The translations under genes and the position numbers were made by a program. This document shows positions 1 through 64,000 of a stretch of 64,000 nt of DNA, one piece after another. The DNA is from Eisenbergiella porci (lineage in GTDB: Bacteria > Bacillota > Clostridia > Lachnospirales > Lachnospiraceae), in contig NZ_VUMI01000005.1 in NCBI RefSeq assembly GCF_009696275.1, positions 62,001 to 126,000 on the forward strand, given 5' to 3'. The notes under the pieces were generated by a model. The model did not search any database. It had not been told where the DNA came from and worked only from the letters and a program-made list of their open reading frames with translations. Every line of letters starts with the position of its first letter. Positions within the stretch are counted from its first letter, which is position 1.

Positions 1-488
1 TAGATAATCTGGAAAAAAGCAGCCTGTTTGCGGTGTGCAGGGAGCTGGAGCGTTCTTTCTCCAGCCAGGAATATGCCAATGGGCTTTATCAGAAGGTGCT
101 TTTTCTGGAGTTTATGATATGGCTGAACCGGGCGCTGATTAACAATCATGCGAATTATCTTGAAAATGAAGTGTCCAACGAAAAGATTGCGGCTATTGTG
201 GATTATATCAATGCTCATTTGAAGGATGAAATTACTGTGGATGGCCTGGCAGAGCATTTTTTTGTCAGCAGGTCTTATCTGATGCATCTGTTCAAAGCGG
301 AAACCGGATATTCCATCGGTTCCTACATCAGTGAAAAGCGTCTGCTGCTGGCGAAAACACAGATTCAGAATGGAATGAGCGTTACGGAAGCATGCTATGC
401 ATGCGGTTTTAAGGATTATTCCACTTTTTCCAGGGCGTTTAAGAAAAAGTTCCAGACCACGCCAAAGCATTCTGGTAAGATTATCTGA
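1..488 (+). CDS. AraC-family transcriptional regulator, 5' end outside window
   Basis: The frame is already open at the left edge, so the true start and the sensing domain lie outside; about 162 residues are visible. The last 100 residues form the AraC/XylS DNA-binding domain with two helix-turn-helix motifs: one around DGLAEHFFVSRSYLMHL and one around EACYACGFKDYSTFSRAFKK, followed by the usual F-x-x-x-P tail (FQTTPKHSG). Proteins of this family bind promoter DNA through this domain. Ligand and target genes cannot be told from what is seen. It converges on the minus-strand rsfS operon. Confidence 0.85.
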   Translation, partial: DNLEKSSLFAVCRELERSFSSQEYANGLYQKVLFLEFMIWLNRALINNHANYLENEVSNEKIAAIVDYINAHLKDEITVDGLAEHFFVSRSYLMHLFKAETGYSIGSYISEKRLLLAKTQIQNGMSVTEACYACGFKDYSTFSRAFKKKFQTTPKHSGKII

Positions 489-583
489 ACAGCTCTGTGA
501 AATTATGAATCGAAGGAATCCATGAATCGCCGCAATCATTTCGCAGACAGGTAATTTGCCGGGCTTTCGCCAACTAACGGGGA

Positions 584-943
584 TTAATTGAAATCTTCCC
601 GTGCAATTCTTTTTCCGTCTCTCCATATTCTTTCAAGATCGTAGAAAAGACGGTTTTCACGGTCGAAAACGTGGACGATAATATCGCCGTAATCCATGAG
701 TATCCAGTTGGCGGTGTCATAGCCTTCAATTTGTTTCGGGCTGTAGCCGGCACGGCCCAGCTTTTCTTCCACGCTGTCCGTAAGGGCCTGGATCTGGCTG
801 CGGTTGCTGCCGCTGGCAATCAGAAAATAATCTGCCAGAACGGATACTTCGCTGATGTCAATAATGCTGATGTCTTCCGCTTTCTTATCTTCCAGGGCTG
901 TAATAGCCAGTCTGGTCATTTCCTTGGAACGTGAATCTGTCAT
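584..943 (-). CDS. rsfS: Ribosomal silencing factor RsfS
   Basis: 119 residues, the normal length for RsfS/Iojap. Family landmarks include ISEVSVLADYFLIASG near residues 30-45, with the Asp-Tyr-Phe core, and YDTANWILMDYGDIIVHVF near 75-93. RsfS binds L14 on the 50S subunit and blocks subunit joining when nutrients are low. It is the last gene of the rplU-prp-rpmA-obgE-yhbY-nadD-yqeK-rsfS run, and the yqeK-rsfS neighbourhood is conserved in Firmicutes. It starts 9 nt after yqeK ends and should share its transcript. Confidence 0.95.
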   Translation of the reverse strand: MTDSRSKEMTRLAITALEDKKAEDISIIDISEVSVLADYFLIASGSNRSQIQALTDSVEEKLGRAGYSPKQIEGYDTANWILMDYGDIIVHVFDRENRLFYDLERIWRDGKRIAREDFN

Positions 944-952
944 AAAAGTACC

Positions 953-1585
953 TTACCTTTCCGTATTTTGTTCTCTCAGTGATTTATAGTAATCATAGGT
1001 CTGACGGGTGGCTTCATCTATTTCCATCTTGGATGCGGTCAAATAATCAAGCGTATCCCCGAGTATCCGGAACAGACAGTCGTCCAAATCCGTGAAGGCA
1101 AGCCTGCGTACCTCCGGCAGTCCAGGAGCCTGGCTGCGGCCAGGTTCGATATAATCCGCAATGTAAATAATTTTATCCATAACGGTCATATCAGGGCGGC
1201 CTGTTGTATGGTAGGTGATGGCATCCAGGATTTCCCGATCGGAAATGCCGTATTTCTTCTGTGCAAGATAGCTTCCCACCTTTGCATGGAGGAGGAAAGG
1301 ATTCTTCTCCTCAGCGGCATTGATTGGAATATTGTTTTTCCGGCAGATGTCCACTCTCTTCTCATTTGTCAGATTTTTGGCGCAGTCATGAAGGAGTCCC
1401 GCCGTCTGCGCTTTGTGCACATTCTGTCCGTAACGCATGGCCAGGGCGGCCGCTGTATAGGCGACGCCCAGCGTGTGCTCATATCTTTTTTCTTCCAGGG
1501 CCTTACTTATGGCCTTTCGTAAAGCAATGATTTCCTGATTTTCTTTGGGACGCTTTGCATCGGAATGTTTTGCTTCTTTATTCAT
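953..1585 (-). CDS. yqeK: YqeK-type HD hydrolase (symmetrical Ap4A hydrolase)
   Basis: 210 residues with an HD-domain metal site: His37 in YEHTLGV, His66-Asp67 in LLHDCAK, His100 in LLHAKVG, His126 in ITYHTTG and Asp144 in IYIADYIEPG. YqeK proteins split diadenosine tetraphosphate symmetrically into two ADP. The start is supported by an AGGAG box 7 nt upstream. It overlaps nadD by 8 nt, which suggests translational coupling. In some bacteria the two are fused, so a shared role in adenine-nucleotide/NAD metabolism is plausible but inferred. Confidence 0.92.
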   Translation of the reverse strand: MNKEAKHSDAKRPKENQEIIALRKAISKALEEKRYEHTLGVAYTAAALAMRYGQNVHKAQTAGLLHDCAKNLTNEKRVDICRKNNIPINAAEEKNPFLLHAKVGSYLAQKKYGISDREILDAITYHTTGRPDMTVMDKIIYIADYIEPGRSQAPGLPEVRRLAFTDLDDCLFRILGDTLDYLTASKMEIDEATRQTYDYYKSLREQNTER

Positions 1586-2270
1586 GTCTGTTCTCCTGCG
1601 AAGCCGGGACTGTTAAATCCCGGTAAAGATTATTTTTTTCAATATATTCCCGGACGCTTTCATGGACAAGATAGCGGATGGAACGTTCCTCACGGACCCG
1701 TCTGCGGATATCCGAGGAGGAAATATCTATATTCCCAATAGGTACCAGATGGATCTCGGCCTTAAATTTATCCTTCAGCTGCCCGGCCTTTTCCAGAAGC
1801 TCTTTTATATCACGGCCCTCACGCACCGCCGCAAGAATAACGGCCTTCTGAAAAATAATTTCAGGATCCTTCCAGCTTTCCATCTGGAACAGGCTGTCGG
1901 CTCCCAAAATAAAATAATAATCAGTTTCAGGATTCTCTTCCCCCAGCTGTTCCAGCGTCTGACAGGTATAGGTATAGCCGCCCCGGTCAATTTCCATGGA
2001 GGACAGGGAAAAATGCGGATTATCCGCAATGGACAGCCGCGTCATATGCAGCCTTGTGGCGCCGTCCAGAATTTCCGTCTGATCCTTCATATAAGAACAG
2101 CCGCTGGGAATAAAAAGAATTTCATCCAGCGAAAACATGGAGTAGGCATTTTCTGCCAGGAGCAGATGCCCCATATGCACGGGATTGAAGGTTCCTCCCA
2201 TAATGCCCACTCTTCTGTGCCTTTTTTCTCCTTCTAAGGAGTGTGACTCCTGGTCTTTGCCTGTATTCAT
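1578..2270 (-). CDS. nadD: Nicotinate-nucleotide adenylyltransferase NadD
   Basis: Transfers AMP to nicotinate mononucleotide in NAD synthesis. The nucleotidyltransferase motif GGTFNPVHMGHL and the late ISSSDIRRRV motif, which binds the ATP phosphates, are both present. I chose the ATG at 2270 because a GGAGG box lies 8 nt upstream; a second ATG at 2285 is upstream of that box and lacks its own. The product is 230 residues, with about 20 residues before the first strand, slightly longer than most NadD. It overlaps yqeK by 8 nt. Confidence 0.93.
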   Translation of the reverse strand: MNTGKDQESHSLEGEKRHRRVGIMGGTFNPVHMGHLLLAENAYSMFSLDEILFIPSGCSYMKDQTEILDGATRLHMTRLSIADNPHFSLSSMEIDRGGYTYTCQTLEQLGEENPETDYYFILGADSLFQMESWKDPEIIFQKAVILAAVREGRDIKELLEKAGQLKDKFKAEIHLVPIGNIDISSSDIRRRVREERSIRYLVHESVREYIEKNNLYRDLTVPASQENRHE

Positions 2271-2305
2271 GAGGGATTCCTCCATTCAGACAGTTTTTCC
2301 TCTTA

Positions 2306-2596
2306 CTATTTGGGAAGCTCGATCTTTTTATGTTCCTTGCTTTCCTTGTAAAGGACGATTTTTTTACCGATGACCTGAACTACCTGGGATTTTGTCCGTT
2401 CTGCCACGGTAGCGGCGATTTCGTTCGGATCATCAAAACAGTTCTTTAAAACGGCGATCTTAATCAGCTCCCGTTTGTTAAAAGCCTCCGAAATAGCTTC
2501 TGTCACTTCCGGAGTCAGGCTCCCCTTTCCAATCTGGAAAATTGGTTCCAGACTGCTGGCAAGGCTTTTGAGATAGGCTCTCTGTTTGCTTGTCAT
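2306..2596 (-). CDS. yhbY: YhbY/CRS1 RNA-binding protein
   Basis: 96 residues, one KH-like CRM domain. The GxxG-type loop IGKGSLTP and the central KNCFDDPNEIA region match the YhbY family, which binds pre-50S particles and helps ribosome assembly. A GGGAGG box sits 7 nt before the ATG. It lies between obgE and nadD, as in many Firmicutes, and is surrounded by ribosome maturation genes. Confidence 0.92.
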   Translation of the reverse strand: MTSKQRAYLKSLASSLEPIFQIGKGSLTPEVTEAISEAFNKRELIKIAVLKNCFDDPNEIAATVAERTKSQVVQVIGKKIVLYKESKEHKKIELPK

Positions 2597-2617
2597 TTGT
2601 ATTCCTCCCGCGCTTGC

Positions 2618-4009
<1,392 letters not shown>

Positions 4010-4294
4010 TTATTTTTCTACAGGATAAACGGAAGCCTGCTTTTTGTCTCTTCCTTTTCTTTCGAATCTCAGTACACCGTCTACTAATGCGAATAAAGTA
4101 TCATCGCCGCCGCGTCCTACATTAACGCCGGGATGAATCTTTGTTCCACGCTGTCTGAAAAGAATGTTTCCTGCTTTAACGAACTGTCCATCAGCTCTCT
4201 TGGCGCCTAATCTCTTGGACTCGGAGTCTCTGCCGTTCTTTGTGGAACCAACTCCTTTTTTATGAGCAAAAAACTGAAGGTTCATTTTTAACAT
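4010..4294 (-). CDS. rpmA: 50S ribosomal protein L27
   Basis: 94 residues. The N-terminus reads [20 protein letters not shown]. The MNLQFF/A segment is the Firmicutes extension that the Prp protease removes so that the mature N-terminus can reach the peptidyl-transferase centre. The body ([21 protein letters not shown]) is typical L27. An AGGAGG box precedes the first ATG by 10 nt; an ATG three codons later is also possible. The gene follows prp by 5 nt. Confidence 0.97.
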
Positions 4295-4299
4295 TGGGT

Positions 4300-4629
4300 C
4301 TACACCTCCTCGAATTGAAGTTTCAGGTATTTACTACCATATTGTTCTTTCACTTCCTGCAAGCCAAGCAGCATGGAATCCATAAGGAGTGCGGTCTTCT
4401 TATTAACAGGATTGGCAAATCTGACATCAATTAAACCTTCCTCTTCATTGGTAATTACTGACATCTCCTCACCGGCTAACTGCTCGATGGAATTGATGGC
4501 GTTAATTACAAGGACGGATACGGATGCGCAGACTATATCCCTGCCTGCTGCGGCAAAACCGCTGTGGCCGATACAGGTAAACCCTGCATAGCCTCCTGTG
4601 CTTGTCTTTCTGACTAATATCTTCGTCAT
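4300..4629 (-). CDS. prp: Ribosomal-processing cysteine protease Prp
   Basis: 109 residues, matching YsxB/Prp. The catalytic dyad is visible in [18 protein letters not shown]: His22 and Cys34. Prp cuts the N-terminal extension from L27 and, in known cases, from phage proteins. Placement between rplU and rpmA is the standard Firmicutes order. The Shine-Dalgarno before its ATG is weak and the gene starts 9 nt after rplU ends, so translation may depend on rplU. The substrate motif is present in the next gene, which supports the pairing. Confidence 0.95.
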
Positions 4630-4638
4630 GATTTCTGA

Positions 4639-4944
4639 TTAAGCGTTGATCTTTTCAATCTTAACCTGTGTGTAGGGCTGTCTGTGACCATTTTTCTTAT
4701 GGTAACCGGTTTTTCTCTTATACTTGTAAACGATGACTTTCTTTCCTTTGCCTTCGCCTACTACAGTAGCAGAAACGGTAGCGTTAGCAACATCTTCGCC
4801 TACTTTAAGGCCGTTGTCACTCACTGCGATTACCTGGTCAAATGTAACAGCATCTCCTTCTGCTACGTTCAGTTTTTCAACCTTCAGAACGTCACCTTCG
4901 GAAACTTTATACTGCTTTCCACCTGTTGCAATAATTGCGTACAT
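4639..4944 (-). CDS. rplU: 50S ribosomal protein L21
   Basis: 101 residues from the ATG at 4944 ([18 protein letters not shown]), with an AGGAGG box right upstream. An open extension reaching 4998 runs into the leader hairpin and is not used. The C-terminus [19 protein letters not shown] is typical of L21. First gene of the ribosomal operon, behind the promoter at 5030-5058 and a leader of about 80 nt. Confidence 0.97.
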
Positions 4945-5024
4945 AGGGCACCTCCTATTTCCAAAACTCGCTAACTGCGGTGATGTCCCTGAGGACACAC
5001 TTTTACCTCGTTATGCGGCATACT
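4945..5024 (-). ncRNA. Leader of rplU mRNA, probable L21 autoregulatory leader
   Basis: About 80 nt lie between the promoter and the rplU ribosome-binding site. It contains a hairpin with arms TGTCC and GGACA around a 4-nt loop (4984-4997). Firmicutes rplU genes are known to carry an L21 leader here. I see the position and a hairpin but have not matched the full consensus, so the assignment is by context. Confidence 0.5.
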
Positions 5025-5029
5025 CATAT

Positions 5030-5058
5030 ATAATAGCATCGAGCCGGACAGGTGTCAA
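5030..5058 (-). promoter_or_regulatory. Sigma-A promoter of the rplU operon
   Basis: On the minus strand TTGACA (5053-5058), a 17-nt spacer and TATTAT (5030-5035). This is near consensus and well placed for a strong ribosomal protein promoter. Confidence 0.85.
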
Positions 5059-5143
5059 CAAAAAATACGAAAAATTTGCCATAAATTTTTTGCCATGAAT
5101 CTGATAATATCCATAACGGTTCTGATGAGAGAGCTTTCATAAA

Positions 5144-5791
5144 TTACCCAAAAAGGTAAATGGTAATCTCCTGCGCATGAAAAGTATCGCCTTCCCAGAA
5201 GCCGTTCATTATCAAGCTGCGGCCGACCTCCAGATCCGCCTGGGTTCCCGGCGTGTTTGTCGAAGTGATTCCTCCGTCAGAAGAGCTGCAAATGGTAAAA
5301 ACAGTCTGAGCATTATATTCGATATTAAGAAGCGTCTTGTCTTCATCGGAAGAATAAGCGAGCATTGATCCATCGTCCAATGTTTCCTTAAAAATCTGAT
5401 TCACCACAAAGCTGCCGGTCCCGATGGTTTCAATATAGCCTGACAATTCGATGAGGTCATTGCCTTTGTCCGAAGCCTGTCCTTCTGTCTGCCCGCCGTC
5501 TTTGCCGGCATCATCAGCGGATGTATTCTTTGAAGCATTTCCTGAAGCAGGGGCATTACTGCTTTCCAGTATGTCTGTATCTGACTGGCTGCTGTTTTCT
5601 GCAGCGGAAGGGGTTTCAACTTCACCGGGCCGGGAAGAAGGCGCGCCGCTCTCCTGCGTTGCCTGTGAAGGGGAGGAATTCTCCTGTCCGGATTGGGAAG
5701 GACTGCCGCAGGCAGCCAGAATGGCCGCGCACAGAAGGATTGCGCACAGGCACCCTGAGATTCTTTTCGTTTTTCTGTCTTGTTTTTTCAT
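5144..5791 (-). CDS. Putative lipoprotein, Ser/Gly-rich
   Basis: 215 residues from the ATG at 5791, which has an AAGGAAA box; an upstream open stretch to 5926 overlaps the next gene and is not used. The N-terminus KKQDRKTKRISG is basic, followed by a hydrophobic stretch and the lipobox LAAC, so the protein should be lipidated on that Cys and held on the outer face of the membrane. Residues from about 30 to 110 are Ser/Gln/Gly/Asp-rich linker. The last 90 residues look folded, with alternating strands (YIETIGTGSFVVNQIF, FHAQEITIYLFG). I do not recognise a named domain. It follows the Nudix gene by 118 nt. Confidence 0.8.
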   Translation of the reverse strand: MKKQDRKTKRISGCLCAILLCAAILAACGSPSQSGQENSSPSQATQESGAPSSRPGEVETPSAAENSSQSDTDILESSNAPASGNASKNTSADDAGKDGGQTEGQASDKGNDLIELSGYIETIGTGSFVVNQIFKETLDDGSMLAYSSDEDKTLLNIEYNAQTVFTICSSSDGGITSTNTPGTQADLEVGRSLIMNGFWEGDTFHAQEITIYLFG

Positions 5792-5909
5792 TTGCTTTTT
5801 TCCTTTCCTGTATGTAATCAGGCGGATTGCCGCCGTCAAAAAACAGGATATCAGGTTTATCTCTAAGAACCTTCTAAAGGAAATAGTAACAATACGGACG
5901 CCCGGACTG

Positions 5910-6461
5910 TTACCGGAAATGGGCAAAGAAATAGGCGGCGGTCTGGGAACGGGAGCTGAACTCCTCGGTTCTAAGCATGGCCTTCAGCTCTTCCCGGGTA
6001 TAAAGCCCGGCGGTAATTTCTTCATTGGCAGAGGTATGGTCGGAAAAAGTTCCTTCAGCTTCCAGTATTACCATGTAAGTGCTCGTATCGGAAAAACCTA
6101 CCGCAGAATAAGAGGGCGGCAGGATATCCAGGAAACGGGCGACGGTAAGGCCCGTCTCCTCATACAGCTCGCGGCGGGCGCAGTCCTCCACGCTTTCACC
6201 CTCCTGAAGCATCCCGGCGCACAGATTATATATGGATTTATTGATGCTCATACGGAACTCCCGAAGCAGGAGCATGCGTTCCTTTTGAAAAGCAATAATC
6301 GTAACGCCGCTTGCCTTCCTGCCGATATCCCGGGGAGAAGCAAGGCGGTTCCGGCTGACCAGTTCGAATACTTTTTCTTTACCGCTTTTATTCAGATAGG
6401 TAAGCTCGTAATGCTTCAGATAGGCGCCTTCATGTATATTTTTCATACGGAGCAGCCGCAT
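5910..6461 (-). CDS. Nudix hydrolase, ADP-ribose pyrophosphatase type
   Basis: 183 residues. The Nudix box GMLQEGESVEDCARRELYEETGL is complete, with the R-E-L-x-E-E catalytic core that binds Mg. About 100 residues precede the box, as in ADP-ribose/sugar-nucleotide pyrophosphatases (YqkG/NudF group). The proline 16 residues after the box (DILPPSY) also fits that subgroup. A GGAGG box lies 8 nt before the ATG. The substrate is inferred from subgroup likeness only. Confidence 0.85.
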   Translation of the reverse strand: MRLLRMKNIHEGAYLKHYELTYLNKSGKEKVFELVSRNRLASPRDIGRKASGVTIIAFQKERMLLLREFRMSINKSIYNLCAGMLQEGESVEDCARRELYEETGLTVARFLDILPPSYSAVGFSDTSTYMVILEAEGTFSDHTSANEEITAGLYTREELKAMLRTEEFSSRSQTAAYFFAHFR

Positions 6462-6520
6462 TGTTTTTTCCTCCAGCGAAAATGTTTGTAACCGGCAAGT
6501 TCAAAGCAGCCGGGAAAAAA

Positions 6521-7753
6521 CTACTGTTCCAGCTGTTCTTTTAAGGGGCGGCGGATTTTCTTCCGGGTGATTTCCACCAGGCCCAGAGGGGTCATATCAA
6601 TCAATGCCGTTTTTACCGGATCCCGTTTTAACTGTGCGGACAGGAATTCCAGCAGTTCCTGTCTGTCGTCAGCCTCCTCCATGTTTATGAAATCCACCAG
6701 GATAATTCCGGAAAGATTACGCAGGCGCAGCTGTCTGGCAATTTCCAGGGCCGCCTCCCGGTTGATCATGCGGAAGGTGTCACGAATGCCCTTCTTACCG
6801 CTGTATTTGCCTGAATTTACGTCGATAACCGTGAGGGCTTCCGTCGGTTCTATGACGAGGTAGCCGCCGGATTTGAGCCATACACGCGTTTCTGTGGCCT
6901 CCTTAAGCTTTGCAGACAGCCCGTACAGATTGGAAAGGGATACCCGGGGGTCCTCATAAAACTGCAGCCGGGACAGTTCCTCCGGGTACTGGGTTTTCAG
7001 AAAATCAGCGGTTTCCTCATATAGTTGCCTGTCATCCGTTATAATTGCATCAAACTGGTCGGTATGGGTGTCCCTTATTTCCATAAGATAAGGACTGGCA
7101 GGACGGTACAGACAGCTGTAGCAGGTACGTTTGTCGGCAACTGACAGAAGCTGGCAGGCCAGCGCAGAAAGCTTTTGGATATCGGAAACCAGCGGTTCCT
7201 TCTCCGTCAGCTCCCCGGCGTTGGTACGAATGATGAGGGAAGCATTTTTCAGGACTTCCGTCAATTCGTCTGCAGGGAGGAAATCCCTCAGCCGCTTTTT
7301 GACTGCAGTATCCAGCTTGCCTGAAAAGACCAGCCTGCCGGGAGCTTCGGAAGGAATAAGGACCGCATAACGCCCGGAAAAGGAAAGCTCCGGAGTCACC
7401 ACGGGATCCTTGGTTTTAACGGCCTCTTTTTCCACCTGGACAAGGATCTCGTCCCCGGCCAGCAGCCGTCCGTCATAGGGGCGGTTCAAAAGCCTGGGCT
7501 CCGCTCTGCCGTCCAAAGGAAGGAATGCCCGTCTGCTCTGCGTGAGATCCACAAAAGCGGCATTAATATTTTTCACCACATGGTTGATTTTCCCTACATA
7601 AATGCTGCCCAGAATGCAGGTATCGGCATCCGGGGCAGCGGGCGCGCAGGCAGCCGGCTGGTAGGCATTAACCTCCGTCAGCCGGCCTTCATTAAGGAGC
7701 AGGGACAGAATATGTCTGTCCTGTCTGAGTAAAATCAGTTTGGAATCGTTCAA
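6521..7753 (-). CDS. rng: Ribonuclease G/E family protein
   Basis: 410 residues, shorter than E. coli RNase G (489) but usual for Clostridia. An S1-like segment is seen at about 46-70 (GSIYVGKINHVVKNINAAF), then the catalytic DNase-I-like part with VIDVNSGKYSGKK and IILVDFINMEE, which carry the metal-binding aspartates. It cuts single-stranded RNA 5' of AU-rich sites and trims rRNA. The start is a TTG at 7753 that overlaps the stop of the preceding gene (TTGA) and has a GGGGGAAG box, so it is translationally coupled to the TIGR03936 gene. Order TIGR03960-TIGR03936-rng is conserved in Clostridia. Confidence 0.92.
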   Translation of the reverse strand: MNDSKLILLRQDRHILSLLLNEGRLTEVNAYQPAACAPAAPDADTCILGSIYVGKINHVVKNINAAFVDLTQSRRAFLPLDGRAEPRLLNRPYDGRLLAGDEILVQVEKEAVKTKDPVVTPELSFSGRYAVLIPSEAPGRLVFSGKLDTAVKKRLRDFLPADELTEVLKNASLIIRTNAGELTEKEPLVSDIQKLSALACQLLSVADKRTCYSCLYRPASPYLMEIRDTHTDQFDAIITDDRQLYEETADFLKTQYPEELSRLQFYEDPRVSLSNLYGLSAKLKEATETRVWLKSGGYLVIEPTEALTVIDVNSGKYSGKKGIRDTFRMINREAALEIARQLRLRNLSGIILVDFINMEEADDRQELLEFLSAQLKRDPVKTALIDMTPLGLVEITRKKIRRPLKEQLEQ

Positions 7754-8523
7754 AAATCTTCCCCCACTTCATCCAGCGGCACGAAAACGGGAGATTCCGC
7801 CGTACCGGTGTTGGTATAGGTTTCTTCCCGGACCTGCTGAAGCGCTATGGAAGGCAGTTCTTCCTCCTGCGCATAAGGCTGTCCCGCAAAGTATGGCAGC
7901 CGCTGCTGCCCGGCAAACCGCCACAGGGCGTTTATCAGCAGGGCCGGCTTGATATTGCCGCCGCTGCTGGCATCCACCAGAAATTCCAGACTGCCATCTG
8001 CCGTTATTCTGCACTCATAAATTCCGGGTCTCAGATCCATCTGAGAGGTTCCTTTTTTTGTTTCCTTGGTAACCATAATGGCAGGCTGGGCAAGAAAGTT
8101 CTCCAGACAGGAATCAAGGAAATGGAAATCAAACGCAGGATCCTTAAAGTATACAGTATATCTGGCGGCCGCCACACTGGCCATGGCATTGCCCGCATTT
8201 TCCGGCAATGCCTTCACACTGAGGATTTCAATGCCGGGAACGCTCACTTCATTCAGCCTGCGGCACATCTCTGCCGATGACATTTGCGGTTTCAGGGCAT
8301 TTTCTGCGGAAGTTTTCACCTCTATGTCCATATATTCCCCATTACTGTACATTCCTACTCCCAGCGGAGAGGCAAAGCTCATGATTTGGTGTGGGCTGTA
8401 GCCTGTGGAATAGGCCACGTCAATACCGGCCCTGCGAATCGCTTTCTGGAAAAAGCGCATCACATCCAGATGGCCGATGAATTTCATGCAGCCATATTTA
8501 GCAAATTTTACACGTACCTTCAT
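7750..8523 (-). CDS. TIGR03936/DUF2344 radical-SAM-linked protein
   Basis: 257 residues beginning KVRVKFAKYGCMKFIGHLDVMR, the signature of DUF2344 proteins that are either fused to or encoded next to TIGR03960 radical-SAM enzymes. Here they are separate genes overlapping by 4 nt (ATGA), and the gene also overlaps rng by 4 nt. Function is not established. The coupling to rng suggests an RNA-related modification, but that is inference. Confidence 0.9.
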   Translation of the reverse strand: MKVRVKFAKYGCMKFIGHLDVMRFFQKAIRRAGIDVAYSTGYSPHQIMSFASPLGVGMYSNGEYMDIEVKTSAENALKPQMSSAEMCRRLNEVSVPGIEILSVKALPENAGNAMASVAAARYTVYFKDPAFDFHFLDSCLENFLAQPAIMVTKETKKGTSQMDLRPGIYECRITADGSLEFLVDASSGGNIKPALLINALWRFAGQQRLPYFAGQPYAQEEELPSIALQQVREETYTNTGTAESPVFVPLDEVGEDF

Positions 8524-10571
8524 GCCTGCGCCCCTCCTCTCTCTTCCTGTGCCGGCGGCTGTGTTTCTCCTGCAATTTCGCCGGTGTCCTGATGCAGCTG
8601 GGCATATTCTGTCAGCGTGCGCGCTGAACCGTCTTCAATTTCCCCCTGCGCATTTCTTTCCTCAAAACAGATGCCTCCTTTAAAGCGGGAAGCACCGCAG
8701 CCCTGACACTGCTGTTTACAGTTGGGGGTTACAATTCCCTCCTGAGCACGGAGCCATTCTCTCTTCAGGAATTCCTTGGAAACACCGCAGTCAAGAAAAT
8801 CCCAGGGGAATATTTCATCCAGGCTCCTTTCCCTTGTGGTATAGAAACTGATATCAAGGCCGCATTCTTCAAAAGCCGCAAGCCAAACCTCATTTTTGAA
8901 AAATTCACTCCAGGAATCATAAAGGCAGCCTTTTTCATAGGCCTTCAGGATAACGGAGGCAATCTTTCGGTCGCCTCTGGCAAACACACCTTCCAAAACG
9001 CTTACATCGGCTTCATGCCAGTTGTATTTGATTCTTTTCTGGTTCAGCTGCTCCCTGATTGCCGTTTTCGTCAGATGGGCTTTTTCCAGGAATTCCTCCT
9101 TTGTGCTCATCTTCGCCCACTGGAAGGGGGTAAAGGGCTTGGGAATGAAGAACGATGTACTGGCCACAATCTGCACCTGTCCCGTTCTTTTTTCCCTGGG
9201 AACCGTCTCAAAGAAAAGCGCGGCAATTTTATTGGAAAGCTCGGCGATGCCGCGGATATCCTCTTCCGTCTCCGTGGGCAGGCCCAGCATAAAATACAGC
9301 TTCACTCTTGTCCAGCCGCCTTCAAAGGCCATAGCTGCACCCTTGAGGATTACCTCCTCCGTCAGGCCTTTATTGATAACATCGCGCAGTCGCTGGCTTC
9401 CGGCTTCCGGCGCGAAGGTCAGGCTGCTTTTTTTCACATCCTGTACCTTGCTCATGATATCAAGGGAAAAAGCGTCGATACGCAGGGAAGGCAGTGAAAT
9501 ATTCACCATACGTTCCCGGCAGGTATCCATAAGGAAGGTTACCAGCTCTTCCAGCATGGAATAATCGCTGGAGCTTAAGGAGCTGAGGGAAATTTCCTCC
9601 TGCCCCGTGCTTTCCAGCATATCGATGGCATACTTCTTAAGCATGTCCACATCCCGCTCCCTCACCGGGCGGTAAAGCTGCCCGGCCTGGCAGAAACGGC
9701 AGCCTCTGATACACCCCCTCTGAATTTCCAGCGTAACCCTGTCCTGGGTGATTTTGATAAAAGGAACCACAGGCTTCCTGGGGTAATAGGTATCCGTCAG
9801 ATCCATCTGGATCTGCTTGAGAATCCTGGAAGGGATTCCTTCCACATTCGGAGTAAAAGAGGCGATGGTGCCGTCTTCCTTATAGCTTACATCATAAAGA
9901 GAGGGAACATACATGCCAGGCAGCTTTGCGGCCTCAATGAGAAACTCCCTGCGGCTGTTGCCGTTTTTGCGGTATTCCTTATAGAGATCCAGAAGCTGCC
10001 GGTAGATCGTCTCTCCTTCTCCAATATAGAAAATATCAAAAAAGTCTGCGATAGGCTCCGGGTTATAGGTACAGGGACCGCCCCCGATGACGATAGGGAA
10101 GGTTTCATCCCTGTCACGGGAAAGCAGCGGAATTCCCGCCAGATCCAGGATCTGCAGAATATTGGTGTAGCACATTTCATACTGGATGGTGATGCCTAAA
10201 AAATCAAAATTTCTCACAGGCTCCTGGGATTCCAGCGCGAACAGCGGGATATGCTTTTCACGCATTATTCTGTCCAGATCCACCCACGGGGAATAGACAC
10301 GTTCACACCAGGTATCCTCCCAGCTGTTGAACATGTCATACAGGATCTGAATCCCCAGGTGGGACATGCCGATTTCGTAAACATCGGGGAAACACATGGC
10401 AAAGCGGATGTCTACCTTGTCTTTATCCTTCACAACCGCGTTTACCTCCCCGCCGATATAGCGGGCAGGCTTCTCTATATTTAACAATATTTCATCACTT
10501 AACGCTAAATTGCTCGTGATTAATTCTCTTGTATTCGTCGAAACATTGTTTTTTGTGGTTATTTTGTTCAT
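8520..10571 (-). CDS. TIGR03960 B12-binding/radical SAM protein
   Basis: 683 residues. Residues about 60-220 look like a cobalamin-binding-like fold (DVYEIGMSHLGIQILYDM), followed by the radical SAM core with the Fe-S motif CIRGCRFCQAG. Near the C-terminus CKQQCQGCGAS adds more cysteines that may hold a second cluster. The substrate is unknown. The first 25 residues are not conserved with what I know of the family; translation could also begin at a later codon, but the ATG at 10571 has an AAAGG box. It heads the operon with TIGR03936 and rng. Confidence 0.92.
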   Translation of the reverse strand: MNKITTKNNVSTNTRELITSNLALSDEILLNIEKPARYIGGEVNAVVKDKDKVDIRFAMCFPDVYEIGMSHLGIQILYDMFNSWEDTWCERVYSPWVDLDRIMREKHIPLFALESQEPVRNFDFLGITIQYEMCYTNILQILDLAGIPLLSRDRDETFPIVIGGGPCTYNPEPIADFFDIFYIGEGETIYRQLLDLYKEYRKNGNSRREFLIEAAKLPGMYVPSLYDVSYKEDGTIASFTPNVEGIPSRILKQIQMDLTDTYYPRKPVVPFIKITQDRVTLEIQRGCIRGCRFCQAGQLYRPVRERDVDMLKKYAIDMLESTGQEEISLSSLSSSDYSMLEELVTFLMDTCRERMVNISLPSLRIDAFSLDIMSKVQDVKKSSLTFAPEAGSQRLRDVINKGLTEEVILKGAAMAFEGGWTRVKLYFMLGLPTETEEDIRGIAELSNKIAALFFETVPREKRTGQVQIVASTSFFIPKPFTPFQWAKMSTKEEFLEKAHLTKTAIREQLNQKRIKYNWHEADVSVLEGVFARGDRKIASVILKAYEKGCLYDSWSEFFKNEVWLAAFEECGLDISFYTTRERSLDEIFPWDFLDCGVSKEFLKREWLRAQEGIVTPNCKQQCQGCGASRFKGGICFEERNAQGEIEDGSARTLTEYAQLHQDTGEIAGETQPPAQEERGGAQA

Positions 10572-10609
10572 TCTTTTTTTCGCCTTTACTGTGCAATTAA
10601 TACGATTAA

Positions 10610-11040
10610 ATTTTCTCTTTTATTTTGACTGGTTACAATTGTCATTACAATATCACTGGCTGATAAATATCATGAAAATCTGGGATAAACTGCTTTTGCT
10701 TTTCATACCATGCCCGTTTTACAATGAGTTCATCAATCACCCAGGCTGGAACAGGAACGCACCGGATACTATTTGAAGTTCTTGTTTCAACTTTCTGTGT
10801 CGTCAGAATTTCTGTTTCCGCATTGATATTACTTCCCAGCTGTCTCTTAATATATATTGCACCTGATGAAAAGTCAACATCTTATCCGCCAGGTGATAGT
10901 TTGACATATATTGCCCTGCTATACGAATCGTATATCTCTCCACATCAAAATTTTCATGCCGGAGACCACGAATCTCTCCTGATCTGAGTCCAGCAAAAAG
11001 GCCAGGGAGAATTTCAAAATAGCAGCCAAGATGCTCAGAT
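10610..11040 (-). pseudogene. Remnant of a tyrosine recombinase (integrase)
   Basis: No intact frame, but two minus-strand frames read like the catalytic domain of a phage or ICE integrase. From about 11038 one frame gives FEILPGLFAGLRSGEIRGLR, the box-I region with its catalytic Arg, followed by HENFDVERYTI. After a frame change near 10830 another frame gives TRTSNSIRCVPVPAWVIDEL, the conserved strand and helix after box I. The later His-x-x-Arg and Tyr boxes are missing. Start and end are approximate. This indicates a lost mobile element next to the conserved rng operon. Confidence 0.65.
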
Positions 11041-11089
11041 GATTAATTTTTTCAGCTTCTCCAGCCTCTTTTTGGCTTTATACCCTCCT

Positions 11090-11850
11090 TCCAGTGTGTC
11101 TTTCCGTACGCTGGGGGTTGTGGCTCTTCTTCAGCCGCTGCAGACCTGGGCGGTGAACAGAATCGAAATTTATTTCCCATGGGACAGCCCTCATGAATAC
11201 GGTGCGCCAGGTGGGCGGTTCCATCATCAGCGCCCTTTTGGTAACAGTCATGTCCGTTTCTGCCAGGGACAATGGGGATATGAAGGGAATTGAGACTTCT
11301 TTTCTGGTAACTTCCATTCTTGTTTTTCTCTCCCTCGCTGTCAGCGCCGTATTGATGCGCCCGAAAAAAAAGTGCGGAAGAAAGCAGGGAAAAAGAATCT
11401 GCCCGCCGCTTTGCCGGAAGATTCTTCCCATATTATCATCACAATTGCCCGGGAATACGGGAGCGGCGGCCGGGAGATCGGCCTGAAGGTTGCCCGGGCA
11501 TTGAAAATCCCTTTTTATGACCGGGAACTGATCGCCATGGAAGCCCGTGAATGCGGATTGTCCAGCGATTATGTAGAATCAACTGAGGAAGGCCTTTCAC
11601 TGCGAGATACCGCATGGAACTGGGCCGCTCAAAGCTATGGTGCCTTTGAGACCCATCTTTTTACGTCTCTTTCAAGCACAGCGGCAGGTCATCAGGCAGA
11701 TCGCCCGAAAAGGCTCCTGCGTCATTATCGGGCGGTGCGCTGACTATATTTTAAAAGATTATCCCGGCTGCCTGCGCATCTTTATCCGCTCTGATCCAGA
11801 CCAAAGGCGGCAGTGCATCAGAAGATTCCTGGCAGTTTCTGTTATTTCAC
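11090..11850 (+). pseudogene. Decayed MFS exporter joined to cytidylate-kinase-like domain
   Basis: Three frames carry pieces in order. PLQTWAVN (about 11134-11157) and then, after a frameshift near 11160, SHGTALMNTVRQVGGSI and a hydrophobic helix, together matching the last helices of DHA2-type (EmrB/QacA) exporters. At an A8 run (about 11363) the frame changes again to IIITIAREYGSGGREIG, typical of cytidylate-kinase-like proteins, and after another shift near 11680 to SCVIIGRCADYILKDYPGCL. The N-terminal ten or so helices are absent. The piece was probably a fused transporter-kinase protein; the fusion is inferred from the missing stop between the parts. Confidence 0.75.
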
Positions 11851-11861
11851 AACTCCTTAGC

Positions 11862-12257
11862 TTATTGTCCGGTATCTGACTTATCATGTAAAGTATAAGG
11901 AAACTGGCTGATAAAATCAACGAGTTTTGTTTCCTGCACATTGACAGCCGCTTCAATCTGCTGTGCGGTGATGCCCGCAATACTGATATCCTGCCCCCGG
12001 CAAAAATAATAAATACCAAATAACAGCACTGCAATAACAAGCCGCAGGCCAAAGGAGGACATATGTACGCTTTCATCCGGACGGGAATACTCCGCCGCAG
12101 TCAACGGATAGCCATATTCGTCAAAGCCGCCGTAGCTGTCGCTTTTTCCATAAAGAATTTCTTCCCGTGTGCGGATACGCATCTGGTTATTGTGGTTTTC
12201 TTCTCTTATCAGGCGCATCAGCTCCAGTCTGCGCTGGGTGTTATTATCCTGGTTCAT
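11862..12257 (-). CDS. Hypothetical protein, one membrane segment
   Basis: 131 residues, not recognised. The first 60 are polar and basic-acidic mixed (NNTQRRLELMRLIREENHNN), followed by one transmembrane helix (LRLVIAVLLFGIYYFC, about 70-85) and a 45-residue tail. With a cytoplasmic N-terminus it would be a bitopic membrane protein. A GGAGG box lies 6 nt before the ATG. It is downstream of the MATE gene, separated by a hairpin at about 12273-12300 whose 3' arm adjoins this ribosome-binding site. Confidence 0.65.
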   Translation of the reverse strand: MNQDNNTQRRLELMRLIREENHNNQMRIRTREEILYGKSDSYGGFDEYGYPLTAAEYSRPDESVHMSSFGLRLVIAVLLFGIYYFCRGQDISIAGITAQQIEAAVNVQETKLVDFISQFPYTLHDKSDTGQ

Positions 12258-12334
12258 AAACGACCTCCGGCTCCGGAAGCTTTTTTAATTCCCGGAGCCA
12301 GTTTTATTCTTATTAAAAAATATGACCGGATATG

Positions 12335-13711
12335 TCAGGACATACCAGTTTTTTTGTGGGACAGCCTGCGATATTCCCGCAGGAACAGAATGCTGGTTAC
12401 AGTAACCGCAATCGTATCAGCCACCGGTTCGGCCAGGAATACGCCGAATACCTTATCAGGAAGTATGGCGGGCAGCAGGAAAATAAGCGGTATCAGCAAA
12501 ATAACCTTTCTTAAAAGCGCCAGAAAAACAGAGGTCAGCGCGTTGCCCAGGGCAATAAAGGTTTGCTGACAGGCAATTTGGATGCCAAACAGCAGGGATG
12601 CCGCCATATAAATACGGATAGCCCATTCCGTATAAACAGCCAGTTCTGCATTGCCTGTAAAAATGGCAATAAAAATCTGTGGCAGGAACATGGCAATCGC
12701 CCACAGCAGCGTGCTGTATGCAAGGCATGCAACCAGCAGCAGGCGGAAAGCCTTCTTCACACGGTCAATGCTTCCGGCGCCGTAATTAAAGCTGATAATG
12801 GGCTGCGCGCCCTGGGTCATTCCCTGAAGCGGGAGCATGGAGAACTGCATGACACTGGTCATAATAGTCATGGCCCCTACTGCGATATCTCCGCCGTATT
12901 TTAACAGAGAGGTATTAAAGCATACGGAAATGATGCTTTCCGTAAACTGCATAATAAAGGGAGACACGCCAAGACCGATGCTGGGAAGGATAATGGCCGC
13001 CGACAACTTCAGGTTTTTCCTGCGGATGCGCAGAGAACTTTTATCGGAGGAAAGGAAACGAAGCACCCAGCCAAAGGATACTGCCTGGGAAAGAATAGTG
13101 GCGAGCGCCGCACCTCTGACGCCCATATTCAGGCCGAAAATAAAAATCGGATCAAGGATAATATTGCAGACAGCGCCGATTGCTACGGTAAGCATACCGG
13201 TTTTGGCATAGCCCTGGGCATTGATAAAGGCATTCAGGCCGAGAGATATCTGTACAAATAAGGTTCCTATGCCATAGATCTGCATGTAGGCCCAGGCGTA
13301 GCCGATGGTATTTTCACTGGCTCCAAATAGCAGCAGAATCGGCTGGCCAAACAGCAAAATTACCGCCGTGAGCACAATTGCCATCAAAACAAGCATAGTG
13401 GTACAGTTGCCCAGTATTTTTTCTGCGGTTTCGTTATCCCCTTTTCCCATCATAATTGAGGCCCGCGGCGCACCGCCCATGCTTACCAGAGCCGCAAATG
13501 CGGAAATGGCCATGATAACGGGCATTGTTACGCCTACACCCGTCAAGGCGCTGGGACCCACCTCCGGTATGTGGCCGATATACATGCGGTCAACCATGTT
13601 ATACATAACATTGATGATTTGTGCCAATATGGCAGGCAGCGCCAGCCTGAAAAGAAGCTTCCCGATACTGCCGTTTCCAAGATCGGCTTCTTTTTCCTTT
13701 GTTGCTTTCAT
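12335..13711 (-). CDS. MATE-family multidrug/metabolite exporter
   Basis: 458 residues with about 12 hydrophobic segments. Typical MATE features include the opening SIGKLLFRLALPAILAQI, the MVDRMYIG motif in helix 2 and the repeat of that pattern in the second half (GMTQGAQPIISFNYGAG). These antiporters use Na+ or H+ gradients to expel cationic compounds. An AAGGGG box precedes the ATG. A consensus-like promoter with a palindrome just downstream of it lies 370 nt upstream (14052-14107), so regulation by a repressor is plausible. The substrate is unknown. Confidence 0.9.
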   Translation of the reverse strand: MKATKEKEADLGNGSIGKLLFRLALPAILAQIINVMYNMVDRMYIGHIPEVGPSALTGVGVTMPVIMAISAFAALVSMGGAPRASIMMGKGDNETAEKILGNCTTMLVLMAIVLTAVILLFGQPILLLFGASENTIGYAWAYMQIYGIGTLFVQISLGLNAFINAQGYAKTGMLTVAIGAVCNIILDPIFIFGLNMGVRGAALATILSQAVSFGWVLRFLSSDKSSLRIRRKNLKLSAAIILPSIGLGVSPFIMQFTESIISVCFNTSLLKYGGDIAVGAMTIMTSVMQFSMLPLQGMTQGAQPIISFNYGAGSIDRVKKAFRLLLVACLAYSTLLWAIAMFLPQIFIAIFTGNAELAVYTEWAIRIYMAASLLFGIQIACQQTFIALGNALTSVFLALLRKVILLIPLIFLLPAILPDKVFGVFLAEPVADTIAVTVTSILFLREYRRLSHKKTGMS

Positions 13712-14078
13712 AGATAAAATCCCCTTTCAATAGTTGTATTGTGGCTGCCCTGAGGGATGCCGCCAAATACAGCATTCTTCTGTCCTGGCTGGGTAGCGAT
13801 ATCTGGTATACCTGTGAAACCTCAGGCTTTTTCCTAACGCTGGCAGTAATTGAGTTATTGTAACGGCCTTGAATATAATAGACTTTCAAGGTTGGAGCCT
13901 CAGATACTGTCCTCTCTTTAAATAAAATAACTTTCGATGACTTTCATAACAAATCATGAGCCTTCCCAGGCATATCAGAATTTTTCCATTAGCCAGGAAA
14001 AACAGTGCTTCGGATAGCGGCATATTCCAGTAGTTTTTTATATATTGATTTGTTCTAAAAAGAACTAATCTGATAAAT
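13712..14078 (-). other. Long 5' region of the MATE gene, no supported gene
   Basis: About 370 nt between the promoter and the MATE start. A 73-codon frame (13886-14107) is open but resembles no family I can name and has no good ribosome-binding site. It could be a decayed regulator; nothing supports calling it a gene. Confidence 0.4.
14052..14065. promoter_or_regulatory. Palindrome downstream of MATE promoter, candidate operator
   Basis: Perfect inverted repeat GTTCT-AAAA-AGAAC. It lies 13 nt downstream of the -10 box, where a repressor would block transcription. No regulator gene is adjacent. Confidence 0.45.
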
Positions 14079-14107
14079 AATATACAGTGAAAGCGGACGG
14101 TTGTCAA
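14079..14107 (-). promoter_or_regulatory. Sigma-A promoter upstream of MATE gene
   Basis: Minus strand TTGACA (14102-14107), 17-nt spacer, TATATT (14079-14084). Confidence 0.75.
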
Positions 14108-14288
14108 TTAAATTTCTCACTTCCTAATATATTCTTTTTTTCGAAAATACATGGTGCGAATATTCCGGGGTTTTTATGTTCACTTCACATTCGAACCAGC
14201 ATCTCATACTCAAACAAACCTTTAGTATTCTATGTTCTGCTTACATTATCCACAAAATAAATCTTCACATAAAATTAGACTGAATAAG

Positions 14289-14325
14289 AAAAAAGAGGCA
14301 GGCCTTCAACTTACCGGCCTGTCTC
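14289..14325 (-). terminator. Rho-independent terminator of the his operon
   Basis: Arms GAGACAGGCC and GGCCTGCCTC (one mismatch) followed on the minus strand by six T. It lies about 100 nt beyond the hisIE stop. Confidence 0.8.
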
Positions 14326-14427
14326 CTGAATACTGCATTTATTTCTATTCTTTTTTGTATAATCAGAAACTAACCATTAATTCCGGACAAAACTACTTTT
14401 CCAAAGCAAAAATCAAAGAAAAAGGAT

Positions 14428-15720
14428 CTATCGATTTGCCAGCTCCGCAGTAATTTCTTCCCAGGTAACATCTTTTTCAGCCATAAGGACCATCATATGG
14501 TAAAGGAAATCGCAGATTTCATACTTAATCTCATTGGGGTTGGGATTTTTGGCGGCGATAACGATTTCGGTGGCCTCTTCTCCCAGTTTTTTCAGGATTT
14601 TATCAATGCCTTTGTCAAACAGATAATTGGTGTAAGAGCCTTCCTTGGGATTCTCCTTACGATCCTTGATAACGGCAAAGACATCTTCGAAAACCTTCAA
14701 CGGGTTATGCTGAGTGTCCGCGGTGTCGTCCAGGGTGAGTATTTCGTTGAAAAAGCAGCTGTAGGAGCCTGTATGGCAGGCAGCCCCAATCTGTACCACG
14801 CGGGCGAGGATGGTATCCATGTCGCAGTCTGCGTGAAGGGATTTGACATACTGATAGTGGCCGCTTGTTTCGCCCTTGATCCAAAGCTCCTGGCGGCTTC
14901 TGCTGTAGTAGGTCATTTTACCTGTATGTATGGTCGCCAGATAGGCTTCTTCGTTCATATATGCCTGCATGAGAACCGCGTCAGTTTTGTAGTCCTGTAC
15001 AATTACGGGAATCATGCCATCGGAATTCAGTTTGAAATCAGACCACTGATAGGCGGCGGTAATTTCGGAAACCTCTATGCCGTTATCTCGGCAGAGCTTT
15101 TTCAGCGCTTCGATTTCTTTATAGTTATCATTCACAAGCTTGCCTGCGATGCCGTCCACATTTTCCATTTTCAGGATTTCAATGATTTTTACCAGGGAGA
15201 TCTCAGGAAGCGTTGTAATGACAGGAACAGGGCTGATTTCGGCCGTTTCCTTCAGGATGGCCGGCTCCCGGACGAGAACGCTGCTGATATATTGGTTGAT
15301 CAGAGCGCACTGCTCCCTGATCACCTTACTGCTGTCTGTCATCGCAAGCAGCTTATCCGCGCCGAATTTCAGGGAGACCTCACGGGTGACTGCAATATTA
15401 TCTTCTTCCGTATAATCAAGCACCGCCTGACGGCATCCGGCATAGAGTAGTTTTTTCACGTCTTCCATGCGGTGGATCGCACCGGCGCCGATTACGGGAA
15501 CGGCCACGGTGGCGCATATTTCTTTGATGATGTCTATGGCTTCCTCATGCTCCCTGTCAGTGGAGGAAAGGTCGAATACGATGATGCCGTCGCATTTGTT
15601 GTCACTGTAGCTCTCTGCCAAAGCCACCGGATCAATGCTGACCTCATGCCAATCATCAAGACCTCTTACCGCTCTCTTCTGATACAAATAAATACATGGC
15701 AAAAATTTTTTTGAGTTCAT
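14428..15720 (-). CDS. hisIE: HisIE fused to an N-terminal HisF-like barrel
   Basis: 430 residues in three parts. About 1-220 resemble a HisF/HisA TIM barrel, but the motif that is IPCLDVKDGRVVKG in HisF reads [14 protein letters not shown], so the catalytic Asp11 is Tyr. About 221-325 is phosphoribosyl-AMP cyclohydrolase (HisI) with [13 protein letters not shown] and ACHTGSYSC, the Zn/Mg ligands. About 335-430 is phosphoribosyl-ATP pyrophosphohydrolase (HisE) with [12 protein letters not shown] and [10 protein letters not shown]. It performs steps 2 and 3 of histidine synthesis; the barrel is probably not an active HisF. An AGGAG box precedes the ATG. Last gene of the operon. Confidence 0.93.
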
Positions 15721-15782
15721 TGGCTCTCCTGCTCTTTCGTTTGCTTTTTCCGTAATACTATCCGCACAGTTCTTCCGGCACG

Positions 15783-15822
15783 GCGGAAGAAATCCCGGAA
15801 TTATGCCGGAAATTCCTTCCGC
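15783..15822 (-). repeat. Hairpin between hisB and hisIE
   Basis: Outer arms GCGGAAG and CTTCCGC with a partly paired interior (CCCGG/CCGG). It begins right after the hisB stop, at the place where hisH, hisA and hisF stand in complete operons. There is no T run, so it is more likely an RNA stability element than a terminator. Confidence 0.5.
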
Positions 15823-16440
15823 TTACAGGCTTCCCTTGGTGCTCAGGACCCCGTCAATGCGTTCATCGTATCCTGTAGCCATATCAAGCGCCTTGGCAAA
15901 TGCCTTGAACATGGCCTCCGCCATATGATGGCTGTTCTGACCGGACAGCATTTTCAGGTGGAGGTTCATGGCGGCGCTATAGGATACTGCATAGAAAAAC
16001 TCCCGGAGCAGCTGGCTGTCCAGCGTGCCTATTACAGGCGTGGGAAAGCTGCAGTCGAATTCCAGCCAGGGTCTTCCGCAAAGATCCACGGCGCTTAAAG
16101 CAAGCGCATCATCCATGGGAAGCATGAAAAAACCATAACGGCGGATACCGGCCTTGTCTCCTGCAGCCTGGGCAATGGCCTGGCCCAGGACGATCCCGGT
16201 ATCTTCCACAGTATGATGGCCGTCCACATGCAGATCACCGTTGACCTGGACGGTCAAGTCAAAAAAACCATGCTTGGCAAAGCCCTCCAGCATATGATCG
16301 AAAAAACCGATGCCCGTATGAATATCGCTTTTCCCGCTTCCGTCCAGATTCAACGTCAGAGTGATATCTGTTTCTCTGGTGGTTCTTTTCATGCATGCGC
16401 ACCGCTGTGCCCGGTGTACTCCTTCCGCGTCCTGTCCCAT
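15823..16440 (-). CDS. hisB: Imidazoleglycerol-phosphate dehydratase HisB
   Basis: 205 residues. The Mn-binding motifs DGHHTVEDTGI and HHMAEAMFKAFAKAL are intact. It makes imidazole-acetol phosphate, step 6 of the pathway. There is no fused phosphatase, as expected outside enterobacteria. The ATG at 16440 is chosen because AGGAGGA stands 6 nt before it; the family-typical start MKRTTRETDI at 16392 has no such box. This gives an N-terminal extension of 16 residues rich in Cys/Arg. Confidence 0.94.
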   Translation of the reverse strand: MGQDAEGVHRAQRCACMKRTTRETDITLTLNLDGSGKSDIHTGIGFFDHMLEGFAKHGFFDLTVQVNGDLHVDGHHTVEDTGIVLGQAIAQAAGDKAGIRRYGFFMLPMDDALALSAVDLCGRPWLEFDCSFPTPVIGTLDSQLLREFFYAVSYSAAMNLHLKMLSGQNSHHMAEAMFKAFAKALDMATGYDERIDGVLSTKGSL

Positions 16441-16463
16441 GACCAATCCTCCTGAAAAAATAA

Positions 16464-17753
16464 TTATTCAAATCTAACTTTAATCGAATTTGCATGTGCA
16501 GTCAAGCCTTCCCGTTCGGCAAAAAGCTCGATATCCTTATGGGCTTTTTCCAGAGCGTCCCGCGAATAGGAAATGATGCTTGTTTTTTTCATAAAATCAT
16601 CCACATTTAAGGGTGAGAAAAATTTGGCGGTTCCGTTGGTGGGAAGCACATGGTTGGGGCCGGCGAAGTAATCACCCAGCGGCTCGCTGGAGTATTCCCC
16701 AAGGAAAATAGCGCCGGCATTCCTGATCTTTGTCATAACGGAAAAAGGATCCTTTGTCAGGATTTCCAGATGCTCAGAGGCAATTTCGTTGGCGGTTTCC
16801 ACCGCCTCGTCCAAATCCTGAGCAATCAGGATATACCCGTAATTGTCCAGTGATTTTTGAATGGTTTCCCTGCGGCTTAACGTAGTAAGGAAGCCGTCAA
16901 TTTCTTCCGATACCTTTTCCGCCAGTTCTTCACTTGTGGCGATGAGGATGGCGCTTGCCAGCTCATCATGTTCCGCCTGGGAAAGCAGATCCGCCGCCAC
17001 ATAACGGGGATTGGCCGTTTCGTCGGCAATGACCAGAATTTCACTGGGACCTGCAATGGAGTCAATGCTCACATAGCCGAAGCAGGCTTTTTTTGCAAGA
17101 GCGACAAAAATATTGCCGGGGCCGGTAATTTTATCCACCTTGGGAATGCTTTCGGTTCCGAAGGCCATGGCGGCAATGGCCTGCGCGCCGCCCACCTTGT
17201 AGATTTCATTGACGCCTGCCACAGCTGCCGCCGCCAGTGTACCGGGATTTACCTTCCCATCGGCGCCGGGGGGCGTTGTCATGATAATGCGTTCCACGCC
17301 CGCCACCCTGGCAGGTATTACATTCATCAGGACGCTGGAGGGATACGCAGCCTTTCCGCCCGGCACATATACGCCTGCAGTTGCGATGGGAAGGTGCTTC
17401 ATGCCCAGAATGGTGCCGTCCGGCCTGGGATCAAACCAGCTGGAACGCAGCTGCTTTTCGTGGAACCGGCGGATATTTTCCGCGGAACGTTTCATCACCT
17501 CCAGGAATTCGCTTCCTACCGATTCAAAGGCCTCTTCGATTTCCTCTCTGGTGACAAGAAGATTTTCAGCCGAAATTTCACAGTGGTCAAATTGGCGGGT
17601 ATAGGAAAAGACAGCCTCATCCCCTTTTGTACGTACCTGGAAAATGATATCGGCCACAATGTCCTCATACTGACCATAATTGTTGGGGCTTCTTTTCAGC
17701 AGATCATTCAGCAGGTTCTGCTTTGTATTTTCAGATAGCTTTAATGTTCTCAT
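16464..17753 (-). CDS. hisD: Histidinol dehydrogenase HisD
   Basis: 429 residues from the ATG at 17753, which follows an AGGAGG box. Motifs: VPGGKAAYPSSVLM, GPGNIFVALAKK, GPSEILVIAD, EHDELASAILIATS and GPNHVLPTNGTAKF, covering NAD, substrate and Zn sites. It performs the last two oxidations, L-histidinol to L-histidine. Directly upstream of the ribosome-binding site is a doubled 11-bp sequence, GTATGTACCGG (17763-17788). Confidence 0.96.
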   Translation of the reverse strand: MRTLKLSENTKQNLLNDLLKRSPNNYGQYEDIVADIIFQVRTKGDEAVFSYTRQFDHCEISAENLLVTREEIEEAFESVGSEFLEVMKRSAENIRRFHEKQLRSSWFDPRPDGTILGMKHLPIATAGVYVPGGKAAYPSSVLMNVIPARVAGVERIIMTTPPGADGKVNPGTLAAAAVAGVNEIYKVGGAQAIAAMAFGTESIPKVDKITGPGNIFVALAKKACFGYVSIDSIAGPSEILVIADETANPRYVAADLLSQAEHDELASAILIATSEELAEKVSEEIDGFLTTLSRRETIQKSLDNYGYILIAQDLDEAVETANEIASEHLEILTKDPFSVMTKIRNAGAIFLGEYSSEPLGDYFAGPNHVLPTNGTAKFFSPLNVDDFMKKTSIISYSRDALEKAHKDIELFAEREGLTAHANSIKVRFE

Positions 17754-17882
17754 GCTTCCTCCTGTATGTACCGGCGCCGTATGTACCGGATGGAAAATAT
17801 GATACCAGGCAGCTGTACATGTCAGAACAGCCGCTGACATTTTCTCATGTACACTCTGCCGGCCGGTGATATTTTACAGCTG

Positions 17883-18539
17883 CTATTGCTGCATCTGCTC
17901 CCGCAGCTTCTTTATCAGACTTTTTATCCGTTCAGGCTGCATCTGCATGCTCACCTGATTGACTATCATTCTGGCGGACAGAGGACAGACCTCTTCCAGC
18001 ACCTCCAGGCCGTTTTCCCGGAGAGTACTTCCCGTTTCCACGATATCCACGATAACATCAGAAAGCCCCACGATAGGCCCCAGCTCCACAGAGCCGTTCA
18101 GCTTGATGATATCCACGGTCTGATGCTTCTTATTATAAAAATAATCCTTGGCAATGTTGGGGTATTTGCTGGCTACCCGGATCATCTCGTGATGTTTGAG
18201 AAGCTCCCTGGCTTCTGACGGCCCGCAGACGCACATACGGCATTTCCCGAAACCCAAATCCAGCACTTCATATACCCGTCTGCCCTCCTCCAGCAGGGTA
18301 TCCTTGCCCACAACGCCGATATCGGCGGCGCCGTATTCCACATAGGTGGGAACGTCAGGCCCTTTTGAGAGGAAAAATTTCAGTTTCAGTTCTTCATTTA
18401 CAAAAATCAGCTTTCTGGAGGACTTATCCTTCATTTCTTCACAGGTGATGCCCACCTCTTCCAGAAGCTCCAGTGTTTTATTGGCAAGCCTGCCCTTGGC
18501 AAGGGCAAAAGTAAGATATCTGTTCTCGTCCATTTTCAT
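17883..18539 (-). CDS. hisG: ATP phosphoribosyltransferase catalytic subunit, short form
   Basis: 218 residues. It starts the pathway by joining ATP and PRPP. This is the short HisG, without the C-terminal regulatory domain, which needs HisZ as partner; hisZ is the gene just upstream. Motifs: LAKGRLANKT at the start, ADIGVVGKDTL and the PRPP loop VDIVETGSTLRENGL. The ATG at 18539 has AAAGGA six nt before it. A second ATG two codons later is possible. Confidence 0.94.
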   Translation of the reverse strand: MKMDENRYLTFALAKGRLANKTLELLEEVGITCEEMKDKSSRKLIFVNEELKLKFFLSKGPDVPTYVEYGAADIGVVGKDTLLEEGRRVYEVLDLGFGKCRMCVCGPSEARELLKHHEMIRVASKYPNIAKDYFYNKKHQTVDIIKLNGSVELGPIVGLSDVIVDIVETGSTLRENGLEVLEEVCPLSARMIVNQVSMQMQPERIKSLIKKLREQMQQ

Positions 18540-18571
18540 CCGTATCCTTTCATTTGCTGCCCGGTACCGTA

Positions 18572-19819
18572 TCAGTCCAGGATTTCTTCCGCACATCCGC
18601 CTTCCGATGGCAGATAATAAAATGCCTTCTGCATATGCGCCCGGGCTTTTTCCCGGTAAATCCTGATTCTGTCCGCAAAGGCGCTGTCCTGGGCCGTTCT
18701 GGAGGCCACGGATGCGGGGATCAGTTCCGTGGGAACACCGTCCGCCCGGAGAGCTGCCGCCTTTTCCAGCGCATCCCGGAAGCGTCCCTCTTCATATATA
18801 ATAAGGATACCCTCGGCGGCAGGCTGAGGCTTACGCTTCTGACGGGACAACGCCTCCAGCAAATCATCCACTACAATGACAAAACCGATGGCCGGCGCAT
18901 CCTTCCCGAAATATTTCAGAAGGCTGTTGTAACGGCCGCCCTTGGCAACCGCGTCACCCACGCCGTAGGTATAAGCCTTAAAAATGACGCCTGTATAATA
19001 ACGGTATTTACTCAGAAGCCCCAAATCAAAGGAAACATACTTCTCCACACCGTATTCGCACAGAACCTGATACAGCTCCTCCAGCCGTTCCACAGCCTGG
19101 AGGGAACGCTCGTTGTTCACAAGCTTCCTGGCCTGCTGCAGCGCTTCCGCAGAACCGAACAGATCGTTCACCTTCAGCAAAATCTCACAGTAATCCCTGC
19201 GGACGGCCTTCTGCTCCAACAGCTCCTGGGCGCCGAAAAAATTCTTGCTGGATATAAAATCGCGCAGCTCATTTTCCGTTTCTTCATCCAGTCCGGCCTG
19301 GGAGCAGATTCCCTTGAAATATTCCACCTCACCGATGCTCACCTGGAAATCCTCCAGCCCGGAGGCCTTCAGGGCTTCCACCACCATGGCGATCATTTCA
19401 CCGTCCGCCTGAACGGAAGGCTCCTGTATGAGTTCGGCTCCCAGCTGGGTCACCTCCTTCAGCTTCCCCTGAAGGCTGGAGGTATTGGTAAAGGTATTTC
19501 CCAGATAGGAGAAACGGATGGGAAGCTTTTCATCCATAAAGTATTTTGCGGCGCAGCGCGCCATGGAAGGGGTAAAATCAGGCCGCAGAACGAGGGTATT
19601 GCCCTCCTTGTCAAAAAATTTATATAGCTCCCGGGATGGTGTGGTGCCGATTTCCCGGCTGAACACATCGAAAAATTCAAAGGTAGGCGTCTGGATATCC
19701 TGATAGCCAAAGGAACGCAGGGTATGGTGCAGCTTTTCTTCCACCAGCAGCTTTCTCAAATATTCTTCGCCGTAAATGTCCCGGACTCCTTCCGGGGTAT
19801 GTACTAATGGTTTACTCAT
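18572..19819 (-). CDS. hisZ: ATP phosphoribosyltransferase regulatory subunit HisZ
   Basis: 415 residues. It resembles class II histidyl-tRNA synthetase: THTP-like start (VHTPEGVRDIYGEE), motif 2 region TLVLRPDFTPSMAR, and the HisRS-type RYYTGVIFKAYT. It lacks a HisRS anticodon domain of normal type, and its place before a short hisG marks it as HisZ, which carries the histidine feedback site. The ATG at 19819 follows GAGAGG. First gene of the operon, behind the promoter at 19901-19929. Confidence 0.92.
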   Translation of the reverse strand: MSKPLVHTPEGVRDIYGEEYLRKLLVEEKLHHTLRSFGYQDIQTPTFEFFDVFSREIGTTPSRELYKFFDKEGNTLVLRPDFTPSMARCAAKYFMDEKLPIRFSYLGNTFTNTSSLQGKLKEVTQLGAELIQEPSVQADGEMIAMVVEALKASGLEDFQVSIGEVEYFKGICSQAGLDEETENELRDFISSKNFFGAQELLEQKAVRRDYCEILLKVNDLFGSAEALQQARKLVNNERSLQAVERLEELYQVLCEYGVEKYVSFDLGLLSKYRYYTGVIFKAYTYGVGDAVAKGGRYNSLLKYFGKDAPAIGFVIVVDDLLEALSRQKRKPQPAAEGILIIYEEGRFRDALEKAAALRADGVPTELIPASVASRTAQDSAFADRIRIYREKARAHMQKAFYYLPSEGGCAEEILD

Positions 19820-19862
19820 CTGAACCTCTCTCCTTTTGTTTTTCACTTCATTACATTAACGT

Positions 19863-19884
19863 GCTAATTTAGTACCATATTAGC
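19863..19884. promoter_or_regulatory. Palindrome in his leader, candidate operator
   Basis: 22-nt inverted repeat with halves GCTAATTTAGT and GCTAATATGGT (9 of 11 match), about 17 nt downstream of the -10 box and before hisZ. No T-box is present, so a repressor is a reasonable control. A TrpR-type repressor (HisR/YerC) controls his genes in some Firmicutes; I have not matched its motif. Confidence 0.5.
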
Positions 19885-19900
19885 AAAGCAAACTATCAAT

Positions 19901-19929
19901 ACTATACTAAACAGCCCGCAGGCTGTCAA
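19901..19929 (-). promoter_or_regulatory. Sigma-A promoter of the his operon
   Basis: TTGACA (19924-19929), 17-nt spacer, TATAGT (19901-19906) on the minus strand. The -35 box overlaps the last codons of the upstream Nudix gene. Confidence 0.8.
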
Positions 19930-20426
19930 GTATTTCCTTCCGGCAGTAAGCTGCCGGTCATGTCTTTGCCGTTCAGCTGCCATTCCGCCAGCCTGTCTCC
20001 CTCATAACGCAGCTTCAGAGAAAAAAACGGAGCGTTTTCTTCCAGCAGCCGGAAAAAAATCAGATCTCCCGTCCAAAGATTCAGGTTGGGAATTTTTGAT
20101 TTAGGGACCCATTCCAGACAGCCCTCATCACAATCCGTCAGTTCCCCTTCGAAACCATCTGCCGTATAGAGACACATGTATTCCGTCCCCCATTTATCCG
20201 ACACAAAAGTGACCAGCCCCCGGAACCGGTAGGAAGTAAGAAGAAGCCCCGTTTCCTCCATTGCCTCCCGAAGCAGGCAGTCCTCCGGACTCTCCCCCTC
20301 TTCCGCATGTCCGCCGATGCCCACCCATTTATTTTCATTGAGATCGTTTTTCTTTTTGACACGGTGGAGCATCAGATAGCTGTCCTCCCGTTCAATATAG
20401 CAAAGCGTTGTAACCTGGCTTCTCAT
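19926..20426 (-). CDS. Nudix hydrolase, MutT/8-oxo-dGTPase-like
   Basis: 166 residues. Nudix box GHAEEGESPEDCLLREAMEETGL is complete. Length, the VSDKWGTEYMCLYTA strand and the C-terminal IFFRLLEENAPFFSLKLRYEGD resemble the clostridial 8-oxo-dGTP diphosphatase group, which cleanses the nucleotide pool. AAAGGAGG precedes the ATG. It is probably co-transcribed with recU (19 nt apart). The substrate is inferred. Confidence 0.82.
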   Translation of the reverse strand: MRSQVTTLCYIEREDSYLMLHRVKKKNDLNENKWVGIGGHAEEGESPEDCLLREAMEETGLLLTSYRFRGLVTFVSDKWGTEYMCLYTADGFEGELTDCDEGCLEWVPKSKIPNLNLWTGDLIFFRLLEENAPFFSLKLRYEGDRLAEWQLNGKDMTGSLLPEGNT

Positions 20427-20445
20427 AAGCGCCTCCTTTTACCGG

Positions 20446-20982
20446 CTATTCTTCTCTTGTATCCAGATCCTTCTGGATCATGTCCAGATAAGGAACCAGT
20501 ATCCCCTGTTTTTTCGGGAGGAAATATTCCGGATTTAATTCATCATACCGGAAGCTCTTGCGTCCCCCCTCTTTTGCCCTGTCCCAAAAATAACGCAGAT
20601 GGGCATAAGGAAGATAATAGAACTGATTTTTATGGGAAAAAAACAGGAGAAAAAAAGCGACTCCTCCCTGTTTTTCAAAATTTTCCATAAAATTCACCTG
20701 ATGCTCATGGATGTTTGCCAGGGCAAAGGTATCCGCAGCGCATTCCTTGGCATCAAAGCACACCGGCAGGCCCTGTACCGCGCCGATATAGTCAACAGTG
20801 CTTTTCTGGTCAAAATAGGCCAGGGTGATATGGCGTTCATCCTTATCGATTCGGATAGGGGTGATCGGCGTGGGGATTTTCTGGATAAGAGCCAGTCCGT
20901 TTTCCTGGTATTTTTCATTGGTGCGGTTGATCAGGTCTTCCAGTGTGGACCCCCGCAGCCCTCTTGAATTCCATGTTGCCAT
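20446..20982 (-). CDS. recU: Holliday junction resolvase RecU
   Basis: 178 residues with the RecU nuclease core: STVDYIGAVQGLPVCFDAKE, which includes the Asp and Glu-x-Lys catalytic residues, and the opening WNSRGLRGSTLEDLINRTN. It cleaves four-way junctions during recombination and repair. GGAGG precedes the ATG. RecU is often beside a penicillin-binding protein in Bacillus; here it sits between Nudix and RluA genes. Confidence 0.9.
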   Translation of the reverse strand: MATWNSRGLRGSTLEDLINRTNEKYQENGLALIQKIPTPITPIRIDKDERHITLAYFDQKSTVDYIGAVQGLPVCFDAKECAADTFALANIHEHQVNFMENFEKQGGVAFFLLFFSHKNQFYYLPYAHLRYFWDRAKEGGRKSFRYDELNPEYFLPKKQGILVPYLDMIQKDLDTREE

Positions 20983-20996
20983 TGCTCTCCTCCCTG

Positions 20997-21992
20997 TTAT
21001 TGCGTTTTCAGCCGCAGAAAGGCTTCCGGCTCCGGCGCCGTGAAGGATTTCCCGGAAAGATCGGCAAAGCAGCCGTCCATCACGGGAAACTCCACGCGGA
21101 AGGCATGGAGCATCTGAGAACGGATTCCCAGTCTGCGGTATCTGTCATTACAGGCTTTGTTTCCGTATTTGGCATCACCGATAAGGGGATGGCCCAGCGC
21201 GGCCAGGTGGGCGCGTATCTGATGGGATTTCCCCGTAAACAGCTCCACCTCAGCGTAGGTATACTCCGGATAAAAGGTAAGGGGACGGCAGCCTGTCACG
21301 ATATGGGCGGCAGCCTTATTCCCTTTAGGCTCGGCGGAAAGAATCCGCACCTGGTTGTTCTTTTCATCCTTGATAAGCCAGGCCTGCGTCACGCCTTCCA
21401 GCTCCATTCTGCCTGCCGCAAAAAGCCGGTAGTATTTATGGACGGTGCGTTCCCTCAGCAGTTCACTCATCTTCTGGCTGCCTGCCAGGGTTTTGCCGCA
21501 GATGACCAGGCCGCTTGTATTCCGGTCCAGCCGGTTGCATACGGAAGGCCGGAAGGTCCGCAGCTGATCCGCAGTGATTTTTCTCTGGGAAAGCAGGTAA
21601 TCCGTCAGCCATTCGTTCAGGGAATAATCCTGTGCCTCCGCTTTCTGCGTAAGCAGTCCGGCAGGTTTATTCACCAGAAGGATATGCTCGTTTTCAAAGA
21701 TAACTGGAATTTGAAGTTCCGGCTTTAATGAATTGGATGCTGTTTTGTCCGGCGCCGTTACTTCTCCCGGCGCTCCCCGGAATTTTTCCAGGGTTTCCTC
21801 CGCCAAAAAGAAGCATACCCGGTCTCCCGCCGTCAGCTTTTCGCTGCCGTCGGCTTTGGAGCCGTTCAGCGTAATATTTTTTTTGCGGAGCATTTTATAA
21901 AGGAAGCCGCTGCCAGCTTCCTTTAAATATTTTTTCAGAAATTTATCAAAACGTTGTCCGGCCTCGTTAGCGCCTATCGTCACCTCTCTCAT
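20997..21992 (-). CDS. RluA-family pseudouridine synthase
   Basis: 331 residues. An N-terminal S4-like segment (QRFDKFLKKYLKEAGSGFLYKML, about 12-35) is followed by the synthase domain with the catalytic Asp in RLDRNTSGLVICGKT and the end motif KSHQIRAHLAALGHPLIGD. It converts uridines to pseudouridine in 23S rRNA or tRNA; the exact site cannot be assigned. AGGGGGAG precedes the ATG. Confidence 0.92.
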   Translation of the reverse strand: MREVTIGANEAGQRFDKFLKKYLKEAGSGFLYKMLRKKNITLNGSKADGSEKLTAGDRVCFFLAEETLEKFRGAPGEVTAPDKTASNSLKPELQIPVIFENEHILLVNKPAGLLTQKAEAQDYSLNEWLTDYLLSQRKITADQLRTFRPSVCNRLDRNTSGLVICGKTLAGSQKMSELLRERTVHKYYRLFAAGRMELEGVTQAWLIKDEKNNQVRILSAEPKGNKAAAHIVTGCRPLTFYPEYTYAEVELFTGKSHQIRAHLAALGHPLIGDAKYGNKACNDRYRRLGIRSQMLHAFRVEFPVMDGCFADLSGKSFTAPEPEAFLRLKTQ

Positions 21993-22002
21993 TGCGCTCC
22001 CC

Positions 22003-22566
22003 CTATATGGATATGGCCTTTACCAGGGAAAGCACCGCTTCCGTCTGGGTGTCCCCGACGGAAAGCTCCTGCAGCTGATCCAGCCGGTTTAAGTATTTGG
22101 GAATATCCTGAAAAATCTTGATATTTACGTCCCGGATACTGTTCTGGGCGCACATGGCCTGCAGGTGCTTTTCACAGGCAGCCGTTTTGCATTTGGGATT
22201 TACGGCAATACCTATCAGGTTGTTTCCGCAAAATACCATATGCGGGATCTCAAAAGTGGACTCATAGCTTGTAAGGACGTTGTCGTAAAGGCAGGGGAGC
22301 GTTCCGGTGTGGGCGGACACCTTTTGATAAAGCTCTTCGCTGCAGCCCCTGGCGCGAAGGAACATAATCATATTTACCGCACACTTGCTCGCCGGAAGGC
22401 AGCCTAATATGGCGACGATGGTGAGCAGGTTTTTGTTGGTTCCCGTGGTGATGTAGCCTCCCAGGTATATGGCGAGGGAAAGAAGGAACAGGGAAAGGGT
22501 TTTGATAATTTCTATTTTCCTCTGGCTTTTGATATAGCCGTACTGGCCTTTTTTAATTCGATGCAT
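22003..22566 (-). CDS. Conserved hypothetical membrane-anchored protein
   Basis: 187 residues from the ATG at 22566, which has a GGAGG box 10 nt upstream; an ATG at 22605 is upstream of that box. Two helices near residues 20-60 (TLSLFLLSLAIYLGGYITTG, LLTIVAILGCLPASK) anchor it; the C-terminal 120 residues are soluble with several cysteines. Similar proteins occur beside RluA genes in Lachnospiraceae as far as I recall, but no function is known to me. It ends 10 nt before the rluA-type start, so they are probably co-transcribed. Confidence 0.72.
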   Translation of the reverse strand: MHRIKKGQYGYIKSQRKIEIIKTLSLFLLSLAIYLGGYITTGTNKNLLTIVAILGCLPASKCAVNMIMFLRARGCSEELYQKVSAHTGTLPCLYDNVLTSYESTFEIPHMVFCGNNLIGIAVNPKCKTAACEKHLQAMCAQNSIRDVNIKIFQDIPKYLNRLDQLQELSVGDTQTEAVLSLVKAISI

Positions 22567-22721
22567 TTCGGGAAATCCTCCGTCTGGTTTTATCTGTGTG
22601 GTCATAATGAAAAAATGGCAGTCTCCGGATCCGGGCCGTACTCCCGGTTGAAAGCCCTTTATTCAGTGCCGGAGCATGCCGGATTGGGCTCTCGGGCACG
22701 CTCCTGTAACAGTGTAACACA

Positions 22722-23618
22722 TTACGGCAAAGAAATCCAGAATTGGCTGTTAACGATATTGCGGCCACGATACACAGAAAGAAGGTCTCTTGAGTGGACA
22801 CCGCCGCATTTTTGTATGGTTTTCAGGGAGCCTGTGTTGCTTTTGTCGCAGTCCAGCATTACTTTTTTTAATCCGAACGTGCGCGCATAGCAAAGGACCT
22901 GACGCAGCATGGAAACCGCATAGCCCTTACGCCGCTGGGAAGGGCGGACACTGTAGCCGATATGGCCGCCCAGCTCCTCAAGGGCCGGATTCAGATGGTG
23001 GCGGATTTCGATGTTACCCACTATCGTCCAATCATCGGGACTGTCACGGCGGATGGCGAGGAACGTGGTTACGGGAACGCCGATATAGCTGTTGTTGTCT
23101 TTTTCACAGGCCTTTATCTGCTCCAGCCAGCCCGCTATTTTTTCATAATGGTGAAGTCCGCGGCTGCCGTTTATGGTATCGCCGTTTTCCAGGAATTCTC
23201 TGCGATATTCCTGGATTTTATGTTCCCATTCATCGTAATCAGCAGAATCGGGCTGAACGGCTTCGACAGGCATAATCAGAGTGATTTCCTGTTCCATTGG
23301 CATACCTCCTAAAAATAATTCAAGCTGTTTGTAAAAACAGTGCCTGATTTCTCCGTCCTTTAATTTCAGCGTTACATAACGAAGGGAAATATTTTTCAAA
23401 TCCTTTTCCGTAAGGCCGGTTTCCTCCTCCAGCTCCCGCAGGACACATGTCCGGGGATCGTTTAATTCATCCGGCTCAAAGTGTCCGCCGATTCCGCACC
23501 AGGAAGGCGGCACCACACGGGAGCCGATGCGATATAGAAGAAGAATTTTTGTGCCGCAGGATATGTAGATGGAGGTCATATTTCTCAGTTTTATGTCAGT
23601 ATTGGTATCTGCGTCCAT
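22722..23618 (-). CDS. Truncated Nudix domain fused in frame to GNAT acetyltransferase
   Basis: 298 residues from the ATG at 23618 (AGGAGG nine nt upstream). Residues 1-105 are the front of a Nudix protein, with a complete box GHFEPDELNDPRTCVLRELEEETGL but no C-terminal strands. Residues from about 106 are a full GNAT acetyltransferase with the acetyl-CoA loop VRPSQRRKGYAVSML. At the junction the DNA has a perfect AGGAGG (23305-23310) 7 nt before an in-frame ATG (23297), so the GNAT part can be translated alone. The fusion probably arose by deletion between two genes. Confidence 0.8.
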   Translation of the reverse strand: MDADTNTDIKLRNMTSIYISCGTKILLLYRIGSRVVPPSWCGIGGHFEPDELNDPRTCVLRELEEETGLTEKDLKNISLRYVTLKLKDGEIRHCFYKQLELFLGGMPMEQEITLIMPVEAVQPDSADYDEWEHKIQEYRREFLENGDTINGSRGLHHYEKIAGWLEQIKACEKDNNSYIGVPVTTFLAIRRDSPDDWTIVGNIEIRHHLNPALEELGGHIGYSVRPSQRRKGYAVSMLRQVLCYARTFGLKKVMLDCDKSNTGSLKTIQKCGGVHSRDLLSVYRGRNIVNSQFWISLP

Positions 23619-23619
23619 A

Positions 23620-24117
23620 TCAGCTTTCCTCCTGAAGGATTCTTTTTTCGTATCCGGTGAGGGTGAGGCTGCCTGTGGGTTTTCCTGTGAACGTACTGTA
23701 GAAGCCCAGCTTTTCATATAAATGGCAGTTTCTCTCTTCTTCCATTATGGTGACAAGCCTCCAGGTGAATACCTCAGGGTACATGGTGAACAACTGGGTC
23801 AGGGCCTGGGAAGCGGCGTGCTTGTTCTGCTCCTCGGGGATGATAAAAAGAGGGGAAATCACATGCGCATCCCTCTTTTTCACCACCCTCACAGCGCCTA
23901 CACTCTTTCCTTCCAGGGCGATAAGCCAGTAATCGGTTTCCTCCTGAGCCAGCTGCAGCTCCACCTTTTCCGGCGGATCCAGCGCAGGGGTTGTTTCTGT
24001 GTCATGGTATTTTTCATAAAGCGGCATAAATGCGCTTTTTTTCATCTGGTGAATGAGCAGGGCATCCGTTTTCTGTGCAAGAATCAGCTGTACCGGATCT
24101 GACTTTGTAGTAACCAT
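23620..24117 (-). CDS. GNAT-family N-acetyltransferase
   Basis: 165 residues from the ATG at 24117 with an AGGAGG box. It has an ISPLFIIPEEQNKHAASQALT segment for acetyl-CoA binding and a late HLYEKLGFYSTF motif common in GNATs. The substrate is unknown. Another in-frame ATG at 24219 also has a perfect AGGAGG and would add 34 basic residues; two duplicated ribosome-binding sites lie between. The stop is 1 nt before the next gene's start. Expression is probably set by the attenuator-like leader at 24286-24572. Confidence 0.8.
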   Translation of the reverse strand: MVTTKSDPVQLILAQKTDALLIHQMKKSAFMPLYEKYHDTETTPALDPPEKVELQLAQEETDYWLIALEGKSVGAVRVVKKRDAHVISPLFIIPEEQNKHAASQALTQLFTMYPEVFTWRLVTIMEEERNCHLYEKLGFYSTFTGKPTGSLTLTGYEKRILQEES

Positions 24118-24285
24118 TTTTAATCCTCCTGTTATACGGAGCAAAATGCGAGTCCTCTGATGGACAATGGATTTTCCTCCTGGTCTTCTGAAGGAAAATT
24201 CGAAGCCTCTGTCGGCCATGGGATTTTCCTCCTGTGGAAAGTTTGAATGTGAGGGAAACAGCCGGGTAAGTATATTTTCGGCATT

Positions 24286-24322
24286 AAAAAACCGCATCAA
24301 ACAAAAAATATGTCTGATGCGG
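24286..24322 (-). terminator. Leader terminator upstream of GNAT genes
   Basis: Arms CCGCATCA (24315-24322) and TGATGCGG (24292-24299), then six T on the minus strand. It stands about 170 nt before the GNAT start, so it would end transcription early unless disrupted. Confidence 0.75.
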
Positions 24323-24572
24323 ATAAAGAAGCGAAAAAATATAGGTAACAATAATCAGCTCCGTCACTTCTGCACAGACATATAAGACCTACCGGCTTGT
24401 ATCCTGTGCATGAAACATAAATTCTGAATAAGAATCATTCCTGCATACGGTTACAAGCAAATACGTCCGTAATAAAAACAAATATGCATATAGGAGCGGA
24501 TTTCACATCCACAGATCTGTAAGCTGCGATTCATTGTTTTCCTCTTTCTGTTTATGGGATTTCCAAAAACTT
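24323..24572 (-). ncRNA. Attenuator-like leader RNA of the GNAT operon
   Basis: Between the promoter (24579-24607) and the terminator lie about 250 nt. A pre-terminator stem pairs TGCACAG (24404-24410) with CTGTGCA (24371-24377). An alternative 9-bp stem pairs ATATGTCTG (24375-24383) with CAGACATAT (24308-24316), which overlaps the terminator's 5' arm. These stems exclude one another. A 27-codon frame with GAGG six nt upstream (24451-24534) and a second of about 24 codons after it could be leader peptides. Function is inferred from layout. Confidence 0.5.
24451..24534 (-). CDS. Possible leader peptide, 27 residues
   Basis: Begins MNRSLQICGCEIRS and ends with TAA; rich in Cys, Tyr and Ile. 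GAGG lies six nt before the ATG. It sits in the leader ahead of the alternative hairpins. Whether it is translated cannot be told from the sequence. Confidence 0.3.
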   Translation of the reverse strand: MNRSLQICGCEIRSYMHICFYYGRICL

Positions 24573-24578
24573 TTTATC

Positions 24579-24607
24579 ATACTAGCACGTTGAAGTAGGG
24601 CTGTCAA
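24579..24607 (-). promoter_or_regulatory. Sigma-A promoter of the GNAT leader
   Basis: TTGACA (24602-24607), 17-nt spacer, TAGTAT (24579-24584) on the minus strand. It adjoins the left end of the transposase-like element. Confidence 0.75.
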
Positions 24608-26063
24608 TAGGCACTTATAAATGATTTTCTACGCAAAATGGCAGAATTTTGCCAAAGCAAGATTAAGATGTCAGTGCTGGAACCAGAATAAGGTTATTTT
24701 CAGTTAAACCAGCTGCTATGATTTCCTTTCCAAGAGCTGTGATCAGATATTTACGTTCCTTTTCTTTCTGCGGATGACTGACTTCAGCCAGCTTTTTTCT
24801 TCCGCTACTGTGGTCATCGAAGGAAGAAATGAATTCCAGATATCGATAGTTTGCAGATTTCATAATTGTGAACAACTGGTACAGACTGTAGATGCTCTTT
24901 TTCAGCGGAGCTTTCTGCACACTACTGGAACCATCCCGGTGATTGACTTCCCGTTCAACACGGAAAGTACCGATGTCATTGCAGGTAGATTCAATCCGCA
25001 GGACATGTCCGAACTTATCATACATTTTGATTGATACATCACCCATATGGTGTTTGATTCTCGTGCCGAGAATTCGTTGATTGTAATTGGTCCCGATTTC
25101 CTTGATACAGTTATAGGTGATTCGTTGTCCAAGGAACGTGGCGATATTATCCGGTTTTACTGTAAAGATAGCAGTGCGGATGATTTCATCATAAAGTGGT
25201 TCGAGATATTCCGGTTTCTGAAACGTGACGTCTGTTGCGCATTCAATCTGCTGGACGGTCCATGTATAGCCAAGACCAAGAGAGCCAGGAACAGGACTAT
25301 AGCGTTTGGCAAAGACATCAAGAATCTTATGGAGATCTTCTGGATTGATGCGGTCAGAAAGTTTCTGTGCAGTTTCCGTATCAGAAATTTCAAGGAACGC
25401 ATTGTCATGCATCCTATAAGTGATTTGCTTTTTGTCTAGTTTGTGGGCAAGTAGATTGTGCCCGTTCATATAAAACTGAAGGCGGAAAGGCGGCCAGGTA
25501 GGAACACGAAGATAACAAAGACCAAGTTCTCTGTCGATAAAGTAAAAGTAATAGTAAAGACATTTGCTTTGGTCAAATTTAAGGAATGTTTTGCCGGTTA
25601 TTTTATCGTGCCAGGGTTTATAGGTATTGCAGCATTCCATGGCAGAAAAGATATGAATTAGTCCTTCTGTTTTCCCGGTTTGAGAAATAATTTTCTGGAT
25701 GCGGTCATCTTTTCTGAAAGCATGAAATTTTCGGATGAACTCGATTTCAATTCCGTTGTCACAGGCAATCTGTTCCGCATTTTCCCGGACTTGCTCTGTA
25801 AGGGGCTGGGAGAAACTGGGATAGTCAAAAATACGGAAATTATTTAGTTTCATATAGGTTGTCATAGCTTCAGCATGACTCCAGTTTGGGATATAGCCCT
25901 GAATGATTATGCGGTCATAACAGGTGATGATGCCGTGAATTTTATCAACGTATTTATCCGTAAGCAACATGTTAAACCCCCCTTTTTCTTTAGAATAGCG
26001 TAAAGGGGAGAAAATAAAAATAACTTTTCCGGTTTATCCGGGTTAGGTAAAAAGAACGGAAAT
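24608..26063 (-). mobile_element. Transposase-like element of unknown family
   Basis: The right edge is set by where the ThrS reading frame breaks (about 26063). The left edge is uncertain, placed after the leader promoter. A hairpin GCAAAAT/ATTTTGC (24634-24653) lies behind the transposase-like gene. I looked for terminal inverted repeats and target duplications and found none that are convincing. The thrS 3' part is not present on the other side, so the event included a deletion. Confidence 0.55.
24663..25970 (-). CDS. Transposase-like protein of an unnamed dispersed family
   Basis: 435 residues. The frame begins LLTDKYVDKIHGIITCYDRI; blocks such as FHAFRKDDRIQ, MECCNTYKPWHDKITG, GLCYLRVPTWPPFRLQFY and GTRIKHHMGDVSIKMYDKFG are, from memory, conserved in a family of multi-copy genes in gut Clostridia and other bacteria that lacks a firm name. 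Acidic and His residues are frequent, but I cannot assign a catalytic triad. The C-terminus (QKEKERKYLITALGK) looks shortened relative to full-length relatives, which carry a winged-helix segment before it. GGGGGG precedes the ATG. Transposase function is inferred. Confidence 0.6.
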   Translation of the reverse strand: MLLTDKYVDKIHGIITCYDRIIIQGYIPNWSHAEAMTTYMKLNNFRIFDYPSFSQPLTEQVRENAEQIACDNGIEIEFIRKFHAFRKDDRIQKIISQTGKTEGLIHIFSAMECCNTYKPWHDKITGKTFLKFDQSKCLYYYFYFIDRELGLCYLRVPTWPPFRLQFYMNGHNLLAHKLDKKQITYRMHDNAFLEISDTETAQKLSDRINPEDLHKILDVFAKRYSPVPGSLGLGYTWTVQQIECATDVTFQKPEYLEPLYDEIIRTAIFTVKPDNIATFLGQRITYNCIKEIGTNYNQRILGTRIKHHMGDVSIKMYDKFGHVLRIESTCNDIGTFRVEREVNHRDGSSSVQKAPLKKSIYSLYQLFTIMKSANYRYLEFISSFDDHSSGRKKLAEVSHPQKEKERKYLITALGKEIIAAGLTENNLILVPALTS

Positions 26064-26438
26064 GTAAAAGCTGATGCTTTCTCCTTCTTCAAGCCCTTCA
26101 ATCAGTTCCAGCTTATAGCTTTCGCCGTTATTTTCCATGAAGGCTAACGCCTCTTTTTTACTTTTTTCATAAACCTGCAGCGAAAGAGATTCCTTAACAA
26201 TTTTTCTCATTTCCTCTTCCACAGCCTTTAGATTCTCCTCTGAAAAGGAAAAGGGAAATTCAAAATCATAATAAAATCCATTTTCAATTGCAGGACCAAT
26301 GGCACATTTCGTATCCGGATAAAGATGCTTTACTGCCTGCGCCAGTACATGGGCGCTCGTGTGCCAGAACGCTTTCCTCCCCTCCTGTTCCTCAAAACTC
26401 ATTTCTGCCATTTCACCATTTTTTTGCAGAACCTTCAT
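26064..26438 (-). pseudogene. thrS: Truncated threonyl-tRNA synthetase (TGS-less ThrS)
   Basis: About 125 residues of ThrS: KAFWHTSAHVLAQAVKHLYP, with the HxxxH metal site of the editing domain, and CAIGPAIENGFYYDFEFP, ending after ESISFY. The catalytic and anticodon domains are missing. No N-terminal TGS domain is present, as in the shorter clostridial ThrS type. The frame runs into the adjoining element and stops at 26043. A complete T-box riboswitch precedes it. A functional thrS must exist elsewhere. Confidence 0.88.
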
Positions 26439-26500
26439 ACTCTTGTTGCTCCTTTCTTTTTTGCGGCCGACAGCCGGTTATCAGTATTGAACAACATAAG

Positions 26501-26741
26501 AAAAGCACCCATAAGACCATAAAAAATAGTCTTAAGGGTGCATTTAACACGGTTCCACCTTAACTTTTCACTTCAGATTCCAATAAGTCCTATCCTTTAA
26601 CGCAGGCATACGGTAACACTTACATCACTTCAGCATTACAGCTCTGGAATGGTATTCGTCTATCTTACACATAAACAGCTTTCACCAAATTCTGTTCTCT
26701 CTGGATGTTTCTGAATAAACTACTCTTTTCCGTCATCGCTC
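26501..26741 (-). promoter_or_regulatory. T-box riboswitch (Thr) of the broken thrS
   Basis: Reading the minus strand: AGTA turn and GGTGAAAGCTG of stem I, specifier GAATACC (ACC, Thr, at 26651-26653), T-box AAGGTGGAACCGTG (26548-26561) and a terminator with arms GCACCC/GGGTGC (26505-26541) plus T run. T-boxes sense uncharged tRNA. The codon could also be read as TAC one base earlier; the downstream thrS favours ACC. Confidence 0.88.
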
Positions 26742-26746
26742 TTCTT

Positions 26747-26774
26747 ATATTATTGGATAAATATTAACAAACAA
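26747..26774 (-). promoter_or_regulatory. Promoter of the T-box leader
   Basis: TTGTTT (26769-26774), 16-nt spacer, TAATAT (26747-26752) on the minus strand. Confidence 0.55.
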
Positions 26775-26841
26775 TTGCCCTGTTGTTAATTACTTTTGAA
26801 AAGAATCTGTCATAGAAAAAATATATAGTATGACAGTTTAG

Positions 26842-27885
26842 TTATCTGAGTAGTATCTTTGCTATTTCCAGATCGCTTTTGGAAGAATCCTCTGTTATCA
26901 AATTGATTACCTTTTGTACATAAGCATCTTCCAACTCCAATGCTTCTGAAATTGCAGTAACACTAAGCCCCTTTTCCAGTTTTCTTCTTATCATAGATAC
27001 TAATTTTGCTTCTCCTTCGGCACGGCCTATTTTTAATCCATCCTGCAATCCATCTTTTCTTCCTTCTTCTCTTCCTTCTTCTCTTCCTTTTTCAATACCA
27101 ATCTCAAGAATATTCATCTTTACAGCCTCCCATTCTTCCGATTGCTTCACTTCATTTACGATTTCATTCAACGTAATAATCCGTTTATCCTTTATCTTGA
27201 CCTCAGGATTATCAATCGTGGTATTTTTCATATACTGCAGCAGGCTTATCAGCTCAGGACGGCCATTTTTACTGGTCATGTTCAGAAATATTTTCTTCGT
27301 GCCGTCATCCAAGGGCAGATCTGAAAATTCTTCACATTGTTCCGTAAAGGTATAGATTGCACGGTCCCGTCCGAAAATGTCCTCCTGCGTGATAAAAATA
27401 ATAACAGTTGACGGCAGGTGCTTATACCGGGTCGTCTTTCCTGCCTTTAAAACCGGGGTATCAAGCAGGCCCTGATAAAATCTCGCTCTCCGCCTCACAT
27501 CGTCCGCTTCCGTATCATTCTGCATTTCCGTATTAAAACGGCGGTCAGATACATCCCGCGCCCAGGCATCCAGCCGGATAGCCCGTTTCCCGCTTTTGTT
27601 GAGCACTACCTGCTCCACCTCTACCTCCGCCAGCTCCAAATCCGGCTCATCCAGAATAATGCTCAACGTACTTTCATAGGCAGTTTTATTTCCGCGAGCA
27701 ACGAGCCAAGTAGCCATGCTTGCATGGCTATTTGGCGACTGCCGCGAGAGTCAAATACCCCGTTGCTTGCAGCGGGGTATTTGACTCTTCATGACAGATA
27801 AGAATAAAGCAAAATCACTCAGATTAAACTGATAGTTTTGGGACAGCGCCTGCGTGGCAGCCGTTCCGGTTGTCTTAGAATTCAT
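26842..27885 (-). pseudogene. Rpn/PD-(D/E)XK nuclease-transposase family gene split by a 96-bp repeat
   Basis: The 5' piece starts at 27885 (GAGAGG box) and reads to FNLSDFALFLSVMK; then 96 bp of foreign repeat introduces stops, and the frame resumes as NKTAYESTLSIILDEPDL. The rest, about 280 codons, is intact: RLDAWARD and FNTEMQND hold the PD-(D/E)XK acidic residues, and a Gly-Arg-Glu repeat (GREEGREEGRKDG) precedes the tail. Such proteins cut DNA and promote recombination. A start codon inside the repeat (27717) could still give a shortened protein that has lost its first 33 residues. Promoter at 28174-28202. Confidence 0.82.
27691..27786. repeat. 96-bp two-hairpin intergenic repeat, copy A, inserted in Rpn gene
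   Basis: Hairpin I (27693-27746): imperfect arms of about 25 nt meeting at GCCATGC-TT-GCATGGC. Hairpin II (27750-27785): perfect 13-nt arms GTCAAATACCCCG/CGGGGTATTTGAC. Removing the 96 bp restores the Rpn frame. Copy B at 35131-35195 shares hairpin I. Confidence 0.85.
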
Positions 27886-28166
27886 AGGCATTCCTCTCTT
27901 TCTTTTTTTGCAGAGAGAACCATGCCTTCTGCGGCTGCACAGATATCCGGCAGCCGCTTTGTACTCCCTGCTTATTCTTTTGTCAGCAAGGAGTTCATGC
28001 ATTACCGTACACATGTAAAAAAGAAAACCTCCGTCAGGCAGAAGTCTGTACATATGCCGTCCATGCACACGCGAAGCTGCGTACAGATACCGGTCTGTGG
28101 GCTGAATTGCCTTCACAGAGCGGCGCAGAATCTTAAAAGATAAAAAGATTTGTTGAAATCATTGCT
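27886..28166 (-). other. 5' leader of Rpn gene, no gene seen
   Basis: About 280 nt between the promoter and the Rpn start. An open frame continues upstream of the Rpn ATG to 28116, but nothing in it resembles a known protein. Confidence 0.4.
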
Positions 28167-28173
28167 TGTCACG

Positions 28174-28202
28174 ATTGTAGCATACGAATATAGTTTCTGC
28201 AA
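28174..28202 (-). promoter_or_regulatory. Promoter upstream of Rpn gene
   Basis: TTGCAG (28197-28202), 17-nt spacer, TACAAT (28174-28179) on the minus strand. Confidence 0.6.
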
Positions 28203-28254
28203 TAATTTCCGATAATATTTATTTGTATAACCGTTACAGGCATCCGCCATTTTG

Positions 28255-29016
28255 CTACTTAACCAGTCTCATAGCTTTCAAAATCAAGGTATGCGGGATT
28301 ACCTTGGTAAGAAGACGAAAGGCTTTTATCAGCTGGCTGTATGTGGAAAGGGGGCATTTCCTGGCAGAGGCGGTTAAAGCAGCGCGGACTACGGACTGCG
28401 GGGTGACCATCGTATATTTTTTGATGGCAAGGGTGGCGGCGTATTTTTCAGCGCGGTCGAAGAACTCGGTCTGAACCGGGCCGGGGCAGACGGCAGTGAC
28501 GTAGATTTTTCTGGATCGAAGTTCTTCGCTCAGGGCGCGTGAAAAGCTGAGGACGTAGGATTTGCTGGCTGCATATACGGCGAAGCCGGGCTGGGGCAGG
28601 AAGGCGGCGCTGCTTGCCAGCTGGATGATGCGGCTGTTTTTTTTCATATAGGGCAGGCAGGCATGGGTGATTTCTGTGAGGGCCCGGCAGTTTAAGTCAA
28701 TCATGCCAACCTGTTCCCGGGAGTCGATTTCGGAGAATTGTCCCATGATGCCATAGCCGGAACAGTTTATGAGCATACGGACTGCGGGGCGTTCTTTTCT
28801 CAGAAGGGCCCGCAAATGTTCCATATCCGCTTTCTGAGTCAGATCAAGGGGGATTGTTTTAGCCATGTGGTCCAGGTCGCAGGCAAGATCCTCCAGACGG
28901 TCTTTTCTTCTTGCTATGAGCCAGAACTCATCTATCGTATAGAGTCCGGCATCCAGCTGCAGGGCAAATTCTTTTCCGATTCCGGAGGAGGCTCCGGTGA
29001 TAATTGCAATATTCAT
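28255..29016 (-). CDS. Short-chain dehydrogenase/reductase (SDR)
   Basis: 253 residues from the ATG at 29016 (AAGGAG box). Classical SDR motifs: TGASSGIGKEFA at residues 7-18 for NAD(P), the NxSG-type segment INCSGYG, the catalytic Ser and Tyr-x-x-x-Lys in YAASKSYVLSFSRAL, and CPGPVQTEFF. It reduces or oxidises a carbonyl/alcohol; the substrate is unknown. The C-terminal hydrophobic-basic region (LIKAFRLLTKVIPHTLILKAM) may contact the membrane. It lies 16 nt downstream of the DUF4153 gene. Confidence 0.9.
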   Translation of the reverse strand: MNIAIITGASSGIGKEFALQLDAGLYTIDEFWLIARRKDRLEDLACDLDHMAKTIPLDLTQKADMEHLRALLRKERPAVRMLINCSGYGIMGQFSEIDSREQVGMIDLNCRALTEITHACLPYMKKNSRIIQLASSAAFLPQPGFAVYAASKSYVLSFSRALSEELRSRKIYVTAVCPGPVQTEFFDRAEKYAATLAIKKYTMVTPQSVVRAALTASARKCPLSTYSQLIKAFRLLTKVIPHTLILKAMRLVK

Positions 29017-29032
29017 GTCTCTTTCTCCTTTT

Positions 29033-30730
29033 CTATTTTTCCAGCAGATAACCGTGGAAGGATATATAAGTGTAGTTTTCTCCCACACGGTCATAATCAT
29101 AGGACAGGTATTCTAAATATAGTTTCCGATAGGGATCAATGGGTATTTCATGGTGCTTCTCAAAATAGGCCTCTGCGGTTTCTCCGCTTTCGTCCGGGAA
29201 ATTGTTAAGGTAGGCGGCAAGGTTCACAATGGCAGAGCTGCTTCCTCCATAGACGATCTGATAGGCGGTAAAATTTTCGGTGTTGTCTCTGGCCGATACC
29301 TGTATGGGATAACAGGTATTATAACCTGAAATGTCAATTGCGGTATTTTTGATGGAATAGTAAAAATGACGGAGAGCTTCATATTCTATCGGACTGCCGG
29401 ATTTCAGATTTTCCAGCTTTGCTTTATCTTCCTCCGGAAGCGACTGCAGCCAGGCCTTTCCGGTTGGTTCTTCCCTCAGGTACCAGTAGGCTCCGGCAGC
29501 TTTGTCGATCTGTCTTTGGGTGAGTGCCGATGATTCTTCTGCCATTATGTATTTATGCAGGGCGTTTTGCTGGCTGTTCAGGGAAAAGCGGGCCATGTTG
29601 ATCCCGGGAACAAAACAGGCTGCTGCAGTAAAGACGGCAAACAACGGTATCAGCAGACACACGGCCTGTCTTTTGAAATAATATACTGAGACATATATGA
29701 TTTCAAAAAACAAAAGCAGCACGCAGAGATATCTGAGGGGCGTTACGCCGTTTTCATATATACGGATGCCGATGGAATAAGCCTGCAGCAGAATCAGCGG
29801 TGAAAACAGATAAGGGAGCAGCCGGGTAAGCTTCAGGAGAGGATTTTTCTGTGAATAGCAGGAGTTCATCGTCCATACAGGAAGCCCTGCGGCGAACAGA
29901 CCCGTAAGGATACGGAATACCGCATTGGATGGCATATCCCGGAAAAGCAGGATTTTCAGCACATAGGCATAAATAACTGCAAATGCACTGATAACAAGCC
30001 CGCTGAGAATATATTTGATCAGTACCTCCGCAAAACGACTGTCCTCTTTTTCATCCGGAAGCACGCTGCGAAGCAGGGCCGGGATATAATACAGGCCAAG
30101 GAGAAGGCACTGTACCTGAATGTAGAGAGAAAAAGCTCCGTCAAAAAGTTCAATGAATATGCCGACCACCATGCTTGTGCCTATCATCAGAATAAAATAG
30201 ATAATGCTGATACGCACAACTGCGGCAAAAACACGGCCAAGATATTGTTCAAGCGACAATCTGGTCCTTAAAAAACACAGATAAACGGCTATGGAAATAA
30301 GAATCACTTCATAGCCCGCAATATATCTGGGAAGATAAAAGCTGATGGTGAGGGCATCCTGCCCCAGAAAAAAGGAGTCCGGTTCCAGATATAACAGCCA
30401 TGTCAACAGAAATGCAGGAATCACGGACAGGATATACAGGACCGCCCTAAGCCGCAGCTTTTCCGTCTTCTGGTACACTGCTTCCGCAAAAAAGCAGCCG
30501 GTCCCATAGAAAACCAGAAAAGGAAGGGCCTTTTCCAGGACATCATAGATGGACTCGGAGAAAAGTTCTCCCAGCATAAGGGTAAAAAACAGGGTAAAAA
30601 GCCAGATACAGCCCTGTGCTGCGGGAAAATATACGAACAGACTTTTAAGTTCCCGGCCCAGGCCGCGCAGCTTATCCCAGAAGAAGGCCTTCCAGTCTTT
30701 TTTAGAGCCAGCAGGGGTTCGCTCCTCCAT
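29033..30730 (-). CDS. DUF4153-domain membrane protein
   Basis: 565 residues. About 11-12 hydrophobic helices fill residues 45-385, followed by a soluble extracytoplasmic or cytoplasmic tail of 180 residues. The helix-rich part with LPFLVFYGTGCFFAEAVY and WTMNSCYSQKNP resembles DUF4153 proteins. Function is not established. The start at 30730 has AAAGG eight nt upstream, placing it 2 nt after the plsY-like stop, so the two are coupled. Confidence 0.78.
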   Translation of the reverse strand: MEERTPAGSKKDWKAFFWDKLRGLGRELKSLFVYFPAAQGCIWLFTLFFTLMLGELFSESIYDVLEKALPFLVFYGTGCFFAEAVYQKTEKLRLRAVLYILSVIPAFLLTWLLYLEPDSFFLGQDALTISFYLPRYIAGYEVILISIAVYLCFLRTRLSLEQYLGRVFAAVVRISIIYFILMIGTSMVVGIFIELFDGAFSLYIQVQCLLLGLYYIPALLRSVLPDEKEDSRFAEVLIKYILSGLVISAFAVIYAYVLKILLFRDMPSNAVFRILTGLFAAGLPVWTMNSCYSQKNPLLKLTRLLPYLFSPLILLQAYSIGIRIYENGVTPLRYLCVLLLFFEIIYVSVYYFKRQAVCLLIPLFAVFTAAACFVPGINMARFSLNSQQNALHKYIMAEESSALTQRQIDKAAGAYWYLREEPTGKAWLQSLPEEDKAKLENLKSGSPIEYEALRHFYYSIKNTAIDISGYNTCYPIQVSARDNTENFTAYQIVYGGSSSAIVNLAAYLNNFPDESGETAEAYFEKHHEIPIDPYRKLYLEYLSYDYDRVGENYTYISFHGYLLEK

Positions 30731-30732
30731 TG

Positions 30733-31362
30733 TCACTTCCTTTCCCGCAGCTTTGACTGCGCTTTGGCGATCAGATCAATTTTTGTTCCCTTTCCGTGCA
30801 GATAATCCAGAAACGGCAGAAAATGCTTCTGAAGCATCATGGCAGCCAGGATGCAGGAAAGGACGCCCGTCTCACTGCCATAAACGGTAAATGCCGGCCA
30901 TAAAAATAATAGGGGGATAGCCAGCGCTCCCAGTGTCAGTGATTTACTCAAGAGGACAAGACAGCCTCCTAAAACACAGGAAAGAAGGCCGAAGCCCGGT
31001 GAAAATATAAATAGTGTCATGCAGGTTACGGCAACGCCCTTCCCGCCGCGGAAACGGTTCCAGAAAGGAAAATTATGCCCTGCCGCCACACCGATGCCCG
31101 CATAGAGAACAGCATTCCTGCCGAGCCGGGGAAACAGAAGAAAACGGCAGAGCATGCAGGGAAACAGCGTCTTAAGCAGATCGCCTGCAAGAACAAGCAG
31201 CCCCCATTTGACTCCCAGCTGGGCCATGATATTGGCCATTCCCGGGTTCCCGGTTCCAAGCTGGGAGGCGCTTTTTCCTGCGGCATGTCTGGATACCGCC
31301 TCCGCCGTAAGAAAACATCCGCACAAATAACCAGTTAAAATACATCCTGTCCGGTACAGCAT
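30733..31362 (-). CDS. PlsY-type glycerol-3-phosphate acyltransferase homologue
   Basis: 209 residues from the ATG at 31362 (AGGGG box), about five membrane helices. PlsY motif 1 appears as GTGNPGMANIMAQLG instead of the usual GSGNxGATNxxR, with the Arg lost. Motif 2, GHNFPFWNRFRGGKGVAV, is well kept. PlsY moves acyl groups from acyl-phosphate to glycerol-3-phosphate in phospholipid synthesis. The altered motif 1 suggests a paralogue with a different acceptor or reduced activity. Confidence 0.82.
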   Translation of the reverse strand: MLYRTGCILTGYLCGCFLTAEAVSRHAAGKSASQLGTGNPGMANIMAQLGVKWGLLVLAGDLLKTLFPCMLCRFLLFPRLGRNAVLYAGIGVAAGHNFPFWNRFRGGKGVAVTCMTLFIFSPGFGLLSCVLGGCLVLLSKSLTLGALAIPLLFLWPAFTVYGSETGVLSCILAAMMLQKHFLPFLDYLHGKGTKIDLIAKAQSKLRERK

Positions 31363-31702
31363 AAATACCCCTTCTTTCTCAGGCCTCCTTCTCAGAACAG
31401 CCCATCTATGACAAAACGGCCCGCAGATACATTTTCTGCGGTTCCCGGAAGATATTATAGTTTGTACCAAAGGATACGGTGATTATACAGCTGCGGGGAA
31501 CATTCGCGGTCATTCTTTTAAGAAACCGCCCTGTCCGGCCAAAAACCTTCCGCAGCCATACTATCATTGTAGCATGTCTGCGGAAGGTTTCAACAAAAAT
31601 AATATTTACTTATGCCAGCCTGCTGTGCACGGCAGCAGTTTGTTTTTCGGTATTGCAGCAGCGCAGGTCCGTACCGCCGTACGGAATGGCTTCGTGACCG
31701 GA
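31363..31702 (-). other. Region between glycosylase pseudogene and plsY-like gene
   Basis: Holds a terminator (31544-31589) and a weak promoter overlapping its hairpin (TTGAAA 31588-31593, 16-nt spacer, TACAAT 31566-31571), then about 200 nt of leader with a small hairpin CCGCAGA/TCTGCGG near 31430. No gene is seen. Confidence 0.45.
31544..31589 (-). terminator. Terminator after glycosylase pseudogene
   Basis: Perfect 12-bp arms AACCTTCCGCAG/CTGCGGAAGGTT with T run on the minus strand. Confidence 0.7.
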
Positions 31703-32139
31703 CTATGACTGACAGTGTTCGCAGTAATATATGGTTCCGCCCAGATAAGTTCCCTTGCGCAGCTCATAGCTGCAGCGAGGACAGGGAGACCAGAGTGTTT
31801 TCTTACTCAGGATGGTGGTATAGCCGCCGGGTCTTGCAAACAGATCCTTTTCCGTATCTGATGCTTCGAAGGGGCTTTCCCTTCTTCGTAAAAACGGGGC
31901 GAAGCGCCGTCCTGTATCAGCAGCCTGCAGTCCTGCGCTTCTATTTCCACCATTCCTCCCACCGCCCGGCTGCATCCGATTTTCTTTCCTGAGAGCAGGT
32001 CGTCATAAAGCTCCGGTTTTTCGGAATACCAGGTAAAGGAATGAGGGGTATGGCCGGCCTCAACGAAGGAGATGGTCTTCCCCCGGATTGTTTCATTGAG
32101 CTGTCCGGCAATTACATGGCTTTCAGGAATTTCCAGCAT
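31703..32139 (-). pseudogene. Fpg/Nei-type DNA glycosylase with internal deletion
   Basis: The 5' frame starts LEIPESHVIAGQLNETIRGK (GGAGG box at 32147), which fits the N-terminal part of a formamidopyrimidine-DNA glycosylase-like protein, and runs to FYEEGKAPSKHQI. The next bases continue in another frame as DTEKDLFARPGGYTTILSKK, then the zinc finger CPRCSYELRKGTYLGGTIYYCEHC, the normal C-terminus. The middle, roughly 150 residues including the helix-two-turn-helix, is gone and the two ends are out of frame, so no enzyme can be made. Confidence 0.85.
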
Positions 32140-32233
32140 GGTTCATCCTCCCTTTTCCTTTAATTGTAACATGGAAAAGCTGACAACAGTATGTCATATT
32201 TTCTTCAGATATTCACCTTGAAAGATTTTCGCC

Positions 32234-33136
32234 TCAGATATTTTCAAGAGACTTTTGCAGCATATCCGCTATTTTTTCCTTCAGCCACAAAGGCTCGATT
32301 ATCCGCACATGAGGGCACAGGGAAATAATCAGGCTGTATACCCAGTCATCCGCCACATATGAGGTGTTCACAAGGAAATTACCGTTATCCATAACAGAGA
32401 TTTCCTCCTCTTCAAAGAAGTCGTATATCCGGTACGTCTGGGATGCATCGATCTCCAGCCTGATGTCTGTCGCCGGATTTTCAGGCGCCGCATTTTGGGC
32501 AGTGTCCGACTCTTCCGACACAGGCATGTTTCGGGGAAGGAAATACTCATCCAGGCATTCCGGACGCTTGATGCGCAGGATTTTGAAGGTGCGCATGGCC
32601 TGCCTGCCGCAGCACCAGGCGCGCAGGTACCAGGCACGGCTTTTAAACCACAACTGGACCGGCTCCACAACGCGCCGTTCCACCCGCCCGTCGCTTGTAT
32701 AATAATCAAAAGAAATAACCCGGGATTCGAGGATGGCATTTTTCAGAAGATTAAACAGTTCCTGCCTTCTCCCGCTCCAGTCGGAAAAGTCCACGGAAAC
32801 CCAGGCGGCAGCGGGCGTCTGGAAAAAATCACCCAGTTTCCGCAGCAGCTGTGAGCTTTCGGAAGGCTCCACCTCCTGCAGGCTTTCCAGCGCGGCCAGG
32901 ATCTGCTTTTTTTCTTCCGGCGTGATGAACATTTTATCAATAAGGCTGTGATCCAGCAGGGAGATGCCGCCGCTTCTGCCCTTGCTGGCATAGATGGGGA
33001 CGCCGGCCATACTGAGTATTTCCACATCACGGTAGATGGTGCGTACCGACACCTCATATCTTTCCGCCAGCTCCTTTGCAGGAATTTTATCCCGCTGCAT
33101 CAGCTGGTAGCATATTCCGAACAAACGGTTGACCAT
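32234..33136 (-). CDS. YafY-type HTH/WYL transcriptional regulator
   Basis: 300 residues. N-terminal winged helix-turn-helix with KELAERYEVSVRTIYRDVEI at about 22-41; central WYL domain (VISFDYYTSDGRVERRVVEP, FKSRAWYLRAWC), which binds small ligands or nucleic acid in relatives; C-terminal WCX extension. AGAGG precedes the ATG. It starts 9 nt after ygiQ ends, so it is probably co-transcribed. Ligand and targets are unknown. Confidence 0.9.
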   Translation of the reverse strand: MVNRLFGICYQLMQRDKIPAKELAERYEVSVRTIYRDVEILSMAGVPIYASKGRSGGISLLDHSLIDKMFITPEEKKQILAALESLQEVEPSESSQLLRKLGDFFQTPAAAWVSVDFSDWSGRRQELFNLLKNAILESRVISFDYYTSDGRVERRVVEPVQLWFKSRAWYLRAWCCGRQAMRTFKILRIKRPECLDEYFLPRNMPVSEESDTAQNAAPENPATDIRLEIDASQTYRIYDFFEEEEISVMDNGNFLVNTSYVADDWVYSLIISLCPHVRIIEPLWLKEKIADMLQKSLENI

Positions 33137-33145
33137 GGGATACCT

Positions 33146-35092
33146 CTACTTTTTCCGGTGGACATTCCGGATGGTTTTCTTTTTTGCAGGCTTTTGTCCC
33201 GTTTTTGCCCCGGGAGCCGGGGATTTCAGGTTTTTCCTGCCGTAGGAAAGATCCATATCTTTCCCGGCGCCTTTGGCATTGCCGACGCTCTGCCTGCGGG
33301 GGCGTATCAGGCATTTTTTATCAAAGCCTATCAAATCCGTCCGACCGGCTTTTGTGAGCGCTTCGCATACCAGATCGTAATTTTTTGGGTTCCTGTATTG
33401 GATCAGGGCGCGCTGCATCGCCTTTTCATGAGGATTTTTGCATACATATACGGACTTTCCGTCCCTGGGATCGATTTCCGTATAATACATAACCGTGGAT
33501 ACCGTGGAGGGTGTAGGATAAAAATCCTGCACCTGCTCCGGCATGTAGCCAAGGTCGCGAAGATATTCGGCCAGCTCCACTGCTTCCTTCAGGGTGGAGC
33601 CTGGGTGGGAGGACATGAGATATGGCACCAGATACTGATTCATTCCCAGTTCTTCATTGAGCTTCTTATATTTTTTCCGGAAGCGCTCGTATACCGCATT
33701 TTCCGGTTTTCCCATACGGCAGAGTACGGCGTCGGAAATATGCTCCGGCGCCACCTTCAGCTGGCCGCTGATATGATGAAGAACCAGCTCCCGGAAAAAA
33801 GTATCATCCTTATCCGCCAGCAGATAGTCGAACCGGATGCCGGAACGGATGAAGACCTTCTTGACGCCGGGCAGACTGCGCAGGCGGCGCAGAAGCTCCA
33901 GATAGTCCTGGTGATCGGCTTTCAGGTTGGGGCAGGGCCTGGGGAACAGGCACTGACGATCCTTGCAGACGCCGTGAACCAGCTGTTTTCCGCAGGAGGG
34001 CGCCCGGAAATTGGCGGTGGGGCCGCCCACATCGTGGATATATCCCTTAAAGTCCTTATCCTTGGTAATCAGCTCCGCCTCTTCCAGAATGGACTCATGG
34101 CTCCTGACCTGCACAGTGCGTCCCTGATGGAAGGTCAGCGCACAGAAATTACAGCCGCCGAAGCAGCCCCTGTTGCTGATCAGGGAAAATTTGATTTCAC
34201 TGATGGCGGGGACGCCGCCTTTTTCCTCATAGGAAGGATGGTAGGTACGCATATAGGGCAGCGCGTAAACATCATCCATCTCTTCTATGGAAAGCGGCTC
34301 CTGGGGCGGGTTCTGTACCACATACTGACCGCTCGGATAGCCTTCCAGGAGGGCTTTTCCGTTGAAGGGATCCGTATTGGTATACTGAATCATAAAGCTG
34401 TCGGCATATTTTTTCTTATCCGCTTTCATCTCTTCATAGGACGGCAGCAGGATTCCGTCATAGATTCCTGAAATGTCCTTCGTCTTATAAACAGTGCCCG
34501 GAATAAAGGTAATATCCTTTACCTCGATTCCGCTGTTTAAGGCATCTGCAATTTCCACGATGGACTTTTCCCCCATGCCATAGGAAATCAGATCCGCCTG
34601 ACTGTCCAGAAGAATGGAACGCTTGAAGGAATCGCTCCAGTAATCATAATGCGCCATTCTGCGCAGACTGGCTTCTATGCCGCCGATAATGATGGGAACC
34701 GTGCGGTAAACGCGGCGGATCAGGTTACAGTACACCACCGTGGCATGATCCGGACGCTTTCCGGCCTCTCCCCCCGGCGTATAAGCATCGTTCGGCCTGT
34801 GTTTTCTAGATACAAAATAATGATTCACCATGGAATCCATATTTCCGGCGGAAACAAGAAAGCCCAGCCTTGGGCATCCAAAAACGGCAATGCTTTTTTC
34901 ATCCTTCCAGTCGGGCTGGGATATAATGCACACACTGTAGCCGTGGGCTTCCAGGATGCGGCTGATAATGGCATGTCCGAAGGAAGGGTGATCCACATAG
35001 GCGTCGCCTATGACATAGACGAAATCCGGCTGTGTAATGCCTCTCTCTTCCATCTCTTTTTTAGTAATCGGTAAAAATCCGGTAACTGACAT
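33146..35092 (-). CDS. YgiQ-family radical SAM protein
   Basis: 648 residues from the ATG at 35092 (AGGAG box five nt upstream), beginning SVTGFLPITKKEMEERG. N-terminal UPF0313 part, then the radical SAM motif NRGCFGGCNFCAL, and the late PEHISDAVLCRMGKP segment. The C-terminus is basic (KTGQKPAKKKTIRNVHRKK). The reaction is unknown. Copy B of the hairpin repeat lies about 40 nt upstream. Confidence 0.92.
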   Translation of the reverse strand: MSVTGFLPITKKEMEERGITQPDFVYVIGDAYVDHPSFGHAIISRILEAHGYSVCIISQPDWKDEKSIAVFGCPRLGFLVSAGNMDSMVNHYFVSRKHRPNDAYTPGGEAGKRPDHATVVYCNLIRRVYRTVPIIIGGIEASLRRMAHYDYWSDSFKRSILLDSQADLISYGMGEKSIVEIADALNSGIEVKDITFIPGTVYKTKDISGIYDGILLPSYEEMKADKKKYADSFMIQYTNTDPFNGKALLEGYPSGQYVVQNPPQEPLSIEEMDDVYALPYMRTYHPSYEEKGGVPAISEIKFSLISNRGCFGGCNFCALTFHQGRTVQVRSHESILEEAELITKDKDFKGYIHDVGGPTANFRAPSCGKQLVHGVCKDRQCLFPRPCPNLKADHQDYLELLRRLRSLPGVKKVFIRSGIRFDYLLADKDDTFFRELVLHHISGQLKVAPEHISDAVLCRMGKPENAVYERFRKKYKKLNEELGMNQYLVPYLMSSHPGSTLKEAVELAEYLRDLGYMPEQVQDFYPTPSTVSTVMYYTEIDPRDGKSVYVCKNPHEKAMQRALIQYRNPKNYDLVCEALTKAGRTDLIGFDKKCLIRPRRQSVGNAKGAGKDMDLSYGRKNLKSPAPGAKTGQKPAKKKTIRNVHRKK

Positions 35093-35130
35093 TTTTGCTC
35101 CTATCCTTGCGCCATAGCGCACAATTTATT

Positions 35131-35195
35131 TCCGCGGGCAACGTGCCAGGTATCGCCTGCATGGATATTTGGCGACTGCCGCGAAGGTATTTGAT
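35131..35195. repeat. Two-hairpin repeat, copy B
   Basis: Matches copy A over CCGCG, GCAACG, GCCAGGTA, GCATGG and ATTTGGCGACTGCCGCGA. Hairpin II is reduced to GGTATTTGA. Both copies are preceded by TTTATT. It lies between ygiQ and the HAD gene. Confidence 0.75.
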
Positions 35196-35213
35196 GGATG
35201 AAAGCATACGCTT

Positions 35214-35867
35214 TTACCCCTGTAAAACTTCCGAAAAATGACTGATATAATAATCGGCAAGCGCCTTTTTTTCTTCCGCCTGTTCCAGAGAATAGGCATC
35301 CTCTACAGCGCAGACCTTCATTCCGGCGGCCTTGCCGGCTAAAATTCCGGGAATGATATCTTCAAAGACAAGGCAGGCCCGGGGCGGTATGCCCAGTTGT
35401 CCGGCGACCGCCAGATAAATATCAGGGGCCGGCTTTCCTCTGCCCACATCGCAGCTTGTCATAATACATTGAAATACATGTTCCAGTCCATGTACCCGGG
35501 CTATACTGTTTACAAGCTCCCGGGAATTGCTGGTGGCAATTCCCAGCCTGATATTTTTGCTTAAGCACCAGTCCAGGTACTCGCCGACACCGTCCTTTAA
35601 AGGTACCTCATTCATATATTTATCCCAGGCCATCCGGTTCCAGTCCGCCTTAATCTGCTCCACAGAGTCCGGCAGGCTGAAACGCTCCTTAAAGTAAGCA
35701 GCTGTTTCCGAAAAACTCTTCCCTTCAATTTCCCGGGAAAGATCCGGCGGAGGTACCAGGCCGAAGCGTCCCAGATAATCGATATCAATATCCTTCCATA
35801 TCCACATGGAGTCCACAAGCGAACCGTCCAAATCAAAAATCACCGCTTCTATTCCATTCATCATCAT
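35214..35867 (-). CDS. HAD hydrolase, beta-phosphoglucomutase-like
   Basis: 217 residues. HAD motif I FDLDGSLVDSMW, motif II IATSNSRELV, motif III region GRGKPAPDIYLAVAGQLG and motif IV VFEDIIPGILAGKAAG, with a helical cap between I and II. It fits subfamily IA phosphatases or phosphomutases. Note GSLVDS in place of the common GTLVDS. The substrate is unknown. It starts 16 nt after the RsuA-type gene. Confidence 0.88.
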   Translation of the reverse strand: MMMNGIEAVIFDLDGSLVDSMWIWKDIDIDYLGRFGLVPPPDLSREIEGKSFSETAAYFKERFSLPDSVEQIKADWNRMAWDKYMNEVPLKDGVGEYLDWCLSKNIRLGIATSNSRELVNSIARVHGLEHVFQCIMTSCDVGRGKPAPDIYLAVAGQLGIPPRACLVFEDIIPGILAGKAAGMKVCAVEDAYSLEQAEEKKALADYYISHFSEVLQG

Positions 35868-35883
35868 TATGTTTCCCCTTTTC

Positions 35884-36630
35884 TTACTGCAGGTCCGAAA
35901 GCTCCTTAGCAGTCAGAGGCCTGAAAGCGCCCGGGGCCAGCGTTTCATCCAGCAGCAGCGTTCCCATACGGAGCCGTTTCAGATAAACCACATTTCTCCC
36001 CACCGCCTGCATCATACGTTTTACCTGGTGGAATTTTCCTTCCGTAATTGTCAGCTGCCATGCGGATGCGGCATCGGCATGGTGAAAAGACAGCCCCGGC
36101 ATTTCTTTCAGTATGGCGGGACGGGTCAGGCTTTTTTCTCCGATATCCACGCCCTCCTGCAGGCTGTTTTGCTGCGCATCGGTGAGCGGGCCGTCAATTT
36201 CCACATAGTAGGTTTTCTCCACATGCGCCGCCGGGGAAAGCAGCCGATGGGCCAGTTCTCCGTCATCCGTAATAAGCAGAAGCCCCTCCGTGTCCTTATC
36301 CAGCCGGCCCACGGGGAAAAGCTCCCTTTGCAGCAGGGCGTCATCAAAGGCTCCCTTTTGCTCCCGCATCAGCTGAAGCACTGTTTTGTCATGGTTGTCC
36401 TGCGTGGCGGATACGCAGCCTGCAGGCTTGTTCAACATGAAGTAAACATGTCTGGCATAGGAAATACTTTTTCCGTTTACACAGACCTGATCGGAATTTT
36501 CCTCTATTTTCATCTCCGGACTTTTGACAGGGAGGCCGTTTACCGTAACCTGCCCTTTTCGGATAAGCGCCTTTACCTGGCTTCTTGTACCGGCTTTCAT
36601 ATCACATAAATATTTATCCAGTCGAAGCAT
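35884..36630 (-). CDS. RsuA-type 16S rRNA pseudouridine synthase
   Basis: 248 residues from the ATG at 36630 with an AAGGAA box. The S4 domain (LRLDKYLCDMKAGTRSQVKALI) opens the protein; the catalytic segment is GRLDKDTEGLLLITDDG with the Asp nucleophile, followed by EGKFHQVKRMMQAVG. It modifies U516-equivalent in 16S rRNA in RsuA relatives. A frame open to 36807 is not needed and lacks family likeness. Confidence 0.9.
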   Translation of the reverse strand: MLRLDKYLCDMKAGTRSQVKALIRKGQVTVNGLPVKSPEMKIEENSDQVCVNGKSISYARHVYFMLNKPAGCVSATQDNHDKTVLQLMREQKGAFDDALLQRELFPVGRLDKDTEGLLLITDDGELAHRLLSPAAHVEKTYYVEIDGPLTDAQQNSLQEGVDIGEKSLTRPAILKEMPGLSFHHADAASAWQLTITEGKFHQVKRMMQAVGRNVVYLKRLRMGTLLLDETLAPGAFRPLTAKELSDLQ

Positions 36631-36925
36631 TTGTATTTCCTTTCTTAAGCGGCAGTTGTCCGGCGGCTTTGAAATAACGACGTTCACATTTTTACTGTTA
36701 CCGTTATCGCTGTAATTCAATAATTCTGTCATTCCGGGCGCCAGAAGAACATAGCTTTTATTAATGGGATTGAATGCAGCGGTCCGGCGTTCCTGAATCG
36801 TTTTCATGTATCGCTTTCTTTAAGCAGACGCAAATCCCCGGACTGCCGGACAGCTACGTAAAGTATACATGATTCCCTGCATTCTTACAAGTCGGGACTG
36901 CAGGCGTTGGAAGGAGGACTTAAGA

Positions 36926-37969
36926 ATGTTTTTCTTTAAACAGCAGCCCCGCTTTGCAGCAAAACGGCAGGAGCGGGCGGCGTATTTGAAAAAAGTATCG
37001 TTTCTCTGCCTGTTCGCTTTTCTGACGACAGCCATGCTTCTGGAAAGTGACAAAGCGCTGATCCTTTCCCTCACAGGGCTGAATCTGTGGTTCCAGAAAA
37101 TGATTCCCACGCTTCTTCCCTTTATGATTCTGTCCGGGATACTTATCCGTATGAATCTTTCAGACAGCTTTGCCCATCTCTTCTCTCCCGTGCTCAAACC
37201 GCTGTTCAGGCTGTCGGATTCCTGTCTGTACTGTCTGGTTATCGGTTTTCTGTGCGGATTTCCCATGGGGGCGCGGGTGACGGCGGAAAGCTATCAGCGG
37301 GGAAAGCTTTCCCGCAGGGAGGCAGAACTGATGCTGGCCTTCTGCAATAATATCGGTCCTGTTTATTTTACAGGCTTTGTCCTGCACCTGTTTCCGGTGG
37401 AACGTCCGCTAATCTTTCTGGCAGGAATGTATCTGCTTCCCTTCCTTTACGGGCTGGTTCTGCGCTATACGCTCTACAGGGATATTCCCATGCGGGCATT
37501 CCTGCCCTCCTCAGCCCCATCCGGCAGGGCAAAGCCTTCGGGAGAAAAAAACGGGCTTCATGCAGCCTCCATTTCCCCAGCATCTCCGGCAGTCGCCAGG
37601 GCTCCGTCTTTGCTGGAGGAAACACAGAATTCCATCGTGTCTGCCCTATGCTCCATCGCCTCTTTGGGGGGATATATGATTCTGTTCAATCTTCTGAATC
37701 TGATTCCAGATATCCTGCTTCCCAGCAGGCTGACGAAGCTGGAAACACTGCTGGGCTGTGTTCTGGAAATCACCAGCGGGCTGTCACGCCTTCCCCGTTC
37801 CATGGCTTTCTGGGGATATGTGCTTCTGCCCTTCGGCGGGCTGTCCTGTATTGCACAGACCTACAGTATGATTCGGGAAACGGATCTATCGCTGGGAAAT
37901 TATGTGGCTCATAAGGTCGTTCAGACGGTGGCCGCCTTTGGTTTTTATTTGTGGGTGTTTGCCGGTTAG
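36926..37969 (+). CDS. ylbJ: Sporulation integral membrane protein YlbJ
   Basis: 347 residues from the ATG at 36926 (GGAGG eight nt upstream). Nucleoside-recognition (Gate) type membrane protein of about 8 helices, with GFLCGFPMGARVTAESYQ and FCNNIGPVYFTGFVL as landmarks. YlbJ is needed for spore cortex formation in Bacillus, where it lies near coaD and rsmD as it does here, about 3 kb away. A Pro/Ser/Ala-rich loop (about 205-245) separates the halves. It is the only plus-strand gene between 12 and 51 kb. Confidence 0.88.
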   Translation: MFFFKQQPRFAAKRQERAAYLKKVSFLCLFAFLTTAMLLESDKALILSLTGLNLWFQKMIPTLLPFMILSGILIRMNLSDSFAHLFSPVLKPLFRLSDSCLYCLVIGFLCGFPMGARVTAESYQRGKLSRREAELMLAFCNNIGPVYFTGFVLHLFPVERPLIFLAGMYLLPFLYGLVLRYTLYRDIPMRAFLPSSAPSGRAKPSGEKNGLHAASISPASPAVARAPSLLEETQNSIVSALCSIASLGGYMILFNLLNLIPDILLPSRLTKLETLLGCVLEITSGLSRLPRSMAFWGYVLLPFGGLSCIAQTYSMIRETDLSLGNYVAHKVVQTVAAFGFYLWVFAG

Positions 37970-38028
37970 CTGATGTGCACTGAGGAAATTTTCCTACCCT
38001 GTGTCCATATTCAGATAGCGCCATTAAG

Positions 38029-38054
38029 AAAAGCTGCCGTTTCCGGCAGCTTTT
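38029..38054. terminator. Bidirectional terminator between ylbJ and amidase
   Basis: 11-bp arms AAAAGCTGCCG/CGGCAGCTTTT with a TTTC loop; T and A runs on either side allow use from both converging genes. Confidence 0.85.
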
Positions 38055-38057
38055 CGC

Positions 38058-39098
38058 TCAGCGTGTTGCAAAGGTTCCAGGGATAGCGATATTGCTTTCG
38101 GCTTTGATGTCATAGCCGTTGTAGACGCGGCACTGGAGAATGGGAGTGGTGTTGGCGGGCACTGTGATGGAGAACTGAATGGTGTTGGTGCCTGCGCAGG
38201 GGTACAGGGTGGACCAGGTAATTCCGCCGTCCAGGGTGTAGCTGTAGTATAAAAGGCCTGACTGGGGATCGGAAGCGGTCAGGGTAATATCAACCTTTCC
38301 AGTGGCCAGGTCGGCGTTGTTGACGGTCATAACCACATTTTCCGGAGGCGTTGTATCAGGAGCCGCGGTTCCTGAAGGAGCTGATATCACCGGATATTGG
38401 AACCCGGTATAATCCAGCCCTAGCGCCGGAGATTTTAAACGGAAGTATTTAGCCACGGCGATCGCATCACTTATGCCAAAGGCCGCCAGCTTCTGTGGTG
38501 TGTTAATCTGGGGGCTGTCAATGGCATGATCCATATAGCAGTGCTCGATGATGACACAGGGAAGATCCAGTGCCCTGGACGCGCGGATAACGCCGTAATA
38601 GTCGGTTCCGCGGCTGTTGAGCCGCGTCTTTACCCCTTTGGCATAGAGTCCGTATTGGGACATCTCAGCCAGCTGCAGGCGGCCGAAGGTCTGGCCCGCC
38701 GAAAAATATTTACCAAAGGCGGAGGTCCAGACCTCCGTTCCGTACAGATTATGCTCTTCTGACATATTAAAATGAAGAGAAAACAAAAAATCAGCATTGC
38801 AGGCTTTTGCAATCTGAGCCCGCTGTTCCAGGGAAAGCTCCTGGTCGTTAATCCTGGTAAGGTAGACCTGGACCCCTTCAAACTGTTCCAGTGTCTGTTT
38901 CATGGACTGTGCCACCTGGAGTGTCAGATTCTTTTCCACGTATTGCGGAAGGACTTCTCCTCCCCGGTTCTGATCCCCGCCGTGACCGGGATCAATTACC
39001 ACGATGACCGGTTCCTTTGCCTGCGCCTGTGTTTTCGGAATGAATGCCAGCACACAGGCAGCCAGAAGAAATACTGCAGCTGCTGTTCTTTTTTTCAT
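38058..39098 (-). CDS. N-acetylmuramoyl-L-alanine amidase (Amidase_3), secreted
   Basis: 346 residues from the ATG at 39098. Signal peptide (KKRTAAAVFLLAACVLAFIP, cut near AQA). Zn ligands: His in VIDPGHGGD, Glu in YVEKNLTL and His in LFSLHFNMS; the late catalytic Glu in CVIIEHCYMDH. It cleaves the bond between MurNAc and the stem peptide. The last 90 residues are a beta-rich domain (PENVVMTVNNADLATGKVDI) that may bind wall. Two copies of a hairpin plus ribosome-binding-site cassette lie upstream. Confidence 0.93.
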   Translation of the reverse strand: MKKRTAAAVFLLAACVLAFIPKTQAQAKEPVIVVIDPGHGGDQNRGGEVLPQYVEKNLTLQVAQSMKQTLEQFEGVQVYLTRINDQELSLEQRAQIAKACNADFLFSLHFNMSEEHNLYGTEVWTSAFGKYFSAGQTFGRLQLAEMSQYGLYAKGVKTRLNSRGTDYYGVIRASRALDLPCVIIEHCYMDHAIDSPQINTPQKLAAFGISDAIAVAKYFRLKSPALGLDYTGFQYPVISAPSGTAAPDTTPPENVVMTVNNADLATGKVDITLTASDPQSGLLYYSYTLDGGITWSTLYPCAGTNTIQFSITVPANTTPILQCRVYNGYDIKAESNIAIPGTFATR

Positions 39099-39103
39099 AT
39101 GTA

Positions 39104-39197
39104 CTCCAATCTGCGTGCCGGGCACGCTTTTAATTCAGGAGGGTTGAGATATCCTGTTTCAACCTGGCTCCAATGTACGTGCTTTGGCACGCTTTTA
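39104..39197 (-). repeat. Tandem ribosome-binding-site hairpins before amidase
   Basis: Copies at 39104-39132 and 39168-39197 share CTCCAAT, CGTGC and GGCACGCTTTTA. Each codes, on the minus strand, a GC hairpin followed by ATTGGAG. Only the first serves the amidase start. Confidence 0.7.
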
Positions 39198-39247
39198 CTA
39201 AAAAAAATGAATGTATCTCTCTTCCGCGTTACTCCGGTATAAAACAA

Positions 39248-39276
39248 GGCTGTGTTCCAGGTGATGAAACACAGCC
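39248..39276 (-). terminator. Terminator after DivIVA-like gene
   Basis: Arms GGCTGTGTT/AACACAGCC, then TTGTTTT on the minus strand. Confidence 0.75.
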
Positions 39277-39321
39277 CGAAGGTTGAATTATTTTGTGGCA
39301 GTCTGCACCGGATTGCCGTAA

Positions 39322-39945
39322 TTACAGAATATCCAGATTCAGATTGCTGTTGTCTCCGCCATCCTCCGCTGCGGAAAGGTTGGGCAGGGAGGAGGTATCA
39401 TCCTCTTCATCCGGACGCAGCTCCATGCGGTTGGACTGTACAATATTCAGGCAGCTGTTCAGATCATTGATGAGCTGGCCGTAATGATCGGTGGCAATGT
39501 CAATGCCGTGGCCGATGATGCTTTCCAGATTGGCAAGGATGTCGTCCGTATACTGGATTGCGGAAGCTTTCACACTGTTAGCCTCCACTGTGGCATTATC
39601 TAGGATTTCCTGCGCCTGCAGGGTTGCAAGGTTGACGATTTCGTTGGCCTGTGCATATGCCTGCTGCATGATTTCATGTTCATTTATCAGTTCGCTGGTA
39701 TGTACGGTAGCCTCGTTGATCAGGGCCTCCGCCTTTTCACGGGCATCATTGAGAATGGCTTCCTTGTTATTGATAATTTTCTGATAGCGCTTGATTTCAT
39801 CAGGAGTCTTCATCCGAAGCTCTCGAAGCAGTTCTTCCAGTTCTTCCTTATTCACAATAATTTTGCTGTTGGAAAGGGGCTGGTACTTACAGCTGTCGAT
39901 ATATTCTTCGATTTCGTCAATTAATTGTTCGATTCTGCTGCTCAT
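39322..39945 (-). CDS. DivIVA/ATPase-subunit-like coiled-coil protein
   Basis: 207 residues, almost all helical and rich in Glu, Ala, Lys and Leu, with heptads from about 30 to 160 (KYQKIINNKEAILNDAREK-like region). The tail is acidic (DEEDDTSS). Proteins like this are often labelled vacuolar ATPase subunit H or DivIVA-like in Clostridia; a role in scaffolding at the membrane or cell pole is a guess. AAAGGAG precedes the ATG, and the gene follows coaD by 11 nt. Confidence 0.7.
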   Translation of the reverse strand: MSSRIEQLIDEIEEYIDSCKYQPLSNSKIIVNKEELEELLRELRMKTPDEIKRYQKIINNKEAILNDAREKAEALINEATVHTSELINEHEIMQQAYAQANEIVNLATLQAQEILDNATVEANSVKASAIQYTDDILANLESIIGHGIDIATDHYGQLINDLNSCLNIVQSNRMELRPDEEDDTSSLPNLSAAEDGGDNSNLNLDIL

Positions 39946-39956
39946 GCTTTTCTCCT

Positions 39957-40472
39957 TTATAAGCGTTCTGCCAGGGGCGGCTGCTTATATTCATGTCCAA
40001 ATTTTTCATATACAAGTCTTGCCACAAATTCCGGTACGCACTGGGAAATATCGCCGTGAAATTCTGCGATTTCCTTCACACTGGAGGAACTCAGATAGGC
40101 ATATTCCAAGCTGGTCGTTAAAAAGATAGTATCCAGCTCTCCACCGGAAAGCTTCCGGTTCGTCTGGGCTATCTGCAGTTCATATTCGAAGTCCGTTATA
40201 GCGCGCAGACCGCGTATCGCCACATGTACATCCTTCTTCCTGGCATAATCAATCAGAAGCCCGGAAAAAGAATCCACTTTGACATTAGGCAGATCCTTTG
40301 TGGCTTCCTCTAGTATTCTAACACGTTCTTCCACAGAAAACAACGGAGTCTTCTGGGTATTGTTCAACACGCTGACTGTTAATTCGTCAAAAATCGACGC
40401 GGCCCGCCTGATAACATCAAGATGGCCGAAGGTAACCGGATCAAAGCTGCCCGGATAAATTGCTGCTTTCAT
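39957..40472 (-). CDS. coaD: Phosphopantetheine adenylyltransferase CoaD
   Basis: 171 residues. [20 protein letters not shown] holds the HxGH-type site, and [17 protein letters not shown] the ISSTxxR-like motif. It makes dephospho-CoA from ATP and 4'-phosphopantetheine. The pair rsmD-coaD, 4 nt apart here, is conserved in Firmicutes. CGGAGC precedes the ATG. Confidence 0.96.
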
Positions 40473-40476
40473 AATA

Positions 40477-41037
40477 TTATTGCTCCGTTTTCCTGAGTTT
40501 CATAAAAACATGTTTATTCGTTTTATATTTCTTCTCTCTCACCACTTCAAAGCCATAATCTTCTGCAAAGGAAAAGTCTCTGCCAAGTTCGGCTTCCATA
40601 ATAATGAGCGTATCCTCCGTCACATAGTCCGCACGGGATAACGCCCCCAGGACAGGCTCTTCCAGACCGGCCTGATAAGGAGGATCCATAAAAATAATAT
40701 CAGCCTCTTTTTCATGGATGCTGCCCAGTGCGGATACCACATCCTGCTTAAGAAGCACTCCCCTGTCCGTAAACCTGGTAAAATTCAGGTTGTCCTGAAT
40801 ACATTTGGCGGGCTTTGCTGCATTTTCCACAAAATAAGCTCTTTTCGCCCCGCGGCTTATGGCCTCGATCCCTATGGATCCGCTGCCGCTGCAAAGGTCT
40901 ATAAAAATACTTCCGGGGATATCTCCCTGCAGTATATTAAACAGCGTTTCTTTTATACGGTCCGTAGTGGGCCTGGTGTCTATCCCTTCAGGCGCTTTTA
41001 ACGGAAGGCTCCGCGCCTCTCCTGCAATAACTCTCAT
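40477..41037 (-). CDS. rsmD: 16S rRNA (guanine966-N2)-methyltransferase RsmD
   Basis: 186 residues from the ATG at 41037 (AGGAG six nt upstream), starting [18 protein letters not shown]-adenosylmethionine site in [20 protein letters not shown] and the catalytic motif [10 protein letters not shown] (NPPY type). It methylates G966 of 16S rRNA. Coupled to coaD. Confidence 0.95.
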
Positions 41038-41176
41038 ATTTTCTCCTGACTGTAGCAATAAGTAGTTAACGTAATCTGACCATCACCGTTTATAACCTCT
41101 ACGGCTGCATCTGATACACATTATAATTGTTTGTGAAAAAAAAGGCAATCCCTGGTGAAAATGTTTTCAATTATTC

Positions 41177-43414
<2,238 letters not shown>

Positions 43415-43448
43415 TTTTTACTGCTTCCTTTCCTATATCTGACAGATT

Positions 43449-43485
43449 GTCAAACACCCCTGCCTCTTTCGGCAGGATATTTGAC
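43449..43485. repeat. Hairpin related to hairpin II of the repeat
   Basis: Arms GTCAAACACCCCTGCC and GGCAGGATATTTGAC; the outer GTCAAA-ACCCC/TATTTGAC pattern matches hairpin II at 27750-27785. It lies between the topoisomerase genes. There is no T run. Confidence 0.5.
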
Positions 43486-43547
43486 CTGCTGGCAGCCGGC
43501 AAGCTCAGGCAAACCCGGCTCCGACCCGCTGCCCTCCGGAATCAACC

Positions 43548-45470
43548 TTAAATATCAAGCTCCGCATCCGGTGCATAATCATAGATGAACGCTTTCCTGG
43601 GAGGAACATCCGTACCCATAAGCAGTTCCGTAACCTCGGAAGCCATTCTGGCATCCTCGATTTCCACCTGCTTGAGCATACGCGTTTCCGGGTTCAGTGT
43701 GGTCTCCCACAGCTGCTGCGCGTCCATTTCACCCAGACCTTTATAACGCTGCAAGGTAAACGGGCCTTTATGGCGTTTCCTGTAGCGCTCCAGCGCTTTA
43801 TCATCATAGAGATATTCTTCACTCCCTTTGGAAGGCATGGCCTTATACAAAGGAGGCATGGCAATATAAACATGTCCTTCAAAAATAAGCTCAGGCATAA
43901 AACGGTAAAAAAGCGTCAGCAGCAGCGTGGAAATATGCGCGCCGTCCACATCCGCATCGGCCATGATAATAATTTTGTTGTAGCGAAGCTTGGAAATATC
44001 AAAGTCATTCCCGTAGCCCTCTGAAAATCCGCAGCCAAAAGCATTGATCATGGTTTTGATTTCCGCATTGGCCAGAACCTTGTCAATGCTGGCTTTCTCC
44101 ACATTCAGGATCTTACCCCTGATGGGAAGAATCGCCTGGTAGGAACGATCCCTTGCCGTCTTGGCGCTGCCTCCGGCGGAATCTCCTTCCACGATGAAAA
44201 TTTCACATCTGGAAGGATCCCGGGATTCACAGTTTGCCAGCTTTCCATTGGAATCAAAGGAAAACTTCTGCTTGGTGAGCATGTTTGTCTTTGCTTTTTC
44301 TTCGGTTTTCCTGATCTTGGCAGCTTTTTCCGCACAGCCTATGATACTTTTCAGTGTTTCCAGATTTCTGTCAAAATAGCGGGTGATTTCATCTCCCGTC
44401 ACCTTGCTGACCACCTTGGCGGCATCCTGGTTATCCAGCTTGGTCTTGGTCTGTCCCTCAAAACGGGGATCCGGATGCTTGATGGACACCACCGCCGTCA
44501 TGCCGTTCCTGACATCGGCGCCGGTAAAGTTGGCGTCCTTCTCCTTCAGGATATTCAGCTCCCTGGAGTAGGAATTGATCACGCTGGTGAACATGGTCTT
44601 AAAACCGGTCAGATGCGTGCCGCCTTCCGCATTGTAAATATTGTTGCAGAAGCCGAGGACATTTTCATGGAATTCGTTCAAATACTGAAGCGCCACTTCC
44701 ACGGAAATCCCTTCGCTTTCACCGGAAAAATAAATGATATCGCTGACGGCTTCCTTCGTCTTATTCAAATCCTTGATAAAGCCCACAATGCCATCCGGCT
44801 CGTGGAATTCAATAACCTCAGGAGTCTCCCGCCGCTTGTCCTCAAAAACAATGGTAAGCTGGGGATTCAGATAAGCAGTTTCATGAAGGCGGCTTTTTAC
44901 TTCATCCTCTTTGAAACGGGTCTTTTCAAAAATGGTGCCATCGGGTAGGAAATTAACACAGGTTCCGCTCTCACGTGATTTCCCCACCACAGGAAGCAGG
45001 CCGTTTTCCAGTTCTATGACAGGAATACCCTGTTCATATCTGTCTTCATATACCAGTCCGCCATTTCTGACCCGTACGGTCAGTCTTGTGGACAGTGCGT
45101 TGACCACGGAAGAACCCACGCCGTGGAGGCCGCCGCTCGTCTTATATGCGGAATTATCGAATTTACCGCCCGCATGCAGTGTGGTAAAAACAAGACGTTC
45201 CGCACTGACTCCCTTTTCATGCATCCCCACAGGAATTCCCCGTCCGTTGTCATCTATGGTAGCAGAACCGTCAGCCTCCAGGGTGACCCGGATTCTGTCG
45301 CAGTAGCCGGCCAGATGCTCGTCCACCGCATTGTCCACGATTTCATATATCAAATGATTCAGACCCTTGGTAGATACGCTTCCGATATACATACCAGGTC
45401 TCTTTCGTACTGCTTCCAGTCCTTCAAGGACCGTTATGCTGGAAGCATCATAATTATTGCTTTTTGTCAT
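43548..45470 (-). CDS. parE: Type IIA DNA topoisomerase subunit B (ParE-like)
   Basis: 640 residues from the ATG at 45470 (GAGG six nt upstream). GHKL ATPase: IYEIVDNAVDEHLAGYCD, DDNGRGIPVG and KTSGGLHGVGSSVVNALS. TOPRIM: FIVEGDSAGGSAKTARDRSYQ and IIMADADVDGAHI. The end IYDYAPDAELDI fits the family. It forms a tetramer with the subunit A gene downstream and passes DNA strands using ATP. The gyrB name is possible; the pairing with a box-less A subunit favours parE. Confidence 0.85.
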   Translation of the reverse strand: MTKSNNYDASSITVLEGLEAVRKRPGMYIGSVSTKGLNHLIYEIVDNAVDEHLAGYCDRIRVTLEADGSATIDDNGRGIPVGMHEKGVSAERLVFTTLHAGGKFDNSAYKTSGGLHGVGSSVVNALSTRLTVRVRNGGLVYEDRYEQGIPVIELENGLLPVVGKSRESGTCVNFLPDGTIFEKTRFKEDEVKSRLHETAYLNPQLTIVFEDKRRETPEVIEFHEPDGIVGFIKDLNKTKEAVSDIIYFSGESEGISVEVALQYLNEFHENVLGFCNNIYNAEGGTHLTGFKTMFTSVINSYSRELNILKEKDANFTGADVRNGMTAVVSIKHPDPRFEGQTKTKLDNQDAAKVVSKVTGDEITRYFDRNLETLKSIIGCAEKAAKIRKTEEKAKTNMLTKQKFSFDSNGKLANCESRDPSRCEIFIVEGDSAGGSAKTARDRSYQAILPIRGKILNVEKASIDKVLANAEIKTMINAFGCGFSEGYGNDFDISKLRYNKIIIMADADVDGAHISTLLLTLFYRFMPELIFEGHVYIAMPPLYKAMPSKGSEEYLYDDKALERYRKRHKGPFTLQRYKGLGEMDAQQLWETTLNPETRMLKQVEIEDARMASEVTELLMGTDVPPRKAFIYDYAPDAELDI

Positions 45471-45768
45471 GTATAACCTCACATTCTGCCGTAACGGCGG
45501 CATTGGAACTGATTTGGGAAAAGAAAAAACGGGTCAGCCGCCTGTCCTTCCCGGGTTATTGTAGCACAAATGTTTGGGTAAGAAAAGGCAAAAATTATGT
45601 TTGCGGTATAAACGCACCTGTCCCAGCCGGTTTCCTTCCGGGCCGGGGACCGGCCGGGAAGGACCTACTGGGACAGATGCGCTTATTCGGGCAATCTATG
45701 TTGGGTATAAAAAATTATAAACTGCAGGGAATACAGGCCGCTGCCTTTTCCTGAACAGGATTTATTAC
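45471..45768 (-). other. Upstream region of parE
   Basis: About 300 nt with one large hairpin (45614-45680) and AT-rich stretches. I see no gene and no strong promoter. Confidence 0.4.
45614..45680. repeat. 67-bp near-perfect hairpin upstream of parE
   Basis: Outer arms GCACCTGTCCCAG/CTGGGACAGATGC and inner arms CCTTCCGGGCCGG/CCGGCCGGGAAGG, three-nt loop. There is no T run. It could end transcripts from the right or act on the parE leader. Confidence 0.65.
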
Positions 45769-45995
45769 CTACTGCGGATTGTCCCAGGGATTTCCGTTAC
45801 CGTGAGGGGCATTACCGCCGTAGGGGCTTCAGTTGCTGTCAGGGGCATTGCCGCTGTAGGGATCCCCGTTGCTGTCAGGGGCGTTGCCATAAGGAACATT
45901 TCCATTATAAGGGTTCCGTTGCCATAAGGAGCACAACGGCAGTTTTTATCTGGCTGAAAAAGCCTTTCTTTTCTTCGTTCTGTATATTTGACATT
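45769..45995 (-). pseudogene. Degenerate Gly/Asn/Pro/Tyr-rich small protein gene
   Basis: A perfect AGGAGG lies 7 nt before the ATG at 45995 (SNIQNEEKKGFFSQIK). The frame is lost after about 25 codons, but the other frames continue with a low-complexity tail: CAPYGNG, then YNGNVPYGNAPDSNGDPYSG, an in-frame TGA where Trp would fit, and SPYGGNAPHGNGNPWDNPQ. One missing A at GGAAC and slippage in the repeats explain the breaks. The intact protein would be about 75 residues with a short charged head. Confidence 0.6.
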
Positions 45996-46068
45996 TATAT
46001 ACCTCCTGCATATCACAGTTTTTCATGCGATACTGCATCAATCAGCGGTTTGAAAGGAACTTTCACTT

Positions 46069-46938
46069 TTACTCCCCGTTCCTGGTGGTACAGGTTACGG
46101 CCAGGGCACCGGGGCCTATGTGGCAGGCCACACTCAGTGACAGATGATCCACATAGCTTTCGCATCCAGGGAACTGTCCCAGGACTTCTTCCCGGAAATC
46201 CAGGGCTGCCGCATTATTGTTGGTATGAGCAATGTCAAGCCACATGTCTGCCTGCTCCGGCTCCTTTCCGAAGCGTTTGGTGATGTCATTTTTAATGGCA
46301 TTCATCATGATCTGCTTCCCCTGGGCGGTGGTTCTCGCCTTTGCGAAGGCATCCAGCTTTTCTCCCTGAATCTGGAGCACCGGCTTTATTTTTAAAATGG
46401 TTCCCAGTGCCGCTGCAGCCGGCGTGATGCGTCCTCCGCGCTTCAGATAAAGAAGTGTATCTACCATTATATAAATGCTGGAATTGTATTTATCCTTTTC
46501 CAGAAAATCTTTGATTTCTTCTGCCTCCATTCCCTGGGCGGCCAGATATCTTGCATCCAGGACGGAACGGCGCTGGGTAACGGAAATCCGCTGATTATTC
46601 ACAACCTGCACTCTGCCGTCAAAATCCTGGGCCAGCATAAGGGCCGTCTGACATGAGCCGCTCAGGCCGCTGCTCATGGGAATATGCACAATACTGTCAT
46701 AGTCCTTCAGAAGGTCTTTCCAAAGCTGCAGGACAGATTCCGGAGAAGGCTGTGAGGTTGAAATAGCTGCGCCTGTTTTCAGTTTCTGGTAGAACTCCTC
46801 CTGGGAGAGACTGATTCCCTCAAAAAAAGTCTTGCCTTCTATCATAAAGGGCATGGGAAGAACGCTGATGCCAAGCTCCTGTGCCTGCTGTTGGGTAATG
46901 CCGCTGTTACTGTCTGTTACAATTGCAACCTTTGACAT
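46069..46938 (-). CDS. DegV-family fatty-acid-binding protein
   Basis: 289 residues. Opening VAIVTDSNSGITQQQAQELG and the middle HIPMSSGLSGSCQTALMLA are DegV hallmarks. DegV/FakB proteins bind a fatty acid for phosphorylation by FakA; a FakA-like gene (yloV) lies 2.2 kb upstream in the same direction, which fits. AGGAG-like box before the ATG. Confidence 0.9.
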   Translation of the reverse strand: MSKVAIVTDSNSGITQQQAQELGISVLPMPFMIEGKTFFEGISLSQEEFYQKLKTGAAISTSQPSPESVLQLWKDLLKDYDSIVHIPMSSGLSGSCQTALMLAQDFDGRVQVVNNQRISVTQRRSVLDARYLAAQGMEAEEIKDFLEKDKYNSSIYIMVDTLLYLKRGGRITPAAAALGTILKIKPVLQIQGEKLDAFAKARTTAQGKQIMMNAIKNDITKRFGKEPEQADMWLDIAHTNNNAAALDFREEVLGQFPGCESYVDHLSLSVACHIGPGALAVTCTTRNGE

Positions 46939-47058
46939 AATTATACTCCTTTTGAATGTCTTTTACGGTAACGGTCCGGACAACAGTACTGTCACCTTTT
47001 CCGTTTCCCCTGCAACACCGGTTATGCTCCGAAGGCAGAGAATAAATTCATTCTACCG

Positions 47059-49107
47059 TCAGATGCTCCTAAAGTCAATGGAATTCCAGTTCTCTTTTTC
47101 CTTCTCGTAAAGCAGGCTGTATCTGCTGCCGGTTTCCTCCGGATCCTCAGCTGCGATCCGGTCAGCCAGGCTGCTGGCGGAAAGCAGAAGATCGGAATCC
47201 TGGTAAATATCTCCTATTTTAAAATCAAGCAGCCCGCTCTGCCGTATACCGAACAAATCTCCGGGACCTCTGAGCTTGAGATCCTCATTGGCAATATGAA
47301 AGCCGTCATTAGAGCTGTTCAGTATTTTCAGGCGTTTCATGGTCTGCTCATTGTCATTACCACTGATAAAAATGCAGTAGCTCTGGGCATCGCCCCTGCC
47401 GACCCGCCCCCTGAGCTGATGCAGCTGCGCCAGGCCGAAGCGTTCCGCATTTTCCACCATCATGACGGTTGCATTGGGAACGTTGATTCCCACCTCAATA
47501 ACCGTGGTGGAAACAAGAATGTCGATGTCCTTTCTGGCAAAAGCATCCATAATGCTGTTTTTTTCCGCAGGCTTCATCTTTCCGTGAAGTGCGGCAATCC
47601 GGATGGTGTCAGGGAAAACAAGCTTCAGCTTTTCCGCATAGTCCAATACATTTTCCAGCCCGTCCATCTCTCCTTCTTCCACCATGGGACAGATGACATA
47701 GATCTGATGTCCTTCTTCAATCTGCCTGCGGATGAAAGCATAGGCTGTCTGGCGGTAAGAGGTGTTTACCACACAGTTTTTTATAGGCTTACGGCCGGCA
47801 GGCATCTCGTCCAGGACGGATACATGCAAATCTCCGTACAAAACAATGGCAAGCGTTCTGGGAATCGGCGTTGCGCTCATGACAAGCACATGGGTGTCCT
47901 TTCCCTTATCCGCCAGAGTCTCCCGCTGCCTGACGCCAAAACGATGCTGTTCATCGGTAATGACAAGGGAAAGCCGCCGGTATATCACCTTTTCCTGAAT
48001 CAACGCATGGGTGCCGATGATGGCATTGACCTCCCCGGCTGCAATTTTTCCGTAAATTTCACGTTTTTCCTTCGCGGTCTGGGAACCGGTCAGCAGTGCG
48101 GGACGTATGCAGAGTCCATATTCTTCGCTCATCTCAAGAAGGGCTTCATAATGCTGGGCGGCAAGCACCTCGGTGGGCGCCATCAGGCAGCCCTGCCTTC
48201 CGTTGGCCGCACACATGAGAAGTGCAAGAAAAGCCAGAATTGTTTTCCCGCTTCCCACATCCCCCTGCACCAGCCGGTTCATAGCATTTACACTGCACAT
48301 GTCCGCTTCAATTTCCGACCACACCCTCAGCTGGGCGCCTGTCAGCCGGTAAGGAAGGCCCGCCAGGAGCCTTTGCGTATCCTGCACGCAAGCAAGCGGC
48401 TCTTCCACCCTGCGGACCTGGTTGTCCTCCTTCAGCTTCCGAAGCGCCAGGAAAAACTCCAGGAATTCGTCAAAGGCCAGCCTTCTCCGGGATTCCATCA
48501 GTTCCTCCGTACTCTGGGGGAAATGGATCTTTTCCAACGCATCTGCATAGGGTATGAGACGGAATTCCTCCCGAATGTCGGCCGGAAGGTATTCCGTCAA
48601 AGTGATGCTTTCCAGCGCCCTTCGCACCGCCTTGCTCACACCATTATTGGTCAGGCCCATGGTTAGCGCATATCTGGGCTGGAGAGTTCCCTGCAGGAGG
48701 GCATACTCCTCCGGCTTGTATATCCGGGGCTGCTCCATGCGAAGCGGCTTTCCCTCCTGGCATACGCCGCGGAATACATAGGTCATGCCGGGCTTAAGCA
48801 TATTGCGCAGGTAAGGCATGCCGAAAAAAGTAATACGAAAAAGGCCGGTTACATCCCCGGCCTGAACGGTAGTGATTAAAAGATTGCGGACATGCTTCGT
48901 GGAAGGCGTTCCGATAACGGAAGCCCTGACCGCACATACCCTCCCGGGGACAAGACCTGAAACCGTTACGGTGGATTCCATCTTGTCATAATCCCGCGGA
49001 TAATGCATTAAAAGCTGCCCCACTGTCATAATATGAAGCTTGGAGAAAAGACCTGCCGTCTTTTCTCCAATTCCTTTGATTGCTGTTAATTCCGTATTGA
49101 TATCCAT
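47059..49107 (-). CDS. recG: ATP-dependent DNA helicase RecG
   Basis: 682 residues from the ATG at 49107. N-terminal wedge domain (AIKGIGEKTAGLFSKL), then Walker A VQGDVGSGKTILAF, the DEQH box ITDEQHRFGVRQR and motif VI QLRGRVGRGDAQSYC. It remodels stalled forks and Holliday junctions. The order yloU-yloV-recG is conserved in Firmicutes. The Shine-Dalgarno before the ATG is weak. Confidence 0.95.
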   Translation of the reverse strand: MDINTELTAIKGIGEKTAGLFSKLHIMTVGQLLMHYPRDYDKMESTVTVSGLVPGRVCAVRASVIGTPSTKHVRNLLITTVQAGDVTGLFRITFFGMPYLRNMLKPGMTYVFRGVCQEGKPLRMEQPRIYKPEEYALLQGTLQPRYALTMGLTNNGVSKAVRRALESITLTEYLPADIREEFRLIPYADALEKIHFPQSTEELMESRRRLAFDEFLEFFLALRKLKEDNQVRRVEEPLACVQDTQRLLAGLPYRLTGAQLRVWSEIEADMCSVNAMNRLVQGDVGSGKTILAFLALLMCAANGRQGCLMAPTEVLAAQHYEALLEMSEEYGLCIRPALLTGSQTAKEKREIYGKIAAGEVNAIIGTHALIQEKVIYRRLSLVITDEQHRFGVRQRETLADKGKDTHVLVMSATPIPRTLAIVLYGDLHVSVLDEMPAGRKPIKNCVVNTSYRQTAYAFIRRQIEEGHQIYVICPMVEEGEMDGLENVLDYAEKLKLVFPDTIRIAALHGKMKPAEKNSIMDAFARKDIDILVSTTVIEVGINVPNATVMMVENAERFGLAQLHQLRGRVGRGDAQSYCIFISGNDNEQTMKRLKILNSSNDGFHIANEDLKLRGPGDLFGIRQSGLLDFKIGDIYQDSDLLLSASSLADRIAAEDPEETGSRYSLLYEKEKENWNSIDFRSI

Positions 49108-49181
49108 TTTTATACCGTCTGCATACCGCAGGCCTGCCCGCGGCATTGCATGAATCAGTCGTCTGAAAGAAACCTTCAGGC

Positions 49182-50870
49182 TTATTCTGCTGAAATAATA
49201 TAGTAATAAATCGGCTGTCCGCCGTACTGCAGCTCAATGTCACAGGAAGGATATTCCGCTTCGATTCTGCCCTTCAGCTTCTGTGCCGCCTCTTCCGTGA
49301 TGTCTGCGCCATAATAGATGCTGATAAGCTCAAGATCCTCATCCATCATGGCTTCCACCATGCGGAAGGAAACATCTTCAATATCACCGCCTACAGAAAG
49401 GATGCCGGCATCCCCGATGCCCATGTAGTCTCCCTGCTTGATCTCCTTATCGTCAATGACAGTATCCCTTACGGCATAGGTAACCTCGCCGGTCTTTACA
49501 TGGCAGATTTCCTCTGTCATGGAGGCTTCATTCTCTTCTGCGCCCATATCCGGGACATAATTAATCACAGCCGTAATACCCTGGGGAATGGTCTTGGTGG
49601 GAACTACGATCACCTTCTTATCCTCTACCAGATATTTCGCCTGGTTGGCTGCAAGAATAATATTTTTATTATTGGGCAGCACATAAACCGTATCCGCATT
49701 TACCTGATTGATGGCGTTTATTACATCCTCAGTGCTTGGATTCATGGTCTGGCCGCCGGCTATAATATGGTCAACACCAAGTCCCTTAAAGATCTCATCA
49801 ATGCCTTCGCCTACGGAAACCGCGATAAACCCGGCTTCCTTGCGTTCAGCCGTCTCTTCTTCTGCCGCGGGTGCTTCCGTGGTATCCTGTGCATCCCCTG
49901 ACATCTTGAAAAGCTTCTCCTGATGCTCCAGACGCATATTGTCTATTTTCAAATTGGAAAGAGCGCCATACTTCAATGCCTTCTGGATTGCGAGTCCGGG
50001 GTCATTGGTATGTACGTGCACCTTGACCACGTCATCATCCGCAACCACAACAATGGAATCGCCTATGGATTCCAGATATGCCTTGAAATCCATCTCCTGC
50101 TTGATATTGAAAGTTTTGCTCAGCATTATGATAAATTCCGTACAGTAACCAAACTTGATTTCCATATTGGCCTGCGCTTCCAGGCTGGCATTCACGGCAG
50201 ACTGGCGGGATGAGCTCTGTACAGGTTCGCTGATCGAGAAATCAATCTCCTTGCCAAGGAAAGCGTCAAAGGAACCGTGAAGCACCTCAATAAGCCCCTG
50301 TCCGCCTGAATCCACCACACCCGCCTGCTTCAGGACAGGGAGCATTTCCGGTGTCTGACTTAGAACATATTCCGCGTGCTCAATGACTTCCCGGATAAAC
50401 TTCTCCATATCTGTCTCACCTGCGTCAGCAAGCTCACGCGCTTTCATGGAAGCGCCCTTTGCCACGGTAAGAATGGTTCCCTCCTTAGGCTTCATTACCG
50501 CTTTATATGCGGTCTCCACAGCCTTTTCCCCTGCAGCGGCAAGAATCGGGATGGTTATCTCATCATACTCGCGGATACCCTTGGTAAAACCGCGGAAAAG
50601 CTGGGAAAGGATAACGCCAGAATTCCCTCTCGCACCGCGGAGGGAACCGGAGGAAATAGCCTTTGCAAGAGTCATCATGTCGGGTTCTTTCATTGCAGCC
50701 ACTTCTTTGGCGGCGGACATGATTGTGAGGGTCATATTAGTACCCGTATCTCCGTCAGGAACCGGAAATACGTTCAGTTCATTAATCCATTCTTTTTTAC
50801 TCTCAAGATTCTTGGCGCCTGCTAAGAACATCTTCGCAAATACCTTAGCGTCTATAGTATTTAAACTCAC
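49182..50870 (-). CDS. DAK2-domain kinase YloV/FakA-like
   Basis: 562 residues. The N-terminal DAK2 kinase domain holds the Mg-ATP motif NVFPVPDGDTGTNMTLTI (about 28-45) and GARGNSGVILSQLFRG; the middle carries GVVDSGGQGLIEVL, followed by a DegV-like C-terminal part. FakA phosphorylates fatty acids bound by DegV/FakB proteins; a DegV gene is nearby. The start is GTG with GGAGG nine nt upstream. It follows yloU by 14 nt. Confidence 0.92.
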   Translation of the reverse strand: MSLNTIDAKVFAKMFLAGAKNLESKKEWINELNVFPVPDGDTGTNMTLTIMSAAKEVAAMKEPDMMTLAKAISSGSLRGARGNSGVILSQLFRGFTKGIREYDEITIPILAAAGEKAVETAYKAVMKPKEGTILTVAKGASMKARELADAGETDMEKFIREVIEHAEYVLSQTPEMLPVLKQAGVVDSGGQGLIEVLHGSFDAFLGKEIDFSISEPVQSSSRQSAVNASLEAQANMEIKFGYCTEFIIMLSKTFNIKQEMDFKAYLESIGDSIVVVADDDVVKVHVHTNDPGLAIQKALKYGALSNLKIDNMRLEHQEKLFKMSGDAQDTTEAPAAEEETAERKEAGFIAVSVGEGIDEIFKGLGVDHIIAGGQTMNPSTEDVINAINQVNADTVYVLPNNKNIILAANQAKYLVEDKKVIVVPTKTIPQGITAVINYVPDMGAEENEASMTEEICHVKTGEVTYAVRDTVIDDKEIKQGDYMGIGDAGILSVGGDIEDVSFRMVEAMMDEDLELISIYYGADITEEAAQKLKGRIEAEYPSCDIELQYGGQPIYYYIISAE

Positions 50871-50884
50871 AACTAAAGTCCTCC

Positions 50885-51238
50885 TTAATCAATCACTCGT
50901 ACACCTTCTACGAAGATGTTGATTTTCTCAATTTCCATTCCGGTGAATTCTTCCACTTTATACTTCACATTATCTATCAGGTTGTCCGAAACAGCCAGAA
51001 TACTAACACCATAGGAAACAATTACATGGAAGTCCAGTGTCAGTTTATTATTGTTAATTGTTACCGTAATGCCCTTGGCCAGATTATCTTTTCTTAAAAG
51101 CTTCACTACGTCCTTCACGGTGATTCCCATGCCGACGATACCGAAGCATTCCATTGCCACTGTACCAGCATACTGCGCAATAACTTCTTTATCGATGGTT
51201 ATATTGCCCATATGGGTATTCATAGAAGAGCCCTTCAT
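50885..51238 (-). CDS. Asp23/Gls24-family protein YloU
   Basis: 117 residues. Core motif ITIDKEVIAQYAGTVAMECFG and the end KINIFVEGVRVID mark the Asp23 family, linked to envelope stress in Gram-positives. AGGAGG precedes the ATG; a TATAAT box (51277-51282) lies about 40 nt upstream. Operon with yloV and recG; divergent from rpmB. Confidence 0.93.
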   Translation of the reverse strand: MKGSSMNTHMGNITIDKEVIAQYAGTVAMECFGIVGMGITVKDVVKLLRKDNLAKGITVTINNNKLTLDFHVIVSYGVSILAVSDNLIDNVKYKVEEFTGMEIEKINIFVEGVRVID

Positions 51239-51276
51239 GTAGTACCTCCTTCTTTCTTACCGAAAAATATAAGATT

Positions 51277-51305
51277 ATTATAACCGCTTTCCGGAAAAAA
51301 TGGAA
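51277..51305 (-). promoter_or_regulatory. Candidate promoter of yloU-yloV-recG
   Basis: TATAAT at 51277-51282 with a poor -35 (TTCCAT, 17-nt spacer) on the minus strand. Confidence 0.5.
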
Positions 51306-51342
51306 GTCTTATTTAATTTTCAGATAATCCGGCAAATTTTGC

Positions 51343-51371
51343 TTGCCAAACAATTATTTTTCTGGTATTAT
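51343..51371 (+). promoter_or_regulatory. Sigma-A promoter of rpmB
   Basis: TTGCCA (51343-51348), 17-nt spacer, TATTAT (51366-51371). Confidence 0.75.
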
Positions 51372-51418
51372 ACACATGTTGTGGTCTGAAAAATTATTAT
51401 GGTTTAGGAGGTGCGAAG

Positions 51419-51604
51419 ATGGCAAAATGTGATATTTGCGGTAAGGGTGTTCATTTTGGAAACAACGTAAGCCATTCCCATAGAAGATCCAATCATATCT
51501 GGAACTCAAATGTTAAAAGCGTGAAATGCAAGGTGAACGGCGCATCCAAGAAAATGCACGTATGTACCAATTGTCTTAAGTCCGGCAGAGTAGAAAGGGC
51601 ATAA
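51419..51604 (+). CDS. rpmB: 50S ribosomal protein L28
   Basis: 61 residues. It starts AKCDICGKGVHFGNNVSHSH with two Cys of a zinc pair (Cys4, Cys7), and KMHVCTNCLKSG supplies the other two, so this is the zinc-binding C+ form. TTTAGGAGG precedes the ATG by 8 nt. Single-gene unit with its own promoter and terminator, opposite to the yloU operon, as in other Firmicutes. Confidence 0.96.
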   Translation: MAKCDICGKGVHFGNNVSHSHRRSNHIWNSNVKSVKCKVNGASKKMHVCTNCLKSGRVERA

Positions 51605-51701
51605 AAGGAACTGTTTCCTGAGATTTAATCTCCCAAGGAATTATATTCCGGGGAATGAATCCCTTTGCTATGAGGTCTGTTGAAATGATTGACACAAAGA
51701 C

Positions 51702-51747
51702 AAGACTGTCAGAATTCGGTATCGAATTTACAGACAGTCTTTTTTTG
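51702..51747 (+). terminator. Terminator after rpmB
   Basis: Arms AAGACTGTC/GACAGTCTT with further pairing GAATTCG/CGAATTT inside, then a T run. Confidence 0.88.
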
Positions 51748-51838
51748 TGCCTTAAATGTGTGATGCAGGCTGGAGCATATTTGAAAATTGCCCTAAGGCC
51801 GGTATGTCTGGGCCGTATTGCCTGATACTGCTCTTACT

Positions 51839-51991
51839 CTATTTTTCGCAGAAAATCATATTATAGCTCACCAGCAGCAGAATAACTGCCACGATAAGCC
51901 CGGCAAGCCTGTTGGAAATGAGCAGTGTTAGAACCATGCCAAAGGCGATACTGAATACGATAATTCCTACGAACTTCCACATTTGCTGCAT
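51839..51991 (-). CDS. Small membrane protein, 50 residues
   Basis: ATG at 51991, CAGGAG box 7 nt upstream, TAG at 51839. Two hydrophobic segments (FVGIIVFSIAFGMVLTLLI and LAGLIVAVILLLVSYNMIF) are joined by the turn SNRLAG, giving a hairpin membrane protein with both ends on the same side. Not recognised. It lies 80 nt beyond the gerW terminator and may have its own promoter. Confidence 0.65.
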   Translation of the reverse strand: MQQMWKFVGIIVFSIAFGMVLTLLISNRLAGLIVAVILLLVSYNMIFCEK

Positions 51992-52071
51992 CTGCTTACT
52001 CCTGACGGCTTTACTAATATAGTATGCCGGCGCAGGCCGTCCGATGCTTTGTTGCCCGAACTATTAATGAC

Positions 52072-52110
52072 AAAAGAAAAACCCCGGCAGCAAGCCAGGG
52101 TTTTTCTTTT
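52072..52110. terminator. Terminator after gerW
   Basis: Arms AAAAGAAAAACCC/GGGTTTTTCTTTT around GGCAGCAAGCCA-type loop; usable on both strands. Confidence 0.85.
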
Positions 52111-52118
52111 GAAACTCT

Positions 52119-52529
52119 CTAATCGATTACCTCATCACCTTCCGAAGGAAACGCCGCTTTTTCAGCTTCCTCATCGCTCATCATCGTTTCATCCTTGGTA
52201 GTGAACTTATCCACCAGGTCGGGAATCATATCCAGTATCTTGGTAACGCTGTCCTGATTTTTAATATTAACCAGCTTCGTCTGGCCGTTTTTAATCAGGA
52301 GAACCGCACTGGGAGTCATTTTCCCGGACAAGCCTCCGGCTCCGCCGTCCTTGCTGCCGTTGCAGCTGGCTCCCGCACCTACGCCGAAGCTGACGTCAAC
52401 AAGAGGAACTATAATCGTATCATCGATTTTTGTCGCCTCTCCCACCACCGTCTTAGTTGACATCAAAGCATTGGCGCCTTTCAGCAGGGATTCCATTACG
52501 GAACTGATGCCGTTATTTTTTTCTGCCAT
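52119..52529 (-). CDS. gerW: Sporulation protein GerW (YtfJ)
   Basis: 136 residues. VSFGVGAGASCNGSKDGGAG is the glycine-rich core of the GerW/YtfJ family, and SVMESLLKGANALMSTKTVVG is its opening. In Bacillus it is made in the forespore and affects germination. GGAGG precedes the ATG; it overlaps the DUF2953 gene by 17 nt, a conserved pairing in Clostridia. Confidence 0.93.
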   Translation of the reverse strand: MAEKNNGISSVMESLLKGANALMSTKTVVGEATKIDDTIIVPLVDVSFGVGAGASCNGSKDGGAGGLSGKMTPSAVLLIKNGQTKLVNIKNQDSVTKILDMIPDLVDKFTTKDETMMSDEEAEKAAFPSEGDEVID

Positions 52530-53613
52530 TTGTCATTTCCTCCTTTTTAAGCCGTCTGACGAATCTCCAGGTCTTCTTATCAAGTATAATGCGGAGCACC
52601 GCGGCAAAAGCCACCACGAACCGCACCCTGCCGCGGATATAAAACTCTCCCTCCAGGCGGGGTTTTTCAAAATCGGGACTGATATGGACAGTCTCGCCAA
52701 TTATCGGGTACAGCATTCCGTGTATGGCCAATATCTGGCCCGTAGATGCGGGATCCCCGGTTCCAACAATGAAATCCACCTTCATTTTCCGGGGCCTGAG
52801 ATGCCGCAGCAGCCTTCCGGCCTCCCCATGTACATTTTTCAGGATCAATTGTGTCTCATCCAATGTGAGAACATCTATATAATAATCTATATTGTCCCGG
52901 ATCTGCTTTATTTTATCACAGAGCTTACTGATTGTGTACTGAATATTCTGAAAAGTTTCCTTAACAGCTTTAAAGAAAGAAGAAAGCATACCACTGAGGC
53001 GTACCAACCAGGCGGTTTTGTGTGAATCTGTTTTCTTTTCTTCAGATTCCTTATTTGACTTCCCTTCCGGTTTTGACTCTTGTTCTGATTCTTCTTCCGG
53101 TTTCTTTCCCTTTATCTCTTCACCCTTCTGTTCTTCACCTTTACAGCTTCCGTCCTCCCGGCCTTGCGCGCTCCGCTCTTTGCCGGTGTCTTTTTCCTGA
53201 AGCTTCTGAACTTTCTGGACAGCTTCTCCCGAACGCTGCCCTTCGTTTTCCGGCTTCTTCTCCTCTTCCGCACTTTTTCCGGCATCATCCCCGCCCGGAA
53301 CAGACTTTTTTTCATCAGCCGCCGCTGCCTTCGGCACCTTCTGCTTCATACGGAAACGAAAACCGCATATTTTCAGCTGTGAAAGATAATTCTTCTCATA
53401 CTTGCCCGTGTCATACTCCAGACTATAGCTGAGGAAAGAAAAAAACCAGGTCAGACGGATAATTCCATGAGGCTTACCCTCTGCCGGAATTTCGCCCCTG
53501 GCCCGATATCTGACCGGAACAAAAAGAATCAAACATAAAATCAGAAGGAGAACGGCCAGAATGATGAGCAGGATAACGCCCACTGTTTTTAAAATACCGA
53601 TTACGATTCCCAT
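52513..53613 (-). CDS. DUF2953-domain protein with charged linker
   Basis: 366 residues. One N-terminal membrane helix (VGVILLIILAVLLLILCLIL, about 11-30) is followed by a short beta part; then from about 95 to 195 a very charged linker rich in Glu, Lys, Gly and Gln, and a C-terminal DUF2953 domain (DVLTLDETQLILKNVHGEAG). The linker is low complexity and probably of variable length. It precedes gerW and overlaps it. Function is unknown; the context suggests sporulation. Confidence 0.85.
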   Translation of the reverse strand: MGIVIGILKTVGVILLIILAVLLLILCLILFVPVRYRARGEIPAEGKPHGIIRLTWFFSFLSYSLEYDTGKYEKNYLSQLKICGFRFRMKQKVPKAAAADEKKSVPGGDDAGKSAEEEKKPENEGQRSGEAVQKVQKLQEKDTGKERSAQGREDGSCKGEEQKGEEIKGKKPEEESEQESKPEGKSNKESEEKKTDSHKTAWLVRLSGMLSSFFKAVKETFQNIQYTISKLCDKIKQIRDNIDYYIDVLTLDETQLILKNVHGEAGRLLRHLRPRKMKVDFIVGTGDPASTGQILAIHGMLYPIIGETVHISPDFEKPRLEGEFYIRGRVRFVVAFAAVLRIILDKKTWRFVRRLKKEEMTNGRKK

Positions 53614-53629
53614 GGCTTCAGCTCCTGCT

Positions 53630-53938
53630 TTATCTGTGCTCCAGAATATATTTTTTGATATCCGCGCCCCCGGTTTCCCTGACCACCTTTTCCGTCATGG
53701 CAACTACCATATCCACGGCTTCCGTATAGCTTGCGGCAAGACCTACGATAAACAGATCCTCCTTATCGTAAAACTTCTGCTGCAAAAGAGCACAATGGAA
53801 AATGTCCAGCTGATCATCAGACTTCGCCAATGCAATAATATAGATGGAAAACTGCCCGGCATTCGCCCTCAGCTTCCATTTCACTTTTTCCGGATTGCGG
53901 ATGCTTTCACTGACATACAAATGTCTGTAGAACTTCAT
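53630..53938 (-). CDS. Conserved hypothetical protein, 102 residues
   Basis: Starts KFYRHLYVSESIRNPEKVKW and contains CALLQQKFYDKEDLFIVGLA and YTEAVDMVVAMTEKVVRETGG. No family name comes to mind. It looks like a small alpha/beta protein without membrane segments. The ribosome-binding site is weak; a GTG four codons upstream (53950) is possible. It lies 16 nt upstream of the DUF2953-gerW pair and is probably in the same operon. Confidence 0.68.
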   Translation of the reverse strand: MKFYRHLYVSESIRNPEKVKWKLRANAGQFSIYIIALAKSDDQLDIFHCALLQQKFYDKEDLFIVGLAASYTEAVDMVVAMTEKVVRETGGADIKKYILEHR

Positions 53939-54149
53939 TGTGCCTGTCACTTTCTTTCCGAAGCAGATTACGGCATTGCACTGCAGCAGCCTGTTACCCT
54001 GAACATTTACCTGCTATTTACAAATTTGCCTGTTTCTGCCTCTTTTATACAATAAGGAAGAATTTGATTGAAGAAAGGCGGCATGGAATAATGTCCATTC
54101 CGCCTTACCGCCTTTTTTGTGTAAAATTCCCGGACGGCTGCCGGAAACC

Positions 54150-54602
54150 TCAGAAATACTTTTTGCTGCCCCACAAATTCTTCTTCTTGAGATCCAGATA
54201 TTCATGATAGGCCTTCTCCAATATCTGCTTCTCATTGGCAAACTTGAGCAGATGATAAGCCTCATGATACTTATAGAATCCGGAGTCAACAAAATATTCC
54301 TCACGTTGTGGTTTACTGTAATAACTGTCGGCCATCATCAGATACCAGTGAACCTCCTTGTCCACCGTATCCTCCGGCACACTGAAGGTATACTCACTCT
54401 TCCCGATATACTTGATAATGGATGCCCTGGCACCGCTCTCCTCAAGAACCTCCCGGAGCGCCGTATCCTTATATTCTTCTCCTGCCTCTACCGTTCCCTT
54501 GGGCAGCACCCAGCCTTCATACTTGTTCTTGAAATTCTTATACAAAAGCAGAATCTTCCCACGGAAAATAACCACACCGCCACAGCTTGTTGCTTCTATC
54601 AT
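54150..54602 (-). CDS. Nudix hydrolase, Ap4A-hydrolase-like
   Basis: 150 residues from the ATG at 54602 (AGGAGG six nt upstream). Nudix box GTVEAGEEYKDTALREVLEESGA is complete. The short front and YKNFKNKYEGWVLPKG just before the box resemble bis(5'-nucleosyl)-tetraphosphatases. The C-terminal YHEAYHLLKFANEKQILEKAY is helical. The substrate is inferred. The first giant inverted repeat begins 144 nt upstream. Confidence 0.82.
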   Translation of the reverse strand: MIEATSCGGVVIFRGKILLLYKNFKNKYEGWVLPKGTVEAGEEYKDTALREVLEESGARASIIKYIGKSEYTFSVPEDTVDKEVHWYLMMADSYYSKPQREEYFVDSGFYKYHEAYHLLKFANEKQILEKAYHEYLDLKKKNLWGSKKYF

Positions 54603-54745
54603 TGCAATTCCTCCTGTTTGGTGTGAGCCGCGCCCCATATCTCAAAACACAGAACGCATATTCAATTGCATAAACTACATAAAGTATATCCCAAAACCCC
54701 CCGTAAGGCAAGTACAAAATTCTTTATTAGATGTGTAGGGAGGAC

Positions 54746-55155
54746 GTCTATACGAGTTACTGTTCCGGGGCTGTAGGGCGGGTTTTCTGGGCGGGAGGGG
54801 ATTGGGGGGCGCTGCCTGGCCCTGTTTCCGGGACCGTGGGGGGGAGGTGGGGTGTTTTGGGAACCATTGGAAAAAACGGGGTGTTTCTAATTGTTCCGAA
54901 ACAACAGAATTCTGTCAACGCGGCTGAAACTCCTCACACAGCGGCCTTTGGCCGGCTGCGTTCGTCAGACAAGCCGCTACGGGCGACAGAATTCTGTTGT
55001 TTCGGAGCAATAAGAAACATCACCGTTTTTTCCAATGGTTCCCAAAACACCCCACCTCCCCCCCACGGTCCCGGAAACAGGGCCAGGCAGCGCCCCCCAA
55101 TCCCCTCCCGCCCAGAAAACCCGCCCTCAGCCCCGAAACAGTAACTCGTATAGAC
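54746..55155. repeat. Giant inverted repeat P1 (171-bp arms, 68-bp loop)
   Basis: Left arm 54746-54916 and right arm 54985-55155 are complementary with about seven differences, clustered at the inner end. Pairing seems to go a little beyond, to about 54722 and 55172. The loop 54917-54984 holds its own hairpin CGGCC-TTT-GGCCG-like. The inner part (about 54865-55038) is shared, inverted, with P2; the outer arms, very G-rich on the left, are not. Confidence 0.95.
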
Positions 55156-55310
55156 TAGACTACACATAAGATAAAGTTAAAAGAAAAAACAAACAAGGGA
55201 AGGAAACGCTTTATTTAAAATATTCCCAAAATACTTAACTACATCCATCTCCCTTAATTAACTGAAAATCCTTCAATTTCGCTGTCCTTGTCCTTCATAC
55301 CGCCTGCTGA

Positions 55311-55644
55311 GGGGTGCCGCTGTCTGTTTTTGCTTCCGGGCCCGGCATACGCTCCGGGGCGGCTGTGGGACGTGGGGGGATTTTTCTGCTCCATTGGAAA
55401 AAACGGAGATGTTTCTTATTGCTTCAAAACTGCAGAACCCTGTCGCCCTTAGCGGCTTGTCTGACGAACGCAGCCGGCCAAAGGCCGCTGTGTGAGGAGT
55501 TCAGCCGCGTTGACAGGATTCTGCCGTTTTGGAGCAATTAGAAACACCCCGTTTTTGAGACTGGAGCAGAAAAATCCCCCCACGTCCCACAGCCGCCCCG
55601 GAGCGTATGCCGGGCCCGGAAGCAAAAACAGACAGCGGCACCCC
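55311..55644. repeat. Giant inverted repeat P2 (133-bp arms, 67-bp loop)
   Basis: Left arm 55311-55444, right arm 55512-55644. The outer 80 nt are perfectly complementary; the inner 50 nt are imperfect. The loop is the P1 loop in reverse orientation. P2 ends 10 nt from the pbpA stop, so the pbpA mRNA would end in this stem. Confidence 0.95.
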
Positions 55645-55654
55645 CCCACCCCCA

Positions 55655-57112
55655 TCAAAAACCGGCGTTGAAGTAGGCGTCGAAGATTCTTTTGGCTATG
55701 GGGACGGCGTAGTCGCTGCCGGATCCGATGCCTTCTATGATGACGGTAACGGCGATTTCCGGGTGGTCGGCGGGGGCGAAGCCGGTGAACCAAGCGTGGG
55801 AATCGGCTTTGTTCTGGTTGAATTCGGCGGAACCTGTTTTGCCTGCGGCTGTGTAAGTAAGGCCGGAGAGGCGGGAGGCGGTGCCCTCTTCCACCACGTC
55901 GGTCATCAGGCCGCGCAGTGCGGCGGCTTCTTCAGAGGTCATGAGGCGGCGGTACTGCTGTGCCTGGAATTGTTTGATGATTTTACCGTCCGCGCTTTCA
56001 ATGCGTTCCATTTCGTAGGGGCGCATCAGAAGTCCGTCGTTGGCTATGGCGGAGGTTATCATGCATAAATGCAGAGGGGTGATCTGGGTCTTGCCCTGGC
56101 CTATGACGGTCTGTATGAGATCCTCGTCACCGCTGTCGGCGGTTAGCTGGATGTGGCTTTTGGAGTAGGGAATGTCAATGGGAAGCTCCTGGTTAAAGAG
56201 GAGATCCTGCATGGTGGAAACAAAGCTTTGTTTATCCAGCGTCATGCCGATGTTGGCGAAGGAGGCATTGCAGGACTTGGCAAAGGAGCGTTCAAAGGAA
56301 ACCTGGCCGTGTTTGCTTCCGTGGAAGCAGCGGATGGTATTCTCTCCATGGGTATAGCTGCCGTTGCACTGGTAGGTGTAATTTGACCAGGTATTCGGAT
56401 TTTCACGGATGTATTCCAGTGAAGTCACGATTTTAAAGGTGGAGCCTGGCGGATATACGCCCTGGGAGGCTCTGTTCAGCAGGCTGGAATTTTCGGTGTC
56501 CGCTGTGACTTCGTCCCAGATTCCGGCAATTTCATTGGGATTAAAATCCGGTTTGGAGACCATGGCAAGTATTTTCCCGGTATCGGGTTCCATGACCACA
56601 ATTGCGCCCTCATATATGCCCATCGCTTTATAGGCAACCTCCTGAAGCCCAGTGTCCAGGGTAGTATAGAGGTTGTTTCCCGGATTCTTTTTGCCGGAGG
56701 CGGAGTTGCCGGCCTGCTGGGCTACAGTGGCCGAGGTGTTGATCAGGTAGTAGTTGGCCAGGCTTTCCAGTCCGGTTTTTCCTTTGTCGGAATAGCCTAC
56801 GATATGGGCAAACATGTTGTCATAGGGATAATTGCGGACTTCTTTTCCTGATTCATCCCTGATTGTCTGTGCAAGGATTTCTCCGTCCGCAGAGTAAATG
56901 GTGCCGCGGGTGTTTTTCGTTGCAAGGACAGCCTGCCGGCTGTTGTAGCTGTTATTGAACAGGGCTTCGGAATTGGAGGTGACATAGGTGCACAGATAGA
57001 TAATAAGGCCCGCAAAAAGGCAGCAGAAAAAAGCTGCTGTGCCGATCAGGTTTCTATTTGCCCTTCGGGTATCGTATATTTTTTCTTCCGTTCCAGGGCG
57101 CTTCCTCTTCAT
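55655..57112 (-). CDS. Penicillin-binding protein 2 (PbpA-like transpeptidase)
   Basis: 485 residues from the ATG at 57112 (KRKRPGTEEKIYDTRRANRN), which matches the family; the frame is open to 57244 inside ftsW. One membrane helix (LIGTAAFFCCLFAGLIIYLC), dimerisation region, then the transpeptidase: SxxK in PPGSTFKIV, SxN in AKSCNASFAN and KTG in AAGKTGSAEF. It crosslinks peptidoglycan together with the FtsW/RodA polymerase upstream. The start lies 59 nt inside ftsW; the box is weak, so coupling is likely. Confidence 0.92.
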   Translation of the reverse strand: MKRKRPGTEEKIYDTRRANRNLIGTAAFFCCLFAGLIIYLCTYVTSNSEALFNNSYNSRQAVLATKNTRGTIYSADGEILAQTIRDESGKEVRNYPYDNMFAHIVGYSDKGKTGLESLANYYLINTSATVAQQAGNSASGKKNPGNNLYTTLDTGLQEVAYKAMGIYEGAIVVMEPDTGKILAMVSKPDFNPNEIAGIWDEVTADTENSSLLNRASQGVYPPGSTFKIVTSLEYIRENPNTWSNYTYQCNGSYTHGENTIRCFHGSKHGQVSFERSFAKSCNASFANIGMTLDKQSFVSTMQDLLFNQELPIDIPYSKSHIQLTADSGDEDLIQTVIGQGKTQITPLHLCMITSAIANDGLLMRPYEMERIESADGKIIKQFQAQQYRRLMTSEEAAALRGLMTDVVEEGTASRLSGLTYTAAGKTGSAEFNQNKADSHAWFTGFAPADHPEIAVTVIIEGIGSGSDYAVPIAKRIFDAYFNAGF

Positions 57113-58655
57113 CGTCCCAGTAGATTTCTTTTTCCGGGCCGTTGCGGTAGTCTTCTTCAAAGTCGTCTTCTTCGTACTCATCTTCATTCCAGCCTTCTTC
57201 TTCATAATCCCCGTCTTCCATATATTCGTCATCCACTGCATCATTTTCCATATCGTTGTAATCCTGATAGTCTTCTTCTATATAGTCTTCCTCATACGGC
57301 TCTTCCCCGACGCCGCTCCCATCATACGCCTTTCTGCGTCTGCGGTTTTCTTTTTCCCATTCGTCCTGTTCCCTGAGCCAGATTCCCTGCATGATGGAAA
57401 AAAGGATCAGGGTGGTCATGACGCTGCTTCCTCCATAGCTGACCAGAGGAAGAGTCACGCCGGTCAGCGGGATGAATTTGGTGCCGCCCCCGATGGTGAG
57501 GAAAATCTGAAAAATATACATTACGCCGAAGCCCGAAGCAATCAGGCGGAAAAAGGGATCGGAGGAATAAAGGGCAATTTTTAGAATCATAAAAAAACAG
57601 GAAATACATATGAAAATCAGGCAGATGGAAAAAATGATTCCCAGTTCTTCCGTCACCGCGGCAAAAATAAAGTCGGTCTCCACATAGGGGATGTCCTTCG
57701 GCGTACCCTGGCCGATTCCGAGGCCGAACCAGCTTCCCCGGGACATGGCAAAGAGCGACTGGGTAATCTGGTAGCCCTGGTTGTCAATTACGCTCCAGGG
57801 ATCCTTCCAGGCCTGTACTCTGACCTGCACGTGCCTGAATATCAGGAAAGCCAGATAGGAAGCCACACCTCCGGCGCCGGCCCCTGCCAGCAGATATCGG
57901 TATTTTCCGGTGGCAAAGAAAACCAGGAATACATAGGCGGCGAAAAAAATCAGGGCGCTGCCCAGATCCCTGGAGGCCACCAGGATCAGAATGTGAGCCG
58001 CGGCAACCGCGCCGCTGAGGGCCACATTTTTAAAGGAGGAATCCTCCCAGAGGATGGCGGCCATGCAGAACAGGAACAGGATTTTCACAAATTCCGAGGG
58101 CTGGAAGGTGATTCCTCCCAGGGAAAAGGACAGCTTGGAGCCATGCGTCACCTGCCCTAATATGAGCACGGCGCCGATGGCCGTAATACCTGCCCCGGCA
58201 TAGGCCCAGGTCAGTTTTTTCCAGAAGCGGCATCTGCGGATAAACAGTGGGACCGCCAGGGCGACGGCCAGGGAAGCGGCCGAGATAAACAGCTGTTTTC
58301 CGGCTTTGTGCAGATCCAGTCGGGTCAATATCACAAAACCGGTCCCCAGCAGCAGACACATATGATTCACCAGCAGCCGGTTGATTCCCGGATAAATCAT
58401 GGAAAACATCATCATGGCGGTAAAAATGGCTATCTGGGACATGGCATAAAAGAACAGATAATCCACATCGCCTTTTTCCACGCATATGGTCAGAAATGCG
58501 GCAAACTGAATGACAAATATGAAGGCACTCTGCAGGTTGTCATATTTTTTCCGGCCTGTTTCCGTGCAGAATACCCGAAAAAAAGAAAGCACTGTATAAA
58601 GTATCATGAACAGAGTGATTATGTATTTGGAGTAAACAATGATGTATTGTTCCAT
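57054..58655 (-). CDS. FtsW/RodA/SpoVE-type glycosyltransferase
   Basis: 533 residues with ten or so helices. Family landmarks: FQPSEFVKILFLFCMA, RDLGSALIFFAAYV, GSWFGLGIGQG and PLVSYGGSSVMTTLI. It polymerises lipid II. The N-terminal ten residues are short before the first helix. An unusual tail of about 100 residues is strongly acidic (EEDYIEEDYQDYNDMENDA) and ends over the start of pbpA. Which of FtsW, RodA or SpoVE it is cannot be decided here. It starts 6 nt after the U32 gene. Confidence 0.92.
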   Translation of the reverse strand: MEQYIIVYSKYIITLFMILYTVLSFFRVFCTETGRKKYDNLQSAFIFVIQFAAFLTICVEKGDVDYLFFYAMSQIAIFTAMMMFSMIYPGINRLLVNHMCLLLGTGFVILTRLDLHKAGKQLFISAASLAVALAVPLFIRRCRFWKKLTWAYAGAGITAIGAVLILGQVTHGSKLSFSLGGITFQPSEFVKILFLFCMAAILWEDSSFKNVALSGAVAAAHILILVASRDLGSALIFFAAYVFLVFFATGKYRYLLAGAGAGGVASYLAFLIFRHVQVRVQAWKDPWSVIDNQGYQITQSLFAMSRGSWFGLGIGQGTPKDIPYVETDFIFAAVTEELGIIFSICLIFICISCFFMILKIALYSSDPFFRLIASGFGVMYIFQIFLTIGGGTKFIPLTGVTLPLVSYGGSSVMTTLILFSIMQGIWLREQDEWEKENRRRRKAYDGSGVGEEPYEEDYIEEDYQDYNDMENDAVDDEYMEDGDYEEEGWNEDEYEEDDFEEDYRNGPEKEIYWDDEEEAPWNGRKNIRYPKGK

Positions 58656-58661
58656 GCCCTG

Positions 58662-60986
58662 TTATTCGGCTCCTTTTTTAAAGTGTCCGGTGGTAAATTT
58701 CCAGTTCACCTGCCTGTTGATAAGCTCTGACGCCTCCGCACTGCGGGTGATGCAAAGGCGGTGAAAAATTGACATGCGCTCCGCCGTCTGTGCTCCGCTT
58801 TCCTCCAGGAAATCCAGGCGGACCGCTTCGGCGCCGCTTTCCGCGATTTCTCCCAGATATGCATGAAGTGAAAGGGGAACGGAATTGTAAATGATATTGT
58901 AGCAGTAAGCACAGTCTGTTTCCACGGGGAACTCCGCCTGGTATCTGTCAAGCAGACGGTATTCCTGCATAACCGCCTGTTTTAAGGCTTTGTCTGAATG
59001 CAGAACTTCACAAGATGTCCCGGCCGTTGTTTTTCCCCGGCGGCTTTCCGTCTCCCTCAGACAGCTTCCCGCGGTTTTACGGATACAATTTGCCGTTACC
59101 ATCATGGGAATCCTGCCGTAAACGAGAATCTCCTGCCCTTTCTTTGGCAGCGCATAAATACCTTTGCGGTTCAGCTCCAGCGGCGCGCAGTAGGTATCCA
59201 TTTTATCCGCCCAGAAGCCATAGGTTTCACGGTTCCACAGATACAGCCTGTGATCCAGGGCAACACCGCCCTTCCAGTCCTTTTCGTACAGCCACTGCCG
59301 TCCGGATAAAGATGCCGCCTGCACGCCGTCAAATAATCCGGTATTCAGGGCAGCAGACAGGCGTTCCAGCCTGGCTTCATCCTGTTTACGGAGAATAACG
59401 GGGAAGGAAAGATACAGTTCTGCTCCCGGAAATTCATTTTTCATGTCTTTTAAAGCAGCTTCCCAGTCTCCCCGGAGGAAGGTATGGGGAAAATACAGCC
59501 TGACCGCGCCTTCCTTCAGACAGCTGTATGCCTGGGATATGGTTTTTACAGATGCATGCACAGAAAGCGGACCGTGGGGAATCCCGCTCCTTTTTTGTGT
59601 ATTTTCCGAAACCGCGGCCGCACAGGATGGTATCCCCTTTGCTGTTGAAGGTGCGTCCGGCCGGCACTTATTTGCTGTTCTTACCGGGCCGTTTTCCTGT
59701 GCTGTTTTCTGCTTCAGAAGATCCAGCACCTGACGTCTTGCTTCATTCAGTGCTTTGACAGGCAAAAATGCGTTGTCCGCCATATCCAGCCGGATATCCT
59801 CTGCCCGGAAGCCGCTTCCGCCGGTTCTGCGCAGCTGCTTTTCCACGTCCTCACGGCTTAGCGGCCGTTTGGAGGCAGTCTGTACCTCCTGTCCTTCCAC
59901 GGAAACTGCCGCAGGAATATCTTTCCCGGCCAGCACCGCCTTCAGACGCAGGGGCTGGCCAGGGTGAAGGCTGGCCTCCAGTATTACGGGAACAGTAAGC
60001 TCCGGTTCCAGAATGCCGGAACGGATATTTTGCAGAACCGCTTCATCACAGCCCACATAGCCGGGCTGATCCAGTGTTATCATTTCCCTGCCGTTATGTC
60101 TGTGATAATAATCGCCGCTGATTTCACTGCGGATATAGAGGGAAGATAGTATATGCATATCGGATGCAGATACTTTTCCCGCTCCATCCGGACTGTCCAG
60201 GCAGGCGTCAATTCTGCGGCGGTAGACACTGGTTACGCCTGCCACATACTCCGGTTTTTTCATACGGCCTTCGATTTTAAAGGAATCAATGCCTGCTTTT
60301 ATCAGCTCAGGGATAAATTCTATCGTGCACATATCCTTCAGGCTCAGCGGATAGCATTCCTGTCCGTTCTGTCCGGGCAGGATCCGGTAGGGCTGCCGGC
60401 AGGGCTGGGCGCACCGGCCGCGGTTCCCGCTTCTGCCTCCCAGAAGGCTGCTGAAAAAACACTGGCCGGAATAGCAATAGCACATGGCTCCATGGATAAA
60501 GGCTTCCACCTCCATGCCGCTTTCCCGGCACAGCGCTTCTATTTCCCCAAGGGTCAGCTCTCTTGCCGGAACGACACGGCAGACGCCCAGCTGCTTCAGG
60601 AATTCGGCGCCCCGCACATCCGTAACGGTCATCTGTGTGCTGGCATGAAGCTCCAGTCCCGGAAAAAGGGTACCCAACAGTGACAGCGCCCCGATATCCT
60701 GCACGATTACGCCATCCAGCCCCGCTTCATAAAATGGGCCGATAAAATCCTCCAGCTCCCCTATTTCATTTTGCTTTAGCAGCGTATTTACGGTAAGATA
60801 GAGCCTTTTCCCATAAAAATGCGCCTCCTTCAGGGCATCCACTACCTCTGTGTCACTGAAGTTTCCGGCATAGGCCCTGGCCCCGAACCTCTGTCCTCCT
60901 ATATATACGGCATCCGCGCCGGCCTTCAGCGCCGCCTGAAAACAGGTATAGTCCCCAGCAGGCGCAAGTAATTCCGGTTTTTTCAT
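58662..60986 (-). CDS. U32-family peptidase with C-terminal DUF3656 part
   Basis: 774 residues from the ATG at 60986, which has AAGGA nine nt upstream; the ATG at 60995 is too close to that box. KPELLAPAGDYTCFQAALKAG opens the family and MCYCYSGQCFFSSLLGGRSG is the U32 signature with its Cys pattern. U32 proteins include RlhA/TrhP-type enzymes for RNA hydroxylation, so a role in rRNA or tRNA modification is as likely as proteolysis. It precedes ftsW by 6 nt. Confidence 0.92.
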   Translation of the reverse strand: MKKPELLAPAGDYTCFQAALKAGADAVYIGGQRFGARAYAGNFSDTEVVDALKEAHFYGKRLYLTVNTLLKQNEIGELEDFIGPFYEAGLDGVIVQDIGALSLLGTLFPGLELHASTQMTVTDVRGAEFLKQLGVCRVVPARELTLGEIEALCRESGMEVEAFIHGAMCYCYSGQCFFSSLLGGRSGNRGRCAQPCRQPYRILPGQNGQECYPLSLKDMCTIEFIPELIKAGIDSFKIEGRMKKPEYVAGVTSVYRRRIDACLDSPDGAGKVSASDMHILSSLYIRSEISGDYYHRHNGREMITLDQPGYVGCDEAVLQNIRSGILEPELTVPVILEASLHPGQPLRLKAVLAGKDIPAAVSVEGQEVQTASKRPLSREDVEKQLRRTGGSGFRAEDIRLDMADNAFLPVKALNEARRQVLDLLKQKTAQENGPVRTANKCRPDAPSTAKGIPSCAAAVSENTQKRSGIPHGPLSVHASVKTISQAYSCLKEGAVRLYFPHTFLRGDWEAALKDMKNEFPGAELYLSFPVILRKQDEARLERLSAALNTGLFDGVQAASLSGRQWLYEKDWKGGVALDHRLYLWNRETYGFWADKMDTYCAPLELNRKGIYALPKKGQEILVYGRIPMMVTANCIRKTAGSCLRETESRRGKTTAGTSCEVLHSDKALKQAVMQEYRLLDRYQAEFPVETDCAYCYNIIYNSVPLSLHAYLGEIAESGAEAVRLDFLEESGAQTAERMSIFHRLCITRSAEASELINRQVNWKFTTGHFKKGAE

Positions 60987-61115
60987 AATATCCATTCCTT
61001 CTTTCGCTTTGCTTTACCGGCATCTGCAAAGTTGACAAACGCAGCCTGCCGGGTTAACAGGATAGAAAAAGACTGTCCTGCTAAAGACAGCCTTTGTATA
61101 TACCATTTATGAAGC

Positions 61116-61553
61116 TTAATTCCTCTGATGGGTATCACTGCTTCCTTTTTTCTTATTATCTGCCAGCTCCGTCTCCAGGCGTATGATTTTCTTGGAGCTT
61201 TCATTCAAATCACGCTGCAGGCCTTTCATGGATTTCTCCGTGTTTTCCAGCTTGATCTGGGAAGCGATCAGTTCATGCTTCAAATCATAAAGTTCCTTTT
61301 CCTTAGCCTGGATATCTTCCTCAAGCAATGCTATCTGCTTCCTGGCCTTGAAATAATCATCCGCAATGTTCAGCTGAAGCAGAACGCTCTGCCTTTCAAT
61401 CGGCTGTTTCCGGAAGCTGTCCAGCTTGCCGTATTCCGTCATTTTATTATTGATGTAGGAAGCGACCTTCTGCAGGTATTCCTCACTCTCGTAACCGCTC
61501 AGAGTAAAGACCTTCCCGCCTATGATTACTTCCGTATCTGTCTTAACGGCCAT
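61116..61553 (-). CDS. zapA: Cell division protein ZapA
   Basis: 145 residues. VIIGGKVFTLSGYESEEYLQ and VASYINNKM are the ZapA core at 9-40; a coiled coil follows from about 60 to 135. ZapA bundles FtsZ filaments. AAAGGAG precedes the ATG. Between ruvB and the U32 gene, a common clostridial order. Confidence 0.92.
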   Translation of the reverse strand: MAVKTDTEVIIGGKVFTLSGYESEEYLQKVASYINNKMTEYGKLDSFRKQPIERQSVLLQLNIADDYFKARKQIALLEEDIQAKEKELYDLKHELIASQIKLENTEKSMKGLQRDLNESSKKIIRLETELADNKKKGSSDTHQRN

Positions 61554-61609
61554 AGATTAGCTCCTTTATACAATACCCGATATTTATATAAAATCTATTA
61601 TAGATCAAA

Positions 61610-62605
<996 letters not shown>

Positions 62606-62653
62606 GTAATCCTCCATGCAGCTGTAAGCCGCTGTGCAGCCGCAGCGCGGCCC

Positions 62654-63259
62654 TTAAATAATATGTTTTAATGCTGCCTTCAGCAGAGCTTCCACATCCA
62701 TGGCTTCCGCATTTTCCACCTGTTTTACGGCGCGCAGCGCTTCTGTGGCGGAATAGCCCAAAGCGGTCAGCGCTTCCACCGCTTCGTTCCGGGTATCCGT
62801 AAGTCCGGAGAAATTCTCCACATAAGCGGTGCTCTCCCTGGAAACAAAGGTGTCCTCCAGGGAAACCTTATCCTTCAGATCGAGGATGACCCGCTGTGCC
62901 GTCTTGGCTCCGATACCGGGCGCCTTCGCAATTGTTTTGGCATCCTGGGACATAACCGCCATGCGGATATCATCCGCGCTGAGCACGGAGAGTACGGCAA
63001 GTCCCCCCTTGGGGCCGATGCCGTTGACAGTGATGAGGAGACGGAATATGTCCAGGTCATCCCTTGTAAGAAATCCGTACAGCTGAAAGGAATCCTCCCT
63101 GACGCAGGTATAGGTATGTATTTTTATCTCTTCCCCGATTCCCGGAAGGCTGGAATGGAGGCTGGAGGGAATTTTTATATTATAACCGATATGGTTGACC
63201 TCCAGGACCAGGTTATCTTCTGAAATATCGGCGATTTTGCCTACTAAATATGCAAACAT
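62654..63259 (-). CDS. ruvA: Holliday junction DNA-binding protein RuvA
   Basis: 201 residues in three domains: OB fold (FAYLVGKIADISEDNLVLEV), two helix-hairpin-helix motifs (LITVNGIGPKGGLAVL and IAKAPGIGAKTAQRVILDL), and the C-terminal UBA-like RuvB-binding domain (EAVEALTALGYSATEALRAV). AGGAG precedes the ATG. Operon with ruvB. Confidence 0.97.
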   Translation of the reverse strand: MFAYLVGKIADISEDNLVLEVNHIGYNIKIPSSLHSSLPGIGEEIKIHTYTCVREDSFQLYGFLTRDDLDIFRLLITVNGIGPKGGLAVLSVLSADDIRMAVMSQDAKTIAKAPGIGAKTAQRVILDLKDKVSLEDTFVSRESTAYVENFSGLTDTRNEAVEALTALGYSATEALRAVKQVENAEAMDVEALLKAALKHII

Positions 63260-63335
63260 GCAAACTCCTGTCCGCGCCGGAAGGCGCTTTTTTCATTCAT
63301 TATCCGTTCGGTTCCTTCACAGCTGCAGGCAGTCT

Positions 63336-63830
63336 TTATAAATCACTTCTCCAGGCCGGCAGGCGCTTCATCACCTGTCCCGCCGTCAGTCCGAGGCACA
63401 GGCCGGTAATACAGCCTGAAACGAGCAGAAACGGCAGATAATATATGGTCTGGTACGTCTGCACCACAAGCATGGCCACTACGAGCTGGGCACAGTTATG
63501 GGCTGTCCCTCCCGCCACACTCACTCCGGTTATGGAAAAACAGGGAAGCCTTTTGATCGCCAACATGACAAGGAAACTCACCAGGGCGCCTGAAAGGCTG
63601 TAAAGAATGGCAGATAGATTTCCAAATAAAAAGCCGCCAAGGAATACCCTCGCAACATTTACTATCAGCGCTTCTTTGTTCCCAAAACGGTACATGGTAA
63701 TCAGCACCGCCAGATTCGGAAGCCCCAGCTTCATTCCGGGGACGCCGAAGGGAAGCGGGATCAAAGCTTCCACATAACCCAGAATCAGCGCGAAGGCAAG
63801 CAGCATACTGAGCAAAGCTGTTTTTTTCAT
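63336..63830 (-). CDS. Gx transporter / Hpre_diP_synt_I family membrane protein
   Basis: 164 residues from the ATG at 63830, about five helices. MKLGLPNLAVLITMYRFGNKEAL and GGTAHNCAQLVVAMLVVQ match the family annotated as heptaprenyl diphosphate synthase component I, now thought to be an ECF-type S-component. The partner upstream is a NusG domain-II protein, the usual arrangement. The box is GGGGG; a GC hairpin sits just before it. The substrate is unknown. Confidence 0.88.
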   Translation of the reverse strand: MKKTALLSMLLAFALILGYVEALIPLPFGVPGMKLGLPNLAVLITMYRFGNKEALIVNVARVFLGGFLFGNLSAILYSLSGALVSFLVMLAIKRLPCFSITGVSVAGGTAHNCAQLVVAMLVVQTYQTIYYLPFLLVSGCITGLCLGLTAGQVMKRLPAWRSDL

Positions 63831-63843
63831 GTCTGCCCCCATC

Positions 63844-63860
63844 TGCGCGCAGGGCGCGCA
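63844..63860 (-). repeat. Hairpin beside Gx ribosome-binding site
   Basis: TGCGCGC-AGG-GCGCGCA, followed on the minus strand by AGATGGGGG. Layout and sequence resemble the amidase cassette at 39104-39132. Confidence 0.5.
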
Positions 63861-63920
63861 TGTGATTAAAGCCGCATGCAATCCAGGGAGGCCGGAACCT
63901 GTTTACGCCGGCCTGCCCCT

Positions 63921-64000
63921 TTAGTCCAACATGGCATCCGGCGCGGAAGAATCCGTTTCTGCACGGCCTTCTATCGTTATGACCAGCTTATGAGGCAGGC
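63921..64000 (-). CDS. NusG domain II protein, 5' part outside window
   Basis: Only the last 26 codons are visible: LPHKLVITIEGRAETDSS and the end PDAMLD. The CLPHKLV pattern is typical of the C-terminus of NusG-II proteins encoded before Gx transporters. The stop is at 63921 and the frame is open to the right edge. Confidence 0.75.
   Translation of the reverse strand, partial: LPHKLVITIEGRAETDSSAPDAMLD

What the first reader, a model, noticed from the sequence alone, without database searches (positions are those of the whole stretch)
54746..55644. Two adjacent giant palindromes share a core but have unrelated self-complementary arms
P1 (410 bp) and P2 (334 bp) each fold on themselves with 171- and 133-bp arms. 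Their inner parts, including the 67-68-bp loop, are the same sequence in opposite orientation. Their outer arms have nothing in common, yet each is complementary to its own partner, perfectly over 80 nt in P2. Within each core the two inner arms differ in the same way (one side GGTGTTTCTAATTG, the other GATGTTTCTTATTG), so the core is a fixed asymmetric unit with imperfect terminal repeats. The simplest view is a small non-coding element that sits in, or generates, an inverted duplication of its flank. I know of no named family with this form.
Basis: partly seen in the sequence, partly recalled or inferred. Interest (0 to 1): 0.85.

Follow-up and report, generated by a model that had tools for sequence, protein, structure and literature searches.

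The report
Mobile giant hairpins with changeable arms
Two giant DNA palindromes in this gut bacterium are copies of a mobile, protein-free hairpin element, for which I found no name, whose centre is conserved while its long arms change from copy to copy and yet go on matching each other, which makes it a natural test of how DNA copying builds and keeps perfect hairpins.

Summary
P1 and P2 are copies of a dispersed element: about 41 in this genome (Eisenbergiella, inferred), 44 in E. tayi, 19 and 8 in two other members of the genus, and 16, 3 and 2 in three other Lachnospiraceae genera. A core of about 155-230 nt keeps a strand-specific fold: unpaired AACTCCTC facing CGTCAGACA, a CTAA/TAAG A-A mismatch, and helices in which 46 of 48 pairs show double changes. 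In the two largest sets most copies have their own 54-156-nt arms, about 94% paired with each other, with at most weak similarity to other copies. At one site shared by two species, flanks and core are 74-82% identical, the arms show no similarity, and each pair is still 96-98% complementary. So arms change in place and stay matched. They are not local flank: no arm matched at the P1/P2 site of 12 relatives. In one genome the element has terminal inverted repeats and 8-bp target duplications. Best reading: a non-autonomous palindromic transposon with a conserved folded core, its arms kept matched by arm-to-arm copying (template switching, inferred). Transposase and function of the core are unknown. 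No Rfam family, phage or plasmid matched.

The parts
54732..54745 (+). G-rich 5' edge of P1 (TGTGTAGGGAGGAC); many copies have a G-rich edge here
54746..55155 (+). P1, complete hairpin element (410 bp)
54746..54860 (+). P1 left outer arm (115 nt); no close relative among the other arms, though the copy L010 aligns at 73% over query 58-354, partly into the inner arm
54861..55043 (+). P1 conserved core
   Evidence: 158.9 bits, E 4.5e-41; the model includes this copy
54928..54935 (+). unpaired motif AACTCCTC, conserved in nearly all of the 48 aligned cores
54963..54971 (+). unpaired motif CGTCAGACA facing AACTCCTC
55044..55155 (+). P1 right outer arm (112 nt), complementary to 54746-54860
55156..55310 (.). 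AT-rich spacer between the 3' ends of P1 and P2; includes the purine-rich 3' side of P2 (minus strand, about 55264-55310)
55311..55644 (-). P2, complete hairpin element (334 bp)
55386..55567 (-). P2 conserved core
   Evidence: 153.5 bits; the model includes this copy
55494..55501 (-). AACTCCTC of P2
55458..55466 (-). CGTCAGACA of P2
55568..55644 (-). P2 left outer arm (5' side on the minus strand)
55311..55385 (-). P2 right outer arm
55645..55654 (-). G-rich 5' edge of P2, directly after the stop codon of the penicillin-binding-protein gene
55655..57244 (-). flanking gene: penicillin-binding protein transpeptidase (PF00905), matched in the relatives
54150..54638 (-). flanking gene: NUDIX domain protein (PF00293), matched in the relatives

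Best explanation
P1 and P2 are copies of a non-autonomous, palindromic transposable element (MITE-like, with REP-like placement). The whole hairpin, about 250-490 bp in the copies measured, is the element. Shown: it is multicopy and dispersed; in one genome (G002) it carries terminal inverted repeats GTAACARTTCAGNCACC and several copies are flanked by 8-bp duplications, as a DDE-type transposase supplied in trans would leave. Shown: the core is conserved as a strand-specific fold. Shown for one site, and supported by a second: the arms of what looks like the same insertion in two species have no similarity and yet each is complementary to its partner. Inferred: during replication the hairpin lets the polymerase switch from one arm to the other, so that a change in one arm is copied into the other (quasipalindrome correction, template switching); this keeps arms matched without selection on each base and erases their ancestry. 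Inferred: the mismatches and loops of the core survive this because they are selected, most simply as the recognition structure of the folded strand (single-stranded DNA or RNA) for a host or transposon protein.
For: Family and dispersal: about 31 places in the own genome by DNA similarity, 8 more by covariance model R1, 2 more by pattern; R1 was positive in 4 of 41 genomes, all of the own genus; R2 also found G191 (3), G327 (16), G388 (2) and G011 (8). Fold: 41 of 58 pairs (29 sequences) and 46 of 48 pairs (48 sequences of 4 genomes) have at least one double change. Arms: G000, 34 copies with arms of 50 nt or more, 3053 Watson-Crick, 43 G-T, 30 A-C, 25 other, 103 gap columns; G001, 40 copies, 3632 / 49 / 20 / 24 / 117 (arm ends were set where complementarity stops, so the share paired is high partly by construction). 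Left-versus-right score median 165 (G000) and 168 (G001); cross-copy median 20 and 18; 3 of 561 and 0 of 780 cross pairs reach the lowest own score, the 3 being L021/L028/L032. In-place turnover: L041 versus L107, left flank 78%, right flank 82%, core 74% (z 29, 15, 18), arms z -0.9 and -0.3, own-arm complementarity 0.96 and 0.98 (alignment); L087 versus L115, left flank z 29, core z 25, arms z 0.0 and -0.1. Paired changes: five comparisons of close G000 copies (two of cores only, three among L021, L028 and L032 with arms) gave 51 pairs changed on both sides with pairing kept, 1 both changed and broken, 30 changed on one side, 4 one-side deletions; unpaired bases changed 36 of 274. Ends: of 6 G002 copies with usable ends (of 11 fetched) 4 have flanking repeats matching in 7 or 8 of 8, against 0 of 30 mismatched pairings; of 4 short 74-83-bp relatives without the core, 3 have matching duplications (two 8 of 8, one 7 of 8). 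Site in relatives: intergenic piece read in 10, no match to P1/P2 arms, core or spacer in 12 loci. Mechanism precedent: PMC8794818 (abstract, section 8 and passages).
Against: Ends and target duplications are shown only for G002, and not for every copy there: 2 of 6 fail, a further long copy has 6 of 8 (L246). Over 85 copies of four genomes exact 9-bp direct repeats near the ends are 3 against 0.27 expected, one of them offset by 9 nt, and matches of 8 or more are 7 against 3.6, so for G000 and G001 transposition is inferred. No transposase is linked to it. Cross-copy arms are not wholly unrelated: 82 of 561 (G000) and 66 of 780 (G001) pairs exceed the 99th percentile of shuffled arms, so weak common descent or shared composition remains. 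Arm hypervariability is not universal: G002 copies share inner arms, G327 copies have short, similar arms. Template switching alone does not explain why arms diverge more than flanks, nor the A-poor left arm of G000 and G001; in G002 the left arm is instead T-poor (A 17%, T 9%). In G002 one-sided changes (31) outnumber double ones (22). Same-site copies could be independent insertions into one hot spot, although by eye both junctions of L041/L107 agree within a few bases; for L087/L115 the right flank is not informative (z 1.9).
Confidence: 0.6

Rival explanations
1. A functional structured RNA family: the long dsRNA stem and core are selected as RNA, and the arms co-vary through ordinary compensatory evolution.
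For: Strand-specific core with double changes in 46 of 48 pairs; G-T mismatches exceed A-C in the arms, 43 v 30 and 49 v 20; when the left gene is co-oriented the hairpin starts within 32 nt of its stop codon in 16 of 19 (G001) and 7 of 15 (G000) cases, against 3 of 15 and 3 of 14 for a stop codon facing the other end, so it would lie in a 3' UTR.
Against: No sigma-70-type promoter facing the element: mean z 0.19 over 41 copies whose left gene points away, against 1.28 for the other direction; 0.06 over 32 co-oriented ones. Double changes exceed one-sided ones between close G000 copies (51 v 30; not so in G002), and arms lose similarity while flanks keep it. Excess of G-T over A-C would also hold for single-stranded DNA. 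No Rfam family.
Confidence: 0.2
2. The element makes or needs an inverted duplication of its flank at each insertion.
For: Arms differ between most copies of G000 and G001; two G002 copies (L098, L103) have different outer arms around nearly identical inner arms.
Against: Arm composition is unlike flank; no arm sequence matched at the syntenic locus of 12 relatives; L021, L028 and L032 share arms that differ by paired substitutions; G002 copies share inner arms.
Confidence: 0.08
3. A SINE-like element copied through RNA by a reverse transcriptase in trans, with slippage at the 3' tail.
For: In G000 and G001 the right-hand side is C-poor and purine-rich for about 80 nt; tandem arrays of score 50 or more in 14 of 116 right flanks against 2 of 116 left flanks; 13/14-mer units of similar sequence in three genera; with a pattern drawn from those tails, all matches of at most 1 mismatch in 10 genomes lie in three element tails.
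Against: Inverted-repeat ends with 8-bp duplications in G002 are not what target-primed reverse transcription gives; in G327 the left flank is as purine-rich as the right; most copies have no array; no reverse transcriptase was looked for.
Confidence: 0.07
4. REP/BIME-type element moved by a RAYT (Y1 transposase).
For: Extragenic, palindromic, often close to stop codons, and four convergent pairs in G000.
Against: Y1_Tnp gave no match in element-bearing G002, G011, G191 and G327 and matches in G007, G009, G010 and G012, where no element was found; length about ten times a REP.
Confidence: 0.04
5. Assembly artefact.
For: Palindromes are hard to assemble; the own genome is in 149 contigs.
Against: Found in seven separate assemblies with a conserved core, and at matching junctions in two of them.
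Confidence: 0.01

Closest known systems
MITEs (for example BrickBuilt of Porphyromonas gingivalis, PMC4596501, abstract and outline seen)
   Same: Short, non-coding, intergenic, multicopy; in G002 terminal inverted repeats and target duplications; some copies carry a minisatellite
   Different: Nearly the whole element is one hairpin; conserved strand-specific core; arms of most G000 and G001 copies share little with other copies
IS66 family ends (PMC11946415, passages seen: inverted repeat starting GTAAGCG, 8-bp direct repeats)
   Same: G002 ends begin GTAA and several copies have 8-bp duplications
   Different: No transposase identified; ends differ after GTAA; these ends were searched only in G002 and G011, and the G000/G001 ends read here differ
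REP / BIME repeats (PMC12306157 and PMC3733652, passages seen; abstract starts)
   Same: Extragenic palindromes, some close to stop codons, sometimes in inverted pairs
   Different: 250-490 bp instead of 20-40 bp; GTAG or CGTC tags not tested; no RAYT association; long variable arms
Template-switch-made hairpins (PMC8794818: abstract, section 8, passages seen)
   Same: Perfect stems and simultaneous compensatory changes
   Different: There studied in rRNA and microRNA stems; here arms of about 90-100 nt in a mobile bacterial element
Perfect palindromes in Nematomorpha mitochondrial genes (PMC6649704, passages seen)
   Same: Long perfect inverted repeats; template switching or conversion proposed for concerted arms
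   Different: Within coding sequence of mitochondrial genes; no conserved mobile core described in the passages seen

Membership tests
MITE (non-autonomous TIR transposon) | Multicopy, non-coding, dispersed | tested here: met
MITE (non-autonomous TIR transposon) | Terminal inverted repeats conserved between copies | tested here: met
   G002: 169 hits to the end motif at up to 3 mismatches against 39 for the reversed control, ends on copies. G000/G001: only a subset shares GGATAAACGCATC or variants
MITE (non-autonomous TIR transposon) | Fixed-length target-site duplication | tested here: met
   G002 only: 4 of 6 long copies and 3 of 4 short ones; G000/G001 inconclusive
MITE (non-autonomous TIR transposon) | An autonomous relative or transposase with the same ends | not tested
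   none seen next to copies; an IS with these ends was not sought systematically and the listing was cut
IS66-derived MITE | Ends starting GTAA(GCG) and 8-bp duplication | tested here: inconclusive
   GTAA and 8 bp met in G002 (compare), GCG not; no IS66 transposase searched
REP/RAYT | Genome holds a Y1 RAYT transposase, usually flanked by the repeat | tested here: not met
   no match in 4 of 7 element-bearing genomes
Known Rfam RNA family | Score over the family's gathering cut-off | tested here: not met
   only sub-threshold matches, over the element all to microRNA precursors
Independent sRNA gene | Own promoter upstream | tested here: not met
   (sigma-70 weights recalled; an internal or other promoter is not excluded)
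Integron attC-like folded recombination site | RYYYAAC / GTTRRRY ends and an integron integrase | not tested
   recalled resemblance of TTTCTAAC only; most copies in A1 have GTAAGAAA, not GTTAGAAA

The most novel reading that the evidence does not exclude
A new class of mobile hairpin in which only the fold of the core is inherited by selection, while the long arms are rewritten as a matched pair: each arm is repeatedly resynthesised from its partner in a folded single strand (at the replication fork or in the transposition intermediate), so the element has no stable arm sequence and an insertion keeps its place but not its letters.
Probability: 0.35. Interest if true: 0.85.

Novelty: new variant of a known kind. 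Interest (0 to 1): 0.66.

Why it matters
Compensatory double changes are usually read as proof of a selected RNA. Here arms of about 80-100 nt lose detectable similarity at a shared insertion site while staying 96-98% complementary, which points to a copying mechanism. With about 110 natural copies in four related genomes (some truncated) the family allows a direct test of how often template switching, rather than selection, makes covariation. It also warns that covariation scores in such elements may overstate RNA function; the more telling signal is the set of mismatches that is not erased.

Tried and rejected
RAYT/Y1 transposase as mobiliser: rejected for lack of co-occurrence. A linked protein gene: clustering of 579 ORFs around 118 loci gave what look like ordinary host genes and frames that read through the element itself (no annotation search of them was made). 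Half-cores split by an ORF (an autonomous version): the two pattern scans gave no split pair that I recognised. Known RNA family: no match over cut-off. Phage or plasmid origin: P1 core, no match at E 0.01 in either collection. Own promoter: not supported. Retroposition: kept as a weak rival because of the tails. General target duplications in G000/G001: weak. Literature: none of the listings of eight searches of open-licence papers showed this family (not all were aimed at it, and papers outside the library were not searched). Possible relics at the P1/P2 site: in G012 a 15-bit model match (E 0.027), in G011 a GC-rich insert with a core-like stretch seen by eye that the model did not report; not proven.

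Full report
The finding checks out. P1 (54746-55155, plus strand) and P2 (55311-55644, minus strand) fold into single giant hairpins, -386.9 and -284.9 kcal/mol, z -39 and -33, with 0 of 100 shuffles as stable in each case. P1 has a 105-nt stretch at 100% complementarity and P2 an 80/80 paired outer arm. The cores are 87% identical in opposite orientation and the arms are not significantly alike (z 1.1 and 1.9).

They are two members of a family. A DNA search of the own genome gave 67 matches at about 31 places; a covariance model built from 29 cores (R1) added 8, and a pattern added 2, about 41 in all, including truncated copies (L031 and L035 lack the right arm; C63:38982 is cut). The tables use 39 of these; the last two were fetched later and only read. 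R1 was positive in 4 of 41 genomes, all of the own genus: G000, G001 (44 places by my count of the table; 40 fetched), G002 (19; 11 fetched) and G011. G001 is E. tayi DSM 26961, inferred from equal contig lengths; the genus name for G000 is inferred from that. A wider model R2 (48 cores of four genomes) was positive in 5 of 397 genomes drawn from the family, with only 6 candidates scored in each, and in 1 of 391 drawn from the class, the own one. A deep scan of 11 genomes gave G011 8, G327 16, G191 3 and G388 2, and none in seven other members of the genus; two more, G005 and G009, had no match to R1. The P1 core has no match in the phage or plasmid collections.

The core is a fold, not only a sequence. 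RNAalifold finds 58 pairs in 29 sequences, 41 with double changes, and 48 pairs in 48 sequences, 46 with double changes. The strand matters: two pairs are G-T in 23 and 21 of the 29 sequences and would be A-C on the other strand. Unpaired AACTCCTC facing CGTCAGACA, and the A-A mismatch in CTAA/TAAG, recur in nearly all copies of the own genus and, with variations, in G191, G327 and in part G388. Rfam has nothing over its cut-offs.

The arms behave differently. In G000 and G001 the left arm matches its own right arm with a median score of 165 and 168, while arms of different copies score 20 and 18; 3 of 561 and 0 of 780 cross pairs reach the lowest own score. The arms are not wholly unrelated, though: 82 of 561 and 66 of 780 cross pairs exceed the 99th percentile of shuffled arms. 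Arm columns are 93.8% and 94.5% Watson-Crick paired, gaps included, in the 34 G000 and 40 G001 copies with arms of at least 50 nt. This is partly by construction, since arms end where complementarity stops. Five of the 39 G000 copies fell below 50 nt and were left out; two of them, L040 and L043, have perfect arms of 62 and 77 nt beyond a bulge. Left arms hold 8% and 10% A in G000 and G001, but in G002 they are T-poor instead (A 17%, T 9%). Flanks hold 24-38% A. No P1/P2 arm, spacer or core sequence matched at the syntenic locus of 12 relatives (the G006 locus is cut by a contig end); the intergenic piece read in 10 of them is 102-340 bp. So the arms are not inverted copies of the local flank. 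Free change of the arms is not universal: G002 copies share their inner arms, and G327 copies have short, similar arms.

The strongest result is a shared insertion. Copy L041 of G000 and copy L107 of G001 sit at the same place and in the same orientation between homologous sequences. Left flank 78%, right flank 82% and core 74% identity, z 29, 15 and 18; arms z -0.9 and -0.3; yet the arms of each copy are 96% and 98% complementary to their partners. A second site, L087 against L115, gives left flank z 29, core z 25 and arms z 0.0 and -0.1, with an uninformative right flank (z 1.9), because G000 has a convergent pair there and G001 one copy. Independent insertion at the same spot cannot be fully excluded, but by eye both junctions agree within a few bases at the first site.

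Close copies show how arms change. Five comparisons of G000 copies (P1/P2 and L087/L087b, cores only; L021, L028 and L032 with 80 nt of arm) gave 51 pairs changed on both sides with pairing kept, 1 both changed and broken, 15 one-sided wobbles, 15 one-sided breaks and 4 one-sided deletions; unpaired positions changed 36 of 274. Seven G002 comparisons against one copy gave 22, 1, 13, 18 and 5, so there one-sided changes are in the majority; unpaired 34 of 308. Copies recur in these comparisons, so the counts are not independent events. A one-base gap stands in both arms of L098 and of L102. Template switching during replication can create perfect stems and make simultaneous compensatory changes (PMC8794818: abstract, section 8 and passages), so it is the simplest cause. 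It also means that covariation here is weaker proof of RNA function than usual; the mismatches that survive are the better sign of selection.

The element is mobile at least in G002. Its ends, GTAACARTTCAGNCACC, occur 169 times at up to 3 mismatches against 39 for the reversed control. Of 6 copies with usable ends among 11 fetched, 4 have 8-bp flanking repeats matching in 7 or 8 positions, and 0 of 30 mismatched pairings do; another long copy, L246, has 6 of 8. Of four short 74-83-bp relatives without the core three have such repeats. GTAA ends with 8-bp duplications recall IS66 (PMC11946415, passages), but no transposase was identified. In G000 and G001 target duplications are not convincing: over 85 copies of four genomes 3 exact 9-mers against 0.27 expected, and 7 against 3.6 at 8 or more of 9. 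L021, L028 and L032 share the end GGATAAACGCATC or a variant of it, and L028 has an exact 9-bp repeat.

Context. When the gene on the left runs in the same direction, the hairpin begins within 32 nt of its stop codon in 16 of 19 G001 and 7 of 15 G000 cases, against 3 of 15 and 3 of 14 for stop codons facing the other end. These are simple ORF calls: P1 was given a spurious gene there and P2 the wrong one; P2 in fact starts about 10 nt after the penicillin-binding-protein stop. REP sequences are also known close to stop codons (PMC12306157, passages). No promoter of the sigma-70 type faces the element. Its sense strand has a positive GC skew in 25 of 38, 29 of 40, 9 of 9 and 13 of 16 copies of G000, G001, G002 and G327, but in 3 of 7 of G011 and 2 of 3 of G191; gene direction may confound this. 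In G000 and G001 the 3' side is C-poor and purine-rich for about 80 nt; in G327 both sides are. Tandem arrays of score 50 or more lie in 14 of 116 right and 2 of 116 left flanks, and a 13/14-mer of similar sequence recurs in three genera.

Verdict: an unnamed variant, as far as these searches show, of the MITE/REP kind, with an unusual property: the place and the fold are inherited while the arm letters are not. The transposase, the role of the core and the reason for the arm composition remain open.

Noticed in passing
window 54746-55644; G000 C79:46341/46852, C106:58392/58933, C73:31858/32129-32312: Four convergent pairs of the element, 3' ends facing each other, core starts 511-541 bp apart in three of them; two pairs are close relatives in the core (P1/P2, L087/L087b), L036/L086 is not.
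   Followed up: partly
L089, L164 and L153, right flanks: Tandem 13/14-mers of similar purine-rich sequence just 3' of the element in three genera.
   Followed up: partly
G002: L236, L242, L250, L252: 74-83-bp miniature elements with the same ends as the G002 hairpins but without the core, perhaps deletion derivatives.
   Followed up: partly
L257, L258, L261: Solo ends GGATAAACGCATC with a short stretch of arm and no hairpin behind them, possible half-deleted copies.
   Followed up: no
L191 (G012) 2464-2593 and L200 (G011), intergenic region next to the NUDIX gene: Possible relics of an older copy at the very site of P1/P2 in two relatives (E 0.027 in G012; by eye in G011).
   Followed up: partly
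G002: L098 and L103: Nearly identical inner arms but different outer self-complementary arms, as if the element sat in another palindrome.
   Followed up: no
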